A DNA stretch of 64,000 nucleotides from Victivallis vadensis (GTDB lineage Bacteria > Verrucomicrobiota > Lentisphaeria > Victivallales > Victivallaceae): NCBI RefSeq assembly GCF_003096415.1, contig NZ_QEKH01000020.1, forward strand, positions 1-64,000. The letters run 5' to 3'. The position numbers and the translations under genes are program-made. Shown here piece after piece: positions 1-64,000 of this stretch. The notes under the pieces were generated by a model. The model made no database searches. It had not been told where the DNA came from and was given only the letters and a program-made list of their open reading frames with translations. Each line of letters starts with the position of its first letter. Position 1 is the first letter of the stretch.

Positions 1-212
1 TAGATTAACTGCACCGGATACCGCAATTCGGGCGAAAAATTGGCTCCGCCCAGCTCCCGGCTCACGATATAGCCGTTTTCGCTCAGCGAAGCCTTACCCG
101 CCGTCATCGGCGACGAACGAAAGTTCAGTTGTTCCGCTCCATACCCCATCAGGCTCCCCGCCGCCATCGTCAAACCGATGGCCCAACACCGCGCTCTCCG
201 TGTTAAATTCAA
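1..212 (-). CDS. 5' end of a secreted protein, cut by the window edge
   Basis: Only about 70 codons are visible. The likely start is TTG at 212 (protein begins MNLTRRARCW), because a strong GGGAGGTG ribosome binding site lies at 218-225 and no ATG fits as well. The first 29 residues look like a Sec signal peptide: a basic start, then a hydrophobic AIGLTMAAGSLMGYG stretch ending near GAEQ. The mature start (LNFRSSPMTAGKASLSEN) has a faint resemblance to the N-termini of large RHS/YD-repeat surface proteins. That is a guess, and the family cannot be decided from this fragment. Confidence 0.6.
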   Translation of the reverse strand, partial: MNLTRRARCWAIGLTMAAGSLMGYGAEQLNFRSSPMTAGKASLSENGYIVSRELGGANFSPELRYPVQLI

Positions 213-313
213 TTTAACACCTCCCTGTTGGTTTTTCAAGGGCGGAATTTTCCTTTCTCCGCCGGCCACAGTAAGTTATTATGATATAAAATGCACGAAA
301 AAGCAAGAGCGGA

Positions 314-341
314 ATTATATTTTTTTCTAATTTTCTTTCAA
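314..341 (-). promoter_or_regulatory. Promoter of the truncated leftmost gene
   Basis: On the minus strand TTGAAA (336-341), a 16-bp spacer and TATAAT (314-319) form a near-consensus sigma70 promoter in an AT-rich stretch. It would give a leader of about 95 nt before the TTG start at 212. A second weaker pair, TTGCTT and CATAAT with 17 bp between, lies just downstream. The leader contains a GGCGGA/TCCGCC stem around 241-262. Confidence 0.5.
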
Positions 342-434
342 TTATCACATTGAGAAATAAATGGAAAATAGTTGTAGAATAACTTGATACAGCAATACAG
401 CCGAAAAGACAAGCCCGCGACACTATGGAATCCG

Positions 435-881
435 TCACCAGCTTTTGCGGTACAGCAGAATCCGCAATACCGTATCTTCCGGCAGTTCAGCGAGCATTAC
501 CGGCGTCAATTGATCGATATGGGTTTTACGCAACGGAATCTCTTTTTCCGCCCGCAACTGCTGATCACTCTGCACTGAATAAAAGTGATTGAATATTTCA
601 ATGAAACGCAGTTTCGGACAACGCTGCAACGCCCGGAAAAAACGGATATGTTCCGCCAATTCCGGCTCATCCGCACTGCCGCCACCGATCGCGGTACAGC
701 AATCGCAAAATTCCTTGGTCAGCCGGAACGGCACCACTTTCTCCCGCTGGAGCGGCGCCAGAATGTCATCCGTTTCGATCTCATACGGCCGGTTAAATTC
801 CCGGCAGACCTGAAAAAAATCTTCCCGCCATCCCTCTGGATTGATGTAGCCGGTCAGGATATTGCACATGTTGCCCCTCAA
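435..881 (-). CDS. Hypothetical 148-aa protein, last gene of the transglycosylase operon
   Basis: Start ATG at 881 overlaps the stop of the upstream transglycosylase (ATGA), which indicates translational coupling. An internal ATG at codon 5 (MCNIL) is an alternative start. There is no signal peptide or membrane segment. It is a soluble acidic/basic protein with a cysteine pair in EFCDCCTAIGGG and a possible helical region in the second half (FFRALQRCPKLRFIEIFNHF). I do not recognise a family. Position after two envelope genes suggests a cell-wall or membrane context only by association. Confidence 0.6.
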   Translation of the reverse strand: MRGNMCNILTGYINPEGWREDFFQVCREFNRPYEIETDDILAPLQREKVVPFRLTKEFCDCCTAIGGGSADEPELAEHIRFFRALQRCPKLRFIEIFNHFYSVQSDQQLRAEKEIPLRKTHIDQLTPVMLAELPEDTVLRILLYRKSW

Positions 882-1582
882 AAAATTCTGCGCGCGGACG
901 GCCCCGTTGCGGAAAACCGTTCGCTGTACTCATCGAATTTCTTCATCACCCGTTCGACATGGCGGATGATGACCTGCGCTTTGCAGTAGCCGTGGCGGCT
1001 CTGTTTGTAATAGCTTTCGTGCTCCAGGAACTGAATCGACTCCTCGACGTTGCCGCGCCATTTGTCCGGCGAAAGCTCCAGCGTCTTCGCCAGCTTGCGC
1101 GCGTCGATCAGGTGGCCGTAACCGCCGTTGTAGGCCGCCAGCGCAAACTGCAGCCGGTCGCGCTCCGTCAGGTTCCCGGGAATCCGGTCGCACAGCGAAC
1201 GCAGGAACTTCACCCCGGTCGCGATGTTTTCCTCCGGATCGAACGGTTTCGCACAGCGCATCTCTTCCGCCGTATCCGGCATCAGCTGCATCAGCCCCAT
1301 GCCGCCGTCCGCGGTCCGGCACTCCGCGTCGAACCGGCTTTCCACCGCGATCATCGCCGCGATCAGCCGCCAGTCAAAATCGTACCGGGCAGCGTATTTC
1401 CGGATCAATTCATCGTACTGGCTGAGCCGCTCACCCTCTTCCTCCGGCGGCAGTTCATGCAGCGTCAGCCGCACCGGCTCCGGGGGCGGTTCCGCCGCCG
1501 GGCGCTTCCATACGACCAGCCCCCCGCCCGCCGCCAGCGCGGCCAGCAGAATCCCCCCGCATACGGCCCGCCCCAAACGCAT
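878..1582 (-). CDS. Membrane-anchored lytic transglycosylase (SLT domain)
   Basis: 234 aa. It would cleave the MurNAc-GlcNAc bond of peptidoglycan with formation of 1,6-anhydroMurNAc in the periplasm. Residues 1-25 are an uncleaved signal/anchor (GGILLAALAAGGGLVVW). The Slt/MltF-type catalytic domain follows: IAAMIAVESRFDAECR with the catalytic Glu in AVESRF, then GGMGLMQLMPDTAEEM, then the FALAAYNGGYGH motif, all in standard order. Length suits a minimal SLT domain without the MltF binding domain. It starts with ATG at 1582, sharing a base with the stop of the upstream gene (TGATG), and overlaps the downstream gene by 4 nt, so the three genes form one operon. Confidence 0.9.
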   Translation of the reverse strand: MRLGRAVCGGILLAALAAGGGLVVWKRPAAEPPPEPVRLTLHELPPEEEGERLSQYDELIRKYAARYDFDWRLIAAMIAVESRFDAECRTADGGMGLMQLMPDTAEEMRCAKPFDPEENIATGVKFLRSLCDRIPGNLTERDRLQFALAAYNGGYGHLIDARKLAKTLELSPDKWRGNVEESIQFLEHESYYKQSRHGYCKAQVIIRHVERVMKKFDEYSERFSATGPSARRIF

Positions 1583-4500
1583 CAGCTCTCCTCCCCGTCC
1601 TCCGGGCCGATCACGGCGGTGAATCCCTTCCAGTCGGCGGCATCCTCCGCTTTCTCCGGCTGCGGATCGAACTGCCGCAACTCCTCCAGATAGTGCCGGT
1701 AGTAGTGCAGATAGAAGGCCAGCGCCCGTGAAAAGTTGCTCCCGACCAGCCCGTTCAGGAACAGCTTGGTGATACTCTTCTCGCGATACAGGATCTCCTG
1801 CGTTTTCAGGAACACACCGCGCTCCTCCGGCGTCGCCCGCTCCATCAGTTCGCGCATCGCGGTGACCGCCTGCGGCTGGCGCATCCAGATGTACATCATA
1901 TCCAGTGCGTTGATATAGAACAGATTCACCAGATTGCTCCGCTTCAGCCCCGAAAGGCGGACAAAGGATTTATGCCCCTTGAGCAGCTCCGGCAGGTTCT
2001 TTTCCGGCAGCAGCAGTTCCAGTTTCGCGGTCAGCGCGTAGAGTTCGCGCAGCTTGCAGCCGAAATCCCGCAGCCGCGCCGCGATATTGCGCTTCCGGTC
2101 GGCCAGCGATTCGATCACGCCCCCGATCACATCCGAAGCCAGTTTCGACACGATCGCCGCCCACTGCTGCAGAATCCCCTCGATTCCCGGCACCTGCAGC
2201 AGGCTCAATACTCCGCCGAAAATCGAGTTGAACACCAGCGCCAGCGGAATCGACAGCGGCGCGCGCAGCCAGTTCCCGATCACCGCCGACTTCGGGAACG
2301 CCCGCAGCAGGTTGTGCCCGGTGATGTAGAAACCGTTTGCCAGCGCAATGCCGGAGAACACCAGCACCGGCTGCTCCTCGGCAGTCCACCCCAGCCCCCG
2401 CTGCAGCAGCACGGTCTTGACCAGGTAATCCAGCACCGGCACCGAAAGCCCGGTGTAAAACAAGGAGTCCGCGACCCGCTGCCACGACACGAAATCATTC
2501 CATTTCAGCAGCGGCGAACTGCGGAAACCGCCTCCCGCCCAGACCAGCTGGATGATGTTCCGCACACAGGTGATCCCGAGCCAGATCACCGCGCCGAACC
2601 ACATCAGGAACCACCAGTCCGAGTTGTAATAGAAGGTGAAAAACGCCGCCAGGAAGCCGGTCAGCACCTTCAGGAAGATTTTCAGGTTGCTGTTCAAATA
2701 CCGCCAGCATTCGCCGAGCGATTCGACCGGCTGCAGCAGCCTGCTTCCGGCGGGCGGCACGTAGAAGCCGCCCAGCGTCGCCAGATTGCCCGGCCCCCGG
2801 TCGATCGACTGCGCCGGGTCGGGGCACTGCCACTCGATCTTCACATAGGAGCCGAATCCGAACCGCCTCGCCAGCCGCCCGCCGAAGCCGGGCGTGTTTT
2901 TCGGCAGGTAGCTCAACACCTTATAAACCTCGGAATGAACCTGAAGCAGCGAAAGTTCCGGCAAACGCTTCTGCACGATCATCCGCCGCACCGGTGTTGT
3001 CAGCGTATCGACGACCACCATCCCCATCCCGTGCACCTGCGGCGACGGACGGCTCGCCGAATCGCTGCCGATCGACACCGTCAGCGGAGTCCGCGCGTAG
3101 AAAGTCAGGAAATTCGACATGTCGCGCAGGATATGGCCGAGCCGTTCGAGCCGGTCCGCCCGGTCGCGCGCGCCTCCCGCCTTCACCCGCTCCATCGCCA
3201 GCCGGATCAGGTTCTTGAGCTTCACCACATTGCCGGAATTCAGCGCGTGGCGCAGGGAATTGATCACCGAATCGTCCGGCCGCTCTCCCGCCGAATCATC
3301 CTTCAGGTTGAAGATTTCCAACGTGGTCAGGTCGCCCCGGCAGTCGTACAGGATTTCGATCGCGTCCTCCAGCCGCAGGCCGGTCAGGTTCAGCGTCATC
3401 CGGAAGCCGGAAGCGACCTTGTGCAGTTCATTGACCAGCTCGGCGGGCGAAAGCCGGTTCAGCTCCGGGAGCGCCGCCGAATCCGCCGGAGGCAGGTTCC
3501 ACAGCGACCGGTCCACATAGCGCCCCGAAAGCAGTTCGGCGGAGAGCTTGCCCAACATCGAATTGAGCTCCTGCCGGCGCAGTTCGGCGGCGTGTTTGAG
3601 TTTTTCCCTGCCGTCCATCCGGTCCAGTTCCGCCTGCAGCAGCGCCCGCACCCGGTTGTTCAGCAGCTCGCCGATGTGCTCCAGAGAGGGCTGGCCGTAG
3701 CGGACCGAAATCAGGAACTCCTCCTCCGTCACCGGCGGCATTTCAATGCCGTAATATTTGTTCAGCTCCCTGCGGCCATGTTCGTTGAACCGTTTCAGGG
3801 TCTCCAGCACGATCTTGCGCCGGTAGTTGGCGGCTTTGCGGCAGCGGCGCACGAACTCCTGCGTCCGGGGCCGGTCCAGGAATTTCAGGTAATCCGCCAC
3901 GCCGGAGAAACCGCACGGAGTCCAGATCAGTTCCGCGAAGCGCCCCCGGAACAACGAGCGGAACTCCACGCCGATGCGGGCCTCCATCTTCATGATTCCG
4001 GCAGCACGCATCACCTCCTCGGCAGCGTCGCGCGGCACATAGTTGTAGTAGATCACCTGAACCTGAACGATCCCCTTGATCCACGCATCCATGATCAGAT
4101 GGGCCGGAGACTTGCGCCCCTTGGTATTCGCATCGTGCACATGCTGGTCGAACGCCACCGGAATCCAATGCTCCGGCATCTCCACAAGCCGGTAGCGGCG
4201 CAGCAGCTTGCGGATGAACAGCGGATTGCCAAGCATCGCCGAGCGCAGGTCGTGCGCCAGACGCAGCCGCCGCAGCCAATCCCCCCGCAGCCGGATCAAC
4301 TCCTTGATGATCTGCAGAATCACCCGAGCGGTATTGTAACGCAGCGGCACATCCAGCCCTTCGAGCAATTCGTCGCGCAGCGCCTGAAGCGCGGCCAGCC
4401 GCCGCTCCATCGCCTCGGAACCGGCTTCAAACGTATCCAGCAGGTTCATCATCGTACGGACCAGTCGGAGCGACTGAGGCTCGGCCAGCTCCCGGATCCC

Positions 4501-4638
4501 GCGCGGATGCAATTCGGGAGCGAACACCGGCAGTCTGCCGCGCCCATCCGCCACCGCCTGCGCCGCATCGATGCCGCGCACCAGCTCATAATCCGCACGG
4601 TCAAACAGAAAACCCTGATAAAATCTCTTGAACGCCAA
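1582..4638 (-). CDS. Large membrane protein with PHP-like HxH motif
   Basis: 1018 aa, function unknown. The TTG start at 4638 follows a GAGGCGG ribosome binding site. The N-terminal 640 residues look cytoplasmic and mostly helical. Around residues 164-169 the sequence FDQHVHD, followed by a helix, VQVQVIYYNY (about 191-200) and GVEF (223-226), resembles the start of a PHP or amidohydrolase-like metal site (H166, H168, D169, E225). About residues 650-800 hold several hydrophobic segments (for example IFLKVLTGFLAAFFTFYY and WWFLMWFGAVIWLGITCV), followed by a helical C-terminal tail. It is the first gene of an operon with a lytic transglycosylase. The PHP link rests on short motifs only. A distant relation to Gcr-type membrane proteins was also considered and not established. 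Confidence 0.55.
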   Translation of the reverse strand: MAFKRFYQGFLFDRADYELVRGIDAAQAVADGRGRLPVFAPELHPRGIRELAEPQSLRLVRTMMNLLDTFEAGSEAMERRLAALQALRDELLEGLDVPLRYNTARVILQIIKELIRLRGDWLRRLRLAHDLRSAMLGNPLFIRKLLRRYRLVEMPEHWIPVAFDQHVHDANTKGRKSPAHLIMDAWIKGIVQVQVIYYNYVPRDAAEEVMRAAGIMKMEARIGVEFRSLFRGRFAELIWTPCGFSGVADYLKFLDRPRTQEFVRRCRKAANYRRKIVLETLKRFNEHGRRELNKYYGIEMPPVTEEEFLISVRYGQPSLEHIGELLNNRVRALLQAELDRMDGREKLKHAAELRRQELNSMLGKLSAELLSGRYVDRSLWNLPPADSAALPELNRLSPAELVNELHKVASGFRMTLNLTGLRLEDAIEILYDCRGDLTTLEIFNLKDDSAGERPDDSVINSLRHALNSGNVVKLKNLIRLAMERVKAGGARDRADRLERLGHILRDMSNFLTFYARTPLTVSIGSDSASRPSPQVHGMGMVVVDTLTTPVRRMIVQKRLPELSLLQVHSEVYKVLSYLPKNTPGFGGRLARRFGFGSYVKIEWQCPDPAQSIDRGPGNLATLGGFYVPPAGSRLLQPVESLGECWRYLNSNLKIFLKVLTGFLAAFFTFYYNSDWWFLMWFGAVIWLGITCVRNIIQLVWAGGGFRSSPLLKWNDFVSWQRVADSLFYTGLSVPVLDYLVKTVLLQRGLGWTAEEQPVLVFSGIALANGFYITGHNLLRAFPKSAVIGNWLRAPLSIPLALVFNSIFGGVLSLLQVPGIEGILQQWAAIVSKLASDVIGGVIESLADRKRNIAARLRDFGCKLRELYALTAKLELLLPEKNLPELLKGHKSFVRLSGLKRSNLVNLFYINALDMMYIWMRQPQAVTAMRELMERATPEERGVFLKTQEILYREKSITKLFLNGLVGSNFSRALAFYLHYYRHYLEELRQFDPQPEKAEDAADWKGFTAVIGPEDGEES

Positions 4639-4676
4639 CTTGCCGCCTCACTCTCCAGTAAACTTATATGGAAACA

Positions 4677-4704
4677 AACATATCACAAAGTTCCGATTTT
4701 ACAA
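4677..4704 (-). promoter_or_regulatory. Possible promoter of the PHP-like/transglycosylase operon
   Basis: Minus strand TTGTAA (4699-4704), a 16-bp spacer and TATGTT (4677-4682), about 40 nt upstream of the TTG start at 4638. Another possible -10, TATAAG, sits at 4663-4668 without a good -35. This is the only AT-rich part of the intergenic region and the best candidate there. Confidence 0.35.
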
Positions 4705-4770
4705 GTTTTCCGCAGGAGTTTGAGGCAACGCACCATGCCCTTCTGGATTGCACGGGCGGGCAGGTACCAC

Positions 4771-5324
4771 CGCCAAGTACGCACGCCAATGCCCCTCCGG
4801 GGGGCGTACGGCGGCAAGGTGCCGCTGCCGGGTGCGCGCTCCACCCCTTCCGGGGTCGCGCGGCGGCTAACTCTTGCAAAGCATTGGTTGGTCTGCATAA
4901 CCACTTACGCGGCGCACAACAAGCGCGGTCAGCGCCGCGAACGAATGTGAGGGAATTACTTGCCTCCGGCAAGTAACGAGGAACGGTAGTGACGAAGCCG
5001 AACGTAGTGAGCGAAGCCCCCCTGGCGTAGTGAGCGCAGCGAACGTTGAAGGGTTGGCCGCCGCAGGCGGACAAGTAAGCGGCGAAGCCGCGCCCGCGAG
5101 CGGAAGTGCTCCGCAAGTCAACGTGAGTTCAAATCCGGACGGGGAGGTCCGGAGGGCGCTACCGGGCCCTCCGGAGCCATCCGCAGGCCAGAGGCGCGGT
5201 GCTCACTACCCTCCGGGCACCCTGCCTGTTCTTGCGCTCAAAAGTTGTTACCCTCCGGGCAGCTCTGCCTGTTTCTAACGCAATGCAAAGCCAACCATAA
5301 AACCCACGCGCGACTGGAGTGCGG
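4771..5324 (+). repeat. Mosaic hairpin-rich repeat, copy A
   Basis: Non-coding GC-rich stretch between the 1018-aa gene and trpS. Its core, 4882-5324, matches the reverse complement of 44865-45309 along the whole length, with scattered substitutions. It contains several stem-loops: 4958-4974 (ACTTGCC/GGCAAGT) and 5148-5175 (a 10-bp stem TCCGGAGGGC/GCCCTCCGGA with an 8-nt loop). A sub-repeat beginning CCCTCCGGGCA occurs twice near 5210-5275. A flanking part (4771-4881) has two further modules that are also found, in another order, beside copy B. Short open frames across it read as repetitive, low-complexity protein and have no ribosome binding sites, so I do not call them genes. No transposase or terminal inverted repeats were seen. 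Confidence 0.8.
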
Positions 5325-5343
5325 AGATGAATCTCCGCACTCC
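5316..5343. other. Perfect 12-bp stem-loop downstream of trpS
   Basis: GGAGTGCGGAGA (5316-5327), a 4-nt loop and TCTCCGCACTCC (5332-5343) form a perfect hairpin about 120 nt past the trpS stop. Neither strand has a T-run directly after it, so it is not a classical intrinsic terminator. It sits exactly where repeat copy A ends and the 46-bp tandem repeat begins. It could be a transcript-end or processing structure for trpS. Confidence 0.55.
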
Positions 5344-5455
5344 AAAGACGCTTCGCGTCGCGGGAGCAAGCCCAAAGGCGACGTACTCCAAAGACGCTTC
5401 GCGTCGCGGGAGCAAGCCCAAAGGCGATGTACTCCAAAGACGCTTCGCGTCGCGG
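5340..5455. repeat. 46-bp direct tandem repeat, about 2.5 copies
   Basis: A 46-bp unit starting CTCCAAAGACGCTTCGCGTC begins at 5340, 5386 and 5432. The first two copies are complete and differ by one base near the end. The third is cut after about 24 bp, close to the trpS stop codon. Each unit contains the small hairpin GACGCTTCGCGTC. Frames across it read as repeated protein strings, which is the usual effect of a period that is not a multiple of three, and are not genes. Confidence 0.9.
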
Positions 5456-5464
5456 CCGCGCAAC

Positions 5465-6427
5465 TTAGCGCAGGCCGACGGCGCGGCGGACTTTGTCCAT
5501 GGTCTTTTCGGCTTCGGCGCCGGCTTTTTCGGCACCCTTCGCCAGAACGCTCCAGACATAGTCGAGATTCTGTTCCAATTCGGCACGGCGCTGGCGCATC
5601 GGCTCGAAGTAGGCCCAGAGTTTGTCGAAAAGCGCCAGCTTGGCGTGGCCGTAACCGTAACCGCCGGCACGGTAACGCGCTTTCATCTCTTCGAGTTCTT
5701 CCGGGGTTGCGACCAGCTTGTAGAGGGCGACCACATTGCAATTATCCGGGTCTTTCGGTTCTTCCAGAGCCTTGCAGTCGGTGACCACATTCATGATCGC
5801 CTTCTTGATCTCCTTCTCTTTGCCGAAGATCGGGATGGTGTTGTTGTAGCTTTTGGACATCTTCTGGCCGTCGGTGCCCGGCACGATCGCGACCTCCTCC
5901 GGGATCAGCTCTTCCGGAATCGTAAAGACTTCGCCGTACTGATTGTTGAATTTGATCGCGATGTCTCGGGTGATTTCGAGGTGCTGCTTCTGATCCTTGC
6001 CGACCGGCACCAGATTGCTCTGGTAGATCAGGATGTCCGAGGCCATCAGCACCGGATAGGAGAAGAGGCCGTTGTTCGGCGCGAACCCCTTTGCGATCTT
6101 GTCCTTGTAGCTGTGGGCGCGCTCCAGCAGGCCCACCGGCGTCACGTTGTTCAGGATCCAGGTCAGCTCGCAGACCTGCGGCACGTCGGACTGGCGGAAC
6201 AGGATCGCCTTCTCCGGATCGACGCCGCAGGAAAGATAATTCAGCGTCAGCTCCAGCACGTTTTTGCGGAGCTGCTCCGGCTCCGGAGCGGTGGTCAGCG
6301 AGTGATAGTCCGCGAGGAAAATAAAGGTTTCCCCCTTGTCCTGGATGTTGATGATCTGCCGCATCGCGCCGAAATAGTTGCCGATGTGCGGAGTACCAGA
6401 AGGCTGGATTCCGGTCAGGATTCTCAT
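5465..6427 (-). CDS. trpS: Tryptophan--tRNA ligase
   Basis: 320 aa class I aminoacyl-tRNA synthetase that charges tRNA-Trp in the cytoplasm. The start MRILTGIQPSGTPHIGN holds the HIGH-type motif (HIGN, residues 14-17). The KMSKS motif is complete at 189-193 (GQKMSKSYNN), and GxDQ-type binding residues lie in VGKDQKQH near 145. Length is normal for bacterial TrpRS. The ATG is preceded by TAAGGAGTG, and this ribosome binding site includes the TAA stop of galK, so translation of the two genes is probably coupled. It is the last gene of the lpxK-GT39-galK-trpS run. A tryptophan synthetase behind sugar and lipid A genes is an odd neighbourhood with no obvious functional link. Confidence 0.96.
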   Translation of the reverse strand: MRILTGIQPSGTPHIGNYFGAMRQIINIQDKGETFIFLADYHSLTTAPEPEQLRKNVLELTLNYLSCGVDPEKAILFRQSDVPQVCELTWILNNVTPVGLLERAHSYKDKIAKGFAPNNGLFSYPVLMASDILIYQSNLVPVGKDQKQHLEITRDIAIKFNNQYGEVFTIPEELIPEEVAIVPGTDGQKMSKSYNNTIPIFGKEKEIKKAIMNVVTDCKALEEPKDPDNCNVVALYKLVATPEELEEMKARYRAGGYGYGHAKLALFDKLWAYFEPMRQRRAELEQNLDYVWSVLAKGAEKAGAEAEKTMDKVRRAVGLR

Positions 6428-6447
6428 GGTAACGATTCTTTCACTCC

Positions 6448-7602
6448 TTAAAGTTTCCGCGAGGTCGCGCCGTCGCCGATCGCACAGATGATGTATTCCG
6501 CGTCGATGCCGGTGCGCGCCTTGAATCCGGCCTGCACCCGCTTCGCGTACTCCTCCGCGCCGTCGGTGGCGACGAGGTGGATCGTGATGCCGCCGAAGCC
6601 GCCGCCGGAAAGACGCGCGCCGAGGCCGCCCGGAACCGATTTCGCCAGTTCCACCAGATAGTCCAGCTCCTCGGTGCTGTTCTCAAAGTTGACCCGGCTG
6701 GATTCGTGCGAATCGAACCAGAGCCGGCCGAACCCCTTCACATCGTTGTGCTCAAGCATCCGCACCGCTTCGATCACGCGGGTGCATTCGCCGACCACGT
6801 GCAGCGCGCGGCGGTATTCACGCTCGGTCAGCGCCGACTTCGCGGCGGCGAGCTGTTCGAGCGACACGTCGCGCAGGGTCTTTACATCGGGATAGATCTG
6901 CGCGAGCTTCTCCGCCGCCGCTTCGCAATCCTGACGGCGGACGTTGTACTCGGAGTCGACCAGATTATGCTTGACCATCGAGTTGATCACCACGATCGAA
7001 TACCCCGCCGGAAGCGGCACGGTGCGCAACACTTCGACCGAACGGAAATCGGTCAGGATCATCGAATCCTTTTTGCCGAAGATCGAGCTGAACTGGTCGA
7101 GCAGGCCGCTCTTGAGGCCCATGTAGTGGTTTTCGACGCCCTGCCCGACGCGGGCCCAGTCGGCGTTGGAAAGCTCGATGCCGAAAGCCTCACGCATCGC
7201 AAAGCCGGCCGCGGTTTCGAAAGCGGCGCTGCTGGACATCCCCGCCGACAGCGGCACGCTGCTCTCCATGCCGGCGTCGAATGCGCCGACTTCGATGCCG
7301 CGCTTGCGCAGCTCGACGATCACGCCCTTCACGTAGTTGGCCCAGTCGCGCGGAATCGCCTTGTCGATATCGTCGAGATCGAATTCACGAACGCTGCCGT
7401 CGCGGAAATCTTTGACCCGGCAGTGCTTGCCTTCGACCGGACGCAGCGCGAAGCGGGTATCCTGCTCGACCGCGCACGAAAGCACGAAGCCCTGATTGTA
7501 GTCGGTGTGGTTGCCGAGGATTTCCAGACGGCCGGGGGCGCGGGCCGCCACCGTCGGGGCGGCGCCGTAGAACTTCGTGAAATCGTTGATCAGTTTTTCC
7601 AT
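6448..7602 (-). CDS. galK: Galactokinase (GHMP family)
   Basis: 384 aa. It phosphorylates galactose at C1 with ATP, the first committed step of the Leloir pathway. GHMP kinase motifs are in order: APGRLEILGNHTDYNQ (22-37), PLSAGMSSSAA (117-127, ATP-binding) and ARLSGGGFGG near 340. The signature motif normally reads GEHTDYN. Here Glu is replaced by Asn (GNHTDYN), which alters a residue that contacts the sugar in studied enzymes, so substrate preference may differ. ATG at 7602 has an AAGGAG site 10 nt upstream. The secreted GH42-like glycosidases nearby could supply galactose. No galT or galE is in the window. Confidence 0.88.
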   Translation of the reverse strand: MEKLINDFTKFYGAAPTVAARAPGRLEILGNHTDYNQGFVLSCAVEQDTRFALRPVEGKHCRVKDFRDGSVREFDLDDIDKAIPRDWANYVKGVIVELRKRGIEVGAFDAGMESSVPLSAGMSSSAAFETAAGFAMREAFGIELSNADWARVGQGVENHYMGLKSGLLDQFSSIFGKKDSMILTDFRSVEVLRTVPLPAGYSIVVINSMVKHNLVDSEYNVRRQDCEAAAEKLAQIYPDVKTLRDVSLEQLAAAKSALTEREYRRALHVVGECTRVIEAVRMLEHNDVKGFGRLWFDSHESSRVNFENSTEELDYLVELAKSVPGGLGARLSGGGFGGITIHLVATDGAEEYAKRVQAGFKARTGIDAEYIICAIGDGATSRKL

Positions 7603-7648
7603 GTTTCTTTCGCTCCTTGCAATTTTGTATATGTGATAGTAAAGACTG

Positions 7649-9187
7649 TTACAAACCGTAAAGCGCCGACTCGCCCGCGAACCGGATCAGGCGCAATCCG
7701 AGGCGGCGGCCCGTCTCCTCGGCCCACTCGCGCGACACCTCGCCCGGACAGACGCAGACCAGCAGTTTCTCCGGCGAAGCATCCTGCCGGAACTTCTCCA
7801 GCCCTCCCGCCAGCGGTTCCGCGCCGGCCAGGTAGAAGGTCAGCAGCTGCGTCGCATCCGCCAGCCGGAACGCCCCGTCCGGGCCGACCGGATAAACGCG
7901 CTTTCCCCGGAAACTCCCCGGCTGCTCCGCCGACAGCAGCACATCGCGCTGCCGGTCCAGCTTCACGATCCGGCGGATCGATTTTCCCTCGCCGGCGACG
8001 ATCCAGACCGTCGCGGCCAGCACCAGCGCCGCCTGAAGCGCAGCCACCACGGCTCCGGCCGAAACCCGGCGGAACCGCCCCGCCAGTTGCGGACGGACCG
8101 CCTCCGGCGACGCCTCCAGCCAGATTCGCACCAGCACCCCGGCCAGCACCGCCATCGGCAGGAACGCCGGGTAAATATACCACGGCAACTTCACGCGCGC
8201 AATCGAATAGACCGCAATCGGCGCCAGAAATCCGAGCCAGCCCAGCAGCGCCAGCGGCCGCAGCTCTTCGCGGATCGCCTTCCAGCGGAAGAACAGCGCG
8301 TACACGCCCCCCGCCAGCAGCACGATCACCGCCGGGACCAGCGTCAGGTCGCGCCCCATCCGGCGCAGATAGTAGTACCACGGCGAAGCGCCGTGCTCCG
8401 CCGCCGAGGTGTCGGCGACCCGCCCCAGCAGATCGAGCTGAACCATCGTTTCAAAGAATTTCGTGCCGTCCGCGCCGTAACGGGCCGCGCCCCACGCCAG
8501 AATCGGCAGCAATCCGGCCGCGACGGAGGCCGCCAGCACTTTCCAATTGTACCGTTTGAACCAGACGATCACCCAGACCAGCGCAATCAATCCCGGGACC
8601 GCGACGTGAAAGCTCTTGCATAAGAATGCGCAGCCGCCCGCGAACGCGGCTGCCGCCAGCAGCCACGGCCGCTTCCATGACCACCACAGCCCCCAGAAAA
8701 ACAGCATGAAAAACAGCATATAGGCCGCATCCGCATCCGCATTGCGGAAGGAGTGCGAGAAAACCGCCGGATTCACCGTCAGGAATCCGAGCGTGACCAG
8801 CGCCGCCGCCCATCCGGCCGCCCGCCGCACCGCCTCAAAGGAGATTCCGGCGATCAGCACCAGCGCGAGCGCCTGAAAGAAGCGCATTCCGAAGAGGTTG
8901 AAGCCGAAAAGCCTGAATCCGGCCGCCGACGGCCAAAACGCCAGCACCGGCTTCACGTTCCAGTAATCCGGCTCGAAGCGGAAGGTATTGACCAGCAGAT
9001 TGCCGCCGTTGAGCATCTCCCACGCGCTGATCGCGTGGCGCGCCTCGTCCCAGTTGCGGATTTCGGCGGCGCCCAGCCCGGCGAAGGCGTTGAAAAGCAG
9101 GGCCGCGGCCAGCAGCGCCAACGCCGCCCATGCCGCCGTCTTTCTCCACTTTTCCGGGATCACATGAAGCAGATTCGGGAAATGCAC
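7649..9187 (-). CDS. GT39/ArnT-like membrane glycosyltransferase
   Basis: 512 aa inner-membrane protein with roughly ten or more hydrophobic segments. It looks like a polyprenyl-phosphate-sugar-dependent glycosyltransferase of the PMT/ArnT clan. An acidic pair after the first membrane helix (NWDEARHA, D47-E48) matches the catalytic Asp-Glu loop of this clan, and a soluble C-terminal part follows residue 400. The ATG at 9187 lies 28 nt inside lpxK. A GTG at 9163 would instead give a tight GTGA overlap and loses only 8 residues, so the start is uncertain. Coupling to lpxK suggests that the acceptor is lipid A or another envelope lipid. ArnT-like aminoarabinose transfer is one possibility, but the donor sugar cannot be read from sequence. 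Confidence 0.85.
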   Translation of the reverse strand: MHFPNLLHVIPEKWRKTAAWAALALLAAALLFNAFAGLGAAEIRNWDEARHAISAWEMLNGGNLLVNTFRFEPDYWNVKPVLAFWPSAAGFRLFGFNLFGMRFFQALALVLIAGISFEAVRRAAGWAAALVTLGFLTVNPAVFSHSFRNADADAAYMLFFMLFFWGLWWSWKRPWLLAAAAFAGGCAFLCKSFHVAVPGLIALVWVIVWFKRYNWKVLAASVAAGLLPILAWGAARYGADGTKFFETMVQLDLLGRVADTSAAEHGASPWYYYLRRMGRDLTLVPAVIVLLAGGVYALFFRWKAIREELRPLALLGWLGFLAPIAVYSIARVKLPWYIYPAFLPMAVLAGVLVRIWLEASPEAVRPQLAGRFRRVSAGAVVAALQAALVLAATVWIVAGEGKSIRRIVKLDRQRDVLLSAEQPGSFRGKRVYPVGPDGAFRLADATQLLTFYLAGAEPLAGGLEKFRQDASPEKLLVCVCPGEVSREWAEETGRRLGLRLIRFAGESALYGL

Positions 9188-10338
9188 TGGTCAAAACTCT
9201 CCTGTCCGCTCAGAATGTCGATCTGGATGCGCAGATAATAGATCGGCACGTCGCACCGCTCCAGCTTAGGAATGCGCACCGCGTCCTTTTCGGTCGTCAC
9301 GATGAACTCGGCTCCGGCCGCCTTCGCCTGATTCACGAAGTCGATGATCTCCTGCTGGGTGTAGCGGTGATGGTCCGCATAATGGTCGCGCAGCACCAGC
9401 TCCGCGCCGAGCTGTTCGAGAAACCCCTCGAAGCTGGCGGGGGCGGCGATCGCCGACAGCGCCGCCACTTTCGCCCCCTTGAGTTTCTCCAGCGGTTCGC
9501 GCCGCCCGCCCGAAAAAAGCTCGACCAGATACTGCGGCCGGTGGGTACACTCGATGATCTCCGCCCGCCGGGTGTGGCGGCGCAGGAAGTTCTTCAGGTG
9601 GCGCAGCTTGTGGCTGCCGTCGGACTTGGTCAGGAAGATGTAGTCCGCCCGCCGGATATTCTTGATCGGCTCGCGCAGGATGCCGCGCGGCAATACATGC
9701 CCGTTGCCGAAAGGATCGGTCGAATCGACCAGCACGATATTGATGTGCGGCTTCAGCATCAGGTACTGGAAGCCGTCGTCGAGGATGATCACATCGGTCT
9801 GGTAGCGGTCCACCGCGTAGATGCCGGACTTCACCCGGTCCTTGTCCACCAGCACCGCGACGTCGCGCAAATTGGAGGCGAGCATATAGGGTTCGTCGCC
9901 CGCATAGTCCGACTCCAGCAGCAGGTCCTTGCCGTCGGAAACCACCTTGGGCGGAATCTCGATCTTCTGCGACTGGAACATGTGCATCAGTTTGTAGCCA
10001 AGCGACCGCTTCTTGCTGCGGTAGCCGCGCGACAGGATCGCGACCCGCCGCCCCTGCGAACTGAGCGTGCGCGCGAACACCTCGACCACCGGGGTCTTGC
10101 CGGTGCCGCCGCAGGAGAGGTTGCCGATGCTGACCACCAGGCAGCCGAGGGCGTGGTTGCGGATCACGCGCTTGTCGTACATCCAGATCCGGAACTGGAT
10201 CGCCATGCGGTAGAAGCGCGACGCGATGAACAGCACGTCGGTCAGCACCCGGTCGTACCAGTTGCGCCGCCGCCCGGCCATCAGGTCGAGAAAATACTGC
10301 TCGAAATCTTCCGCTTTAAATTTGAAACGAGAATGCAT
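9160..10338 (-). CDS. lpxK: Tetraacyldisaccharide 4'-kinase
   Basis: 392 aa. It transfers phosphate from ATP to the 4' position of the lipid A disaccharide precursor to make lipid IVA at the inner membrane. The P-loop lies in the LpxK-specific context [19 protein letters not shown] (GGTGKT, 77-82), followed by a conserved ILSRGYR-type segment and DDGFQY near 200. The N-terminal hydrophobic region [15 protein letters not shown] is the membrane-association helix. At 392 aa it is somewhat longer than the usual 310-340, mostly at the C-terminus. ATG at 10338 has GGTGGAG upstream. Its presence shows that the organism makes lipid A and so has an outer membrane. Confidence 0.95.
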
Positions 10339-10398
10339 AAAGCTCCACCGCGTTGACGATCATCCTATAAATTAATGCCGAATCCCCACCGGTTCAAG

Positions 10399-10427
10399 TT
10401 GCGGCGGGGAAATATTGGCATTATATT
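10399..10427 (+). promoter_or_regulatory. Promoter of the HD-domain gene operon
   Basis: TTGCGG (10399-10404), a 17-bp spacer and TATATT (10422-10427) match the promoter pattern seen repeatedly in this window. Transcription would start near 10434, about 35 nt before the ATG at 10471, which supports that start over an upstream in-frame ATG at 10375 that lies before the promoter. Confidence 0.6.
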
Positions 10428-10470
10428 ACACACAAAGCAAGAAAAACAACCCGAACCGCCTGCCGGAATC

Positions 10471-11223
10471 ATGAAAATTTCTCTGGAACAACACCTGCGC
10501 GACTATGCCGCCTCCTTTTATAACGGACAGCCGGAAAACGACCGGAACATCCGGCTCAAGATCGACCACACCTTCCGCGTCCGCGATGAAGCCCGGCGCA
10601 TCGCGGCGGCGGAGCTTCCCGATCCGGCGGAACGCTCCCTCGCGGAACGGGCCGCGCTGCTGCACGACCTGAGCCGCTTCGAACAGTTCGCCCGTTTCGG
10701 CACTTTCAAGGACGCGGCCAGCTTCGACCACGGCGACCGCTCCGCCGAACTCGCCGCCGAACAGCATCTGCTCGACGACCTCGACGAAGCCGCGCAAGCC
10801 GACGTGCTCGACGCGATCCGCAGCCACAACAAGCTCGCGATTCCCGGCACGCTTTCGGAGCGCGGCACGGTATTGGCACAAGTGGTGCGCGACGCCGACA
10901 AGATCGACATCATGCCGATCCTGTTCGACTACCTGAAGCACCCGACCAACAAGTCGGTGGTGCTCAACCTCGCCGCTTCGCCGGAGATCACCCCGGCGGT
11001 GTGGGACGACCTCGCCGCGCAGCGCACTCCGCCCCACGCGGAACTCCGGACCGTCGCCGATTTCGTCAGCGCCAAGCTGAACTGGGTCTACGACCTGAAC
11101 TATCCGACCTCGCGCCGGATTTTCCGCGAACGCGGCTATCTGGAAACGCTGAAGGATTTCCTGCCGCATACGCAGCAGGTGGAGACTCTCTATCGGGCCG
11201 CAAGCGCCCGGCTGGCACAGTGA
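10471..11223 (+). CDS. HD-domain metal-dependent phosphohydrolase
   Basis: 250 aa soluble protein. HD-superfamily metal ligands are present in order: H33 in DHTFRVRDEA, the HD pair in ALLHDLSRFEQF (H65-D66), and a later Asp in RDADKIDIM. The RFEQF and DHGDRSAEL strings resemble the bacterial YedJ/HDIG-like hydrolase group, which act on phosphorylated nucleotides or related substrates. The substrate here is unknown. The start was set at 10471 (MKISLEQHLRDY) because the promoter lies at 10399-10427. The ribosome binding site there is weak. The YeeE-like pair follows 11 nt after the stop. Confidence 0.8.
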   Translation: MKISLEQHLRDYAASFYNGQPENDRNIRLKIDHTFRVRDEARRIAAAELPDPAERSLAERAALLHDLSRFEQFARFGTFKDAASFDHGDRSAELAAEQHLLDDLDEAAQADVLDAIRSHNKLAIPGTLSERGTVLAQVVRDADKIDIMPILFDYLKHPTNKSVVLNLAASPEITPAVWDDLAAQRTPPHAELRTVADFVSAKLNWVYDLNYPTSRRIFRERGYLETLKDFLPHTQQVETLYRAASARLAQ

Positions 11224-11234
11224 AAGGAAATTGC

Positions 11235-11777
11235 ATGAACATTCTGACCGCAAAATGGCCGTTCTACGTGAGCGGGCCGCTGCTGGCGCTCCTGCTGGCG
11301 GGTTCGCTCTGCCTTTTCGGGGACCCGGTCGGCCTGACCGCCGCGATGACCGCGATGACCGAATACTGCGACAGCGCGGTGGCCGGCCAGAGCCTGCCGG
11401 ACGCCCCGGCGATGGACTGGCAGCTGGCGATGCTCTTCGGACTCTTTTTCGGAGCGCTGATCGCGGCGGCCTCCGGCGGCAATTTCAAGCTGGAATTCTT
11501 CGATGAAGAGTCCGGCAGCTTCACCGTCAAAACCCTGCGCACCGTCCTCGGCGGCGTCGCGGGCGGATTTCTGGTGATGCTCGGCGTGCAGCTTGCGGGC
11601 GATACGGTCTGGGGACAGTGGGGCTCCGCGATCCAGCTCTCCAGCGGGGCGTGGATCTTTCTGGTCGGCATGGTATTGACCGGTTCAACGCTGGCGATCC
11701 TGCTGGAACGGCGCGGCGAATCCGGCGGCGGGAAAACAGCCGCCCCTGCCAAAGGCGGAAAACGGAGGAAGAAATAA
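11235..11777 (+). CDS. YeeE/YedE-like membrane protein, first half
   Basis: 180 aa, about four membrane helices (for example YVSGPLLALLLAGSLCLFG, AMLFGLFFGALIAAASGG, AGGFLVMLGVQLAG and WIFLVGMVLTGSTLAILL) and a basic C-terminal tail (KGGKRRKK). The YeeE/YedE (DUF395) family includes thiosulfate transporters, usually a single protein of about 350-400 aa or two half-size subunits. ATG at 11235 has GAAAGGA upstream. The stop shares a base with the next start (TAATG), so it is translated with its partner. It has only two cysteines, neither in the membrane positions typical of the transporter, so a thiosulfate role is doubtful. Confidence 0.65.
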   Translation: MNILTAKWPFYVSGPLLALLLAGSLCLFGDPVGLTAAMTAMTEYCDSAVAGQSLPDAPAMDWQLAMLFGLFFGALIAAASGGNFKLEFFDEESGSFTVKTLRTVLGGVAGGFLVMLGVQLAGDTVWGQWGSAIQLSSGAWIFLVGMVLTGSTLAILLERRGESGGGKTAAPAKGGKRRKK

Positions 11778-12343
11778 TGGCCCCGATCGAACTTTCCGGC
11801 AACTGGAAGCTGGCCGCAGCGGTGCTCGTCGGCCTCGCCCTCGGCTTCACCCTCGTGAAGTCCGACCTGATCTGGCAGAAAACCGTCCGGTCGGCGCTTC
11901 AGCTCCGCAACGGCCGGATCATCAAAAGCGTACTGTTGGCGCTGGCGCTCGGTGTCGTATTCGTCTTTCTCGCCTCGCGGGCGGGATTGCTGCCGAAGGC
12001 GCTGGTCCATCCCGCGTTCCTGTGGTCCGCGTTGCTCGGCGGCGCACTGACCGGCGCGGGGCTGGTGATTTCGTCGCTGACGCCGACTACCGCGGTCGCG
12101 TCGCTGGCAGCGGGACGGCTGCGGGCGGTCTGGGTGCTGCTCGGAATGGCGCTGGCGATCCCGGCGGTGAAATCCGTTTCCGGCTTCCTGTCGGACACGC
12201 TGTACCGCTGGGACATGGCGCTTGACCGCCCCGCCCTCCCCGACGCGTTTTTCTCCGCCGCCAATCCCGGGCTCTATCTGACGGCGGTATTGCTGGCGCT
12301 GCTGCTTTTGGTGCACTTCACCATCGGCGATCCCGAGGAGTAG
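11777..12343 (+). CDS. YeeE/YedE-like membrane protein, second half
   Basis: 188 aa with about five hydrophobic helices. The segment VLVGLALGFTLVKSDLIWQK, followed by VRSALQLRNGRIIKSVLLALA, follows the YeeE/YedE pattern of a glycine-rich helix, a short loop, and a second helix. The loop normally holds a functional cysteine, and this protein has none at all. It begins at the TAATG overlap with the first half and probably forms a complex with it. With the cysteines absent, transport of something other than thiosulfate, or no transport, is likely. The identification depends on fold pattern rather than diagnostic residues. Confidence 0.65.
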   Translation: MAPIELSGNWKLAAAVLVGLALGFTLVKSDLIWQKTVRSALQLRNGRIIKSVLLALALGVVFVFLASRAGLLPKALVHPAFLWSALLGGALTGAGLVISSLTPTTAVASLAAGRLRAVWVLLGMALAIPAVKSVSGFLSDTLYRWDMALDRPALPDAFFSAANPGLYLTAVLLALLLLVHFTIGDPEE

Positions 12344-12397
12344 CGGCGGCCGCCGGCCAATGCAATATCAAAAAAGGCACACAAGGAGGGCGATCCC

Positions 12398-12931
12398 ATG
12401 CAGTACACCAACCATTACGATTCTCCGCTCGGCGGCATCCTGCTCGCCTGCGACGAAACCGGCCTGACCGGGCTGTGGTTCGATGAGCAGAAATATTTTG
12501 CCGCCGGCCTCATCCCGGAACACGCGGAGAAACCCCATCCGCATTTTGAACAGGCGAAACGCTGGCTGGACATCTACTTTTCAGGCCGAGAACCGGATTT
12601 CAGGCCGCCGCTGCATCTGATCGGCTCTCCCTTCCGGCTTGCCGTCTGGGAGATTCTGCTCCGGATTCCCTACGGTTCGGTAATCACCTACGGGGAAATC
12701 TCGCAGATGATCGCCGGACAGCGCGGCCTCGCCCGGATGTCCGCGCAGGCGGTCGGCGGCGCGGTCGGGCACAATGAGATTTCCATTATCGTGCCCTGCC
12801 ACCGGGTAGTCGGCACGAACGGCAGCCTGACCGGCTATGCCGGAGGGATTTCCAAGAAAGTGAAGTTACTCACGCTGGAAAAGGCGGATATGACCAAGCT
12901 GTTCATCCCGCTCAAAGGCACCGCGCTCTAG
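12398..12931 (+). CDS. ogt: Methylated-DNA--protein-cysteine methyltransferase
   Basis: 177 aa. It removes alkyl groups from O6 of guanine onto its own cysteine, a suicidal repair reaction. The active site is complete: IIVPCHRVVG (C134), preceded by a ribonuclease-H-like N-terminal domain and by the helix-turn-helix region YGSVITYGEISQMIAG. The variant VGGAVGHN before the active site replaces the more common ALxxNP form and is shared by many bacterial homologues. ATG at 12398 has AAGGAGG 8 nt upstream. It ends 1 nt before the stop of the convergent glycosidase gene at 12933, so there is no room for a terminator between them. Confidence 0.94.
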   Translation: MQYTNHYDSPLGGILLACDETGLTGLWFDEQKYFAAGLIPEHAEKPHPHFEQAKRWLDIYFSGREPDFRPPLHLIGSPFRLAVWEILLRIPYGSVITYGEISQMIAGQRGLARMSAQAVGGAVGHNEISIIVPCHRVVGTNGSLTGYAGGISKKVKLLTLEKADMTKLFIPLKGTAL

Positions 12932-12932
12932 C

Positions 12933-15900
12933 TCACTGCCGGGGAGTGAAGCGCAGCAACTGCGGTTTCAGCGGCGCGAGAGTGAGCTGCGGCTCGAACT
13001 CCCGTTCGCGGATCAGGTCCCGGAACGTGCCGTTTCCCTCAAGCCGGAGCCGGCGCGGTTCAAAGTTGTAGTTTACGACATTCACCAGCCACGAACCGGT
13101 TCCATCCGGCACCATGCGGAAGAACACTCCGTCGTTTCCCTTTTCATGATCGACCTTCACCGCTGCCGGAAGCGCCTTCACGCTGCGGAGAATCTGAGCG
13201 GTCAGCGCTTCGGGCGTGAATGGCGCCGCCGGTTCCGTCCGGAAGCCGGCGGGAATGTCCTGTCCGTATTCATCCTGCGTCAGGCTGTTCCCGGCGACGG
13301 CGATCCGTCCTCCAGCCTCCGTGAATTTCCGCATTCCGTCCCGCGCCGCACGGGAGACATTCGGAGCGCCGGCAACATAGAGCAGCCGCACTTTGCCGAA
13401 CTCCCCGCCCGCCAGCTGCCGCTCCGACAGAAAGCGCACCCGGTAACCGGTAAAACAGAGCGCCGTGTAAAGCCGGTCGACCTCTCCCCGGTAGGAACCC
13501 GGAGAAAGGATCGTCGCCGTCGGCGAATAGAGAATCGCGACTTCCGGCTCGTAATCCATGAATTTGCGGATCTCCGGCGCCAGCCGGACTCCGTCGAGGC
13601 CGGCAAGCGCATGGGCGATCACGTTTCCAGGCCGCAGAAAGATATTGCCGCCGAAATCACTCGCCGGATTCTTCCTGATGAAATCGTAATCGATATCCGC
13701 CCAGACCCAGGTGCAGAGCGTGCTCGCTCCGGTGATGAACTGCTGGAAATTGGCCGTATAGATATGATCGTTCGGAACCGGCCGGGTCTCCCGGTCCGGG
13801 ATGATGTGATTTTCGGTATTGGCCACCGAAACGGATTTCGCGGAAATCTGCATTTCATGGGTCATCGCCGTCACGTTCCAGTCGGCGGCGTAGCGGCCGC
13901 GCCGGTAGAAGTAGTTGTCATTCCCGTTGTAGTCGGAGAAATCACTCATCAGCTCCGGGTCCACCCCCGTCACATACTCAAACGGCGAGCTGAACACCAT
14001 GATCTTGGCATGGACGGGAACATCGGGCAATTCTTTTTTGACCAGCTCCGCCAGCATCCGGTGCCAGCCGGTGAAGGTCTCGCGTGAGAACGTGTAAAAT
14101 TCATACAGCGAAGCCGGATCGTTGTCCCGAACCGCCTTCAGCATTTCATCGTAACTGCCGAAGTTCCGGCCGGCAGTGCGGTTAAACCCTGCCGGCGAAC
14201 CGTGTCTGCGTTCGATATACTCCCGGAAACGCGCTGCCGAATAAGAATTGTCGGGATGACAGTTGGAATAGACCGGCTCATTGGAAAGGCAAATGCTGTG
14301 CAGCGCACCCAGATAAGGGCTTTGCCGGAGCTTTTCAAACAGTGTCGTGATATACCGCCGCATCATCTTCTGCGCTTCGGGATGAGTCACCTCGTACTTC
14401 AGGAAGCCGGAGGAGGCGGCCATCTCCGGGCATTGATCCAGCAGCCATTGCGGACAGTAATGCGGCGAGATCAGAAGCGCGATCTTCACATCGCTCCGAT
14501 ACGCCTTTTCCAGCAGAGGCAGCAGCCGTTCCTCCACCGCCGCCGAGACCGTCCCCGCCGCAGGGAACAGATGCCGCGGCCCGATCTCGACCTGAACGAC
14601 GTTCCCGCCGATTTTCGGGAAAAGCGCGATGTCCCGGTCGATGTCGTTGAAGTGCCCGTAACCGGAAAAGATCACCGGACGGCGTTCCCGGCGGCCGTTT
14701 TCGCTGACGGCATCAGCGACCGGCCAGCCTTTCTCAAGGACAACCGGGCCGCTTTTGAACTTCCACGCCACCGGCAGGCTGCCGCCTCCTTTCAGGAATG
14801 AAAGTTGCTCCGCAAGAGCGGCGAGACTCTCCTCAAGCTCCCGGTGAACCATCGCGGCCTGCCGGGCGTAGTACTCCTTTTCCCCGTCGTTCCGGGCAAG
14901 CTCAAGCCGCCTGCGCAGGCGCGGCAGCCATCGTTCCAGAACCCGCAGCGGCACGGAAACGTATTCCGACCAGGCGCTTTCCCCATAATAACGGGAAAAT
15001 TCCCGCCGCAGCCGCTCCGTTTCCGCGCAGAATGCCGCCACCGCTTCACACTGCTGTTCGTAAAGATCGATCCGCGAACCGGCGTACTTCGCCACCGGGA
15101 CACCGTTGATTTTGAATTCGGCGGTATAGCTTCCGCGCGCCAGCCCGTCAAGCGGCAGGACTGCCGGGAAAAACACCAGTTCCCCCTTCCGGGCTTCCGG
15201 CACCATCCCCAGCTCGCGCGAACTCTTTTTCCCGTCGGCTCCGGTCAGCTCCGCAGCGATCCTCACATCCCCCGCCAGATTGGAACACAGCAGGCTTCCC
15301 CGTTGCAGCCCGGCGGAGGAATCGGCGGGAAAAGCCGCCCAGCACACCGGTTCGCCGGTATCGAGCAGCGCCTGCACATACCAGTCGGAATATTTCGCAT
15401 CATGCAGTCCGGGCGTCAGGAAATGGACCGTCCGCTCTCCCTTTCCGGCCGAATCGTTGACCGCGACGGTAAAGCCGAATTTCCCGCTCTGCCGGAGTCC
15501 GCCCAGCAGTTTCCAGCTCAGGCGGGCGGCGACGAAATACCCGGCCGGAGTGCGCACGCCGTGCGCCTGCACCAGCTCCTCCGGCAATTCGCCGCCGTAA
15601 GGATCACTCCCCGCATCCCAGCACCAGTTGCGCACCCGGCCATCCGCGCCGACCGAAAAGCCGAGTTCCAGATCGGTTTCCGCCGGAGCGTGAAGGCGGC
15701 GCGCGCCGCGGTCGATGCGGAGCTGGACGCAGTCCTCCTTCCACATAGCCTCCCCGCTGCCGGGGCGGGAAGTGCGGTCAGTGACGGCAGCGAGAAAAAT
15801 CAGGCCGTCGGAATCAAATGCGAGCGCGGTTTTCGCGGCAAACCCCGTCTTTTCCGCAGCCGTTCCCTGTGTATGGTCCGCATCGGCGGGAATCCTCATC

Positions 15901-16958
15901 GTGTGCATTCCCGCCGGAATCCCATTCAATTCCGCAAACTCCCCGGAGAAGGCTCCGGCCAGAGTGATCCCGTGCCGCTGCCAGGAAGCCTGCGGCAGGC
16001 TCCACTGTTCCAGCGGAGTGACGGAAAGATCATCCAGCCATGCGCCGTCGGTCCGGTCTTCGGAAATGATGACCAGAGGAGTGCTTCCATCCCGCCCGAC
16101 CTCATCCGAAGCCAGCCGGAAACGCAGTTCGTACACCCGCCACACTCCGTCCAGCGGCTGAACCGACAGCCGATGGGCCCATTTGGAACCGACCGCAACC
16201 GTCACCCCCTGCCCCGAACCTCGCGCCCGGAGCCTGAGCAAATAGTCGACCTCGGGCGACAGCTTCACCGTCTGCGCAAGCGCGCCGAAGGTATGCGGCT
16301 TGCGAGGCGTTTCGTTGACGATATGAAGCGCCCCCGCACCGTCGGCGGCTATTTTGACCTTCGCGCCGCCGGAGACGCGGAACGACCAGCCGGCCGGACT
16401 CTCCCCGGCTTTTCCGTTGAAGGAACCGTTCGCGACCAGAGTTTTCTCCGCCGGAACGATATCGACCTTGTCGATGTCCAGTTCCCCGCAGACTCCCTCG
16501 ACGATCAGGCGGACGCCGCAGCTCTCCCGCCCCTCCATCCGATCCGCCGGAATCCGCAGCGGCACGCGGAATTCGCGCCACTCCTCCGTGACGCCCGTGA
16601 CCGGATGGCGGATCAACCACCCTTTGCCGAATGCCCAGCCGACATGGCCGACATTGCGGCCCCGCGCCGAAAAGACGAACACGTAATCCGTATCCGGCTT
16701 CAGCTTCACGGTCTGGGAGAGGAGGCCGAATGTATGGGGAATTTTCCGTTCCATGCGGCTGACGACCCGCAGGCACTTTTCCCCGTCGGCTCCCGGCGCC
16801 GAGGAGAAAACCGTGACCGGGGCGTCGTTGCTCCGCGTAAACGTCCAGTTCTCCGGCACTCCGTTGCCCCCGAAACTCTCAAAGGAGCCGTTCCGCACCG
16901 GCCCGGCGACGGCCGGCAATAACACGCATACCGCCGCGGCGGTCAAAAATCTCTTCAT
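12933..16958 (-). CDS. Large secreted multidomain GH42-like glycosidase
   Basis: 1341 aa. The start is ATG 16958 (MKRFLTAAAV), with GGGAGGAG upstream and a signal peptide cut near VAG/PVRN. Two CBM4/9-like jelly-roll units follow (about 22-170 and 177-320, each opening with NGSF), then a CBM9/DOMON-like unit (about 335-535), a helical linker, and a clan GH-A barrel from about 760. Likely acid/base is E894 (LSNEPV) and nucleophile E1049 (VANTEN). A trimerisation-like Rossmann domain starts near 1135 (EVAILYSPTA), with a beta C-terminus. It is a clear paralogue of the glycosidase at 18262-20433, with NEP and (N)(T/S)E motifs in the same places. Substrate is unknown; beta-galactoside is the default for the family. 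Last gene of the operon, 22 nt after the prepilin stop. Confidence 0.8.
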   Translation of the reverse strand: MKRFLTAAAVCVLLPAVAGPVRNGSFESFGGNGVPENWTFTRSNDAPVTVFSSAPGADGEKCLRVVSRMERKIPHTFGLLSQTVKLKPDTDYVFVFSARGRNVGHVGWAFGKGWLIRHPVTGVTEEWREFRVPLRIPADRMEGRESCGVRLIVEGVCGELDIDKVDIVPAEKTLVANGSFNGKAGESPAGWSFRVSGGAKVKIAADGAGALHIVNETPRKPHTFGALAQTVKLSPEVDYLLRLRARGSGQGVTVAVGSKWAHRLSVQPLDGVWRVYELRFRLASDEVGRDGSTPLVIISEDRTDGAWLDDLSVTPLEQWSLPQASWQRHGITLAGAFSGEFAELNGIPAGMHTMRIPADADHTQGTAAEKTGFAAKTALAFDSDGLIFLAAVTDRTSRPGSGEAMWKEDCVQLRIDRGARRLHAPAETDLELGFSVGADGRVRNWCWDAGSDPYGGELPEELVQAHGVRTPAGYFVAARLSWKLLGGLRQSGKFGFTVAVNDSAGKGERTVHFLTPGLHDAKYSDWYVQALLDTGEPVCWAAFPADSSAGLQRGSLLCSNLAGDVRIAAELTGADGKKSSRELGMVPEARKGELVFFPAVLPLDGLARGSYTAEFKINGVPVAKYAGSRIDLYEQQCEAVAAFCAETERLRREFSRYYGESAWSEYVSVPLRVLERWLPRLRRRLELARNDGEKEYYARQAAMVHRELEESLAALAEQLSFLKGGGSLPVAWKFKSGPVVLEKGWPVADAVSENGRRERRPVIFSGYGHFNDIDRDIALFPKIGGNVVQVEIGPRHLFPAAGTVSAAVEERLLPLLEKAYRSDVKIALLISPHYCPQWLLDQCPEMAASSGFLKYEVTHPEAQKMMRRYITTLFEKLRQSPYLGALHSICLSNEPVYSNCHPDNSYSAARFREYIERRHGSPAGFNRTAGRNFGSYDEMLKAVRDNDPASLYEFYTFSRETFTGWHRMLAELVKKELPDVPVHAKIMVFSSPFEYVTGVDPELMSDFSDYNGNDNYFYRRGRYAADWNVTAMTHEMQISAKSVSVANTENHIIPDRETRPVPNDHIYTANFQQFITGASTLCTWVWADIDYDFIRKNPASDFGGNIFLRPGNVIAHALAGLDGVRLAPEIRKFMDYEPEVAILYSPTATILSPGSYRGEVDRLYTALCFTGYRVRFLSERQLAGGEFGKVRLLYVAGAPNVSRAARDGMRKFTEAGGRIAVAGNSLTQDEYGQDIPAGFRTEPAAPFTPEALTAQILRSVKALPAAVKVDHEKGNDGVFFRMVPDGTGSWLVNVVNYNFEPRRLRLEGNGTFRDLIREREFEPQLTLAPLKPQLLRFTPRQ

Positions 16959-16980
16959 GGAAATCCGTCTCCTCCCGCAA

Positions 16981-18138
16981 TCACATTTCATCGAGCAATT
17001 CAAGTTTTTCCTGCAAGTTATTGCCGCTCCGGTAGACATTCAGCCCGGCCCGGCCGCAGGAACCGTTGGCCCGCACCACCGTGATGCCGCCGCTGTGGGC
17101 AGGAGGCATCGGAAAACGGCCCATGTCGATTCCGGCCCGCAGAATCGTCTCGCCCGTCACGCAGTAGGAGAGCACCTCCCCTTTCAGGCGGCTGAAAGGC
17201 TTGTTGAAGCTCGGCACGCCCTGACAGCCGAGATCGGAGGAGTCGCGGATGTAAACGTAATCCGAAAAATTGGGGTTGTCCGTCCAGCCGCCGGTCGGCG
17301 AAGCAGGGCAGCGCAGGATTTTCGGGCGGTCGATGATCGTATCCCGGACGCGTTTGGTGTAGTCGAACGGCCCTTTTCCGCCCAGGTATCCCCCGGCAGT
17401 CAGCAGCCCGAAGCCGATATTGGGATAGGCCAATCCCCCTTCCGACAGCGAACGCGGTTCCCCGCCCGACGCATCGCCGCCGGTCACCGAATTGAAATGG
17501 CCCGGCAGCCTGTCGTTAAAATCATTCACATAAAGCTGAAGCCCGGTGGAAATCTGCTTCTGGTTTCCGACGCAGTTGATCTCCTGCGCCTTGCTTCTGG
17601 CCTTGTTCAGCGCCGGCAGCAGCATCGCCGCCAGAATCGCGATAATGGCTATCACTACGAGCAGTTCAATAAGAGTGAACTGCCTTACATGGCGGTATGC
17701 GGGGGGCGTGTCCGCCGCCCCCCGCGCCCCCTGCGTCCGGCAAGGTGCCGGTGCCGGGTACAGGACGGTCGACAGGCGGAGCAGCGGTCGGACGGCGGGG
17801 AAAGAAGATCCGCAATAACGTGAAGTTGTCTTCCCGCTTTTCTGCGGAAAAACAACTTCACGTTTTTGCTCCGACTTGCCGCTTGCAGAGCATTGGCAAA
17901 GGCGTGAGAGCTTGCCGAAAATAAGAGAGATGTCGGGGAAATTTGGTACGGGGAGAGACGCGGCGCGAACCGCCGCTTTCTCTCCCCCGAACCCCTCTCT
18001 TTTACGCAGAGCGGCATCCGTGGCCTGATTGTATATTTTACAAGTTATGTTCACGAGCAGCTCAATAAGGGTGAACGATCGGGCGTACCGGGCAAAACAA
18101 GCCGGACGGCAGGAGTTTTCATGCGGGGAAATTCTCAT
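16981..18138 (-). CDS. Prepilin-like protein interrupted by an in-frame insert
   Basis: 385 codons. ATG 18138 has an AAAGGATTG site like that of the other prepilin at 21128. Residues 1-29 give a basic leader and FTLIELLV (22-29), the type IV prepilin processing site. The reading then enters 124 residues of basic, cysteine-containing sequence without a membrane helix. A second FTLIELLV (154-161) leads into the complete helix [20 protein letters not shown] and a normal pseudopilin body ending in an H-x9-NG-like motif ([13 protein letters not shown]). No good start codon lies just before the second head. Either the whole 385 aa is made with a displaced pilin domain, or this is a disrupted gene. 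It lies between two glycosidases in one operon. Confidence 0.7.
17656..18075 (-). repeat. Prepilin-head duplication bounding a 372-bp insert
   Basis: Two 24-bp segments encoding FTLIELLV (18052-18075 and 17656-17679) are direct repeats 396 bp apart, an exact multiple of three. They differ at only a few positions. Between them (17680-18051) is sequence unlike a pilin gene. It includes a 13-bp-stem hairpin and a GC-rich stretch (17701-17759) that shares GGCAAGGTGCCG and TGCCGGGT with the mosaic repeats at 4.8 kb and 45.4 kb. The frame stays open throughout on the minus strand. Confidence 0.75.
17817..17864 (+). other. Hairpin with T-run inside the prepilin insert
   Basis: AACGTGAAGTTGT (17817-17829) pairs perfectly with ACAACTTCACGTT (17852-17864), with further partial pairing of TTCCCGC and GCGGAA inside. 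On the plus strand the stem runs into TTTTTG, like an intrinsic terminator. No plus-strand gene lies upstream, so the structure is antisense to the prepilin frame and seems to belong to the inserted element. Confidence 0.6.
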
Positions 18139-18207
18139 TTTTCAATCCTTTCAACTGACATGAAGTTGGAGACAACAGAGTTTGTTTTCGGCCAATCCGC
18201 TGGAATC

Positions 18208-18242
18208 CCGGCGCCGCAGCCGCCTGGTGCGGGGGGCGCCGG
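18208..18242 (-). other. Intercistronic GC hairpin between glycosidase and prepilin
   Basis: CCGGCGCC (18208-18215) and GGCGCCGG (18235-18242) form an 8-bp stem in the 123-bp gap after the first glycosidase stop and before the interrupted prepilin. There is no T-run on the minus strand, so it more likely affects mRNA processing or stability, or causes partial attenuation, than full termination. Confidence 0.45.
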
Positions 18243-18261
18243 ATTCTCCATTCATCGCCGG

Positions 18262-20433
18262 TTAGTTCAATTCGCCCAGCACCACCTGCCACGGGGCAAG
18301 ACGGAAATTTGTTTTCACTCCTTCCGGCGTCAGCGACGCGGCATCGGTCATCGCACCGGGCTTGCCGGAGGCATCCCGCCACTGAAGCTCCGCCGTCGGT
18401 TCGTCGGAGAGGTTCACGGCGGCGACGATCCGGCGCCCGTCCCGCACCGCACTGCGGAAGAACACGTTCAGCGCCGGCTTGCCGTCGGCGGCAGTGAGAG
18501 TGACCGCCGGTTTCACCGCGAACTTCTCCAACTGCCGCGCCACTTTGCCCGCTTCAGCGTCGGCAATCGCCAACCGTTCGACCGATACGGCGGTGTCGTC
18601 GAAAATCGCGGTGTCGCGCTTCTTTCCGTAGGGTGTCAGCTCCGGGAGACCGCCGACCGCCAGCACGCCGCGGTTATCGTGAAATCCCTGCTGCATAAAG
18701 ACCTCCAACCCGGCATACGCCTCATCCGGCAGATAGCGCACATCCGGCAGGATCAGGACTTTCAACTCCGGGAACCGTTCCGCCAGTTCGCCCGACGCCA
18801 GCACCTGATCGGGAATCACCACCGGCTGAAGGCCGGCTGCGGAAACCGCCGCGAAGGTCCGGTTCAAGGTTTCGATCGACTCCTGATTCCAGAGCAGATT
18901 GGCGCGGGAGTACAGAATGCCGACCTCCGGCTCCACCCCGGAAATCGCGGCGACGTCGGGAGCGAGGCGCATCAGGTCCAGCCCGGTGCGCACGTACTCC
19001 TCAGTGGCGCGGGGACGATAGCGGAAAAGGCCGATGAAAAGCGAATTGCGGTTGCTCCCGTCCCAATCCCAGTTCCACGCGACCGAACCGTTCAGCCCGG
19101 TCAGCGCGTCGGTGAAGAACGCAGCCCGCACGAATCCCGCCGGAACCGGATCGACGTTGCGGTCGCGCAGCAGGTGGTGTTCCGAATTGATCAGCGGAGC
19201 CTTGCGGGCGCCGAGCAGCAGCGAACGCGCCACCATCTGGTGCAGGAAGGAGTCCGCCCCCGGCCGGGTGCCGCCGTCGAAGCCGTTCAGTTCACCATTG
19301 CGGGTGAAGTAGTACACATCGACGCCCTGTATCAGGTCATACTGCTTGAAGTTGCGCTGGATCATCTTGGTCCCCTGCGGCTTGCCGGGCAGGTACTCCC
19401 GTGTCATTTTGCCGAGGCTCCCGATCCAGCCGGCCAGCCGGGCGGCGTTGAAATCGGTCCAGTCGTAGAGCCGCGGATCGAATGCGAACGGCACCCGGGG
19501 CGGCGCGAGCACCGGCTTGACCGCCTTGAAATCTGCGTACTCCGTGCCCCACTTCCGGTTCAGGCCGTCGATGGTGCGGTATTTCTCCGTCAGGTACTCC
19601 TGCCACAGCCGGGGCGTATCGACATCCTTGTGCCACAGGAACGCCACCGGTTCGTTGGTCACGCTGACCGACCAGAGCGCCGGCTGCGAAGCCAGCAATG
19701 GCAGAAACTTCCCGTAACACTTCCGCATCAGCTCCTGCGTGGCGGGGCGGTTCAGCCCCACGCGCAGGAAGCCGCCGAGATGGACCTTCGCATCGGGATT
19801 CTTATCGAAAAACCATTGGGGCAGGTAGTGCGGCGAAATCAGCAGATCCATCAGGATGCCGTACTTTTCCGCCTTGCCCGTCAGAGTGCGGAATTCCCGC
19901 TCCCGGCGGTCGTCGTAACGGTTCTCCTCCGGGTAGACGTGGCTCGGCCCGACCTCGGCCTGTATGTAGTTGATGCCGAGTTCCCCCAGGAAGTCGAGGT
20001 CGCTCCACATCCCCCGGAACGCGCCGAAACCGAACAGATAGACCGGCCTCTCCTCGGTCTTTCCATCCGGCCAGACCACGTTCTGCACCAGTTTCGCGCC
20101 GTCGATGCGCGGATATTCCCCCTTTTTCCGCACCGGAACCGGCACAGCGGACGCTTTTCCGGCGGCGATCGCCTGAAGCCGCCGGGTCTCCGCCGCGGCC
20201 ATCTCCTCGACCTCCCGGCGCGCCGGTTCCCGCAGTTCCGGCACGTTGTTATAGAAACTGCCCTCAAGTTGCGACTGAAAGCGGTTGATCAGCAAATGGC
20301 GCATCTTGCCGTAGGCGTCGAGCTTCTTCTCCTCCAGAAACGGCTTCACCTCTTTGCGGTATGCGTCGAGCGCGTCCCCGGCCATCAGCGGCAGCGACGC
20401 CAGCGCGGCGGTAAGCAGCAGAATATGTTTCAT
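18262..20433 (-). CDS. Secreted GH42-like beta-galactosidase family protein
   Basis: 723 aa. The start was set at ATG 20433 (MKHILLLTAALASLPLMAG) because AGGAGA lies 9 nt upstream and a signal peptide follows at once. The catalytic (alpha/beta)8 barrel begins near 130 (LFGFGAFRGMWSDLDFL). Candidate acid/base is E261 (SVTNEPV) and nucleophile E418 (LINSEHH), the usual spacing for clan GH-A. A Rossmann-like trimerisation domain follows (EVGILYSRANLL), then a small beta domain. It lacks the CBM units of its larger paralogue downstream. It is 17 nt after the upstream prepilin stop and so is co-translated with it. Beta-galactosidase activity is the family default and not proven. Confidence 0.8.
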   Translation of the reverse strand: MKHILLLTAALASLPLMAGDALDAYRKEVKPFLEEKKLDAYGKMRHLLINRFQSQLEGSFYNNVPELREPARREVEEMAAAETRRLQAIAAGKASAVPVPVRKKGEYPRIDGAKLVQNVVWPDGKTEERPVYLFGFGAFRGMWSDLDFLGELGINYIQAEVGPSHVYPEENRYDDRREREFRTLTGKAEKYGILMDLLISPHYLPQWFFDKNPDAKVHLGGFLRVGLNRPATQELMRKCYGKFLPLLASQPALWSVSVTNEPVAFLWHKDVDTPRLWQEYLTEKYRTIDGLNRKWGTEYADFKAVKPVLAPPRVPFAFDPRLYDWTDFNAARLAGWIGSLGKMTREYLPGKPQGTKMIQRNFKQYDLIQGVDVYYFTRNGELNGFDGGTRPGADSFLHQMVARSLLLGARKAPLINSEHHLLRDRNVDPVPAGFVRAAFFTDALTGLNGSVAWNWDWDGSNRNSLFIGLFRYRPRATEEYVRTGLDLMRLAPDVAAISGVEPEVGILYSRANLLWNQESIETLNRTFAAVSAAGLQPVVIPDQVLASGELAERFPELKVLILPDVRYLPDEAYAGLEVFMQQGFHDNRGVLAVGGLPELTPYGKKRDTAIFDDTAVSVERLAIADAEAGKVARQLEKFAVKPAVTLTAADGKPALNVFFRSAVRDGRRIVAAVNLSDEPTAELQWRDASGKPGAMTDAASLTPEGVKTNFRLAPWQVVLGELN

Positions 20434-20450
20434 CGTTTGTCTCCTGTATG

Positions 20451-21128
20451 TCAATCGATATTGATTCTGGTCGAATCGGTCACGGAAGTGCGCCTGCCGA
20501 ATTCATAAACATTGAAGTTGGCGGGAAAATTGCCGGTCTGGACCCGGCCGTCCGCGAACAGCACATTCAGCGAACAGGCCGCGTTGTCGAACTTCAATCC
20601 GTTGTGAAGCCAGCGCCAGCCGCCCTTGTAGACCATGTGGTCGCTCATCAGGCCGGTGACCGGAGTCTTCCCCGCCTTGCGCGGCTTGTACTTCTTCGGC
20701 GGGCCGAAAGAGCCGAAATAGGCGTAGCCGATCCCGTTCGCCTGCCGCATATCCGCCGAATCCAGATGCTCCCAATCCCAGCCGCCCCGGCTCAGCAGCC
20801 CCGTTTCCAGCGGGCAGTAAATGATGCCGCGCGTGATGAAGTAAGGTTTGGTGATCCGCAGGAACGGCGCGGCATTCTGGCGGCTCCAGATGTATTCGTA
20901 GCCTTTGGCCTCCTTCCAGACATCGGCGGGCAGGCCGTTGTTCGGAAAATAGTCGCTGAAATCCCCCGCATACATCGTCAGCACGTTTCCCCACGATTTC
21001 AGGTTGTTCACGCACTGGATCATCTTCGCTTTTTCCCGCGCCTTATTCAGCGCCGGCAGCAGCATCGAGGCGAGAATCGCAATAATTGCGATCACTACGA
21101 GCAGCTCAATTAAAGTAAATTTTTTCAT
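20451..21128 (-). CDS. Prepilin-like protein (pseudopilin head, H-x9-DG-type tail)
   Basis: 225 aa. The start [20 protein letters not shown] is a textbook type IV/type II secretion prepilin: a short basic leader, cleavage before the Phe, Glu at mature +5 and a hydrophobic helix to about residue 24 ([14 protein letters not shown] follows). The body is globular, and the C-terminal strand [13 protein letters not shown] fits the processing-associated DG motif of PVC-group pseudopilins. ATG at 21128 has AAAGGATTG upstream. Prepilin peptidase would mature it at the inner membrane. Its place between a regulator and a secreted glycosidase suggests a surface or secretion role tied to glycan use. Confidence 0.85.
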
Positions 21129-21163
21129 ACCCCAATCCTTTCAATGTTACGGTTTCATGCCCA

Positions 21164-22276
21164 TCAGCAGGATGCACGTTCGATCAATTCCATCGGCAGT
21201 CGCAGGTGGACGGCAGTATTCAACTCGCCTTTCACCAGCCCGTGCAGCAGCTTCGCGGCCTGGTAGCCGATCTGTTCACGGGCGCTCCGGATCGTGGTCA
21301 GCGGCGGTTCAAGGCGCTGCGCCATCGGCAGGTCGCCGAAGCCGATCAGCACCACATCTTTGCCGATTTCGAGCTTCAACCGCGCCGCCGCCCGGTAGAC
21401 CCCCTGCGCCATGTAATCGTTCATGCAGAACAAACTGACCGGAGTTTCCACCTGCTTCAGGAACGCCCGCGCCATATCCGCCGGCCGCTCCAGCTTGCTC
21501 TCCATCGGCCACGACTCCGGGTTGCTGCCGTAGGCCTCGAAATCGACCGTGTAGGCTGCGACCTCCTCATCGAACCCCGCCTCGGTCATCGCCCGGCAAT
21601 ACGCATTGTAACGGTCGACCGAGCTGGAAGTTTCGCCGCGCGGGCCGAAAAAATAGACCGGGCGATTGTACTTTTCGATCAGGCGGCTGACCGCGACGAA
21701 AGCGCCGCTGTAATCGTCGCCGCAGACGCTGCTGCACTGTACGCCGGGCAATTCGCTCAGCGTCGCCACCGCCACGCCGGAATCCATCAGTTTGTTGATC
21801 ACATCCACATACTCCTCCATAAAGTAAGGGAGCACGAAAATCCCCTGAATCCCGAGTGCGGCGGCATGTTCCAGAGTCCGCAGCATCGGCCCGTGCCCGG
21901 TCGGGCTGGTCAGCAATTGCAGCTTCATGTCGTGTTCGGCAACGTATTGCTTCAGTCCGGTGGTCACACTCGAAATCATCGCATCCGGGTAAGCCGCGTA
22001 GGCGAATGCCAGAGTGATCTGTTCCGGCGCAGAGTGTTCCGCCTCAACCTCGCGCAGTTTCTCCGGGTTTACCTGAAGCCGCTGGTTTCCGCACCGGGTC
22101 AGTACGCCGTCGTCCACCAGGTTGCCGATGATCCGCCGGATCGTGTGGCGGCTGGAGGAGTAATATTCGGCCAGCCGCTGTTCCGACGGCAGAAAGGTTT
22201 CGCCGCGAAAACGTCCGCCGGCCAAATCGGCCAGCACCACTTCCGCGACCCGGCTGCTTTTGCTGTGATATTTCAT
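21164..22276 (-). CDS. GntR-type transcriptional regulator with LacI-like sensor domain
   Basis: 370 aa. The start was set at ATG 22276 (MKYHSKSSRV), with CAGGAG upstream. An N-terminal winged helix (ETFLPSEQRLAEYYSSSRHTIRRIIGNLVDDGVL, read in two parts around residues 27-60) is GntR-type. Residues from about 85 form a periplasmic-binding-protein fold of the LacI/AraR kind: AFAYAAYPDAMI, GIFVLPYFM, FCMNDYMAQGV, VLIGFGDLP. Such regulators release DNA on binding a sugar. It heads the prepilin/glycosidase operon and lies 35 nt from it in the same direction. Tandem 12-bp repeats at its own promoter suggest autoregulation. Confidence 0.9.
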   Translation of the reverse strand: MKYHSKSSRVAEVVLADLAGGRFRGETFLPSEQRLAEYYSSSRHTIRRIIGNLVDDGVLTRCGNQRLQVNPEKLREVEAEHSAPEQITLAFAYAAYPDAMISSVTTGLKQYVAEHDMKLQLLTSPTGHGPMLRTLEHAAALGIQGIFVLPYFMEEYVDVINKLMDSGVAVATLSELPGVQCSSVCGDDYSGAFVAVSRLIEKYNRPVYFFGPRGETSSSVDRYNAYCRAMTEAGFDEEVAAYTVDFEAYGSNPESWPMESKLERPADMARAFLKQVETPVSLFCMNDYMAQGVYRAAARLKLEIGKDVVLIGFGDLPMAQRLEPPLTTIRSAREQIGYQAAKLLHGLVKGELNTAVHLRLPMELIERASC

Positions 22277-22378
22277 TCGGGCATCTCCTGAATCCTGTAT
22301 TGATTTCGCTTTTATTATGGACCGGATTTCACCAAACTCCAAATCATAAAAGCGCAATTTGCGGATAAAGCAGAAAAA

Positions 22379-22409
22379 ATCATAAATTTCGTACCGAATT
22401 TCGTACCAA
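22379..22409 (-). promoter_or_regulatory. Promoter with tandem operator-like repeats upstream of the GntR regulator
   Basis: Two adjacent 12-bp direct repeats, AATTTCGTACCG (22385-22396) and AATTTCGTACCA (22397-22408), differ at the last base. On the minus strand they lie between TATGAT (22379-22384) and TTGGTA (22404-22409), which form a promoter with a long 19-bp spacer. A protein bound here would block the -35 to -10 region, as expected for autoregulation. Confidence 0.5.
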
Positions 22410-22450
22410 ACAAAATACAACATCATTCAAAAACATACCGCAAATACAAC

Positions 22451-22477
22451 AAAAAAGCCGCGGATTTTCGCCGCGGC
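22451..22477 (-). terminator. Intrinsic terminator upstream of the GntR regulator
   Basis: Read on the minus strand: GCCGCGG, a 7-nt loop, CCGCGGC, then TTTTTT. It lies 17 nt past the stop of the lipoprotein gene that ends at 22494 and insulates the regulator/glycosidase operon from it. Confidence 0.85.
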
Positions 22478-22493
22478 CATCAGGACCGGTCCG

Positions 22494-23516
22494 TTATTGC
22501 TTCTCTTTCAGTACGTATTTCATCTTTTCCCGGTCAAACGCCAGCTTCTCCTTGTTTGCAGTCACATAGTTCAACATTTCAGCCGGATTGTAAGCCCGCC
22601 CCAGCAATACGGAAAGCGGAGCGGCCATCTGTTCGCGCATATATCCCAACTCTCTCTCCCGTGAGGTCAACAAACTGAGCAAAGCCGTCAGAGCTTCGAT
22701 ATTCCCCTGCTCCGCGGCATACAAGGCATACCGGCTCCGGGAATGCACCTGATCAAACTGATGACTCTCCCACGCCTGTCTGGTGATATCAGCCTGGTCG
22801 ATGTCCGGAAAATGCCGGATGGAACGGTACATTTCGCTGGTATTCGGATAGGTGATAAAAAGATCCACCACCTCCTCGCGTTCTTCCGGCGTGCGGGCGA
22901 TCTGAGCAATGACGGTCTCCATCTTCTCCCGCCAGAAAATATCCCCCCTGCCCTTCTTGAACAGTTCAATGATTTTCGGCCTCGCCTCGGCGACCCAGCC
23001 GTTTTCGACCACCAGCTTGGCCAACGCGCCGTCGCCGGCATCCAGGTTCTCAATGATCAACTGCTTGTCGGAAGGCAGGATCAACTTCGGCAATGCGTAA
23101 CCGAAATGATAATAGCTCCGCTGCGACAGGTAAGGCAGCAGAATCTTCAGATGCCCCGGACCGATTTTTTCGAGCATCGCCACCTGCGGATCCTCCGGCT
23201 TGAACGAATTCTGATCTTTTGTCGCCTCCAGAATCGCCCCCACATATGCCCGTATCTCGGCATCGGTCGGTTTATCCGGCAACGGTTTGATCTTCGCCAG
23301 CACTTCCGGATCGGCCACCCGCTCGACAAACCCGTCGGAACGCGCTTTCGGCTTCACCAGAAGCTTATCCAACTTCCCGTCCATCTTTTGCAGGCTCTGC
23401 TTCAAGGTTGCAATCTCCTCCGAAAGCCGTTTCAGCTCCGGTGACGGTTCCGGTTCCACGCTGGAACATCCGGCCAGCAACAGGCTTCCGGCCGCCAACA
23501 TCACCCCATACCTCAT
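22494..23516 (-). CDS. Lipoprotein with N-terminal coiled coil, unknown function
   Basis: 340 aa. A type II signal peptide ends in the lipobox LLAGC (Cys 16 or 17), so the mature protein is lipid-anchored. Residues about 28-60 (ELKRLSEEIATLKQSLQK and on) form a short coiled coil. The rest is helical, with the phrase IARTPEEREEVVDLF and the tail PAEMLNYVTANKEKLAFD. The upstream broken gene has matching phrases (IGRTPEERAELTAVF, SAAMLEYVMANRAGLRFD), so the two are tandem paralogues. ATG at 23516 overlaps the stop of the upstream gene (ATGA). No known family was recognised. Confidence 0.75.
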   Translation of the reverse strand: MRYGVMLAAGSLLLAGCSSVEPEPSPELKRLSEEIATLKQSLQKMDGKLDKLLVKPKARSDGFVERVADPEVLAKIKPLPDKPTDAEIRAYVGAILEATKDQNSFKPEDPQVAMLEKIGPGHLKILLPYLSQRSYYHFGYALPKLILPSDKQLIIENLDAGDGALAKLVVENGWVAEARPKIIELFKKGRGDIFWREKMETVIAQIARTPEEREEVVDLFITYPNTSEMYRSIRHFPDIDQADITRQAWESHQFDQVHSRSRYALYAAEQGNIEALTALLSLLTSRERELGYMREQMAAPLSVLLGRAYNPAEMLNYVTANKEKLAFDREKMKYVLKEKQ

Positions 23517-24267
23517 TTTCCCTCCTCCCGTTTCAATACATAGCGCCTTTCAACGGCATCGAACCTCAGTCCGGCCCGGTTTGCCATCACATATTCCAGC
23601 ATCGCCGCCGAATCGAACGGCATGTGCAGCAGCCGCGTCAGTTCTTCGCGCGCAAACTCCCCGCCGACAAAATCCAGCATACAATGATACTTTTCTTCCT
23701 CCTTCAACAGATAAATCAAAGAATCGACCCGTCCGTAACGCGCCGCATGGAACTCGAAAACCGCACGGGAAAAGGACATCTCATCCCGATGGTTGTCGCA
23801 CGCTTTCCAGATGATCTCCTTCGCGTCGCCCTCCGGAAAACCTTCCATGGCGGGAAACATCTTTCCGGTCATCGGGCTTTCCAGAAAAACCGCCGTCAGT
23901 TCGGCCCGTTCCTCTGGTGTGCGGCCGATCTGCCCCACCGCCTCCGGCACCCGTTCCGCCCCGTTCGCCCCGCCGTTTTTCAACAACTGCACGATTTCGG
24001 GATCCGGCGCAATAAGTCAACCTGCGGGTCTTGGGAACCGAATACACGCTGCCCCCGGCTTGCCTCTTCAATTTCCGCCAGATATTCACTGATCTGCCGA
24101 TCGGTCGGCTTCTCCGGCAGAACGCTGATCCCCGACAATTTTTTCAGGTCAGGATTCGGCAGATATGGAGATGACCTTCTCCAATTCTCACGGCTCCCTG
24201 CCGGCCCTCCGGTACAACCTGCCAGCACACTGAGCACGGCCACGACGGCCAACTCCGCGATTTTCAT
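23513..24267 (-). pseudogene. Lipoprotein paralogue broken by deletion and frameshift
   Basis: The 5' part, from ATG 24267, encodes MKIAELAVVAVLSVLAGC, a clear lipoprotein signal, and about 95 residues (through SQDPQVDLLRRIP) that align with SFKPEDPQVAMLEKIG of the downstream paralogue, then a premature TGA. From about 24000 a different frame resumes with PEIVQLLKNGG and continues in good homology to the stop at 23513. Compared with the intact paralogue about 60-70 residues are missing at the junction (near 24000-24015), so one deletion that is not a multiple of three explains both the gap and the frameshift. The downstream part can be read from a GTG at 23992, but without a signal peptide. 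Confidence 0.75.
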
Positions 24268-24307
24268 CTTTCCACCCCAACTGCCAATGGTATGATCTTT
24301 GCAATAC

Positions 24308-24336
24308 ATTATACCACAAATCAACATGGATGACAA
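24308..24336 (-). promoter_or_regulatory. Promoter of the lipoprotein pair
   Basis: Minus strand TTGTCA (24331-24336), a 17-bp spacer and TATAAT (24308-24313). Transcription would start about 30-35 nt before the ATG at 24267. The near-consensus promoter remains intact although the first gene is broken. Confidence 0.7.
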
Positions 24337-24360
24337 CAGCGGGAGCGATTATTTATTCAT

Positions 24361-24386
24361 AATTCTCCGGCAGTTCCCGGAGAATT
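24361..24386 (-). terminator. Hairpin downstream of the amidase operon
   Basis: AATTCTCCGG (24361-24370) and CCGGAGAATT (24377-24386) form a perfect 10-bp stem with a 6-nt loop. On the minus strand it is followed by AT-rich ATGAATAAATAAT rather than a clean T-run. It is about 100 nt past the amidase stop and is the only terminator candidate before the next promoter. Confidence 0.5.
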
Positions 24387-24488
24387 GCGCGGATTCTTCC
24401 TGCCACCGAAACTTCAAAGCTGATCAATGACGGTCTGAATCAACCGATTATCTGCCGGCCTGAGATGCATACCCAGCATTACCCGGCA

Positions 24489-25457
24489 TTATTTCGACAG
24501 CGAACGGTGGTAGTTCAGGATGCCCTCGGCGAGGCCGCGGGCGAGCTTTTCGATGTAGGCGGCGCTGCCGAGGTTGCGCTCTTCGGCGGCGTTCGAGATG
24601 AAACCGATTTCGACCAGTGCTCCGGGGCAGCGGATATCGCGCAGCACCTGAAAGCGCGCCCGCTTCACCCCGCGGTCCGCCGCTTTGGTCCGGGAAAGCA
24701 TCGAACGCTGCAGGTTCCACGCGAGGATGATGTTATTGGAATCATACCGGTTGCCGTTATAGGTGCGCGCATCCGCCTTGGTGCTGTTGCTGGACGGTGC
24801 TCCTGCCGGAGTCATGCAGTAAGTCTCGATCCCGGAAACCGAGCGATCCCCGGCTGAATTCACGTGCAGCGAAATAAACAGGTCCGATCTGGTCGACGCC
24901 TGAAGCGCCGCCCGCCGCTCCAGCGACAGGAACACATCGGAATTGCGGCTCATCACCACCTTGTACCCGCAGCTGCGCAGGATCGCGGCCAACCGCCGCC
25001 CCAGCCGGAGCGTGATGTTTTTCTCCTGTGAAAACTTCCCCGCCGCCCCCTGGTCTTTGCCGCCATGCCCGCAATCGAGGAAAATCGTGCCGACCGGATG
25101 CTTATAAGCTCTTTTCGATCCGAGCAGCGGCGTGAAGGTCTTGGTGTAGTCGGTCCGGCTCACATAAGTCGCGCCGCCCTTCATGACCGGAGAAAAGCAC
25201 TGGTTGACCCGCACGCCGTTCAGGAACATATAACGCTTGTCCGGGTAAAGCACCATGCGGCTGCCGTTCCCGGTCACGTCGTAACGCCCCTTGCCCACGC
25301 GCAACTGCAACCCGAACTGCCGGGTCATGTCGTACAAATTGGAATACGCCCGCCCGTATGCCCAGGCGGTACGGATGCTAGGAGCAGCGGCGGCCAGTTC
25401 CGCCCCCGCGGCCAGAACCAATAAAACCCATGTGAGAAAAATCCGGAATCGCTTCAT
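24489..25457 (-). CDS. N-acetylmuramoyl-L-alanine amidase (Amidase_3)
   Basis: 322 aa from ATG 25457; a GTG one codon earlier is also possible. A signal peptide (FLTWVLLVLAAGAELAAA) sends it to the periplasm, where it would cut the amide bond between MurNAc and the stem peptide. A short N-terminal beta domain (about 28-120) precedes the zinc amidase domain. Ligands are H in LDCGHGGKDQGA (about 131), E in SQEKNITLRLG (about 145) and H in FISLHVNSA (about 198); the catalytic Glu is in ALVEIGFISN. There are no SPOR or LysM repeats. It begins right after the thiD stop, so the pair is co-transcribed, although their functions are unrelated. Confidence 0.9.
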   Translation of the reverse strand: MKRFRIFLTWVLLVLAAGAELAAAAPSIRTAWAYGRAYSNLYDMTRQFGLQLRVGKGRYDVTGNGSRMVLYPDKRYMFLNGVRVNQCFSPVMKGGATYVSRTDYTKTFTPLLGSKRAYKHPVGTIFLDCGHGGKDQGAAGKFSQEKNITLRLGRRLAAILRSCGYKVVMSRNSDVFLSLERRAALQASTRSDLFISLHVNSAGDRSVSGIETYCMTPAGAPSSNSTKADARTYNGNRYDSNNIILAWNLQRSMLSRTKAADRGVKRARFQVLRDIRCPGALVEIGFISNAAEERNLGSAAYIEKLARGLAEGILNYHRSLSK

Positions 25458-25463
25458 CACTCG

Positions 25464-26309
25464 TCAACGCTTCTCCAGCCGCACCGTGTTGATATGGTCC
25501 TCAACCGGCGGGTACATCGCGTTAAGATCGGGCGCGATCGGCACGCTTTCACGCAGCGAACCGGTCACGAAAGCCTTGGCTTCGCACACCGCCTGCTTCC
25601 ACGGCATCTCCAGCGCGAACCCGGCGGCCAGCGCGGAAGAGAGCGTGCAGCCGGTTCCGTGAGAGGCCCCGTTTTCCGGAACCCTCGGCGCGCTCAGAGT
25701 GTAAATTTTCCCCTCGCGGCACACGAAGTCGGTCACGAATTTCCCGGAGAGGGCGTGGCCGGTTTTCAGCAAAACCGCCGCTCCCCAGCGGTCGAAACAC
25801 TCCTTCGCGGCGTCGGCGAACTGGTCGGCGGTTTTCAGCTCGCGCCCCAGCAGCAGCTCGGCCTCCGGCAGATTCGGAGTGATCCACGCCGCCACCGGCA
25901 GCAGCAGCTCGCGCACCTTCGCAACCGCCTCCTTTTCCAGCAGCGCCGCCCCCGAAGTGGAGACCATCACCGGGTCGCAGACCAGCATCAGCCTGCGCTG
26001 CTTCACCACCTCCGCGACCGCCTCGACGATCGCCGCGTTGAACAGCATGCCGCTCTTTACCGCCCGCACCGGAATCCGGTCCAGCACGGTCTCGATCTGG
26101 CAGCGGACCCCTTCGGCGGGAATCGCGTCGATCCGCCGGACTTCCGCGGGATTCTGGCTGGTCACGGCGGTCAGCGCCGCGCAGCCGTAGACGCCATAGG
26201 CGTTGAAGGTGCGCAGGTCCGCCTCAATCCCCGCGCCGCCGCCGGAATCGCTGCCGGCGACGGTCATCGCGGCCGGGTATAATTCGGTTTTCGGATTATT
26301 TTTGCTCAT
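25464..26309 (-). CDS. thiD: Hydroxymethylpyrimidine/phosphomethylpyrimidine kinase
   Basis: 281 aa ribokinase-fold enzyme that phosphorylates HMP and HMP-P in thiamine synthesis. The family start MTVAGSDSGGGAGIEADLRTF is present in two pieces around residues 14-34. Other signatures are the conserved TAVTSQNP, AVKSGML and the C-terminal NGASHGTGCTLSSALA anion-hole motif with the catalytic Asp position occupied by Cys-Thr-Leu context as in other ThiD proteins. Length is normal. No other thiamine genes or TPP riboswitch are nearby: the 5' gap to the divergent gene is only 79 bp and consists of overlapping promoters. Confidence 0.92.
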   Translation of the reverse strand: MSKNNPKTELYPAAMTVAGSDSGGGAGIEADLRTFNAYGVYGCAALTAVTSQNPAEVRRIDAIPAEGVRCQIETVLDRIPVRAVKSGMLFNAAIVEAVAEVVKQRRLMLVCDPVMVSTSGAALLEKEAVAKVRELLLPVAAWITPNLPEAELLLGRELKTADQFADAAKECFDRWGAAVLLKTGHALSGKFVTDFVCREGKIYTLSAPRVPENGASHGTGCTLSSALAAGFALEMPWKQAVCEAKAFVTGSLRESVPIAPDLNAMYPPVEDHINTVRLEKR

Positions 26310-26312
26310 GAT

Positions 26313-26341
26313 TTGTCTTTGTCGGTTTTCCGTATTATATT
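26313..26341 (+). promoter_or_regulatory. Promoter of the secreted-protein gene, overlapping the thiD promoter
   Basis: TTGTCT (26313-26318), a 17-bp spacer and TATATT (26336-26341). The start would fall near 26348, about 40 nt before the ATG at 26389. Its -10 shares four bases with the divergent thiD -10. Confidence 0.6.
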
Positions 26342-26362
26342 CTGTTTTAAACTACATCGCAA
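26334..26362 (-). promoter_or_regulatory. Promoter of thiD-amidase, overlapping the divergent promoter
   Basis: Minus strand TTGCGA (26357-26362), a 17-bp spacer and consensus TATAAT (26334-26339), giving a leader of about 20 nt before the thiD ATG. The -10 overlaps the plus-strand -10, so the two promoters compete for polymerase. Confidence 0.65.
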
Positions 26363-26388
26363 AACAGAAAAAAACAACCCGAAAACCG

Positions 26389-27774
26389 ATGAATATTTCC
26401 GGTATCCTGAAAAAGAGTCTCGCGTCAGCGCTGCTGGCGGCCGGGTTTTCCCTTGCCGCCGCAAGCAGTATTTTCACCGCGGACCAGGTGGAACTCATTC
26501 CCGACCGGGTCGGCAGCGACGCCAACGACACCGTCGAGGAGCTTAAGATGCTGGACCGCCAGCTCTGCGCCCTGCTGCGGGTCGGCAACCGGCGCAGCCC
26601 GATCCTGTGCCGGATCGCCTTCAGCGATAAAGTCCCGGAGGGCGAAGTCCTCCTCAAAAGCGCCAAAAACATCTGGACGATCGAATTCAACGACCGCACC
26701 CCGGAGTGGCAAAGGTCGTTCTCCATGCGCGGCCGCATTCTCGGCTGGCTGCTGGCGGCCAAACTCAACAACCGTTCGCTGGCCGCCTGGCCGGAACGCT
26801 TCCCCGCGTGGGTTGTCGCGGGCATCGATGCGCGCATCGAAGGGAGCCGCACCGCGGAGCGTTTCCTGCGCCGCAACCGCCAGCTGCCGCTGCTCCGGGC
26901 GCTGCTCGCCTGCGGTAAATTTCCTGATTTTCAGCAGACGATGCAGATGAATCCGGCCGAACTCTCCGAATCCGGGCTGGTCTGGTATCGCGAACTCTGC
27001 CGGGTGCTGGTCGATTCGGCCTCCACGTCGAGCACGCCGGTCGACAATGCTTTTCTGGACTACCTGGTGCTGACGGCCGCCGGAACCGCGGAGCCGGAAC
27101 ATGTGTTCCGCTCGACGCTGGGCCGTCTGTGGCTCTCCGCCGCCGAACGCTCCCCGCTGCCCGGCAAGCTGGAGACGGAGGGGTGGAAAGAACTCGGCGC
27201 CGACGCGAAAATCCAACGCTATTTGGAATACTCCGCCGAACGGCTCGCCTGGCATGAATTTTCTCCCCGCCCGGCGGAACTCACTCAGAAACAGCTCAAT
27301 GAAATCCTGCAGGCCGATCTGCCGGAACTTGACGCCAACGGCGAACCGACCGGCAAGCGGCTCCGGGTCGACTATGCAGAACTGCCCGAGCTGGTGATAC
27401 AGCGCCCCGACGCCTACCAGCTGCTCCGCGACGAGTCGCTTCGGCTCCGCAGCATCGTCGAAGGCAACGGCCTCGACTTCAGCCGGCTGCTGCGCGATCT
27501 CGACCTCAAGCTGCTGGCACTGCCGATCACCCGGGTGGAACCGCACGATCCGGCTCCCGCCGAGGAGTTCCGGCACGCGTTGCGGATGCTGCGCGAATCG
27601 GTGGAGCGCCGCGCCGGAATCGAACGATATCTGGAAGAGTTTGAACGCAGTGCGGAGTCGCCGTTCCGCTTTTACGAAAGCCGCATCCGCGAAGCCTCCC
27701 GTCCCGACGATTTCCTGATCGAACGGGCGCGGAAGTTCCTGGAACGGACCGAAGCGCTCTATCTGCAGGAGTAG
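26389..27774 (+). CDS. Secreted protein of unknown function
   Basis: 461 aa. The start was set at ATG 26389 (MNISGILKKSLASALLAAGF), where a signal peptide begins and which lies after the promoter; an in-frame start at 26203 lies before the promoter. The ribosome binding site is weak. Cleavage is likely after LAAAS. The region FPAWVVAGIDARIEGS (about 143-158) resembles the helix that follows the zinc site in gluzincin-type peptidases, but no HExxH is present upstream (GRILGWLLAAKL stands there), so it may be an inactive peptidase-like fold. The second half is helical and charged. Function not recognised. Confidence 0.7.
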   Translation: MNISGILKKSLASALLAAGFSLAAASSIFTADQVELIPDRVGSDANDTVEELKMLDRQLCALLRVGNRRSPILCRIAFSDKVPEGEVLLKSAKNIWTIEFNDRTPEWQRSFSMRGRILGWLLAAKLNNRSLAAWPERFPAWVVAGIDARIEGSRTAERFLRRNRQLPLLRALLACGKFPDFQQTMQMNPAELSESGLVWYRELCRVLVDSASTSSTPVDNAFLDYLVLTAAGTAEPEHVFRSTLGRLWLSAAERSPLPGKLETEGWKELGADAKIQRYLEYSAERLAWHEFSPRPAELTQKQLNEILQADLPELDANGEPTGKRLRVDYAELPELVIQRPDAYQLLRDESLRLRSIVEGNGLDFSRLLRDLDLKLLALPITRVEPHDPAPAEEFRHALRMLRESVERRAGIERYLEEFERSAESPFRFYESRIREASRPDDFLIERARKFLERTEALYLQE

Positions 27775-27791
27775 ATTTGCCGGTCCGGGAC

Positions 27792-27820
27792 TGGCAAACC
27801 ACCGCAGACAATGCTATATT
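27792..27820 (+). promoter_or_regulatory. Promoter of the FMN oxidoreductase-mreCD-PBP2 operon
   Basis: TGGCAA (27792-27797), a 17-bp spacer and TATATT (27815-27820), leaving a leader of about 70 nt before the ATG at 27896. Confidence 0.55.
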
Positions 27821-27895
27821 AACGACTTGGCGAATCTTCCGACAGGGAAAGGGAACAGGTTCGCCGGGAAACAAAGGAACAATACAGGGAAACGT

Positions 27896-28924
27896 ATGGA
27901 AAACATCTCGATGCTGAAGCCGCTCCTGAAACGCGGCAGCGAATTTCTCGGAGTCGAATATCCGATCATCTGCGGCGCCATGACCTGGGTTTCGGAGCCT
28001 AAACTGGTCTCCGCCGTCGCCAACGCCGGAGCTTTCGCCTGCCTCGCGGGCGGCAACGCCCCGACCGATATCCTCCGCAGCCAGATCGAAGAGGTCAAAC
28101 AGCGCACGAAAAACAACTTCGCGGTCAACCTGATCACGATCGCCCCGAGCTACCACGCCCACCTCGAAATGATGAAGGACGTCAAAGCGCCCTTCATCGT
28201 GTTCGCGGGCAGCTTCCCGAAAGAGAAAGAGATCGAAGCGGCCAAGGCGACCGGCGCCAAGGTGATGTGCTTTGCTTCCACCGAGTCGATCGCCGAACGG
28301 ATGATCCGCTTCGGCGCCGACGCGATCATCCTCGAAGGCAGCGAAGCGGGCGGCCATATCGGGCATGTCGCGACCACCGTGCTGGTCCAGCAGGTGCTCT
28401 ACAAGTTCTGCGACCAGATTCCGATCTTCGTCGCGGGCGGCATCGGCACCGGCAAAATGATGGCCCACATGCTGCTGATGGGTGCGGCGGGCGTCCAGCT
28501 CGGAACCCGTTTCGTGATGACCGAGGAATCCAACGTGCATCCGAAATTCAAGGAGGCGTTCATCCGCGCCAATGCGCGCGACGCGATTTCCACTCCGCAG
28601 TACGATTCCAAGCTGCCGGTGGTGGCGGTGCGTGCGTTGCGCAACCGCGGCACGGCGGAATTCGGCGCGCTGCAGCTGCGGCTGCTCAAAGAGCTGGAAG
28701 CCGGCAACATCCACCGTCAGGAAGCGCAGGAGGAGGTCGAAAAATTCTGGATCGGCGCCCTCCGCCGCGCCGCCGTCGACGGCGATATCGAGATGGGTTC
28801 GCTGATGGCCGGGCAGTCGGTCGGCCTCGTCGACAAGGTTCTCTCCATCGGTGAACTGCTCACTGAGCTGCTCACCGATGCGGAGAAGGAACTCGCCGCC
28901 GTCCGGCGCAAACTCGGCTGCTGA
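27896..28924 (+). CDS. Nitronate monooxygenase/FabK-family FMN oxidoreductase
   Basis: 342 aa TIM-barrel flavoprotein. The start was set at ATG 27896 (MENISMLKPLLKRG), 76 nt after the -10. Family hallmarks: PIICGAMTWVSEPKLVSAVANAGAFACLAGG at the N-terminus (read in parts), GSEAGGHIGH (phosphate/FMN binding and conserved His), FVAGGIGTG and GVQLGTRFVMTEE. The same family holds nitronate monooxygenases and the enoyl-ACP reductase FabK. A role in fatty acid synthesis would fit the envelope genes behind it, but FabK and NMO cannot be separated safely by eye. It is the first gene of the operon, 28 bp before mreC. Confidence 0.85.
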   Translation: MENISMLKPLLKRGSEFLGVEYPIICGAMTWVSEPKLVSAVANAGAFACLAGGNAPTDILRSQIEEVKQRTKNNFAVNLITIAPSYHAHLEMMKDVKAPFIVFAGSFPKEKEIEAAKATGAKVMCFASTESIAERMIRFGADAIILEGSEAGGHIGHVATTVLVQQVLYKFCDQIPIFVAGGIGTGKMMAHMLLMGAAGVQLGTRFVMTEESNVHPKFKEAFIRANARDAISTPQYDSKLPVVAVRALRNRGTAEFGALQLRLLKELEAGNIHRQEAQEEVEKFWIGALRRAAVDGDIEMGSLMAGQSVGLVDKVLSIGELLTELLTDAEKELAAVRRKLGC

Positions 28925-28952
28925 CCCCGGGGAGAACTGAAATCCAGAAACC

Positions 28953-29831
28953 ATGGCACTCAATCGCAGCAGTCTGAATCGGCGTCTTTTTATGACGGCG
29001 GCAGCCGGAGTGGCGCTTCTGATCGCCTACGCCGGTTACCGCACACTGCGTCCGGGTGCAGGCAGGTTCTTCGGTGATTTCTTTTATCCCTATCTGGCGG
29101 TCGCCCGGTTTGCGGGCGACCAGGTCTCCAACCGCAGCCTGCTGGCCTACAGCCGCCCGGAACTGGCGGCGCAGGTGGAAAAACTGATGGCGGTCAACCG
29201 CCGCCTTTCCGCCGAAGCCGCCGCCGCCAAGGAGTTCGAGGAGGAAAACCTCCAGCTCCGCCGGCTGCTCAAGCTCGATCCTCCCGCCGCCTGGCGCTAT
29301 GTCGCGGCGGAAGTGATTCTGCGCGATCCGGTTCTCTGGAACGAACACTTCACCATCGACCGCGGCAGCCGCGACGGCCTCACCAAAGGTTCCGCGGTCA
29401 TCAGCGTCACGCCGGACGGGAGGCCGATTCTGGTCGGCATCCTGGAAAATGTCGGAGCCCGGACCAGTGAAGTGCGCACGCTCTTCAGCCCCGGCCTCCG
29501 TCTTTCCGCCGCGCTGGGTACGACCGGAATCACCGGAATCGTCAATGCGGGCGAGCGCCAGCCGACCTCCGACCATGTGCCGATCGGCTATCTTCCAAGC
29601 CATCTCGCCTATACGCTGCAGGAGGCGCTTTTCACCACCGGCTATGAGTCCGGCATCCCGCAGGGCCTCAAAATCGGTGAACTCTCCGCAGTCGAGGAGG
29701 TCAATCCGCGCTACTCTAACGCGCTCCATCTCTCCGGACTGCTGAAGCCCGCCGCACAGCTGAACAGCATCCGTTTCCTGCTGATTGCGGAGCGGGTCAG
29801 GCCTCCCGCCGGGGCGGGAGGTGGCCGATGA
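28953..29831 (+). CDS. mreC: Rod shape-determining protein MreC
   Basis: 292 aa. It has one N-terminal membrane helix (FMTAAAGVALLIAYAGYRTL), then a periplasmic coiled coil (about 70-105, ELAAQVEKLMAVNRRL and following) and the MreC beta-barrel domain: AEVILRDPVLWNEHFTIDRGSRDGL and a second half with PIGYLPSHLAYTLQE. MreC links the MreB cytoskeleton to PBP2 in the elongation complex. Length and domain order are typical. Its stop overlaps the mreD start (ATGA), and PBP2 follows directly. mreB is not in the window. Confidence 0.93.
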   Translation: MALNRSSLNRRLFMTAAAGVALLIAYAGYRTLRPGAGRFFGDFFYPYLAVARFAGDQVSNRSLLAYSRPELAAQVEKLMAVNRRLSAEAAAAKEFEEENLQLRRLLKLDPPAAWRYVAAEVILRDPVLWNEHFTIDRGSRDGLTKGSAVISVTPDGRPILVGILENVGARTSEVRTLFSPGLRLSAALGTTGITGIVNAGERQPTSDHVPIGYLPSHLAYTLQEALFTTGYESGIPQGLKIGELSAVEEVNPRYSNALHLSGLLKPAAQLNSIRFLLIAERVRPPAGAGGGR

Positions 29832-30403
29832 AAGCGGCCTTTCTGATCACCGTGACCGCATTGGCAATGCTGGCCGAACTGCTGGCCGGCAACGTCGGGA
29901 TCTATCTGCCGCTGACCGCTTATGCGGTTTTCTACTTCACTTGTTCAATTTCGGCAGCGGCGGGAGTCGCGGCGGCGATCGTCGCCGGAACCGTGCTGGA
30001 CCTGATCTACGGGCGCACTTTGCTGCTGACCCCGCTCATACTGCTCGCCGCCCTCGCCGCCGGCTGGAGCTTGCGCCGCAACCAGATGGAGACGCTGCTG
30101 GAAGCCGCCCTGCCCGGCATGGCCATCGGAGCGACCGCCGCCCTCGGTGCCGCCGCGCTCCGGATGCCCGGGGGGCAGCCGCCGTCTTGGCTGCTGCTCT
30201 GGCAGGCGGTCTGGTTCGGTTCGATCGGCCTGCTGTTGCTGCCGCTGACCGTATTTGTGCTGGATTCCGCCGCACGCACGCTCGGGCTTCCCGAGTTTCT
30301 GAAGGAAACCCGTTCCCGGCTGAATCGCAATCCGTTGGGCAGCCGCCCCCGCCGCGTCCGGGAACGGCTGGTCAACCCCAACCGCAGGAAGGAGGGAGAG
30401 TAA
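29828..30403 (+). CDS. mreD: Rod shape-determining protein MreD
   Basis: 191 aa integral membrane protein with five to six helices (for example AAFLITVTALAMLAELLAG and IYLPLTAYAVFYFTC). MreD proteins have little conserved sequence, so the call rests on size, topology and position between mreC (4-nt overlap) and PBP2 (1 nt gap). The tail is basic (NRNPLGSRPRRVRERLVNPNRRK, in parts). It would act in the elongasome at the inner membrane. Confidence 0.85.
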   Translation: MKAAFLITVTALAMLAELLAGNVGIYLPLTAYAVFYFTCSISAAAGVAAAIVAGTVLDLIYGRTLLLTPLILLAALAAGWSLRRNQMETLLEAALPGMAIGATAALGAAALRMPGGQPPSWLLLWQAVWFGSIGLLLLPLTVFVLDSAARTLGLPEFLKETRSRLNRNPLGSRPRRVRERLVNPNRRKEGE

Positions 30404-30404
30404 G

Positions 30405-32384
30405 ATGAAAAAATCCCCTCCCCGCGTCAATCGGCGGCCCAATCCGATCACGGAATTTCTGCCGGAAGAAAAGCTGCGGATTCTTCTGGTCGGCCTCGTT
30501 TTTCTGGCCGGTTTCCTGATTCTGGCCGGGCGGCTGTTCGCCGTGCAAATCCAGTCCGGCGAGGAACACCGGGAAAAGATTTCGCGCCAGTCGATCCGCC
30601 GGATCCGGATTCCGGCCCGGCGCGGCAAAATCTACACTTCGGACTACAAACTCCTCGCCGGCAACAGCGCCTCCTGCAATCTGGTCTTCTACCCGGAGGA
30701 GATGCGGTTCAACCGCCGCCAGAAATCGATCGATTACATGATGGAAGCCGCCGACGCGCTCGGCAGGGCGATCGGACGCGAAAATCCGCTCTCCGCCGAC
30801 TCCATCAACCGGCACCTCAACACCCGGCCCGGCCTGCCGCTGACGGTCTTCACCCGGCTCACGCCCCGGGAAACCGCACGGGCGCTGGAGGTGTCGCGCT
30901 CCTACCGGGGCGTCGATATCGAAGCGGATGAAACTAGGATCTATCCCGAAGGAAAACTCGCCGCCCACCTGGTCGGCTACACCCGCTTTGAAAGCCCCCG
31001 GCAGGCCCCGGACCGCAGCGACTTTTTCTACTACGTCCCCGACCTGGTCGGACGCGCCGGGATCGAAGCGGCCTTCGACCGCCTGCCCGGAACCGGCAAG
31101 GAAGCGCCGGAAGGGTCGCCGGAAGCGCCGCTCGGCCTGCGCGGCCTGCCCGGTTATTCGCTGGTTCAGGTGGATCACCTCGGCTTCATCCGCCAGACCC
31201 TGATCGATAAAATCGAACCGCGCCACGGCAACAATGTGATCCTGACGCTGGATTCGAAAGCACAGGAGATCGCCGAATCGGTACTCGCCGGGCGGCGCGG
31301 CGCATTCGTGCTTCTCGACGCCGACAACGGGGATGTGCTCGCCGCCGCCTCCACCCCCTCCTATGACCTGACTTTGTTCTCCCCGGTCATCCGGGCCGAT
31401 TATTACCGGCAGTTGACCTCATCGCCCGACAGGCCGCTGGTCAACCGCGCGTTCAGCGGCAACTACACGCCCGGCTCCATCCTGAAACCGCTGGTCGCGC
31501 TGGCCTTCCTGAATGCAGGCGTTTCTCCGAACGCAGTCACCTTCTGCGACGGCAGCACTCCGATCGGCAATGCGCAGATCAAGTGCGCGTCATGGCGCAG
31601 CGGCGGACACGGACCGGTGGATATGGTCGGGGCGCTGGCCCGCTCCTGCAACGATTATATGATCGAACACGCCCTCAAAACCGGCCGGCAGCCGATCGCG
31701 GACGAACTCGAAAGCGCCGGGATCGGCCGTCCCACCGGCGTGGAACTGTCGGAAAATCGCGGCACCTTTCCCTCCGAAGCCAACAATCGGCGCATTCACC
31801 GCACGCCATGGACCGCCTTCGACACCGCTCTTTTGTCGATCGGCCAGGGGATTGTCACGGTTTCTCCGCTGCAGGCGGCGGTGTACACTGCCGCCCTCGC
31901 CAAAGACGGCCGCATCTGGAAGCCGCACCTTGTGGCTCGGATCGTGGATTCTTTCGGCAATACGGTGCATGAACGCTCCCCCGAACAGGTCAGCCGGCTC
32001 GATACCAACCCCGAATCCCTGGCCATCGTCCGCCGGGGCATGTTCGAAGTGGTCAACACTTCTCACGGAGGAGGACGCAAGGCCGCCGTGGACGGCCTCG
32101 AAATCTACGGCAAAACCGGTTCCGCCGAAGTCGGCTCCGGAGCCGGCCGCAAGCTGACGACCTGGTTCATCTGCTTCACCGCGTGGCGCGGCCGCACCTA
32201 TGCCGCCGCAGTCATGGTGGAGGACGGCACTTTCGGCGGGCTGGACTGCGCCCCGCTCGCCGCGGAGTTTTTCCGGCGCTGGCTCGATCCGCAGCAGGCC
32301 GCTTCTCCGGCCGAAACGGTTGGACAATCCGATATCACACATTTATCATCACCCCAGGCCGGAAATTCCGGCAACGCAGAGTAA
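30405..32384 (+). CDS. mrdA: Penicillin-binding protein 2 (peptidoglycan transpeptidase)
   Basis: 659 aa class B PBP. One membrane anchor (LLVGLVFLAGFLILAGRLF, about 27-46) precedes the dimerisation/pedestal domain, which has RIPARRGKIY near 68-77. The transpeptidase domain is complete: SxxK at S358-K361 (YTPGSILKPL), SxN at S414-N416 (ARSCNDYM) and KTGS at 570-573 (IYGKTGSAEV). It cross-links glycan strands during side-wall elongation and is the target of beta-lactams such as mecillinam. It begins 1 nt after the mreD stop, which supports the elongasome assignment over the division PBP3. Confidence 0.93.
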   Translation: MKKSPPRVNRRPNPITEFLPEEKLRILLVGLVFLAGFLILAGRLFAVQIQSGEEHREKISRQSIRRIRIPARRGKIYTSDYKLLAGNSASCNLVFYPEEMRFNRRQKSIDYMMEAADALGRAIGRENPLSADSINRHLNTRPGLPLTVFTRLTPRETARALEVSRSYRGVDIEADETRIYPEGKLAAHLVGYTRFESPRQAPDRSDFFYYVPDLVGRAGIEAAFDRLPGTGKEAPEGSPEAPLGLRGLPGYSLVQVDHLGFIRQTLIDKIEPRHGNNVILTLDSKAQEIAESVLAGRRGAFVLLDADNGDVLAAASTPSYDLTLFSPVIRADYYRQLTSSPDRPLVNRAFSGNYTPGSILKPLVALAFLNAGVSPNAVTFCDGSTPIGNAQIKCASWRSGGHGPVDMVGALARSCNDYMIEHALKTGRQPIADELESAGIGRPTGVELSENRGTFPSEANNRRIHRTPWTAFDTALLSIGQGIVTVSPLQAAVYTAALAKDGRIWKPHLVARIVDSFGNTVHERSPEQVSRLDTNPESLAIVRRGMFEVVNTSHGGGRKAAVDGLEIYGKTGSAEVGSGAGRKLTTWFICFTAWRGRTYAAAVMVEDGTFGGLDCAPLAAEFFRRWLDPQQAASPAETVGQSDITHLSSPQAGNSGNAE

Positions 32385-32397
32385 GGAGATTTACACT

Positions 32398-33615
32398 ATG
32401 TTCAATGCCGCCATCATCGGCGTCTCCGGATTCGGAGACGTGCACTACCGGGACCTCGTCCGCGAACATGCCGCAGGCCGCGTCAACATCGTCGCCGCCA
32501 CGGTGATCAATCAGGAAGAGGAGGCGAAAAAGTGCGACTTTCTCCGTTCCGTCGGCTGCCGCATCTACACCGACTACCGCGACATGCTGCGGGATTTCGC
32601 CGGGAAAATCGATGTCTGCTTCATCCCGACCGGCATTGCGCTGCACATGCCGATGACCGTCGCCGCCCTGGAAGCCGGCGCCAACGTCTATGTGGAAAAG
32701 CCGGTCGCCCCGACTTTCGCCGACGCCGAAAAAATGGTCGAAGCCTCAAAGCGCACCGGCAGATTCGTCGCGGTCGGCTACCAGACCATGTACCAGCCGG
32801 AAACCCGCCGGATCAAAGAGTGCGTGCTCTCCGGGCGGCTCGGTAAAATCCGGGTGCTGAAATCCTACGGCCTCTGGCCGCGCGACGACTCCTACTATCA
32901 CCGCAACAACTGGGCGGGCAAGCTGACGGTCAGCGGCGCGCCGATTCTGGACAGTCCGGTCACCAACGCCTTCGCCCACTTCCTGAATCTGCTGATCTTC
33001 TATGCGGGCGACAGCTTTACCGGCACCGCCGAAGCCCGGAGCATTCAGGCAGGGCTTTTCCGGGCCAACCCGATCGAAAGTTTCGACACCGCCAGTTTGA
33101 AGATCGCCACGGCGGACGGCAAGGAGCTGCTCTTCTACGTCACCCACTGCAGCGAAGCCAACGTCAATCCGGTATCCGCGATCGAAGGCGACCTCGGCCG
33201 CATCGAGTACGATGAGAAAAACATGCGCATCATTCTGAACTCCGGGGAGACCGAAGAGTATCCGATGACCGGCTGGGAACAGATGCGGATCAATATCTTC
33301 AACCAGCTTGAAAAGAGGCTCGCCGATCCGGACGCCTTCATCTGCACCGCCGAAATCGCGATGAACCACACCCGCGTCACCAATGCGATGTTCGACTCCG
33401 CGACCATCGCGACGGTTCCGGCGGACTCCTTCCGGGTCGTCGCCGACGCCAACGGCGTCGAGCGCCGGGTGATTCCGGGTATCGACGACGCCATCCGCCG
33501 CGCCTATGCGGAAAACCGGATGCTCAACGCCGCCGACTTCCCGTGGGCCGTTCCGACGCCGGAATTCAGCCTCGACGGCTACCGCTCTTTCCGCGGCACG
33601 CTGATCCACGCCTGA
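32398..33615 (+). CDS. Gfo/Idh/MocA-family oxidoreductase
   Basis: 405 aa NAD(P)-dependent sugar or sugar-alcohol oxidoreductase, cytoplasmic. The Rossmann start is AAIIGVSGFGDVHY, and EKP (100-102, YVEKPVAPTF) is the family catalytic lysine motif. The C-terminal domain begins near 130. ATG at 32398 has TAAGGAG upstream and lies 14 nt after the PBP2 stop, so it is probably read from the same transcript although it belongs functionally with glycan breakdown. The substrate is not predictable. The glycine motif GVSGFG is slightly off the usual GxGxxG. Confidence 0.88.
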   Translation: MFNAAIIGVSGFGDVHYRDLVREHAAGRVNIVAATVINQEEEAKKCDFLRSVGCRIYTDYRDMLRDFAGKIDVCFIPTGIALHMPMTVAALEAGANVYVEKPVAPTFADAEKMVEASKRTGRFVAVGYQTMYQPETRRIKECVLSGRLGKIRVLKSYGLWPRDDSYYHRNNWAGKLTVSGAPILDSPVTNAFAHFLNLLIFYAGDSFTGTAEARSIQAGLFRANPIESFDTASLKIATADGKELLFYVTHCSEANVNPVSAIEGDLGRIEYDEKNMRIILNSGETEEYPMTGWEQMRINIFNQLEKRLADPDAFICTAEIAMNHTRVTNAMFDSATIATVPADSFRVVADANGVERRVIPGIDDAIRRAYAENRMLNAADFPWAVPTPEFSLDGYRSFRGTLIHA

Positions 33616-33724
33616 TCCCCCGGACCGGCAAAATACTGCCGTCGCATACGGCAGCCATGGTGCCGGTTCCCGGGTCGGATGCCGCAGGAAAAAGTGAAAA
33701 ACAAAATTATTCGATCAGGCTAAT

Positions 33725-33752
33725 TTGCAAAAAACGGTTTTGGAATTACAGT
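33725..33752 (+). promoter_or_regulatory. Promoter of the FMN/4Fe-4S protein gene
   Basis: TTGCAA (33725-33730), a 16-bp spacer and TACAGT (33747-33752), inside the 170-bp gap after the Gfo/Idh gene. The start would be about 30 nt before the ATG at 33786. Confidence 0.45.
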
Positions 33753-33785
33753 AGGAAGGAGGAAAATCACTACAGGAGAACTCTG

Positions 33786-34823
33786 ATGCAGCAGCCTTTG
33801 CGGGTGCGGCGGAGCGGCAATCTGCTGTTCGCCGCCGCCGTTATTCTGATATTCTGTCTCGCGCGCCATTACCGGGAAAGCGCGCAGCCGGTTTCCGAAC
33901 CGGCCGCCGAGGCCGATGTGCTGACCACCGGGCCGGAGTACGGCCATATCGTCGGCTTCGGCGGGCCGGTGCCGGTGAAAATCACCCTCGCCCCGGATTC
34001 CGGAACAATCCGGGCCGTCGATTTCCCGCCCAATGCCGAGGACGCCGATTACTGGAAGCGGGTGCTTGACTCCGGCGTTTTCCGCAAATACCTCGGCAAA
34101 ACCCCGGCGGAAGCTGCCCGGCTGCCGATCGACGCGGTGACCGGCGCGACCTTCTCCAGCCGCGCCGCGCAGGAAACGATCCGGGCGCGGCTGGAAAAAG
34201 CCGCCGCCCTCCCCCGCGCCGTTCCGGCTTCCCGGTTCCAGTTCAACTGGTTCGACGTAACCGCGCTGCTGATGCTGGCGGTGAATCTGGTGTTCTTCTT
34301 TTTTCCGGCTTCCGGCCGGACGCGGGTCATCCTGCTATTCTGCAACGTGGCGGTATTCGGAGTGCTGACCCACTGCTATTTGTCCTTGTCGCAGTTCAAC
34401 GGCTGGCTCCGGGTGACGCCGCACTGGAAATTCTCCGTCGCGTCACTCGTCTTTCTGATTTCCGTATTGCTCTCCATCTGGAAAGGGCGGAATTTCTACT
34501 GCGGCAGCGTCTGCCCGTACGGCGGAGCGCAGGAGCTGGCGGCCCGGTTCGGCAAAAAACTTGGAGTCAAGACCTATCCGGCCACCTTCCGCGGCGGTCC
34601 TTACCTGCGCCGCCTGATCCTCGGGGCAACGGTGCTGGCCGCGATCTGCGGAGTCGCGATTCCGATCGTCGAACCCTTTTCCGCTTTCCTGCCCGGAACG
34701 GCGTGGTGGATTTTCGGCATGGCGGCGGGATTTCTGCTGGCTTCGGTATTTGTGCCGCGGTTGTGGTGCCGCTGGTTCTGCGGCTGCGGGGCGCTGCTCG
34801 ACTTTTTCCATAAAACCAAGTGA
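33786..34823 (+). CDS. Membrane FMN-binding/4Fe-4S electron-transfer protein (NosR/NapH-like)
   Basis: 345 aa. One N-terminal membrane helix is followed by a periplasmic FMN-binding domain (about 45-135) with the covalent-flavin motif TGATFSS (119-125; T122 would carry FMN). Four to five further helices and two cytoplasmic cysteine clusters follow: CGSVCPYGG (C239, C243) and CRWFCGCG (C328, C332, C334). This resembles the NosR/NapH polyferredoxin region, but without the classical CxxCxxCxxxCP ferredoxin repeats. It would pass electrons across or along the membrane. ATG 33786 has AGGAGA upstream. An anchored nitroreductase follows at once and may be its partner. Confidence 0.8.
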   Translation: MQQPLRVRRSGNLLFAAAVILIFCLARHYRESAQPVSEPAAEADVLTTGPEYGHIVGFGGPVPVKITLAPDSGTIRAVDFPPNAEDADYWKRVLDSGVFRKYLGKTPAEAARLPIDAVTGATFSSRAAQETIRARLEKAAALPRAVPASRFQFNWFDVTALLMLAVNLVFFFFPASGRTRVILLFCNVAVFGVLTHCYLSLSQFNGWLRVTPHWKFSVASLVFLISVLLSIWKGRNFYCGSVCPYGGAQELAARFGKKLGVKTYPATFRGGPYLRRLILGATVLAAICGVAIPIVEPFSAFLPGTAWWIFGMAAGFLLASVFVPRLWCRWFCGCGALLDFFHKTK

Positions 34824-34840
34824 AGATACGGAGGAACCTT

Positions 34841-35524
34841 ATGAGCTATGAACGCATTGTGATCCTGATCCTGCTGCTGCTTCTGGCAGCGGCGCTGTTC
34901 CGGCCGCAACCGGTTGTGACCGTTACCGCCCCGAAACCGGAAACCGTGCCGGAGGCCGCTGCCTCCCCGGCGGAAACATCCGGCCTGCCGGACGTGCTGA
35001 CGGTGATTCACCAGCGTAAAAGTGTACGCTCCTACACCGGTGAGCCGGTCGGTTTGCCCGAACTGCGCGAACTGGTGCGGGCCGGATTCGCCGCCCCCAC
35101 CGCCGGGAACGCCCGGCCGTGGGCCTTCGTGATCGTGACCGACCGCGCCAAACTCGACGCGCTCGCCGATGCGATGCCGTATGGAAAGATGCTGAAGAAG
35201 GCTCCCGCCGCCATTGCGGTCTGCGGAGTCGAAAGCGCGTTCCGTTCCGGCGAATCCCGTGAGATGTGGGTGCAGGACTGTTCCGCCGCCACCGAAAACA
35301 TCCTGCTGGCCGCCGAAGGGACCGGACTCGGAGCGGTGTGGCTGGGCGTCTATCCCTATAAAGACCGTTCCGCCTCAATCAGCTCCATCCTGAAGCTGCC
35401 GGAAGGGATCGTGCCGTTCAGCCTGATTTCGGTCGGCCATCCCGCCGGGACGGAAAAACCCAAACAGAAGTACGACCCCTCCCGGCTCTTTCTGCAGCAG
35501 TGGGGGATGCCGTTCCGGCCGTAA
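34841..35524 (+). CDS. Membrane-anchored nitroreductase-family flavoprotein
   Basis: 227 aa. ATG 34841 has GGAGGAA 5 nt upstream and is preferred over an in-frame ATG at 34820. A hydrophobic segment (IVILILLLLLAAALF) and a Pro/Ala-rich linker precede a complete nitroreductase domain: HQRKSVRSYTGEPV (FMN phosphate contact), FAAPTAGNARPWAFVIV, and AAEGTGLGAVWLGVYP. It uses FMN and NAD(P)H or another donor. Nitroreductases are usually soluble, and the N-terminal anchor puts this one at the membrane, probably facing the periplasm. Just downstream of the FMN/4Fe-4S membrane protein, it may take electrons from that protein. Confidence 0.85.
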   Translation: MSYERIVILILLLLLAAALFRPQPVVTVTAPKPETVPEAAASPAETSGLPDVLTVIHQRKSVRSYTGEPVGLPELRELVRAGFAAPTAGNARPWAFVIVTDRAKLDALADAMPYGKMLKKAPAAIAVCGVESAFRSGESREMWVQDCSAATENILLAAEGTGLGAVWLGVYPYKDRSASISSILKLPEGIVPFSLISVGHPAGTEKPKQKYDPSRLFLQQWGMPFRP

Positions 35525-35530
35525 TGCGGT

Positions 35531-35559
35531 TTGCAAAACGGCAAACATCATGATATAAT
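35531..35559 (+). promoter_or_regulatory. Promoter of the beta-helix gene
   Basis: TTGCAA (35531-35536), a 17-bp spacer and consensus TATAAT (35554-35559), 7 nt after the nitroreductase stop. It gives a leader of about 35 nt. Confidence 0.7.
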
Positions 35560-35600
35560 AAAAGTGTGACGGACCGGCCCACGGAAAGGAGCCGGCAACT

Positions 35601-37001
35601 TTGATTTATTCATTACGGAAAGAGATCGTCATGCACCAGGAAAATGCCGCCGAATTCGGTTTCCTCCCCGGCGCCGCCCCGGGAAAAAACGTACGGGCCT
35701 TACAGGAGGCGCTCGACCGGACCGGGACCGTGCGCGTGACCACGCCCGGCGTCTACGATCTTGACGGGACCGTGTTGATCGGCAGCGATACTGCGCTGGA
35801 GTGCGGCGCGGGCGTCTATTTCCGCCGGGCGGGTTCCTTCTGCCATCTGCTGCTGAACAAGGGCGCCCTCCGCCGGAGCTATGACCACGGGATCCGGATC
35901 TCCGGCCTGAAGGTGATCTGCAACGGCAACGATGTGCATTATACGGCGGAAATTCCCGGTTTGTGTTCGCATATTTCGTTTTTTTACGTGAAGGATCTGG
36001 TGATCCGGGATTTTGAATGCCTCGATCTGGAGAAGCGGGGATTCTGCATTCAGGTCTGCACGTTTGAAAATATCCTGCTGGAAAACCTGCATATCGAGGG
36101 GTTCAAGGATGGCGTCCACCTCGGGCCGGGCCGCAGGTTCGCGATCCGTCACGGCGTGTTCCGCACCTACGACGACCCGATTGCGCTGAATGCCTACGAT
36201 TATTCCAACTCCAATCCGCAGTTCGGCTGGATCGAGGACGGCGTGATCGAGGATTGCTATGACCTCGACCAGCCGGCGACCACCGGCTTCTTCTGCCGGC
36301 TGCTCTCCGGGGCGTGGCGGGAGTGGTTCGCCGGAATGAAGGTTCGCAACTCCGATCTGGTCGCGCACGGCGGGCGGCTGTATTCGGTGAAGGGCGAACC
36401 GGATTTCACCGAGTATACCTCGCTGAACCCGCCGGAGCATGAGGACGGGATCGTCGCAGCCGACGGGATTCCGTGGCGCTTCGTGCAACAGGACGGGAGG
36501 CGCGACGCCTCCATCCGCAATGTGCATTTCCGGGATATCTTCCTGCGGAAGCGGCGGGAGCTGGCTTTCTGCATGCTGCTCGAATTCAACCAGTACGCCC
36601 GCAGCGTCTACCCCGGCGTGAAGGCCCCGGCGGTCGAAAACATCACTTTGGAAAACATCTCCGTGGAGGCCGGAGTGGAGTGGCTGCTGGAGAGCAACAC
36701 GCCGTGCGGCAATATCCGCATCCTGAACTCCCGGCTGCCCGCCAGAGCGGTCCGGCTCTCCGAATCGCGCGAGGGGGAGCCTGACGGCAAGCGGACTTCG
36801 GTGCTGATCTCCGGCTGCGATTTTCCGGCCTCCGGCGGCACGCTGCTCGCCTGTTCCCGGAACCGGCGGGCGGCCCTGCAGGTCGCCGCATCGATGCCGG
36901 AGGAGAATTCCGCGGTGTTTGAACTCTCCGAAACGGTCGACCTGAAAAGCTGCGACATCCCGGTCCGCCGCACACCCGCCGGGATGATCGAACGCGTCTG
37001 A
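35601..37001 (+). CDS. GH28-like right-handed beta-helix protein
   Basis: 466 aa from TTG 35601, which has AAAGGAG 9 nt upstream; ATG 35631 is an alternative start. It has a pectate-lyase/polygalacturonase-like fold: it opens with GFLPGAAPGKNVRALQEAL, a common start in GH28-type proteins, then rungs such as IRISGLKVIC, LVIRDFECLD and ILLENLHIEG. The pair GFKDGVHLGP and FRTYDDPIALNAYD matches the position of the GH28 catalytic aspartates (DG, then DD). No signal peptide is seen, so it would act in the cytoplasm on oligosaccharides, like many exo-acting GH28-type enzymes in glycan-degrading bacteria. Substrate unknown. Confidence 0.75.
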   Translation: MIYSLRKEIVMHQENAAEFGFLPGAAPGKNVRALQEALDRTGTVRVTTPGVYDLDGTVLIGSDTALECGAGVYFRRAGSFCHLLLNKGALRRSYDHGIRISGLKVICNGNDVHYTAEIPGLCSHISFFYVKDLVIRDFECLDLEKRGFCIQVCTFENILLENLHIEGFKDGVHLGPGRRFAIRHGVFRTYDDPIALNAYDYSNSNPQFGWIEDGVIEDCYDLDQPATTGFFCRLLSGAWREWFAGMKVRNSDLVAHGGRLYSVKGEPDFTEYTSLNPPEHEDGIVAADGIPWRFVQQDGRRDASIRNVHFRDIFLRKRRELAFCMLLEFNQYARSVYPGVKAPAVENITLENISVEAGVEWLLESNTPCGNIRILNSRLPARAVRLSESREGEPDGKRTSVLISGCDFPASGGTLLACSRNRRAALQVAASMPEENSAVFELSETVDLKSCDIPVRRTPAGMIERV

Positions 37002-37042
37002 CCGCGCCGCCCCGCTTACCGGAAACGGGGAACGGCCGGCGG

Positions 37043-37621
37043 TTACTTTTTCGCGTCGAGGGCGGCGGCGGCCTCAATCAGCTTCTGCCAGACAGGGTCT
37101 TTCTCGCTGCCGGATTCCTTCATCAGAGTTTTGACGACTCCGGCCACCGTGGTGGGACCGAACTTTTTCAATGCCACATGTCCGTCGCAGAACGCAATCT
37201 GCACATCACCGCCTTCCTTGAGAGAGGTCTTTTCGATGATGAGCGGAATCACGGAAGGCTTGCGGATCTTATTCAATTCACCCACCGCATTGCCCAGATA
37301 GGCGTAGCTGGTGTTGGCTTCGGTCAGCTTGTCGCCGTTGGCGGCTTTGCTGACGTAATCGTATGGGACGATCAGCAGCTTGTCGCTGGCGCCGTATGGC
37401 CGCAGTTCGGCCAGCCCGGCAGCTCCCGCCGCCGCCGGAAGACGGTTATTATGATCCCCCGCATACATGATCAGCATGGTCGCGAGCTGTTTCAGGTTGT
37501 TCGCGACCGCCTGTTCCTGCCCTTTGCGCTGCACCTTGCCCAGAATGCTCATCGGGCCGGCCGCCATCAGCGGCATGCAGGCGAATCCCATCAACGCGGT
37601 AAACAGCAAAATCCGTTTCAT
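37043..37621 (-). CDS. Secreted protein with pseudopilin-type body but a Sec signal
   Basis: 192 aa from ATG 37621 (MKRILLFTALMGFACMPLMAA), with AAGGAGATG upstream. The rest resembles the body of PVC-group prepilins: VANNLKQLATMLIMYAGDHNNRLP (in parts; compare the other prepilin's [22 protein letters not shown]), SYAYLG, and a tail IAFCDGHVALKKFG in the place of the DG motif. The FTLIELLV head is missing, replaced by an ordinary signal peptide. It would be released to the periplasm or outside rather than held as a pilin subunit. Function unknown. It is convergent with the GH28-like gene, with 41 bp between them. Confidence 0.7.
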   Translation of the reverse strand: MKRILLFTALMGFACMPLMAAGPMSILGKVQRKGQEQAVANNLKQLATMLIMYAGDHNNRLPAAAGAAGLAELRPYGASDKLLIVPYDYVSKAANGDKLTEANTSYAYLGNAVGELNKIRKPSVIPLIIEKTSLKEGGDVQIAFCDGHVALKKFGPTTVAGVVKTLMKESGSEKDPVWQKLIEAAAALDAKK

Positions 37622-37663
37622 CGTAACATCTCCTTCTCTTTTGCGATAACCGGAATGGTAAAT

Positions 37664-37692
37664 AGTATACCGGCAGCTGCCTTGCAAAGCAA
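37664..37692 (-). promoter_or_regulatory. Promoter of the pseudopilin-body protein
   Basis: Minus strand TTGCTT (37687-37692), a 17-bp spacer and TATACT (37664-37669), about 40 nt upstream of the ATG at 37621. Confidence 0.6.
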
Positions 37693-37710
37693 GCCTTCCG
37701 GTACAAAAAA

Positions 37711-39711
37711 CTAAATTCTTTTCAGGACCAGCGCGGTGCGGCTCGGCAGATAGAGCGTGATGAAAGCGCCGCTCTGCCCCTGCCGCGACCAGTAACGCTG
37801 TTCCGGCGCGCGGCGGGAGAAGCCGCCGAATTCCGGCGCGTCGGAGTCCAATACCGTCTCAAATTCCCCGGGAAGCACCTCAAAGCCGTAGTCGAAGTAG
37901 GAGTTTTCCGGGTGGAAATTGAAGCAGAAATAACAGTCGTCCCGCTCGAAAATCAGCACTTTGCCGCAGTCGTCGATCCGGACCGTCTGCACCCGGCGCC
38001 GGAAAAATTCCGGGTTGCGGTTCAGCACCTCCAGCATCGCGCGGTCGAAGTCCCGCAGGAAATGATACCGCAGGCCGGGTTCGTCCGCCAGCGACCACTG
38101 CCGCCGGGCGTGCTGCAGCGACCAGCCGTTGCCCTCGCGCGGGAAATCGATCCACTCCGGGTGGCCGAATTCGTTGCCCATGAAGTTCAGATAGCCGTGC
38201 CCGGCCGCTGCTGCGGTCGCCAGCCGGATCATCTTGTGCAGCGCGATTGCCCGGTCGACCGCCAGATTCTGCGAACCGGCGTGCATCGCATCGTACATCG
38301 CCGCGTCTGCAAGCCGGAAGATCGCGGTCTTGCCGCCGACGATCGCCTGGTCGTGGGATTCGACGTAGCTGATCGAGCGCTCGTCACGGCGGCGGTTGGT
38401 CAGCTCGTGGAACAAATAGAACATGTTCCAATCCTGGTCCGGCAGGTCGAAGAGCTTGAACCACATATCCGTGACCCCCATCGCCATGCGGCAGTCAAAG
38501 CCGATGCCGCCGCCGGAAGCGGGCGCGGCCAGCCCCGGCATGCCGCTGACGTCCTCGGCCACGGTCAGCGCGTCGGGGCGCACCTCATGGATCACCCGGT
38601 TGGCCAGCGCCAGATAGGTCAGCGCGTCCTCGTCGACGTCGCCGCCGAAATAGTCGTCATAGCCGGTGAACGTCTTTCCCAATCCGTGATGCAGATACAT
38701 CATGCTGGTCACACCGTCGAAGCGAAAGCCGTCGACCCGGTATTCGTCCAGATAGAAGCGGCAGTTGGAGAGCAGGAAGTGCAGCACCTCCGGCTTCGCG
38801 TAGTTGAAGCACAGCGAATCCCAGCCGGAATGCTCGCCCCGGCTCCCCTCGTGGAAATAGGCGTAGCGGGTGCCGTCGAACTTCGCCAGCCCCTCGACCT
38901 CGTTCTTCACCGCGTGGGAGTGCACCAGGTCGATGATTACCCGGAGGCCGCAGCCGTGGGCGGCGTCCACCAGCGCCTTGAACTGATCCGGCGTGCCGAA
39001 ACGGCTCGCGATCGCGAAGAAATTCGCAACGTGGTAGCCGAAGCTGCCGTAGTAGGGGTGTCCCATCACCGCCATCAGTTGGATGGTGTTGTAGCCGCTC
39101 GCGGCGATCTTCGGCAGGATTTTTTCGCGGTATTCGTCGAAGGAGCCGACCTTCGGCTCCTCCTGCGCCATGCCGACGTGGGATTCGTAGATCAACGGCG
39201 CGGCAGGCGTGGGCGGTGAAGCGTGCCGGAACACATACGGCTGCTCCGGCCGCCAGACGGTCGCAGCAAAAAGCCCCGTCTCCTTGTCCTGATCCACACA
39301 GCGCGCATAGGCGGGAATCCGGTCGCCCGAACCGCCCGGCCACTCCATGAACAGCAAATAGTGCATCCCGTGCCGCACCGTTTCCGCCGGAAGCCGCAAC
39401 TCCCAGACGCCGTGCTCCAGCCGGTTCAGCCGATACTCCGGCAGCTTGCGCCAATCCGAAAAATCGCCGAACAGCGTAATGCGCACGGCGTTGGGCGCCC
39501 ATTCGCGGAACACCCATTCACCGTCGCGGAAATGCAGCCCGAAATACTCGTGGCCGGAGGCGAACTCCGCCAGCGTGGACTTCCCGCCGGTCAGCCGCTT
39601 CACGGTCGCGACGGCCCGGCGGCTCCGCTCCCGGAGTTTCTCCCGGAACGGGGCCAGCCAGGGATCGGAGTTCAGCGGCACAGGTTCATTGCCGAGAGGC
39701 AGAAACTTCAC
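37711..39711 (-). CDS. glgB: 1,4-alpha-glucan branching enzyme, eukaryotic type
   Basis: 666 aa GH13 enzyme that makes alpha-1,6 branches in glycogen. The start is GTG 39711 (MKFLPLGNEP), with AAGGGGG upstream. A CBM48 domain (about 45-150, FVFREWAPNAVRITLFGDFSDW in parts) precedes the barrel. Catalytic Asp lies in DGFRFDGVTSMMYLHHG, Glu in VAEDVSGMP and Asp in VESHDQAIVG. The strings GVTSMMY, HHGLG and VDEDALTYLALAN are typical of plant/animal and some Bacteroidetes or PVC branching enzymes (GH13_8), not the classical bacterial GlgB. It is the last gene of the glycogen operon, 20 nt after glgA. Confidence 0.93.
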   Translation of the reverse strand: MKFLPLGNEPVPLNSDPWLAPFREKLRERSRRAVATVKRLTGGKSTLAEFASGHEYFGLHFRDGEWVFREWAPNAVRITLFGDFSDWRKLPEYRLNRLEHGVWELRLPAETVRHGMHYLLFMEWPGGSGDRIPAYARCVDQDKETGLFAATVWRPEQPYVFRHASPPTPAAPLIYESHVGMAQEEPKVGSFDEYREKILPKIAASGYNTIQLMAVMGHPYYGSFGYHVANFFAIASRFGTPDQFKALVDAAHGCGLRVIIDLVHSHAVKNEVEGLAKFDGTRYAYFHEGSRGEHSGWDSLCFNYAKPEVLHFLLSNCRFYLDEYRVDGFRFDGVTSMMYLHHGLGKTFTGYDDYFGGDVDEDALTYLALANRVIHEVRPDALTVAEDVSGMPGLAAPASGGGIGFDCRMAMGVTDMWFKLFDLPDQDWNMFYLFHELTNRRRDERSISYVESHDQAIVGGKTAIFRLADAAMYDAMHAGSQNLAVDRAIALHKMIRLATAAAAGHGYLNFMGNEFGHPEWIDFPREGNGWSLQHARRQWSLADEPGLRYHFLRDFDRAMLEVLNRNPEFFRRRVQTVRIDDCGKVLIFERDDCYFCFNFHPENSYFDYGFEVLPGEFETVLDSDAPEFGGFSRRAPEQRYWSRQGQSGAFITLYLPSRTALVLKRI

Positions 39712-39731
39712 TGCACACCCCCTTCAGCGGT

Positions 39732-41252
39732 TCAATGCTGCACCAATGGGCGCGACAGCATGGTTTCGTAGATTTTGATGTAGGCCTGCGCGGTCACGTC
39801 GTGATTGAAACGCTGTTTCGCTTCGCGCATCACGCGGGAAATCTCCTTTTCCTTCACGTTTTCCGGCTGGCGGAAGAAGCGCATCGCCTCATCCATGCCC
39901 CACATCAGCCCGCCGTCGTCGTAGTTCTCGAAGCGGAAGCCGTTGCCCGTATGGTCAATCAGATTCAGGTGCTCGACGGTGTCATGCAGCCCGCCGGTGT
40001 CGTGGACGACCGGAAGACTGCCGTAATACTGGCTGGTCATCTGAGGCAGGCCGCAGGGCTCGAACAGCGACGGCATCAGGATGAAGTCCGACGCCGCGAA
40101 CGCCAGGTGCGACAGCCCCTCGTCAAAGTCGCACACCGTGACCCGTTCGTAGAAATCATGGAACGCGACGATGTCGCGGAACACTTTCTGAAAGCTGCCG
40201 TTTGCGACGATCGCGATCTGAAGCCCCGCATCCCAGTACTTATGCACGACATTGTACATGATGTCCGACAGCAGCGAGCACCCCTTCTGAACCGGGTCCA
40301 GCCGGCTCGGCCAGAAGAACAGCGGCGCATTCTGGTCGACCTTGAGCCCGGTGCGCGCCTGAAACGCGATCTTGTTGACCTGCTTGGCATGGACATGGGT
40401 GTCGGCGTTGTATTTGATTTCCAGATACTGGTCGATCTCGGGATTGCAGTCCTCGTCGGGGGAGTTCAGGATGCCGGTCGCGCAGCCGGAATGGTACTTG
40501 TTGGCCATTTCCTGCCGGATGTTGGCGGGCACGAACGAATGCTGCCCGTCCACCACTTCACGCAGGAAGGTCGGGCTGACCGTGTTGATGAAGTGCGCGG
40601 CGAAAATACCGCTGGCGAGCTGGTCCACCAGGTTGGTCGAACGGCTCTCCTCGTAGTTGTACGGGGGCCGTTCGAAGTAAAGGTTCTGCCAGAATGGAGC
40701 CGCGTCGATGCCGCGGTCCTCGATCGCGTCGAGCGTCGCCTTCTGGGTATGGATGTTGTGCACCGTAAACAGGCACGGAATCCCCATCCGGCGCGCGGCG
40801 GCGGGGATCAGTCCGGTCATCCAGTCGTTGCAGTGGATCAGATCCGGCTCCACCACCGGAATGATGTTGTTGATCACTTCGCGCTGGAAGGCCATCGCCT
40901 GCCGGAAGCTGTCGTCGGAATAGTTGCTGTACACCGCGTCGCGGTAGTAGAAAATTCGGTCCTCGGCCAGATGAATCCGGCTGTTGTGCAGATGGTTCAT
41001 GTAGACTCGCAGCTCATCGCTGATCAGCTTGCCCACGTCGATATGGAACATGCGCCGGTAGTGAGGCAGCGCGACATGCACGTCGGCTCCCTGCCGGAAC
41101 AGCGCACCGACCAGACTGGCGGAAACGTCCGCCAGTCCGCCCGCCTTGGCGCGCATGATATTCCCCATATTGCCCATGCCTTCCGGCAGGTAGGTGATTT
41201 CGGGGGTCACCACCAGAATCCTGGGTTTCGATCTTCCTGTCTTTTTGCGCAT
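39732..41252 (-). CDS. glgA: Glycogen synthase (GT5)
   Basis: 506 aa. It extends alpha-1,4-glucan from ADP-glucose (bacterial type) in the cytoplasm. The N-terminal sugar-nucleotide motif KAGGLADV (within the first 42 residues, ahead of SASLVGAL) and the C-terminal EPCGLPQMTSQYYGSLP with its conserved Glu are both present, as is the HNIHTQ region. An extra stretch GNMGNIMRA before KAGGL is unusual, and the protein is slightly longer than the 480-aa norm. ATG 41252. A strong hairpin lies in the 96-nt gap upstream. Confidence 0.94.
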   Translation of the reverse strand: MRKKTGRSKPRILVVTPEITYLPEGMGNMGNIMRAKAGGLADVSASLVGALFRQGADVHVALPHYRRMFHIDVGKLISDELRVYMNHLHNSRIHLAEDRIFYYRDAVYSNYSDDSFRQAMAFQREVINNIIPVVEPDLIHCNDWMTGLIPAAARRMGIPCLFTVHNIHTQKATLDAIEDRGIDAAPFWQNLYFERPPYNYEESRSTNLVDQLASGIFAAHFINTVSPTFLREVVDGQHSFVPANIRQEMANKYHSGCATGILNSPDEDCNPEIDQYLEIKYNADTHVHAKQVNKIAFQARTGLKVDQNAPLFFWPSRLDPVQKGCSLLSDIMYNVVHKYWDAGLQIAIVANGSFQKVFRDIVAFHDFYERVTVCDFDEGLSHLAFAASDFILMPSLFEPCGLPQMTSQYYGSLPVVHDTGGLHDTVEHLNLIDHTGNGFRFENYDDGGLMWGMDEAMRFFRQPENVKEKEISRVMREAKQRFNHDVTAQAYIKIYETMLSRPLVQH

Positions 41253-41308
41253 TGGTACGCCTCACTGGTAAATGGCGCCGGAACTCCTCTTCCGGCAAAT
41301 CGTATTGC

Positions 41309-41338
41309 GGGGCGCCGGACTTTGAAATCCGGCGCCCC
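41309..41338 (-). other. Strong hairpin between glgP and glgA
   Basis: An 11-bp perfect GC-rich stem (GGGGCGCCGGA, 41309-41319, with TCCGGCGCCCC, 41328-41338) and an 8-nt loop follow the glgP stop by about 10 nt. A second smaller stem (GCCGGA/TCCGGC) lies between it and the glgA start. No T-run follows on the minus strand. It probably protects or separates the glgP message from glgA rather than ending transcription. Confidence 0.6.
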
Positions 41339-41348
41339 CCCTGTCACA

Positions 41349-43898
41349 TCAGCGCGGCCAGCACATGAAGCCGGGGACGCTGTTGTCCCACTCGGTGCCG
41401 CCGGTCTTGATCCGGGCGGTCAGCCCGAAGCGGCCGGAGAAGGTGCATTCGATCTCGCAGCCGTACACGTAGTTGCCGTCGCCGAGGTCCTGTTTCATCG
41501 CCATCGGAACCGCGATGCTGGTCTGGATCTCATTGTGCGCGTTGACCGTGCCGTAATAGGCGTCGACCTCGACCTCCTCCGGTTTCAGCCCGGCCAGATG
41601 GACGCGGGTGGTCACCTGGAAGGTGTCGCCGACATGCACGTCCGAAAGCGGCCGGTCGACCGTCGGCTGCTCGATATGGAGCAGATTGCCGTCGAAGTTC
41701 TTGACATACTCCTCCTTCTGGCGGACCAGACCCTTCGCGTATTCCGCGTTGTCCGCGGTCAGCTTCGCATAGGCTTCGGTCGCCGGAGCGTAGAACATGC
41801 GCTGGTAGTCCTCGACCATCCGGATGCTGGAGAACAGCCCGAGGCCGGTCGTGATCGAAGCCTTCATCCGCTTGATCCAGCGGGTCGGCAGTTCGCCGCC
41901 GCTGCGCTCGTAGAAGCACGGAATGATGTCATTCTCCAACAGGTTGAACAGCTCCTGGCATTCGTAGTTGTCGCGGTCCTCGTCCTCGGTGTAGTAGTCG
42001 TTGCCCTCGATCGCCCAGCCGTTTTCGCCGTTGTAGGCTTCCGCCCACCAGCCGTCGAGGATGCTGCAGTTGATCACTCCGTTCACCGCAGCTTTCATGC
42101 CGGAGGTGCCGCTCGCCTCCTGCGGGCGGCGCGGGGTGTTGAGCCACACGTCGACGCCCTGCACCAGCGAACGGGCCATGCCGATGTCGTAGTTCTCGAG
42201 GAAGAGCAGCCGGTCCTGCACGTTTTCGCGCTGCGCGAACTGGATCAGCTCCTGGATCAGCCGCTTGCCGCCGTCGTCGGCGGGATGGGCCTTGCCGGCG
42301 AAGATGAACTGCACCGGATGATTCTTGTCCTTCAGCAGGGCGATCAGCCGCTGCGGATTGCGCAGCAGCAGCGTGCCGCGCTTGTAGGTCGCGAAGCGGC
42401 GGGCGAAACCGATGGTCAGGATGCCCGGGTCGAGCACGCTCTTGCGCTTGGTGACCACCTCCGGCGCGGCGCCGTCGGTCATGTAACGGAAGTTATTCTG
42501 CATCAGGCGGCGGGCGCGGCGCACCAGCGACTGGCGGCACAGCTCGTGAGCCATCCACAGTTCTTCGTCCGGCAACTCCCGGATGCCTTCTTTCAGCGCG
42601 TCCATTTTCGGGTTCGCGGCCCATTTCGGAGTCAGGTACTGCTCATAGAGGTCCCAGATCCGGTGCGAAACCCACGACGCGATATGCACGCCGTTGGTGA
42701 TATGCCTGATCGGAATTTCCGCGACCGAGCGTTGCGGCCACAGGTGCTTCCACATTTCGCGGGCGACTTCGCCGTGCAGTTTGCTGACGCCGTTGCTGTA
42801 GTTGGCCAGCCGCAGCCCGAAGACCGTCATCGACATCTCGGAAGCGTGGTCGCGGTCGTAGATCGGAATGCCCCAGCGGATCACGCGGTCCACGTCGAGG
42901 CGGGCCTCCGCCGCGAAAGTGTTCAGATAAGGACGCACCAGATTGATGTCGAAGACCTCGTTGCCCGCCGGCACCGGCGTATGGGTGGTGAAAACATTGG
43001 AACGCCATACGATTTCGAGCGCCACATCCGGTTCGTAGCCCGCGTCGTTGACCAGATGCGCGATGCGCGCCAGCGACAGGAAGCCGGCGTGCCCCTCGTT
43101 CATGTGGCAGACCGCCGGTTCGTATCCCATCGCGACCAGCGCCTTGAAGCCGCCGATTCCGAGCAGCAGCTCCTGGTGCAGCCGCATGCGCTTGTCGCCG
43201 CCGTAGAGCCGCCAGGTCACTTCGCGCAGGTCGGGCGGATTCTGGGGCAGCTCGGTGTCGAGCAACACCAGCGGGACGTTGCCGACCCACAGCACCCAGA
43301 CCGCCGCGAAAAGCTCGCGGTCGATCAGGCGGATGCTGATGGTCACCGGCTTGCCGGAGGGATCGCAGCCGCGCACCACAGGCAGATTGTGGATTTCCGA
43401 AACCGGATAGTGTTCGATCTGCCAGCCGTTGCGGTCCAGCACCTGCCGGAAATATCCCTGCCGGTACAGCAACCCCACCGCCACCATCGGCAGCTTGAGG
43501 TCGGAGGCGGCTTTCAGGTGGTCGCCGGCCAGCACGCCGAGGCCGCCGGAAAAGATCCGGATGCTTTCATGGATGCCGAATTCCAGCGAGAAATAGGCCA
43601 CCTTGCGCGCCGCGAGGTCGTCCTTCGCCGGAATCTGGCGCTCAAACTCCGCCTGTACGGCGTGGAGCTGCCGGATGTAAGTCGGATCGTGCGCCAGCTC
43701 CTCCAGGCGGGACTGCGGCACTTCGCGCAGGAAACGCTTGGCGTTGCCGGAAAGTTCGCGCCACAGGTTCGGATTGATGCGCATCAGCACCTCGATCGCC
43801 AGAGGATGCCAGCACCACCAGATGTTGTTGGAGAGTTCTTCGAGAAATTTGAGTTCTTTCGGCACGCGCGGCGCCACATTGTACAGCTGCAGTTCCAT
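41349..43898 (-). CDS. glgP: Glycogen/alpha-glucan phosphorylase (GT35)
   Basis: 849 aa. It releases glucose-1-phosphate from glycogen with phosphate and pyridoxal phosphate. The start was set at ATG 43898 (MELQLYNVAP) with GAAGGATC upstream, since the open frame before it has no site. The N-terminus (NNIWWCWHPLAIEVLMRINP) is the DUF3417 region that marks the short bacterial alpha-glucan phosphorylase subgroup. The PLP motif EASGTSGMKAAVNG holds the cofactor lysine. HITNGVHIASWV and THTPVPAGNEVFD are other conserved sites. It opens the biosynthetic part of the operon, so synthesis and breakdown are co-expressed. Confidence 0.94.
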   Translation of the reverse strand: MELQLYNVAPRVPKELKFLEELSNNIWWCWHPLAIEVLMRINPNLWRELSGNAKRFLREVPQSRLEELAHDPTYIRQLHAVQAEFERQIPAKDDLAARKVAYFSLEFGIHESIRIFSGGLGVLAGDHLKAASDLKLPMVAVGLLYRQGYFRQVLDRNGWQIEHYPVSEIHNLPVVRGCDPSGKPVTISIRLIDRELFAAVWVLWVGNVPLVLLDTELPQNPPDLREVTWRLYGGDKRMRLHQELLLGIGGFKALVAMGYEPAVCHMNEGHAGFLSLARIAHLVNDAGYEPDVALEIVWRSNVFTTHTPVPAGNEVFDINLVRPYLNTFAAEARLDVDRVIRWGIPIYDRDHASEMSMTVFGLRLANYSNGVSKLHGEVAREMWKHLWPQRSVAEIPIRHITNGVHIASWVSHRIWDLYEQYLTPKWAANPKMDALKEGIRELPDEELWMAHELCRQSLVRRARRLMQNNFRYMTDGAAPEVVTKRKSVLDPGILTIGFARRFATYKRGTLLLRNPQRLIALLKDKNHPVQFIFAGKAHPADDGGKRLIQELIQFAQRENVQDRLLFLENYDIGMARSLVQGVDVWLNTPRRPQEASGTSGMKAAVNGVINCSILDGWWAEAYNGENGWAIEGNDYYTEDEDRDNYECQELFNLLENDIIPCFYERSGGELPTRWIKRMKASITTGLGLFSSIRMVEDYQRMFYAPATEAYAKLTADNAEYAKGLVRQKEEYVKNFDGNLLHIEQPTVDRPLSDVHVGDTFQVTTRVHLAGLKPEEVEVDAYYGTVNAHNEIQTSIAVPMAMKQDLGDGNYVYGCEIECTFSGRFGLTARIKTGGTEWDNSVPGFMCWPR

Positions 43899-44082
43899 AG
43901 TTGTTCTGATCCTTCGCCGGAGCGAAAACACAGCGGACAACGCCGGAAAGAAACCGCAGAATACGCCGATGGCGCAGCCGACGTTTCCCAACCGGGCGTC
44001 CGGAGATTTTCAAACACCGTATGTTTCCCGGGGAATCCGGTCTTTTGCGGGACGGCGGAATTGCCGCCCCGTCAAAACATGG

Positions 44083-44385
44083 TTATTTACTCTCGACCAC
44101 CAGCACGCTGTTCAGCGTACCGAGATCGTTCGGAGCGAAATTGGGATTGTTCGAATCAAGCTTCCACTCGCCGTCCACCACGAACTTGTATTCGTAGGTG
44201 CCCGGCTCAAGCATCATCCGGCAGGAGTAGACGCCATTGCCCTCCTTGTCGAGCAGCGGACGGTCGGGCGTCCAGTCATTGAAGGTGCCGGCGACGGCGA
44301 CCTGTTTGCCGGGAGCGTCCTCCACGGTGAAGGTAATGCTGCGGCGCGGGGTGCGGGTAACTTTGGCCATGCTCTTTTTCAACAT
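44083..44385 (-). CDS. Stand-alone CBM48 glycogen-binding protein
   Basis: 100 aa, almost entirely one CBM48/AMPK-type glycogen-binding domain: ITFTVEDAPGKQVAVAGTFNDWTP (in parts), then GVYSCRMMLEPGTYEYKFVVDG and NSVLVVESK. The Trp of FNDW and the Lys/Trp of YKFVVDGEW are the usual sugar-contact positions. There is no catalytic part. ATG 44385 has GGAGGAA upstream. As first gene of the glycogen operon it may tether or regulate the enzymes on the glycogen particle. The N-terminal MLKKSMAKVTRTPRR is a basic tail rather than a signal peptide. Confidence 0.88.
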   Translation of the reverse strand: MLKKSMAKVTRTPRRSITFTVEDAPGKQVAVAGTFNDWTPDRPLLDKEGNGVYSCRMMLEPGTYEYKFVVDGEWKLDSNNPNFAPNDLGTLNSVLVVESK

Positions 44386-44864
44386 AATTTTCCTCCAGAT
44401 TCCTTAATTCAGGTTCCTTTTTTTGATCGCGCGGCCCCTCTTCCCGGGCCGTTTGTCCCAACTGCCGGAATCCTTCCGGCATTATCCCAATCCGGCTGCC
44501 GTGTCTTTATCACGAAATCCGTATTGCGCACAGCAGTCAAATTGCTGAAAATCAAGACAGAGCGATGAATAGAAACGCCTCATTCCCGCGATGCGATTCC
44601 AATCCTGTACGCTTGTCTCCTCATTCCCCTTTCAATACAATATATAATATAATCCGTAAATTTCAACTTGTCAAATTTACTGCCGTCATTAAACTGTTAG
44701 CTTTCAATGAAAAAGTTACTGTGCGTCTCACGTCGGCCCGGCTTGGGCCGCGGCCGGATTGACAAAGTCACATTGTCGAGCGCAATTCATTATGGATAAA
44801 TCAGTTAATTCGTATGGGCGACACCATGTCCGATATCGGGAATGGGCAGGAGAAAATCATGGGA
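44386..44864 (-). other. Glycogen operon leader and upstream region, no gene
   Basis: A 480-bp stretch without a supportable gene. About 44386-44640 would be a 255-nt 5' leader of the CBM48-glgP-glgA-glgB transcript. It contains a TGCCGGA/TCCGGCA stem-loop near 44463-44481 and other GC-rich pairing near 44430-44460, followed by an AT-rich start region. The length leaves room for a regulatory structure, but I recognise no known riboswitch. 44675-44864 shows nothing identifiable. Confidence 0.5.
44646..44674 (-). promoter_or_regulatory. Promoter of the glycogen operon
   Basis: Minus strand consensus TTGACA (44669-44674), a 17-bp spacer and TATATT (44646-44651), in the most AT-rich stretch of the area. 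It has one of the best -35 boxes in the window and sits about 260 nt before the first start codon. Confidence 0.7.
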
Positions 44865-45540
44865 CCGCACTCCAAATCGCGCGTGAGTTTTATATTCGGC
44901 TTTGCATTGCATCAAGAACAGGCCAGCTGCCCGGAGGGTAACAATTTTTGAGCACAATAACAGGCCAGCTGCCCGGAGGGTAGTGAGCACCGGGCCTCCG
45001 GCCTGCGGATGGCTCCGAGGGACGTCGCGCACGTCCCCCGGACCCCCTCGCCGGCGGCGGAGGCCAATTCGGTTGCGGAGCACTTCCGCTCGCGGGCGCG
45101 GCTTCGCCGCTTACTTGTCCGCCTGCGGCGGCCAACCCCTTCAACGCCCGCGTTGCGGGCTACGCCAGGGGGGGCTTCGCTCACTACGTTCGGCTTCGTC
45201 GCTATCGTTCCTCGTTACTTGCTAAAGGCAAGTAATTCCCTCACATTCGTTCGCGGCGCTGACCGCGCTTATTGTGCGCCGCGTAAGCGGTTATGGAGAC
45301 CAACCAATGTTCGCATGTGCCAAGCGCCGCGCGCCCCCCGTAGGGGCATTGGCGTGCGCACCCGGCAGCGGCACCTTGCCGCCGCGGCGCTTGCCGCGCT
45401 TATTGTGCGCCGTGTAAAAGGCGGCACGGCCTTATTATATACTGCCTGAAAGGCAATGTGGCCTTACTCATAGTCTTGGCGGCCGACCGATGCTTTGCAT
45501 GTGCCCGCCGCCCCGGCAGCAGTGCCCTGCCGCTGTCGGG
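44865..45540 (-). repeat. Mosaic hairpin-rich repeat, copy B (inverted relative to copy A)
   Basis: 44865-45309 matches the reverse complement of 4882-5324 from end to end. The stem-loop at 45217-45233 corresponds to the one at 4958-4974. The stem at 45014-45042 (TCCGAGGGACGT with ACGTCCCCCGGA) corresponds to 5148-5175 but has a different sequence. A hairpin at 45147-45159 (CCCGC/GCGGG) is present only here. 45310-45540 holds the flanking modules in a different order plus a second partial copy of the GCGCACAATAAGCGCGG segment. Open frames across it have no ribosome binding sites and are not called as genes. Confidence 0.8.
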
Positions 45541-45544
45541 CGGC

Positions 45545-45573
45545 TTGATTTTGGCGTGAATCCGATGTAAATT
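45545..45573 (+). promoter_or_regulatory. Promoter of the two-component system
   Basis: TTGATT (45545-45550), a 17-bp spacer and TAAATT (45568-45573), directly after repeat copy B. It leaves a leader of about 25 nt with GGAGGG at 45589-45594. Confidence 0.55.
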
Positions 45574-45602
45574 ATGCGGAACAGCTACGGAGGGAAAGAG
45601 CG

Positions 45603-46295
45603 GTGCGTATGAATCCACAGATACTGATGATCGAGGACGATGCCTCCATCCGCGACATGACGAAAATGAACCTGAATATGAACGGGTTCCAGCAGGTGTA
45701 CTGCGCTTCGGACGGCGAAGAGGGGCTGGCGATGGCCGCGCAGCTGGTGCCGGACCTGATTCTGCTTGACGTGATGCTGCCGGGGATCGATGGCCTGACG
45801 GTCTGCCGGAATCTGAAGAACAATCCGGCTCTGGCGGATATTCCGGTGATCATGCTGACGGCGAAAGGCGAAGAGAACGATGTGGTGCTCGGGCTGGAAA
45901 TCGGCGCCGACGACTACATCACCAAGCCGTACAGCAGCAAGGTGCTGGCGGCGCGGATCGCGGTCCAGCTGCGGAAAAAGCGCAACGGGACGAAGGGAGG
46001 CCGGACGATTGTGCTCGGGGCTCTTTCCATCGACCTGGTCACGCACAGCGTGTCGCTGGACGGCAGGCCGCTGACGCTGACGGCGGATGAGTTCAAGACG
46101 CTGGCGCTGCTGGCGGCCAATCCGGGACGGGTGTTCACCCGGAACCAGATCATCCGGGAGGTCAAGGGGGACAATTACCCGGTGACCGCGCGCGCGATTG
46201 ACATGCACATGGTCAATCTGCGCCGGAAACTCGGAGAGTGGGCGGATCACATCGAAACGGTGCGGGGCGTCGGTTACCGGGCGGCCGGAGAATGA
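45603..46295 (+). CDS. OmpR/PhoB-family response regulator
   Basis: 230 aa. GTG 45603 is preferred because GGAGGG lies 8 nt upstream; ATG 45609 would be 14 nt away. The receiver domain has the phospho-acceptor D56 (LILLDVMLPG), the acidic pair EDD at 11-13 and K108 (DDYITKPYSS). A C-terminal winged helix (about 135-230, LTLTADEFKTLALLAANPGRVFTR in parts, ending VRGVGYRA) binds DNA. It overlaps the kinase start (ATGA). Because the kinase resembles PhoR, phosphate starvation is a possible signal, but no phosphate genes are adjacent. Confidence 0.93.
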   Translation: MRMNPQILMIEDDASIRDMTKMNLNMNGFQQVYCASDGEEGLAMAAQLVPDLILLDVMLPGIDGLTVCRNLKNNPALADIPVIMLTAKGEENDVVLGLEIGADDYITKPYSSKVLAARIAVQLRKKRNGTKGGRTIVLGALSIDLVTHSVSLDGRPLTLTADEFKTLALLAANPGRVFTRNQIIREVKGDNYPVTARAIDMHMVNLRRKLGEWADHIETVRGVGYRAAGE

Positions 46296-48076
46296 AGCTG
46301 ATGGCGCGCAAGGATACGGTGCTGCTGTTCGTTCCCGCCATCATCGGGGTGATCATCATTTTTTCGATTTTCCTGCTGGACATCCAGCTTGCGAATTTCA
46401 AGAAAGCCTACTTTCAGGAGATCGCGGAGGAGACGCGGCACAACAACGCCTTTCTGGTGCGCGCGTTCCGGGAGCTGCTGGAGACGAAGCAGCTCGACAA
46501 GATGCGCCGGATGCTCAGCGGCAACCACGGCCCGAATCCGATGATCGTGAAGATCATCGCCCGCGGCAAGGGGGCGATCATGGAGAGCGAGGGAGTGCCG
46601 GGTTACCTTTCCGAGCACATCCGCGAACCGGAAATCAAGAACATCTTCAAGGGAAACCGCGACGAGGACGTGGTGGTCAAATTCGACCGCACGCTGAATT
46701 CCTTCATGGTCTACCATTCGGTCCGGTTCCGGATCGGGGAGCAGGACTATGTGCTGGTGATGGCCTCGAAATGCAACAGCATGACGCTGCTGATGCGGCA
46801 GACGCGGCGGGGAATCCTGATCCTGACCGCATTGGGAGTGCTGTCGACGCTGGCGCTGGTGACCTATTTCTGCTACTGGATCCGTTCGCCCCTGAACCGT
46901 CTGTTCGCAAGCATGTCGAAAATCGCGGCGGGTGAACTGGAATATCCCGTGTATGTCCCCCGGAGCGGCCTGATCCGGGAGATCGCGCTCTGTTTGCAGA
47001 CCTTGACCGAACAGTTGAAAAAGCAGATCGTGTCGCTGCGGGACGACGCCAACGAACGCAAGGCGATCCTGAACTCCCTGACCGAAGCGGTGCTGCTGGT
47101 CGATGCCGCGGGAAAGATCGGACAGTGGAACCGGACCGCGTGCGAACTGTTCTTTCCCGGAACGAACCCGGAATGCGCCGCCCTTCCCGACTGTCCGGAG
47201 GAGTTGCGCGAGTGCATCCGTAAAACCGGCGAACACGGCGCATATTCCGGGGAACTGATCCTCCGGCGCGGCGACCGGGAGTACCAACTGCTGGTCAACG
47301 CGGTTTCGTTTGTGCGGGATGAACAGCGTTTTTTCCTGATTTCGGCGACCGACCTCTCCGAGATCCGCAAGCTGGAGGCGTACCGCCGCGAGTTCATCGC
47401 GGCGATCTCCCACGAAATGAAAACGCCGCTGACCGGAATCGTCGGCGCGGTCGATGCGATCAACAGCGGGGCGCTCGACCACGAAGAGTACAAAGTGCGT
47501 TGCATTGACACCCTGACGAAGCAGTCGGAGCGGCTGCATACGCTGCTTGTGAACTTTCTGACCCTGACTTCGCTGGAAAACACGCGCGGCAGGGCCGAAG
47601 ATGATTTCCTGCCGGTCCGGCCGCTCGCAGTGGTGCGCAGCGCGATTGAAGTCTGCCGCCCGGTGGCGGAGGCGGCGGGGATTACGGTCGAAGCGGGGCC
47701 GTGCGTCTCCGCGGAGTTTCCGGGGGATGCGCTGCTGCTCCAGCAGGCGTTGAACAACCTGATCGCCAATGCGGTGCTGCACAGCGGCACGGAGCGGATC
47801 GAGGTTTCCGCCTCCGCCACGGAGGATGGCAGGATCGATTTCTGCGTGCGGGATTACGGCTGCGGCATTCCGGCGGAACATCAGGATCGGATCTTCAAGC
47901 GTTTCTACCGCGTTCCCTCCGGCAGCAGGAAGCAGCCGGGAAGCGGAATCGGGCTGGCAATCGTGAAACATGTCGCGCTGTACCATCATGGTACGGTTTT
48001 CGTGCGCTCCGTACCGGGACAGGGTGCCGAGTTCCATATCGTGCTTCCGGCCGGAAATCCCGGTTTGCCGGGCTGA
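46292..48076 (+). CDS. Sensor histidine kinase (PhoR-like)
   Basis: 594 aa. ATG 46292 overlaps the regulator stop. There are two membrane helices (VLLFVPAIIGVIIIFSIFLL, about 10-29; GILILTALGVLSTLALVTYF, about 174-193) enclosing a periplasmic sensor of about 140 residues, then a HAMP segment and a PAS-like domain (about 255-350). HisKA has H374 (AAISHEMKTPLTG), and the HATPase domain carries the N box (NNLIANAVLHSG), DYGCGIP and GIGLAIVKH. It is a complete, normal kinase. The periplasmic sensor has no recognised family, so the stimulus is unknown. Confidence 0.92.
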   Translation: MKLMARKDTVLLFVPAIIGVIIIFSIFLLDIQLANFKKAYFQEIAEETRHNNAFLVRAFRELLETKQLDKMRRMLSGNHGPNPMIVKIIARGKGAIMESEGVPGYLSEHIREPEIKNIFKGNRDEDVVVKFDRTLNSFMVYHSVRFRIGEQDYVLVMASKCNSMTLLMRQTRRGILILTALGVLSTLALVTYFCYWIRSPLNRLFASMSKIAAGELEYPVYVPRSGLIREIALCLQTLTEQLKKQIVSLRDDANERKAILNSLTEAVLLVDAAGKIGQWNRTACELFFPGTNPECAALPDCPEELRECIRKTGEHGAYSGELILRRGDREYQLLVNAVSFVRDEQRFFLISATDLSEIRKLEAYRREFIAAISHEMKTPLTGIVGAVDAINSGALDHEEYKVRCIDTLTKQSERLHTLLVNFLTLTSLENTRGRAEDDFLPVRPLAVVRSAIEVCRPVAEAAGITVEAGPCVSAEFPGDALLLQQALNNLIANAVLHSGTERIEVSASATEDGRIDFCVRDYGCGIPAEHQDRIFKRFYRVPSGSRKQPGSGIGLAIVKHVALYHHGTVFVRSVPGQGAEFHIVLPAGNPGLPG

Positions 48077-48206
48077 AATCATGTAGCGGGCAGGTTTCCC
48101 GGAATGGGATTCCATGTCGGAACCATGAAAATCAGGCTGCCGGCACGCTGGAACCCTAGCGCTTTTCCCGCAAACCTGCTGTTTTCTTTTCGCCTCCCGA
48201 TATTTT

Positions 48207-48223
48207 TTGATAATTATTATCAA
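48207..48223 (+). promoter_or_regulatory. PerR/Fur-like operator upstream of rubrerythrin
   Basis: A perfect 17-bp palindrome TTGATAATTATTATCAA. Its central 15 bases match the known PerR box TTATAATTATTATAA at 13 positions. It ends 7 bp before the -35 box of the rubrerythrin promoter. Binding of a Fur-family repressor here would link expression to peroxide or iron. Confidence 0.7.
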
Positions 48224-48230
48224 TTTTAAC

Positions 48231-48258
48231 TTGACATTCTCCTTCCTGAGGTTATTTT
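48231..48258 (+). promoter_or_regulatory. Promoter of rubrerythrin
   Basis: Consensus -35 TTGACA (48231-48236), a 16-bp spacer and TATTTT (48253-48258), giving a leader of about 60 nt. Confidence 0.6.
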
Positions 48259-48322
48259 AAACGATGTCAACCCGAGATGCCGTATCAAACGGTAAACAAC
48301 CAAAATCACAGGAGAATTGAAA

Positions 48323-48859
48323 ATGGCAGACCTCAAGAACAGCAAGACTGCAGCCAACCTCGCTTATGCGTTCGCCGGAGAATCTCAGGCCCGCAACAAA
48401 TACACCTACTTTGCCTCCGTCGCCCGCAAGGAAGGGTATGAGCAGATCGCCGCGATCTTCGAGCAGACCGCGAACAACGAGAAGGAGCACGCGAAACTGT
48501 GGTTCAAGGAACTCGGCCTGCTCGGCGACACCGCCGCCAACCTCGTCGCGGCGGCCGCCGGCGAACATGAGGAGTGGACCGATATGTACAAGCGTTTCTC
48601 GGAAGAAGCTGCCGCCGAAGGTTTCGAGGCCCTCTCCCGCAACTTCGCCCGCGTCGCCGAGATCGAAAAGCGCCACGAAGAGCGCTACAAGAAGCTGCTC
48701 GCGAACATCCAGAGCGGCGAAGTCTTCGTCCGCAAGGATGAAAAGCGCTGGGAATGCCGCAACTGCGGTCACATCTTCGTCGGCGAAAAAGCTCCGGAAA
48801 TCTGCCCGGTCTGCAAGCATCCGAAGGCCTACTTCGAAATCACCGCTGAAAACTTCTGA
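48323..48859 (+). CDS. rbr: Rubrerythrin
   Basis: 178 aa. ATG 48323 has AGGAG 10 nt upstream. It has a ferritin-like di-iron domain (ExxH-type ligands in [15 protein letters not shown] and [14 protein letters not shown], with a second pair in the later helices) and a C-terminal rubredoxin domain with CRNC and CPVC. It reduces hydrogen peroxide to water using electrons from a rubredoxin or NADH system and is a hallmark of anaerobes facing oxygen stress. The PerR/Fur-like box upstream fits this role. It is a single-gene unit ending in a strong terminator. Confidence 0.95.
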
Positions 48860-48883
48860 GTTTCAGCAAACACGCGCTCGCAA

Positions 48884-48913
48884 ACTCCTGTCCGAACCGG
48901 GCAGGAGTTTTTT
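48884..48913 (+). terminator. Intrinsic terminator of rubrerythrin
   Basis: ACTCCTGTCC (48884-48893) pairs with GGGCAGGAGT ending at 48908, with one wobble and a short loop, followed by TTTTTT on the plus strand. It lies 25 nt after the stop. Confidence 0.85.
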
Positions 48914-48922
48914 ATTGGAGAA

Positions 48923-50227
48923 TTATTCCGGGCGGGCGGTGAGCCCGAGGACGGCGGCCAGTTTGCGGTGCAGCTCTTCGGCGTTGTACTCTCCGGCGAA
49001 GGCTTCGGAACCGGTCCCGATCGCCAGCACCGGCGTCAGGGAGATCGTCGCAGCGCGGGTCAGCCACTCCACACCGGCGTGGCGGTCGCGCAGGTTCAGC
49101 ACCCGGTCCAGCCACGAACGGAAATCGCGCGGGGCCGGTTTGGCCAGGATCACATCGTAGGCCCGCTCCAGCTCGCGCAGCTCCTCCGCGCCGGGAGCGA
49201 AAAGGTCGCCGGCTCCGGCCAGTTCCAACGCCTGCCGGAAAGTCATCGCGGAAGTGTTCAGCTTCGCCAGCATCGACGCCCGGGTCGTTCCGACCGGAAA
49301 GTCCGTGCCGATCTCCCGGCCGAGCTGGAGATCACCGACATCGTAGAGCGAAACGGCCACCACCAGCGTATCCTCCGGGTGCTCCTTATAGAAAGCGACC
49401 GCCTCTCCCAGCACCCGGTCGAACATCCACAGCTCCCGGATCAGCGCGGCGGTATCGTTCGTCGCCGCCGCCAGCCGGATTTTCGAACAATCCACGACCA
49501 GAAACATTCCCCGCGCATCCTGCGGCCAGGACAAAGCCCGCGCCATGTAGTCCAGCAGGCCGGATTCATTGGAGTCCTTCGGCCGGTCCGCGGCAAACAG
49601 ACGGCTCTCCAGCAGAGAATGGGTTGCAAACAGCCGACGGTCCGGCGCGGCCTCCCGCACCTGCTTTCGGTTCTTGGCCAACGCGTAGCCGAGCTTCGCC
49701 ATCGGCGCGTCCAACGGGTCCAGCGCCGGAGCCTGCGGCCGGTTCAGCGTACCGGCCAGCAGGTCGAAGTCGCAAAGCGGCAGCCAGTCGGCCAGTTTGT
49801 CCGGCTCCGGCAATTGGGATTCGTGGGCGAAAAACACGCCGCCGGTCCAGTCGTTCAGGGCGCCGTCGGTCACGAAACCGGTCCGGCGTCCCTGCAGCTT
49901 CGCCTGCGTCAGCAAAGAATCAAGCACTTCGTCCGAAACGGTCATGCCGAGCATCCGGTCCTGTCCGGTTCCGGTGGCCAGCGCATTCTTCGCGGCAAGG
50001 ACCGGACGTTCAAAATCGCCGGGCAGCGGAAGCAGCGTGCCGGAAACCGGCATCGCCGCCGAATTGGACATGCCGGCATTCCGGAATCCCGCCTGGCGCG
50101 CCAGCTCCAGCTGCGCCTGATTCACCCCGTCGGTCAGGATCAGGATCACATTGCGCACGGAAGCATGGAGCGCCCCCGCCGGCAACAGCAGAAAAACCAG
50201 TACGAGTCCCGCGATGATCCGCCGCAT
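48923..50227 (-). CDS. Alkaline phosphatase-like secreted protein, probably inactive
   Basis: 434 aa with a signal peptide (IIAGLVLVFLLLPAGALHA). The start of the mature part, NVILILTDGVNQAQL, matches the alkaline phosphatase core, where NVILxIGDG supplies a metal Asp (D33 here). The remaining active site is lost. The nucleophile motif DSAAxxTA is replaced by VLAAKNALATGTGQD without Ser. EGGRIDxxxH becomes FLVVDCSKIRLAAATND. The metal DHxTG site becomes VAVSLYDVGDLQLG. Overall length and order of strands are kept, so the fold probably remains. It could be a binding protein. It ends beside the rubrerythrin terminator and overlaps no other gene. Confidence 0.75.
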   Translation of the reverse strand: MRRIIAGLVLVFLLLPAGALHASVRNVILILTDGVNQAQLELARQAGFRNAGMSNSAAMPVSGTLLPLPGDFERPVLAAKNALATGTGQDRMLGMTVSDEVLDSLLTQAKLQGRRTGFVTDGALNDWTGGVFFAHESQLPEPDKLADWLPLCDFDLLAGTLNRPQAPALDPLDAPMAKLGYALAKNRKQVREAAPDRRLFATHSLLESRLFAADRPKDSNESGLLDYMARALSWPQDARGMFLVVDCSKIRLAAATNDTAALIRELWMFDRVLGEAVAFYKEHPEDTLVVAVSLYDVGDLQLGREIGTDFPVGTTRASMLAKLNTSAMTFRQALELAGAGDLFAPGAEELRELERAYDVILAKPAPRDFRSWLDRVLNLRDRHAGVEWLTRAATISLTPVLAIGTGSEAFAGEYNAEELHRKLAAVLGLTARPE

Positions 50228-50250
50228 GTTCCCGTTCTCCCGGCAGTGAA

Positions 50251-52071
50251 TTACTGTTCTTCCAGCTCGGAGGCGAGGCGGCCGCGCTGACGGCGGCGCT
50301 CCAGCTCCGTCAGGAAGAATTTGCGCAGGCGGATGTTCAGCGGCGTCACTTCCACGAGTTCATCGTCCTCGATGTATTCGAGCGCCTGCTCCAGCGACAT
50401 CTTGCGCGCCGGCGCGATCTTCATATTGCGGTCGCTGCCCGCCGCGCGCATATTGGTCAGCTGCTTCGCGCGCTGCACGTTGACGACCAGGTCGCCTTCC
50501 TTGCAGTGCTCGCCGACGATCATGCCCTCATAGCAGTCCACGCCCGGCTCGATGAAAAACTCGCCGCGCTGCTGCAGGCCGTCGATCGCAAACGGAATCG
50601 ACTTGCCGTTGCCCATGCTGACCATCGTGCCGTTGGTGCGCGACGGAATCGCCCCCTTGAAGGGTTCGTAGTGGTCGAACAAATGCGACACGATCGCCTC
50701 GCCCTGGCTGGCGGTCAGCGCCTTGCTGCGCAGACCGATCAGGCCGCGAGTGGGAATGTAAAACTCCAGAAGCTGCCGCTGGCCGCGCGACTCCATCTGG
50801 ATCAGTTCGCCGCGGCGCATGCCGACCATCTCGATGATCCGCCCCGCGAAATCGGCGGGCACGTCGACGCTGAGCCGTTCAATCGGCTCGTTCTTCACGC
50901 CGTCGATCTCCTTGCAGATCACCTGCGGCTTGGCGACCGCGAATTCGTAACCTTCGCGGCGCATCGTCTCAATCAGGATCGCGAGATGCAGCACGCCGCG
51001 GCCGGAGACCTTGAAGGCTTCGCCGTTCACGTCTTCGACCCGCAGCGCCACGTCGCGCTCGACCTCCTTGAAAAGGCGCTCGCGGAGCTGGCGGCTGCCG
51101 ACGTACTTGCCTTCCCGCCCGAAAAACGGCGAGTCGTTGATCCGGAACAGCATCGAAATGGTCGGCTCGTCGATCGCGATCACAGGCATAGCCTCCGGCT
51201 GCTCCGCGTCGCAGATGGTGTCGGAGATGTCGATGTCGGAGATGCCGACGATCGCGCAGAGGTCGCCGCACTCGACCACGCTGGTCTCCTTGCGGCCGAT
51301 CCCCTCGAAGGTGAAAAGCTGCTTGACCTGCGCCGGTTCGGTCCGTCCGTCGCGCTTCACGATCACCAGCGGCTTGCGGGTGTCGAGCGTGCCGCGGTAG
51401 ACGCGGCCGATGCCGATCCGACCCACGAAGTTGGAATAGTCGAGCGTCGCGACCTGACACTGCACCGGGCCGTCGACTTTCGGCGGAGCCGGAACAAATT
51501 CGATGATCGCATCCAGCAGCGGATAGATCGATTCGCGCGGATCGTCCAATTCCCGCACCGCCCAGCCGTCGCGGCCGGAGGCATAGAGCACCGGGAAGTC
51601 GAGCTGCTCGTCGGAGGCGTTCAATTCACAGAAGAGGTCGAACACCTTGTCGTGCACCGCGTCGGGCCGCGCGTCGGGCTTGTCGATCTTGTTGATCACC
51701 ACCACCGGACGCAAATTGAGCTGCAGCGCCTTGTCCAGCACGAAGCGGGTCTGCGGCATCGGCCCTTCCGCCGAATCGACCAGCAGGATCACGCCGTCGG
51801 CCAGCTTCAGCACCCGTTCGACCTGCCCGCCGAAGTCGCTGTGTCCGGGGGTGTCGATCACGTTGATCTTGGTATTTTTATAGTTGATGCTGATATTCTT
51901 CGACAGAATGGTGATGCCGCGTTCGCGTTCGAGGTCGTTGTTGTCGAGAAAGCACTCCTGCACCACCTCGTTGTCGCGGAAGACCTTGGCCTGATGCAGG
52001 ATCTGGTCCACAAGGGTGGTTTTGCCGTGGTCGACGTGCGCGATGATCGCGATGTTTCTGATTTCACTCAT
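50251..52071 (-). CDS. typA: GTP-binding translation factor TypA/BipA
   Basis: 606 aa ribosome-associated GTPase of the EF-G/LepA group, involved in stress response and assembly of the large subunit at low temperature. The G domain is complete: AHVDHGKTTL (11-20), then DTPGHSDFGGQV, and NKIDKPDA. TypA-specific features follow: RGxxxMxxxG-like GRGVLHLAILIETMRREGYE, and the C-terminal NVQRAKQLTNMRAAGSD. Length is typical. It has its own promoter, divergent from the aldolase gene. The alkaline phosphatase-like gene behind it may share the transcript. Confidence 0.96.
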   Translation of the reverse strand: MSEIRNIAIIAHVDHGKTTLVDQILHQAKVFRDNEVVQECFLDNNDLERERGITILSKNISINYKNTKINVIDTPGHSDFGGQVERVLKLADGVILLVDSAEGPMPQTRFVLDKALQLNLRPVVVINKIDKPDARPDAVHDKVFDLFCELNASDEQLDFPVLYASGRDGWAVRELDDPRESIYPLLDAIIEFVPAPPKVDGPVQCQVATLDYSNFVGRIGIGRVYRGTLDTRKPLVIVKRDGRTEPAQVKQLFTFEGIGRKETSVVECGDLCAIVGISDIDISDTICDAEQPEAMPVIAIDEPTISMLFRINDSPFFGREGKYVGSRQLRERLFKEVERDVALRVEDVNGEAFKVSGRGVLHLAILIETMRREGYEFAVAKPQVICKEIDGVKNEPIERLSVDVPADFAGRIIEMVGMRRGELIQMESRGQRQLLEFYIPTRGLIGLRSKALTASQGEAIVSHLFDHYEPFKGAIPSRTNGTMVSMGNGKSIPFAIDGLQQRGEFFIEPGVDCYEGMIVGEHCKEGDLVVNVQRAKQLTNMRAAGSDRNMKIAPARKMSLEQALEYIEDDELVEVTPLNIRLRKFFLTELERRRQRGRLASELEEQ

Positions 52072-52115
52072 GATGTTCTTGCTTGTTCCGATGGGTTATA
52101 ATGACAAATCTTATT

Positions 52116-52144
52116 AATATAGCACCGCGCACGGCTCATTGCAA
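52116..52144 (-). promoter_or_regulatory. Promoter of typA
   Basis: Minus strand TTGCAA (52139-52144), a 17-bp spacer and TATATT (52116-52121), about 45 nt before the ATG at 52071. It is divergent from the aldolase promoter 25 bp away. Confidence 0.7.
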
Positions 52145-52168
52145 CAGGCCGAATCATGATTTCCGCAC

Positions 52169-52197
52169 TTGCCAAACACCGGACGGGGGTGTATAGT
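52169..52197 (+). promoter_or_regulatory. Promoter of the class II aldolase gene
   Basis: TTGCCA (52169-52174), a 17-bp spacer and TATAGT (52192-52197), about 50 nt before the ATG at 52251. Confidence 0.6.
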
Positions 52198-52250
52198 AAG
52201 CAATGGAATCAGGTGTAACCTATATCATCAATTTTCTACAGGGAACAGCT

Positions 52251-53546
52251 ATGACGAAAAACAAGTTCATCCATCCCAGCGACCAGATCGTCGCGTTCAT
52301 GAAGCGCATCTACGATTACGGGATGACCACCACCAGCGGCGGCAACCTCTCGATCATGGACAGCGACGGGAATATGTGGATCAGCCCCAGCGGCGTCGAC
52401 AAAGGCACGCTGCGCCGCGAGGATATCATGTGCGTGAAGCCCGACGGCGCTATCGTCGGCCCCCACCGCCCGTCGGTCGAATACCCGTTCCACCGCGCCG
52501 TCTACAAGCTCCGTCCGGACGTGAAGGCGGTGCTGCACGCCCATCCCCCGGCGCTGGTCAGCTTCAGCGTCGCCGGCGTGACGCCGGACACCAGCGCGAC
52601 CAGCACCTCCGCCGGAGTCTGCGGCAGCGTCGGTTTCGCGGGCTATGACGTTCCCGGCAGCGACGGCCTCGGCGAACTGGTCAGCGCCGAATTCGCCAAG
52701 GGGCACAATACCACGCTGCTGCGCAACCACGGCGCGTGCGTGGTGGGCAGGACGATGGACGAGGCGTTCCGCCGCATCGAAACGCTCGACTTCTGCGCCC
52801 GGATGCTCGCCCACGCGGTGACCCTCGGCAAGCCGCAGTCGATTCCGGCGGATCAATTGGCCGACCTCTTCACCGACCGCAACAAGGAGTTTTCGGAGTT
52901 CACCCCGGAGTGCCCGAGCAGCGACGAACTCGAACAGCGCCGCAAAATGGCGCAAATGGCGCGCCGCTCCTACGACCAGTTCCTGTTCACCAGCGCCGAC
53001 GGCACCATCGCGGTCCGGCTCGGCCCGGATTCCTTCCTGGTCACCCCGGCGGGCGCCGACCGCGCCACCCTCGAACCGGCCGACATGGTGCTGGTCAAGG
53101 GCACGCGATATGAAGCCGGCAAGGCGCTGACCCCGACCGCGTGGTTCATCAAGGCGCTCTTCGACGCGCAGCCGGAGCTGAATGCGATGATCATTGCGAA
53201 TCCGCCCTGCCTCGCGGCCTACGGCATCGCGAATGCCAAGTTCGATCCCCGGGTGATTCCCGAGAGCTACATCATGCTGCGCGAAATGCCGGAATTTCCG
53301 TTCACGGCGACCACGCAGGACACCGCGAACCTGCTCAAGACCCTGTCGCCGCGCTATCCGATCGTGCGCATCCGCCAGCAGGCGGTGATTTCGACCGGCA
53401 AGAGCGTGCTCGAAGCTTTCGACCGCCTCGAAGTGGCCGAATACAGCGCCAAGGCGACGCTGATGGCCGGTCCGCTCGGCGGCATGACGCCGATGAACGA
53501 GCAGGAAGTGGCCGACGTGGTCAAGGCGTTCAAGCTCCTGCCGTAA
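52251..53546 (+). CDS. Two-domain class II aldolase/adducin protein
   Basis: 431 aa, cytoplasmic, starting at ATG 52251 with AGGGAA upstream. Residues 1-210 form a class II aldolase domain of the fuculose/rhamnulose-phosphate type: TTTSGGNLSI (substrate phosphate), the zinc histidines in VLHAHPPALV, and the third histidine in LLRNHGACVVG. Residues about 235-431 are a second copy with the same fold but without metal ligands: NAMIIANPPCLAA replaces the HAH site and RQQAVISTGKS replaces the NHG site. It may be an internal duplication in which one half lost catalysis. Metabolism of deoxysugar phosphates would suit a glycan degrader. It ends in a strong terminator. Confidence 0.85.
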   Translation: MTKNKFIHPSDQIVAFMKRIYDYGMTTTSGGNLSIMDSDGNMWISPSGVDKGTLRREDIMCVKPDGAIVGPHRPSVEYPFHRAVYKLRPDVKAVLHAHPPALVSFSVAGVTPDTSATSTSAGVCGSVGFAGYDVPGSDGLGELVSAEFAKGHNTTLLRNHGACVVGRTMDEAFRRIETLDFCARMLAHAVTLGKPQSIPADQLADLFTDRNKEFSEFTPECPSSDELEQRRKMAQMARRSYDQFLFTSADGTIAVRLGPDSFLVTPAGADRATLEPADMVLVKGTRYEAGKALTPTAWFIKALFDAQPELNAMIIANPPCLAAYGIANAKFDPRVIPESYIMLREMPEFPFTATTQDTANLLKTLSPRYPIVRIRQQAVISTGKSVLEAFDRLEVAEYSAKATLMAGPLGGMTPMNEQEVADVVKAFKLLP

Positions 53547-53563
53547 TGATCCGTTTTCCGATT

Positions 53564-53606
53564 CGGCAACTCTCCGGAACACGTTCCAGGAGAGTTGCCG
53601 TTTTTT
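53564..53606 (+). terminator. Intrinsic terminator of the aldolase gene
   Basis: A 12-bp stem (CGGCAACTCTCC, 53564-53575, with GGAGAGTTGCCG, 53589-53600), with a further GGAAC/GTTCC pairing in the loop, then TTTTTT. It lies 17 nt after the stop codon. Confidence 0.9.
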
Positions 53607-53647
53607 ACAGAGGGAAGAATATTGCACGGATAAACCACCGGAGCAAT

Positions 53648-53676
53648 TTGATTTTCAATTAAAAATATTATATATT
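53648..53676 (+). promoter_or_regulatory. Promoter of the trypsin-like protease
   Basis: TTGATT (53648-53653), a 17-bp AT-rich spacer and TATATT (53671-53676). The leader is about 60 nt. Confidence 0.65.
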
Positions 53677-53739
53677 ATCCCGGTATGCGACCGGGTTTAT
53701 TTTTTCGGAACACACAATTCATTAAAACGGGGGAAAATC

Positions 53740-55560
53740 ATGTCCGGAATCCTGCTTCTGCTGCTCGCGTTTTCCATCGGGGGTTCGCTCTGCGCCGGCA
53801 CACCGCCGGAAAACGGCGGCGATTCGCTGTTCAGCCAGCTCACCCGCGGCGAAACGAACCCCGGCCGGCACGCGGCCAGGCGAAACGGCAATATGCTGAT
53901 TATCCGCACGGATAAGGGCGCCGGCTCCGGCTTTATCGTCAACAAATGGAACCGCCCGGTCATCGTATCCAACGCTCACGTCTATCTGACCGGACGCAAT
54001 CCGAGGGTTTTTGACGTCAACGACCGCGAATACGAAATCAAAGAGGTGATCGCCTCCAAAAGCCGCGATCTGGTTTTTCTGGTATTCGAGCCGTTCCCCG
54101 GCGAGACGGCGAAGCCGCTGGAAGTGGAGGAAGATGTCAGCGCCCTTGAGCCGGACACCCGGCTTACCGCTTACGGCAACAGCCTTGCCGGCAACGTCAT
54201 CCGTCGCAGCGACGGGGTACTGCAGGCAGTCGGACCGCAGACCATTGAAACCACAGTGCCCTTCGTGACCGGCAACAGCGGCGGACCGCTGGTCACCACC
54301 GACGGCGGCAAGGTCGTGGGAGTCGCCACTTATATGATCCGGATCAGGGACGACTGGACCAAACAGGGATCAGGCTTCGAACAGAAAAAATGGTGGAAGC
54401 CGGTAGTCCGCCGTTTCGCGACCCGGATCGACAATATCGACGTCTCCGATCTTGAACAGATCGACATGCGGAAAATCGCAGAATGCGACCTGACCATGTG
54501 CGAACGGGCGCAGGAAGTGACGCGGCAACTGAAGGAAGCGAACAATTCTCAGGACTTCGCGGCAATCCTGTTCGGCAATCTTTCCCTGATCGCGGAAGGC
54601 AGGAGTTTTGCCTGGAACAGCTCTTATCTGAAAAAACAGTTCGCCGAAGACACGGAACTGTTCACCGCAATTACCGAACGGCTGGAACTTGGCGACCTGC
54701 TGGAACTGCTTGACCCGCTGGCCCTGCTCTACCAGAATGCGTCGGAAGTCACCTACGCCCGGATTCAGCCGGCCAAAACAAAATGTTTCTTCTGTTCCGG
54801 CTACGGTCAGATCACCAAACACGTTCCCCGTCCCGGCTACGATCCGAACAGCGGCGAATCCAGCCTCATCACGAAAAAAATCCCCTGCGTCGTCTGCCAG
54901 CAGACCGGCAAGCGCGCCATTTCGCACCCCGGAACCATGATGCAGGCCCCGGAGGCAGTGATCCAGTCACTCGCGGACCGGGTTCAGCCTGTGCCGATCA
55001 CGTTTCAGGGTTTCACGCTCGGCACAACCAACAAGGAGTTCTTTCAGTCCTATCCGTTCTACCGGAACACCCGGGCAATCCTGCTGCGCCGTCCCGTTCC
55101 GTTCGGCGAGGAGATCATTTACAGAGGCAACCACAAGGATCGCGACATAAAAGCGACCAGCCTGACTTTCATGTGCGGAAAACTTGTGGAAATACGCCTT
55201 TTCCTGAACCACGAAGGCGATGCCCCGGAAGAGCTGCTCAAGCAGTATATCTCCCTGCCGCTGCCGGACGGATATCCTCTGCAGGCCGGCGCCCGGTTCC
55301 TGAAAGACCCTCTCGATATTCCCTGCGACCGTTCCGGCAAGGCCGTGCTGGATATCAAACGCGTTTCGGAAGATTCGCGGCAGTCGTTTTTCCGTAATGA
55401 AAGTCCCGTCCCGAGACATGGCGCCTTCCTCCCTTCCCAGCCGCAACCCGACAGCTTTATGACCAATACCGTCATCTTGAGCTGCCGGCACAACCTGCCC
55501 CGGGCGATGCAGTTCCTCGACTACTCCCGGTTCCGGAGCATTCCGCAGCCCGGATGCTGA
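53740..55560 (+). CDS. Secreted trypsin-like serine protease with zinc-ribbon-like insert
   Basis: 606 aa. A signal peptide (ILLLLLAFSIGGSLCAG) is followed by an S1-type protease domain with a complete triad: H80 (VSNAHVYL), D110 (SKSRDLVFLVF) and S180 (VTGNSGGPLV). This resembles DegP/HtrA, but no PDZ domain is visible. After a helical linker comes a pair of CxxC motifs, KCFFCSGYGQ and IPCVVCQQTG (about 347-390), like one DnaJ-type zinc ribbon. The C-terminal 200 residues are a beta-rich domain I do not recognise. It might process or bind envelope proteins. It is a single gene with its own promoter. Confidence 0.85.
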   Translation: MSGILLLLLAFSIGGSLCAGTPPENGGDSLFSQLTRGETNPGRHAARRNGNMLIIRTDKGAGSGFIVNKWNRPVIVSNAHVYLTGRNPRVFDVNDREYEIKEVIASKSRDLVFLVFEPFPGETAKPLEVEEDVSALEPDTRLTAYGNSLAGNVIRRSDGVLQAVGPQTIETTVPFVTGNSGGPLVTTDGGKVVGVATYMIRIRDDWTKQGSGFEQKKWWKPVVRRFATRIDNIDVSDLEQIDMRKIAECDLTMCERAQEVTRQLKEANNSQDFAAILFGNLSLIAEGRSFAWNSSYLKKQFAEDTELFTAITERLELGDLLELLDPLALLYQNASEVTYARIQPAKTKCFFCSGYGQITKHVPRPGYDPNSGESSLITKKIPCVVCQQTGKRAISHPGTMMQAPEAVIQSLADRVQPVPITFQGFTLGTTNKEFFQSYPFYRNTRAILLRRPVPFGEEIIYRGNHKDRDIKATSLTFMCGKLVEIRLFLNHEGDAPEELLKQYISLPLPDGYPLQAGARFLKDPLDIPCDRSGKAVLDIKRVSEDSRQSFFRNESPVPRHGAFLPSQPQPDSFMTNTVILSCRHNLPRAMQFLDYSRFRSIPQPGC

Positions 55561-55628
55561 CCGGGACCGCTTTTCCCGATGCCCGCCGCCCGGCAGTTCG
55601 TTTTTTCCGAATTGCCGGGCGGAGACGT

Positions 55629-55657
55629 TTGCAAAACACCGGCGGCAACGTTATATT
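55629..55657 (+). promoter_or_regulatory. Promoter of the sugar kinase-galU-helicase operon
   Basis: TTGCAA (55629-55634), a 17-bp spacer and TATATT (55652-55657), with a leader of about 35 nt to the ATG at 55698. Confidence 0.7.
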
Positions 55658-55697
55658 ACGTTGCATATTGTTGTAAAAGAGGAACTGTTTTCTTTCC

Positions 55698-56717
55698 ATG
55701 ATCATAAAAACCGTAGCTTATCCGCGCGCCGCGCTGATCGGAAATCCTTCCGACGGCTACAACGGCAAGACCATCGCATTCGTCTTTCGCAACTACTCCG
55801 CGGAGGTCCGGCTTTATGAAACGCCGGAGCTGGAACTGCTCCCGGCCAAACGCGACAACAACGTGTTCGCGGACCTCGACGCGCTGACCAGCGACGTCGA
55901 ACTCTACGGTTATTACGGCGGCATCCGGCTGCTCAAGGCCGCCGTGAAGAAATTCAACGAGTATTGTCACCGCCACGGGCTCAAGCTCGAAAAAAAGAAT
56001 TTCACGATGCGCTACAGCAGCACGATTCCGAACCGGCTCGGACTGGCGGGATCGTCGGCGATCATCACCGCCGCGATGCGCGCGATGTGCGAATTTTACC
56101 ACATCCGCCTTGCTCCGGCGATCCTCGCGAATATCGTGCTGTCGACCGAACGCGACGAGCTGGGGATTCCGGCGGGGCTTCAGGACCGGGTGGCGCAGGC
56201 CTACAACATCCCGGTCTACATGGATTTCGACGCCTCCTACATGAATGAGCACGGCATCGGCCGTTACGAGGCGATCGAGATTCCCGACGGGCTGAACCTC
56301 TATGTGGCCTACCGGACCGACCTTGCCGAAGGCTCCGAGGTGCTGCACAGCCGCCTCCGCGAGGAGTACGAAGCGCGCGTGCCGCACGTGGTCGCCGCGA
56401 TGCGGGAGTGGGCGGAGCTGACCGAACAGGTCCGCGCCTGCCTCGGTTCGCGGGAGTTCGACCGGATCCCGGCGCTGCTTGACCGCAATTTCGACCTGCG
56501 CTGCGAAGTCTGTGCCAATGCGGTCAGCGAAAAGAACCGCCGCATGGTCGAACTTGCCCGTTCGGTCGGTGCGTCCGCCAAATTCACCGGTTCCGGCGGC
56601 GCGATCATCGGCACCTATGAAGACGAGAAGATGTTCCGCCGTCTCGCCGACGTGCTGCGCAACGAGCGGATCGACGTGATCAAGCCGGAAATCGTCACTT
56701 CGGGAGAGATCCGATGA
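55698..56717 (+). CDS. GHMP-family sugar kinase, glucuronokinase-like
   Basis: 339 aa. The N-terminal ALIGNPSDGYNGKTIAF matches the sugar-binding start of glucuronokinase-type GHMP kinases (GNPSDxYxGK) rather than galactokinase or mevalonate kinase. The ATP loop IPNRLGLAGSSA (110-121) and the C-terminal FTGSGGAIIG complete the GHMP set. It would make a sugar 1-phosphate. Its stop overlaps the start of the uridylyltransferase (ATGA), so the sugar 1-phosphate could go straight to a UDP-sugar, as in the plant glucuronokinase/UDP-sugar pyrophosphorylase salvage route. The actual sugar is unproven. Confidence 0.8.
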   Translation: MIIKTVAYPRAALIGNPSDGYNGKTIAFVFRNYSAEVRLYETPELELLPAKRDNNVFADLDALTSDVELYGYYGGIRLLKAAVKKFNEYCHRHGLKLEKKNFTMRYSSTIPNRLGLAGSSAIITAAMRAMCEFYHIRLAPAILANIVLSTERDELGIPAGLQDRVAQAYNIPVYMDFDASYMNEHGIGRYEAIEIPDGLNLYVAYRTDLAEGSEVLHSRLREEYEARVPHVVAAMREWAELTEQVRACLGSREFDRIPALLDRNFDLRCEVCANAVSEKNRRMVELARSVGASAKFTGSGGAIIGTYEDEKMFRRLADVLRNERIDVIKPEIVTSGEIR

Positions 56718-57637
56718 AGCCCGTGCGCAAAGCCGTATTGCCCGCCGCCGGATTCGGCACCCGGTTCCTGCCTTTCACCCGCGCGGTCCCCAAGGAGATG
56801 ATCCCGCTGGTGGACAAGCCGGTGATCCAGTACGTGGTCGAAGAGGCCGCCGCCGCCGGAATCGAGGAGATCCTGATCATCACCAGCTCCGGTAAAAACG
56901 CGATTCAGGACCATTTCAACCCGGTTCCGGACCTGGAAGCGCGTCTCGCCGCCAACGGCAAACAGCAGTTGCTCGACGAACTGCGTGCGATCGATTCGCT
57001 GGCCGACATCCACTACATCTACCAGCAGCAGCTCAACGGGCTTGGCGACGCGGTACTGCGTGCAAAGTCCTTCGTCGGCGACGAGCCTTTTGCGGTGCTG
57101 CTGGCCGACACGGTGCTGTCGAGCACGACCGACCGGACCGTCACCGGGCAGCTGATCGACGCCTACGAGCGTTTCGGAGCACCGGTCACCGCGGTCGAAC
57201 CGGTACCGATGGAACTGGTCGGCCGCTACGGAGTCATCCGGGCGGACGAGTTCGAACCGGGATTGTTCAAAGTGGAGGACTTCATCGAAAAGCCCTCCGT
57301 CGAAGAGGCGCCGAGCAATTACGCGGTCGCCTCCCGCTACCTCTTCACGCCGGATATTTTCGAGGCGCTGAAGGAGACTCCCCGCGGCAAGGGGAACGAA
57401 ATCCAGCTGACCGATGCGATGCGCCGGCTGGTCGCAACGCGCGAGATGTACGCGCGCCGGATCGAAGGAAACCGTTACGATCTGGGCAACAAACTCGGTT
57501 TTCTGGAGGGCACGGTTGAATTCGGGCTGCGCCGTCCGGAGTTCCGCGAACGCTTCGCCGCCTTCCTGCGCGACAAGCTCAACCAACTGGAGGCGCAAAA
57601 CCAATGCGGCGCCCCGCAAAACCACAGAAAAGAGTAG
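56714..57637 (+). CDS. galU: UTP--glucose-1-phosphate uridylyltransferase
   Basis: 307 aa. It makes UDP-glucose (or another UDP-sugar) from the sugar 1-phosphate and UTP in the cytoplasm. The nucleotide motif AAGFGTRFLPFTRAVPKEM (11-29) and the metal/sugar regions ADTVLSST, VEPVPMELVGRYGVI, FIEKP and GNEIQLTDAMR are all of GalU type. Length is normal. ATG 56714 overlaps the kinase stop. Pairing with a glucuronokinase-like kinase raises the possibility that it accepts sugars other than glucose. Confidence 0.93.
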   Translation: MKPVRKAVLPAAGFGTRFLPFTRAVPKEMIPLVDKPVIQYVVEEAAAAGIEEILIITSSGKNAIQDHFNPVPDLEARLAANGKQQLLDELRAIDSLADIHYIYQQQLNGLGDAVLRAKSFVGDEPFAVLLADTVLSSTTDRTVTGQLIDAYERFGAPVTAVEPVPMELVGRYGVIRADEFEPGLFKVEDFIEKPSVEEAPSNYAVASRYLFTPDIFEALKETPRGKGNEIQLTDAMRRLVATREMYARRIEGNRYDLGNKLGFLEGTVEFGLRRPEFRERFAAFLRDKLNQLEAQNQCGAPQNHRKE

Positions 57638-59232
57638 TTACCGTGTTCAGTTCATTGAAAAAAACATTGAAGGGCCTGCTCGGGCTCAAGGATCACACCG
57701 TCATCGTCACAATCGAGCCGAAGGAGAAATCCGCCGGCTCCTCCAGACGCTCCGAAAAGAGCGAGAAAAAAAGCAAAGCCAAGGAGCGCGAACGCGCCCC
57801 GCGCCGCGACAAGGCCCCCGCCGAGGGCAGGCCGGAACGCGAAGCCCGGCCAAAGCAGGAGCGCCCCCGCAAAAGCGAGCGCCGCGAACGCCCGCAGGAG
57901 TCCGCCCCCGCCGTCCCGGCCCCGAAGCCGGAACGCCCCGCCGCGCTGAAGGAGGTTCCGCCCGCCGAAGGCAAGACCCGTTTCCTCGACCTGCCGCTGC
58001 ATGAAGACGTGCAGTTCGGCATCCAGCACGCCGGTTTCGAGTACTGCACCCCGATCCAGGCGCTGACGCTGCCCGCGCTGCTGGAAGGGCGCGACCTCGC
58101 CGGCAAGGCGCAGACCGGAACCGGCAAGACCGCCGCCTTTCTGCTGGCGGTATTCACCCGGCTGCTGAATCATCCGCTCGAAGAGCGCAAGCCCGGCTGC
58201 CCGCGCGCGCTGGTCCTGGCCCCCACCCGTGAGCTCGCGATGCAGATTCAGAAGGATGCCGAAGTGCTGGAAATCTTCACCGGCCTCACCAGCGTCGTGG
58301 TGTTCGGCGGCATGGACCATGAGAAGCAGCGCCGCAGCCTCGAACAGCCGGTCGACCTGGTGATCGGCACTCCGGGGCGGATCATCGACTATTCGCGCGG
58401 CGGCAGCCTGAAGCTCTCCAAAGTCGAGGTGCTGGTGATCGACGAGGCGGACCGGATGCTCGACATGGGCTTCATCCCGGATGTGAAGCGGATCGTGTCG
58501 CAACTGCCCAGAAAGGGCGAACGCCAGACGCTGCTCTTCTCCGCGACGCTCGAGGACCACATCCTGCGGCTCGCCTCCGGCTGGCTGGCGGAACCGGTGA
58601 TCGTCGAAAGCGAACCGGAAAAGATGGTCAGCGAAAACATCGAGCAGACCTTCTACTCCGTGCTGCGCGACGAAAAGCTCGCGCTGCTGCTGTATATCCT
58701 GCGCACCGAACCCTACGACCGGGTGCTGATCTTCGGCAACCGCAAGGATGTGAACCTGCGGCTGCAGTACGATCTGGCGCGCTTCGGCTACGAAGTGCCG
58801 GTGCTCTCCGGCGACATTCCGCAGGAGAAGCGGATCAAGGTTCTGGAACGGTTCCGGGCGGGCACCGAGAAGATCGTGATCGCCACCGACGTCGCCGCGC
58901 GCGGCATCCACGTCGATGACGTGTCGCTGGTGATCAACTACGACCTGCCGGAGCGCGCCGAAGATTACGTGCACCGGATCGGCCGTACCGGCCGCGCCGG
59001 GCACAACGGCAAATCGATCAGCTTCCTGTGCGAATACGGCGCCTACTATCTGCCGGACATCGAAAAGCTGCTCGACGTGCAGTTCCACAGCACCCAGCCG
59101 ACCGAAGATATGCTGAAAATGCCGGAGCCGGTTCCGGGCGCGAAACTGCCGAAGCGGGAAGCCGACCGGCATTCTTCGGGAAGCCGCGGCCGCGGCGACT
59201 CCCGCCGCCGTCCCCCCATGCGCCGCCGCTGA
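57604..59232 (+). CDS. DEAD-box RNA helicase with long basic N-terminal extension
   Basis: 542 aa. ATG 57604 lies inside galU but has GGAGG 10 nt upstream; GTG 57643 (VFSSLKK) is a possible later start. Residues about 40-115 are a charged low-complexity linker (Lys/Arg/Glu/Pro). The helicase core is complete: Q motif FEYCTPIQ, motif I AQTGTGKT (169-176), DEAD in VLVIDEADRM, SAT in LLFSATLED, and motifs V-VI in ATDVAARGI and HRIGRTGRAG. It unwinds structured RNA in the cytoplasm, close to RhlB/RhlE. The C-terminal tail is arginine-rich (RGRGDSRRRPPMRRR). Confidence 0.93.
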   Translation: MRRPAKPQKRVVTVFSSLKKTLKGLLGLKDHTVIVTIEPKEKSAGSSRRSEKSEKKSKAKERERAPRRDKAPAEGRPEREARPKQERPRKSERRERPQESAPAVPAPKPERPAALKEVPPAEGKTRFLDLPLHEDVQFGIQHAGFEYCTPIQALTLPALLEGRDLAGKAQTGTGKTAAFLLAVFTRLLNHPLEERKPGCPRALVLAPTRELAMQIQKDAEVLEIFTGLTSVVVFGGMDHEKQRRSLEQPVDLVIGTPGRIIDYSRGGSLKLSKVEVLVIDEADRMLDMGFIPDVKRIVSQLPRKGERQTLLFSATLEDHILRLASGWLAEPVIVESEPEKMVSENIEQTFYSVLRDEKLALLLYILRTEPYDRVLIFGNRKDVNLRLQYDLARFGYEVPVLSGDIPQEKRIKVLERFRAGTEKIVIATDVAARGIHVDDVSLVINYDLPERAEDYVHRIGRTGRAGHNGKSISFLCEYGAYYLPDIEKLLDVQFHSTQPTEDMLKMPEPVPGAKLPKREADRHSSGSRGRGDSRRRPPMRRR

Positions 59233-59247
59233 TTTTCCATAAAGAAA

Positions 59248-59271
59248 AACCGGTTCCGCAAAGAACCGGTT
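59248..59271 (-). terminator. Intrinsic terminator of the tRNA-Gly transcript
   Basis: AACCGGTTC (59248-59256) and GAACCGGTT (59263-59271) form a 9-bp stem. On the minus strand it is followed by TTTTCTTT. It lies about 50 nt after the tRNA 3' end. On the plus strand there is no T-run, so it serves the minus direction. Confidence 0.8.
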
Positions 59272-59318
59272 AAGATCGGGATCATCGAAGATGAGTTTCG
59301 GAAAAAAGACAAAAAAAA

Positions 59319-59392
59319 TGGAGCGGGTGACCGGAGTCGAACCGGCGTCGCCAGCTTGGGAAGCTGGAGCATAACCGTTTTGCTACACCCGC
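59319..59392 (-). tRNA. tRNA-Gly (anticodon CCC)
   Basis: A 74-nt cloverleaf: 7-bp acceptor stem GCGGGTG/CACCCGC, D-arm, anticodon stem CCAGC/GCTGG with loop TTCCCAA (anticodon CCC, reads GGG), a short variable loop, T-arm with loop TTCGACT, and an encoded CCA 3' end. It stands alone between the helicase and lipoprotein genes, with its own promoter and terminator. Confidence 0.95.
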
Positions 59393-59410
59393 ATCCAGAG
59401 GATGATATAG

Positions 59411-59438
59411 AATATAGCGCAAACCGGCCGGATTTCAA
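59411..59438 (-). promoter_or_regulatory. Promoter of tRNA-Gly
   Basis: Minus strand TTGAAA (59433-59438), a 16-bp spacer and TATATT (59411-59416). Transcription would begin about 10 nt before the mature 5' end. Confidence 0.65.
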
Positions 59439-59468
59439 GCAGAAAAATCACAAACGGGAGTATAAATC

Positions 59469-59960
59469 ATGAAAAATTCGATGTTTTGCGCCGCAATCGC
59501 GGCGGGAAGTCTGGTTCTGTCCGCCTGCACCGACACCAAATCCGTCCGCCGCGACTTTGAAAAACCGGACGCCAGCATCCGCGCCGTCGACCAGACTGAA
59601 GCCGTCGAATATCCGGAAGTCACCGGTTTCTACGTCCCGGAGCGGCTTCCGGCGGAAGACCTTGAAGTCCCCCAGCTTTACGCCGACCTGATCCTGACCA
59701 TGAAAAATCCCAGGCTGCCCAGCAACAGCCGCGAGAAGTATGAAACCATCAAAAAACTGCTGAAAAAGGTGGATTATACCTTCACACGCGAAACCAAGAC
59801 GCTGAACGAGCTTTTCTACTACGGCGACGCGATCATCGACTCGCCGGCGGCGGTCGACCGGACCATCACTTTCAATTACCAGTACAACAATCACTACGTG
59901 CGGCTGATCTTCTACACCTACGGAATTTTCGTGACCGGCGTGGAAATCATCGAAAAATAA
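59469..59960 (+). CDS. Small lipoprotein of unknown function
   Basis: 163 aa. It has a type II signal peptide with lipobox LSAC (Cys at about 19-20), and Thr-Asp follow the Cys. The body is soluble and partly beta: FYVPERLPAEDLEVPQLYADLILTMKN (in parts), a helix REKYETIKKLLKKVDYTF, and a C-terminal sheet ITFNYQYNNHYVRLIFYTYGIFVTGVE (in parts). ATG 59469 has GGGAG upstream. Its stop shares a base with the next start (TAATG), so it is co-translated with the TadA fusion, an unexpected partner. No family recognised. Confidence 0.7.
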   Translation: MKNSMFCAAIAAGSLVLSACTDTKSVRRDFEKPDASIRAVDQTEAVEYPEVTGFYVPERLPAEDLEVPQLYADLILTMKNPRLPSNSREKYETIKKLLKKVDYTFTRETKTLNELFYYGDAIIDSPAAVDRTITFNYQYNNHYVRLIFYTYGIFVTGVEIIEK

Positions 59961-61264
59961 TGAACGACTCCGATCCTGCCTTCATGCGCCTCGCCCTCGA
60001 CGAGGCGCGCAATGCCGCCGCAGCCGGAGAAGTTCCGGTCGGAGCGGTAGCCGTCCGGGACGGCCGGGTGCTGGCGACCGCCCGGAACCGGGTGGAAGAA
60101 CGCCATTCCGCCGTCAGCCATGCCGAAATCGAACTGCTGCACGCCGTCGAAGCCGTCACCGGCGACTGGCGCATGGATGAAATCACTTTCTACATCACCA
60201 AGGAGCCCTGCCCGATGTGCGCGGGCGCGCTGGTCAACGCCCGCGCCGGGCGGATCGTTTTCGGACTGGCCGATCCCCGCATGGGCGGCTGCGGCTCCGC
60301 TCTCGACATCACCGGGCATCCCGGCGTACTCTGGCATCCGGAGGTGGAGGGAGGCGTGCTGGCCGAAGAGGCGCAGCGGATCATCCGGGAGTTCTTCCGC
60401 AACTCCCGCGAAGCCAAGAAGGTCCGCCCCGGCGATATCCGCAGGCAGAACTTCCAGAGCGCCGCCTATATCGAAAAATTCAACCCGCTGATGCTTGAAA
60501 CCTTCGGCATGACCTTCGACCACTGGTTCAAGCTGCATGTGTGGGACCGGCGCTATGAGAGCTTCGCGATCTTCGACGGCGCCCGGATGCTCGCCCATGC
60601 CGGACTTTTCGCACTCACGCTGTCGGTCGAAGGCCGCCCGCTCCCGGCGATCCAGCTCAACGGGGTGGCGACCACCGCTTCCCACCGGGGCCGGGGCCTC
60701 TCCCGGCGGATCATCGGGCGAATCCTCGAAGAACACGCCGGCACGCCCGCTTTCCTGTTCGCCAACGATTCCGTGCTGGAGTTTTATCCCCGGTTCGGCT
60801 TCCGCCGGGCGGAGGATTTCCTGCCGGTCGCGGAGGAGCGGCTTCTCCCCTGCCCCGCCGCCCGCCGGATCACGCCGGACGAAGCGCGTCCGCTGCTGGA
60901 AAAACGCTGCCAGTTCTCCCGCGTCTTCGACGCTGCAGACGGGCTGCCGATCCACCTCTTCCATCTCTACGGCGAATGCCGCGACCACATCTGGCAGCTC
61001 TCCGGCGAAACCGCCGCCGTCGCGATTCAGGAAGGGAGCACGCTCCGGCTCCTCGATGTATTCGGCTCCCGTCCCACCGAATGGAGCGAAGTGCGCACCC
61101 GGCTCCCCTTCAGCGGAATCGAGCGCATCGAATTCGGATTCACGCCCGACTTCCTCAAAGTCGATTTCCACTGGGAGAGACGTCCTGAAAGCCGCAACCT
61201 TTTCCTGCGCGGTGATTTCGGGCTGCCGGAACAATTCTGTTTCCCGGCACTGCTGGAAACCTGA
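59960..61264 (+). CDS. tadA: tRNA adenosine deaminase TadA fused to a GNAT acetyltransferase
   Basis: 434 aa. Residues 1-155 are a complete TadA, which converts wobble A34 to inosine in tRNA-Arg(ACG): HAE (H54-E56, with E56 the proton shuttle) and PCPMC (C84, C87) bind zinc. After the usual TadA end (FFRNSREAKK), about 280 further residues form a GNAT N-acetyltransferase-like region with the acetyl-CoA loop VATTASHRGRGLSRRI (236-251) and FYPRFGF (275-281), and a C-terminal sterol-carrier-like part as in Eis-type enzymes. A normal TadA has about 150-170 residues. The start was fixed by the TAATG overlap with the lipoprotein stop. The GNAT substrate is unknown; a role on the same tRNA would be a guess. 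Confidence 0.9.
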   Translation: MNDSDPAFMRLALDEARNAAAAGEVPVGAVAVRDGRVLATARNRVEERHSAVSHAEIELLHAVEAVTGDWRMDEITFYITKEPCPMCAGALVNARAGRIVFGLADPRMGGCGSALDITGHPGVLWHPEVEGGVLAEEAQRIIREFFRNSREAKKVRPGDIRRQNFQSAAYIEKFNPLMLETFGMTFDHWFKLHVWDRRYESFAIFDGARMLAHAGLFALTLSVEGRPLPAIQLNGVATTASHRGRGLSRRIIGRILEEHAGTPAFLFANDSVLEFYPRFGFRRAEDFLPVAEERLLPCPAARRITPDEARPLLEKRCQFSRVFDAADGLPIHLFHLYGECRDHIWQLSGETAAVAIQEGSTLRLLDVFGSRPTEWSEVRTRLPFSGIERIEFGFTPDFLKVDFHWERRPESRNLFLRGDFGLPEQFCFPALLET

Positions 61265-61328
61265 TACGATTTTCGTTTCAGAAGCAGGGGCCCGTCACCT
61301 ATCCCGGATTTCAGGAGTCGGAACAGAA

Positions 61329-61370
61329 CCGGTCGAATTCCGACCGGCTTCCGGTCTCACGGCCGTGAGA
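61329..61370. other. Inverted repeats in the convergent gap after the TadA fusion
   Basis: CCGGTCG (61329-61335) and CGACCGG (61341-61347) form a stem, and the 16-bp palindrome TCTCACGGCCGTGAGA (61355-61370) spans the stop codon of the minus-strand glycosidase. The gap between the two convergent genes is only 92 bp, and these structures are the likely transcript ends for one or both. There is no T-run. Confidence 0.4.
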
Positions 61371-64000
61371 GGTGGTAGATCATCGTCGCACCTTCGGGAC
61401 GATGGGTCTCCACCGGGAAGCTGATTCCCGCCCTCCCCGGTTCGCATTTCACCGGAGCGAGTACGGAACCGTCCGCCGCAAGTGCCTCGACGCGCCACCC
61501 GTCGTTCGGGGCGACCGCCAGCGTCACATCGGCCCGGCCGCGGGCGACCAGCATCGGGATTTTGCCGTCCTTGAGCAGCAGCTTCCGGGCCGGAGTCTGA
61601 TACTGCTCTTCCGAGGCGAGAGCGTCCGTCAGGTGGAACAGCAGCAGATCGCGGCTTTCCGCCAGCGGTTTCCCGTCAAGCGAGTGAACCGATACCGTGG
61701 CGAAGTCATTGGCATTCTTCACATCCAGGAAGCGCCCCCGCGCATTGCCGTTGTGAAAGGTCAGCACTTCCGATTTCGGCGTCACGACCCGCAAACTCAC
61801 CTTGGCCGGCTCCAATTCGATCTCGCCGGTCAAGCTCGTGACGGAAGCCTTCTTCCGGAAACGCTCCGCTGCTTTCCGGAACTCCGGCGGCAGCCCGTCG
61901 ATCCAGTCCGGCCGGGAGGTATCCACTTTGTGAACCTGCTCCGACTTGCTGTCGGCGGCGACCGACCCGATCCGGCCGATCAAGCCGAGCTGGGAAAACT
62001 CCGGCGGAAATTCCTCGCCGTACCGTTCCGAATTCCAGGTATAGGCCAGCGGCACATTCGACGCCGCCGCGACGTCGCCGCGCACGAAGAGGAACCAGAT
62101 GATCCGTTCTGTCAGCAGCGAAATCGGTTCGCGCAGGGTGGAGAACGCACCGGGAGCCTTCGGAGAGAAAATGTTCTCCCGCCGGAATTCATAGCAGAAG
62201 CGGTAAAGTCCGTCCCAGTCCTGAAGCGCGGAGTAGGCGCCGGCCACCGCCCCCATCTCGCTGCGGTAGCGGTTCGGGTAGCAGTAGTTGATCTCCGTGA
62301 CGATCAGCGGTTTCCCGGGAATCCGGAGCGGCATCGATTCGCGCATCGCCGCCGCGTATTTCGCAATGTCGGCGTTCTGATGAAAGGCGACCGGCGCCTG
62401 CCAGTTGTTCATCGGAAAAGTCGGGTGATCGTGGTAGATGTGGGCGTCCAGCAGCGGCAGCATATCCCGGAAGGGCTGCAGCGAGGGCGAAGCGTTGTTG
62501 TTCAGGTTCGTGAGGATCGCCTTGACGCCAAGTTCTTCACGCAGGAAGCGGCTCTCTTCCTCCATAACCGCGCGCTGGCGTTCCGCGAGAAAGCGGTAGA
62601 AGGTTTCTCCGCGCTCCGCCGCGAGCTTTTCGGAATAGATTCCATTTTCCCGCAGCCACGCCGCATACCGCTCCGCAACCAGCGACAGGAGTTCCGGAAA
62701 CATATTCCAGACCGCGTAAAGCGGAGCCTCGTTGTCAAGATTGAGCGCAAAGAACGCCGGATCTTCCGCCATGCTCATGCCGGTATAAGGATTCTTGAGC
62801 GTGAACACCCGGCGGGCGTATTCCTTCCAGTTTTCCAAAGCGGAATCTGAGAAGAAATGAAGCACCTTGCGGTAATGGTTCTTATTCGAACTCCGGCATT
62901 CCGCGATGTTGTCGCCGGGGCGGATCGGGCGGGACGCACAGACATCGGTGGTGATGTACATGCCCTTCTCGCGCAGCTTGGCGTAGAAATACTGGAAACG
63001 ATCGAGCGTCTCCGGATTGAAATGAAGCGAATCATCCTTCGACCAGTCCATGATGAACATCTCGAACTGATGGAAACGAACCGAGTTGTATCCCTCCATG
63101 GCAAGACGCTCCACCAAGATGTCCGCCTCCTCGTGCGTCGGCGCCACCAGCCGCTGGCAGATATTGGTGCCGAAAAAGCGAATCCGCTGTTCCGGCGCGT
63201 TCTCGAAAGCGAAGTGCCCGTCAGGCCGGATCACGACATGCCCGAATTTTCCGGCCGGCACATGATTCCGGCCGGAAAAGTCCATGGGCGATCCCTGCAG
63301 GTAACGAAGCGGCATATCATATTTCTTCCACTCCTTCCCCTCCGAAATCACGATCGGCTTTCCAGCCGTTCTGCCGGGGCGCAGGTTGGCGAACGAAGCG
63401 GCGGCAACCATCCAGACCCCCTTTCCCGGTAAAAACTCCAGCCGTGCGACCGGCTTCTCGTCCAGCCGGAAAGCGGAAGCGAAAAGACCGACTTTGCCGC
63501 TGCCGTTCTCGCCCGTCCAGGCGATCGGGCCGTTGGGAAGGTCAAGCATCGGCCGCCACCAGTTTCCGCAGTCAACTCCGGCGCGCACCGGAATTTCCTG
63601 CCGGGCGCCATCCTTATAAGTAACGGCGATCACGCCGACCGGCTCGCCGCCCTGCGGCACCCACGCCGCCGCGTGAAGCAGATACAAATACCGGTGCAGT
63701 TCCGCGCCCTCCAGCTCGACTGCGCCCGCTGCCGGGAAGGTGCGGTGATTCGAACGAACCACACAGCTTCTGCCGCCGTTCTGCTCCGGATCAGCCACCT
63801 TGAAACGGATTCCGGAAAAGGCCACGTCGCCGGGCTGCATGCAGCTGAGATCCTGTTTCGGCCCCTGGTCAGTCCAGCCGCCGCGACCGTCATCGGCGGT
63901 ATCGTCGCAAAGTCCCATGTTCGCAGCCGCTCCGAGCGGAATCGGCATACTGCGGAGCGGTTCGGTTTCGATTTCAAACTCCAGTTCAGCCCTGCGGCCG
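61357..64000 (-). CDS. GH-A clan glycoside hydrolase (GH5-like), 5' end beyond the window
   Basis: The frame is still open at the right edge (EFEIETEPLRS precedes the first ATG at 63948), so the true start lies outside and no signal peptide is visible. Counting from the 63948 codon, residues 1-250 form beta-rich N-terminal domains (FPAAGAVELEGAELHRYLYL in parts). A (alpha/beta)8 barrel begins near 255 (IRFFGTNICQRL, the GH5-type first strand). The acid/base candidate is E407 (LNLDNEAPL) and the nucleophile candidate E552 (PLIVTEINYCY). A beta domain closes the protein. It is unrelated in detail to the two GH42-like proteins of the 12.9-20.4 kb operon, though of the same clan. Substrate unknown. 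Confidence 0.8.
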   Translation of the reverse strand, partial: GRRAELEFEIETEPLRSMPIPLGAAANMGLCDDTADDGRGGWTDQGPKQDLSCMQPGDVAFSGIRFKVADPEQNGGRSCVVRSNHRTFPAAGAVELEGAELHRYLYLLHAAAWVPQGGEPVGVIAVTYKDGARQEIPVRAGVDCGNWWRPMLDLPNGPIAWTGENGSGKVGLFASAFRLDEKPVARLEFLPGKGVWMVAAASFANLRPGRTAGKPIVISEGKEWKKYDMPLRYLQGSPMDFSGRNHVPAGKFGHVVIRPDGHFAFENAPEQRIRFFGTNICQRLVAPTHEEADILVERLAMEGYNSVRFHQFEMFIMDWSKDDSLHFNPETLDRFQYFYAKLREKGMYITTDVCASRPIRPGDNIAECRSSNKNHYRKVLHFFSDSALENWKEYARRVFTLKNPYTGMSMAEDPAFFALNLDNEAPLYAVWNMFPELLSLVAERYAAWLRENGIYSEKLAAERGETFYRFLAERQRAVMEEESRFLREELGVKAILTNLNNNASPSLQPFRDMLPLLDAHIYHDHPTFPMNNWQAPVAFHQNADIAKYAAAMRESMPLRIPGKPLIVTEINYCYPNRYRSEMGAVAGAYSALQDWDGLYRFCYEFRRENIFSPKAPGAFSTLREPISLLTERIIWFLFVRGDVAAASNVPLAYTWNSERYGEEFPPEFSQLGLIGRIGSVAADSKSEQVHKVDTSRPDWIDGLPPEFRKAAERFRKKASVTSLTGEIELEPAKVSLRVVTPKSEVLTFHNGNARGRFLDVKNANDFATVSVHSLDGKPLAESRDLLLFHLTDALASEEQYQTPARKLLLKDGKIPMLVARGRADVTLAVAPNDGWRVEALAADGSVLAPVKCEPGRAGISFPVETHRPEGATMIYHLSRP

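Follow-up and report, generated by a model that had tools for sequence, protein, structure and literature searches.

The fimS switch carries a promoter and has dedicated invertases. In invertons and switches of this type, DNA inversion takes place directly upstream of genes for surface structures (PMC11892184, PMC9096935), a position shared by the modules described here; unlike in fimS, the part that would be flipped carries a ribosome-binding site, a start codon and a leader, with the housekeeping Xer recombinases as the candidate enzymes. The XerC-linked phase variation of mba in Ureaplasma parvum likewise joins a Xer-type recombinase and short inverted repeats to the switching of a surface protein (PMC3599477), yet it involves one or two loci, whereas the modules described here number dozens in a genome and combine dif-like arms with centres private to each. 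The dif (pdif) modules of Acinetobacter (PMC13141974, PMC12907356) are bounded by dif-like sites in inverse orientation, each with a XerC arm, a XerD arm and a 6-bp spacer, as are the modules of this study, in which the XerD arms lie inside (D type, in pdif terms). In contrast to the Acinetobacter modules, ours are chromosomal, 0.1-0.8 kb in length and without genes, and they lie at the starts of prepilin-like genes, to which they appear to supply the start codon. REP/BIME sequences are, like the element studied here, multicopy, intergenic and palindromic, but our element is larger and multi-hairpin, with a conserved long-range helix, and no RAYT-type transposase was found. Judged from sequence, the putative switches of this study, start codons of pilin-like genes that flip between dif sites and bring along a structured element as cargo, represent a new form of dif module and of phase variation by inversion; our literature search found no paper that links Victivallis or Lentisphaerota to inverted repeats or to invertible prepilin genes.

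Two copies of the element in the window

The window is a 64,000-nt stretch of the Victivallis vadensis genome (contig NZ_QEKH01000020.1) and holds copy A on the plus strand and copy B on the minus strand. Their conserved structured cores, at 4909-5104 and 45085-45282, match our covariance model R1, built on a 196-nt core, with 239 and 229 bits, respectively. Upstream of each core lie palindromic modules (4755-4908 in A, 45283-45420 in B), and units similar to those of copy A stand in tandem ahead of other copies. The 3′ tails extend over 5176-5345, with a terminal palindrome TGGAGTGCGGAGAT-GA-ATCTCCGCACTCCA, and over 44869-45013. A tandem 46-bp repeat containing GACGCTTCGCGTC directly follows copy A on its 3′ side (5336-5473).

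The original prediction drew on a stem that differs between the copies on both arms while its pairing is kept. This stem is present in copy A as TCCGGAGGGC (5148-5157) with GCCCTCCGGA (5166-5175) and in copy B as TCCGGGGGACGT (45042-45031) with ACGTCCCTCGGA (45025-45014). Two of its pairs are indeed altered on both sides, from A-U to G-C and from G-C to A-U, and one pair becomes G-U in copy B. A second stem, said to keep its pairs under a changing loop, does so in eight of nine pairs, with the loop TCC of TTACTTGCC-TCC-GGCAAGTAA in copy A (4956-4976) replaced by CTTTA in copy B (TTACTTGC-CTTTA-GCAAGTAA, 45235-45215); it covaries with TATTTTGC/GCAAAATA forms in other copies. Further along the core of copy A, the helix CCCT (5020-5023) with AGGG (5050-5053) appears in other copies as CTCC/GGAG or CTCT/AGAG, the hairpin CCGCC-GCA-GGCGG (5058-5070) as CGGGC-GCA-GCCCG, and the hairpin GCGGC-GAA-GCCGC (5079-5091) as GGCCC/GGGCC or GGGGC/GCCCC.

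No dif-like site lies near copy A or B, in which they too differ from the Acinetobacter modules, and the same is true of almost all other intergenic copies. These occur in every orientation relative to the flanking genes, with none preferred.

Copy number and distribution

In the window's own genome (G000; 5.2 Mb in 87 contigs), a nucleotide search gave at least 40 long matches and R1 gave 59, mostly full length; about 55 distinct copies were examined. Outside it, R1 matches were found in five further genomes of the genus and in two other genera of its family, g17 and g34, plus one weak match elsewhere, for a total of 14 of the 137 genomes of the order, and the element has been amplified in a lineage-specific manner in each genome. 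A tree of the copies places copy A in the lineage that includes the copies linked to prepilin-like genes and copy B in the other group. An exact 19-base pattern matched four unrelated genomes, and one 28-base core segment had no exact match in viral contigs.

A known RNA family was rejected as an identity, with no Rfam match at the gathering score in the window or four relatives; the Rfam intron covariance models did not match the elements in this same set, and self-splicing introns are thus not supported. In G003 and G002, one orthologous single copy (L124, L125) stands next to short tandem repeat arrays. Several of the g17 copies (L138-L144; G052, G024) have palindromes GTTGCAAAAC..GTTTTGCAAC at their borders, and each locus has outer stems of its own, which gives the appearance of insertion into terminator hairpins.

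Copies beside prepilin-like genes

In G000, 23 of the 55 copies adjoin the start of a prepilin-like gene, and the core of 22 of these 23 lies in sense, 0.1-0.6 kb upstream. The prepilin-like gene families are very large, with at least 150 members confirmed among 308 candidates in G000 and at least 150 among 283 in the congener G005. Because G000 has at least 150 such genes, about 2 of 55 adjacencies would be expected by chance, by rough arithmetic. The genes score at the N_methyl (PF07963) cut-off or just under it, and in part they also match DUF1559. Eleven of the 12 copies in G005 adjoin a gene beginning with the prepilin motif; the element there is about 0.57 kb long, aligned copies carry a broken prepilin start at their other end, and most assembled copies have the core in antisense to the intact gene (OFF). 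A coding element was rejected, given that the G005 copies share only this ∼0.57 kb and that it is non-coding except for the leader. In genus g34, the element also precedes prepilin-like genes with a similar leader.

Covariation in the core

Covariation gives good support for a core of about 200 nt that folds into a multi-hairpin structure kept in evolution. In an alignment of 30 copies with a 28-pair structure, 99.9% of the 840 cells are paired, versus 34-50% when the partners are slid, and nine pairs are changed on both sides. A covariation test of the kind proposed with the original prediction showed several hairpin pairs to exceed a tree-based null. This null was our own R-scape-like simulation with 50 replicates on 47 copies, and it assumes no recombination between copies, which do recombine. 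Under it, the hairpin CCGCC/GGCGG and the second stem in its copy B form have clear covarying pairs whose scores the null never reached, and the helix CCCT/AGGG has covarying pairs of which one was never reached and one has E=0.08. Across three genera (24-sequence alignment), a long-range helix is paired in 96.2% of cells, versus 17-40% when slid, with both-side changes in 33 cells, including seven sequences each at 39-118, 49-109 and 50-108. Unpaired motifs such as GGTNA and GAGCGAAG are conserved as well.

The stem first singled out is pairing-compatible in nearly all copies; it fails the tree null within G000 (E about 25-31, not significant) because its variants follow one split between the two subfamilies. 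In genus g17 this stem is altered again (CCAAGGGGACA.., CCAAGGGGAGA.., CCAGGAGGGC..), alongside swaps of whole hairpins.

RNA or DNA as the acting molecule

The original prediction took this pattern as the mark of a conserved RNA structure. Conserved secondary structure holds up, through the covariation within the genome and the helix shared across genera; RNA as the acting molecule does not follow with it. The stems are almost purely Watson-Crick and departures are rare: 27 G-T versus 16 A-C over the covarying helices of all sets (p=0.13), and nine versus three in G000. These counts leave statistically unsupported the earlier argument that the single G-U fixes the sense of the RNA. Folding energy was rejected as a means of choosing the strand, as minimum free energy differs less between strands than among random 300-mers.

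An alternative is an element that acts as DNA: instead of an RNA gene it would be a non-autonomous mobile element, whose palindromes are kept since a mobilising enzyme recognises their single-stranded or cruciform form. The near absence of non-Watson-Crick pairs, with G-T and A-C departures not significantly different, fits such an element, as do the many copies dispersed between genes in all orientations, their amplification by lineage in each genome and the palindromes at both ends of intergenic copies. We nevertheless regard it as unlikely. No autonomous partner and no terminal repeats common to the intergenic copies were found, and the prepilin-linked copies in G000 are almost always in the sense of the gene. 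Mobility of the RAYT/REP kind was rejected, G000 having no PF01797 match and hence no Y1 (RAYT) transposase by this search, which does find matches in 5 of 14 control genomes.

Less probable still is that most of the compensatory changes arose as a by-product of mutation, with DNA template switching and gene conversion between copies swapping whole perfect hairpins under little or no structural selection. According to published work (PMC8794818), template switching can give rise to perfect compensatory changes of several bases at once. Local swaps of hairpins with no G-U intermediate are likewise expected from it and from exchange between copies; one-sided intermediates are few here, and otherwise distant copies share whole-hairpin swaps. 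However, the long-range helix that covaries over three genera is not a local palindrome, and together with the conserved unpaired motifs it argues against a purely mutational origin. A core that acts as RNA is plausible on account of its position beside prepilin-like genes, where in the G000 copies it is almost always in sense and upstream of a ribosome-binding site.

Modules bounded by dif-like sites

The ends of the G005 element are inverted copies of CGCATAAT-NNNNNN-TATGTKAA, that is, of dif arms, for which the E. coli dif site as quoted in PMC3025954 served as the standard of comparison. The dif-arm pattern has 32, 55 and 62 matches in G000, G005 and G007, while the reversed pattern has 4, 1 and 1. 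The XerD arm begins with G in G000 and G005, as against T in the canonical site. A single dif-like copy, evidently the chromosomal dif, is present in most of the family's other genomes. The six-base centre is identical within 40 of 47 inverted pairs and differs between loci; shuffling within genomes gave at most 5, 12 and 12 equal centres for the same three genomes. XerD passes its curated cut-off, and a XerC-like candidate protein scores slightly below its own.

One locus in G005 (C23:34617-34911) and its ortholog in G006 (C19:3155-3449), the pair L182/L187, share about 98.7% identity in their flanks, over 1.5 kb to either side, and their interiors match in 293 of 295 bases only after one is reverse-complemented. 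Because the two ends change together, we had considered whether the terminal inverted repeats form the closing stem of an RNA; this was rejected as it is the dif centre that changes, and the orthologous inversion is the better explanation.

In G000, the element lies inside a dif-bounded module in a few intact cases. Most of the inspected prepilin-linked copies there have lost the left site, and these look locked ON. One 823-bp inverted pair with equal centre GCCCAG (L164; C8:167020-167842) encloses a core copy near a contig end that cuts off the neighbouring gene. In the congener G007, dif-like sites form dozens of inverted pairs about 127 bp in size (L189-L208), nearly all at the starts of prepilin-like genes and in either the ON or the OFF orientation. 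As these modules lack the core, the core is cargo and not the switch, and their occurrence in both orientations indicates that switching does not require it. G055, G053 and G062 (genera g17 and g15) likewise have dif-like sites in inverted pairs, about 130 bp apart and with matching centres, and the switch may accordingly be wider in distribution than the element.

Inversion in silico and the gene start

We inverted in silico each of 44 modules beside a prepilin gene. For 38 of them, exactly one orientation gives a ribosome-binding site and an ATG in frame with the gene, and the restored start lies 51 nt before FTLIELLV in 32 of these 38. As assembled, 16 modules are ON, 22 OFF, none both and six neither. 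The dif-bounded modules at prepilin-like genes thus look like XerCD phase-variation switches, as far as can be read from their sequences. That they are decayed insertions which do not invert, their two orientations reflecting separate insertion events, is very improbable: the broken prepilin starts on the far side do resemble insertion scars and one site is lost in most G000 modules, but the matched centres within modules, the restoration of a start by exactly one orientation, and the shared flanks and site sequence of L182 and L187, which differ only by interior inversion, all argue against it.

Discussion

Under the explanation we favour, the structured element would be the 5′ part of small modules between inverted dif-like sites at the starts of prepilin-like genes. 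We infer that XerCD recombination flips the module, from the sites, the matched centres and the one orthologous inversion. As read from the sequence, the gene would gain a ribosome-binding site, a start codon and a short leader in the ON orientation, which would also place the core in sense upstream, presumably as part of the mRNA leader. We read copies A and B as dispersed intergenic relatives of the module-borne element, with the fold kept and no identified gene under their control. Taken as a whole, it is probable, though by no means assured, that copies A and B belong to two subfamilies of a multicopy folded element specific to this bacterial family, that the element is cargo of XerCD-flipped modules and their leader in the ON state, and that the window copies are its dispersed relatives.

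More tentatively, and at somewhat less than even confidence, we propose that an undescribed structured RNA is the 5′ leader in a genome-wide phase variation, in which each of dozens of pilin-like genes would possess a start codon that flips between dif sites of its own; the housekeeping XerCD would serve them all, and differences in the spacers would insulate them from one another as well as from the chromosomal dif. If this is true, the machinery of chromosome-dimer resolution also serves to turn pilin-like genes on and off at many loci, and each switch owes its specificity to its short spacers. The system would then be a natural test of how XerCD separates many dif-like sites, and cell-to-cell variation would be predicted in these little-studied bacteria, whose structured element, conserved over genera, comes with defined loci for testing a role as leader RNA.
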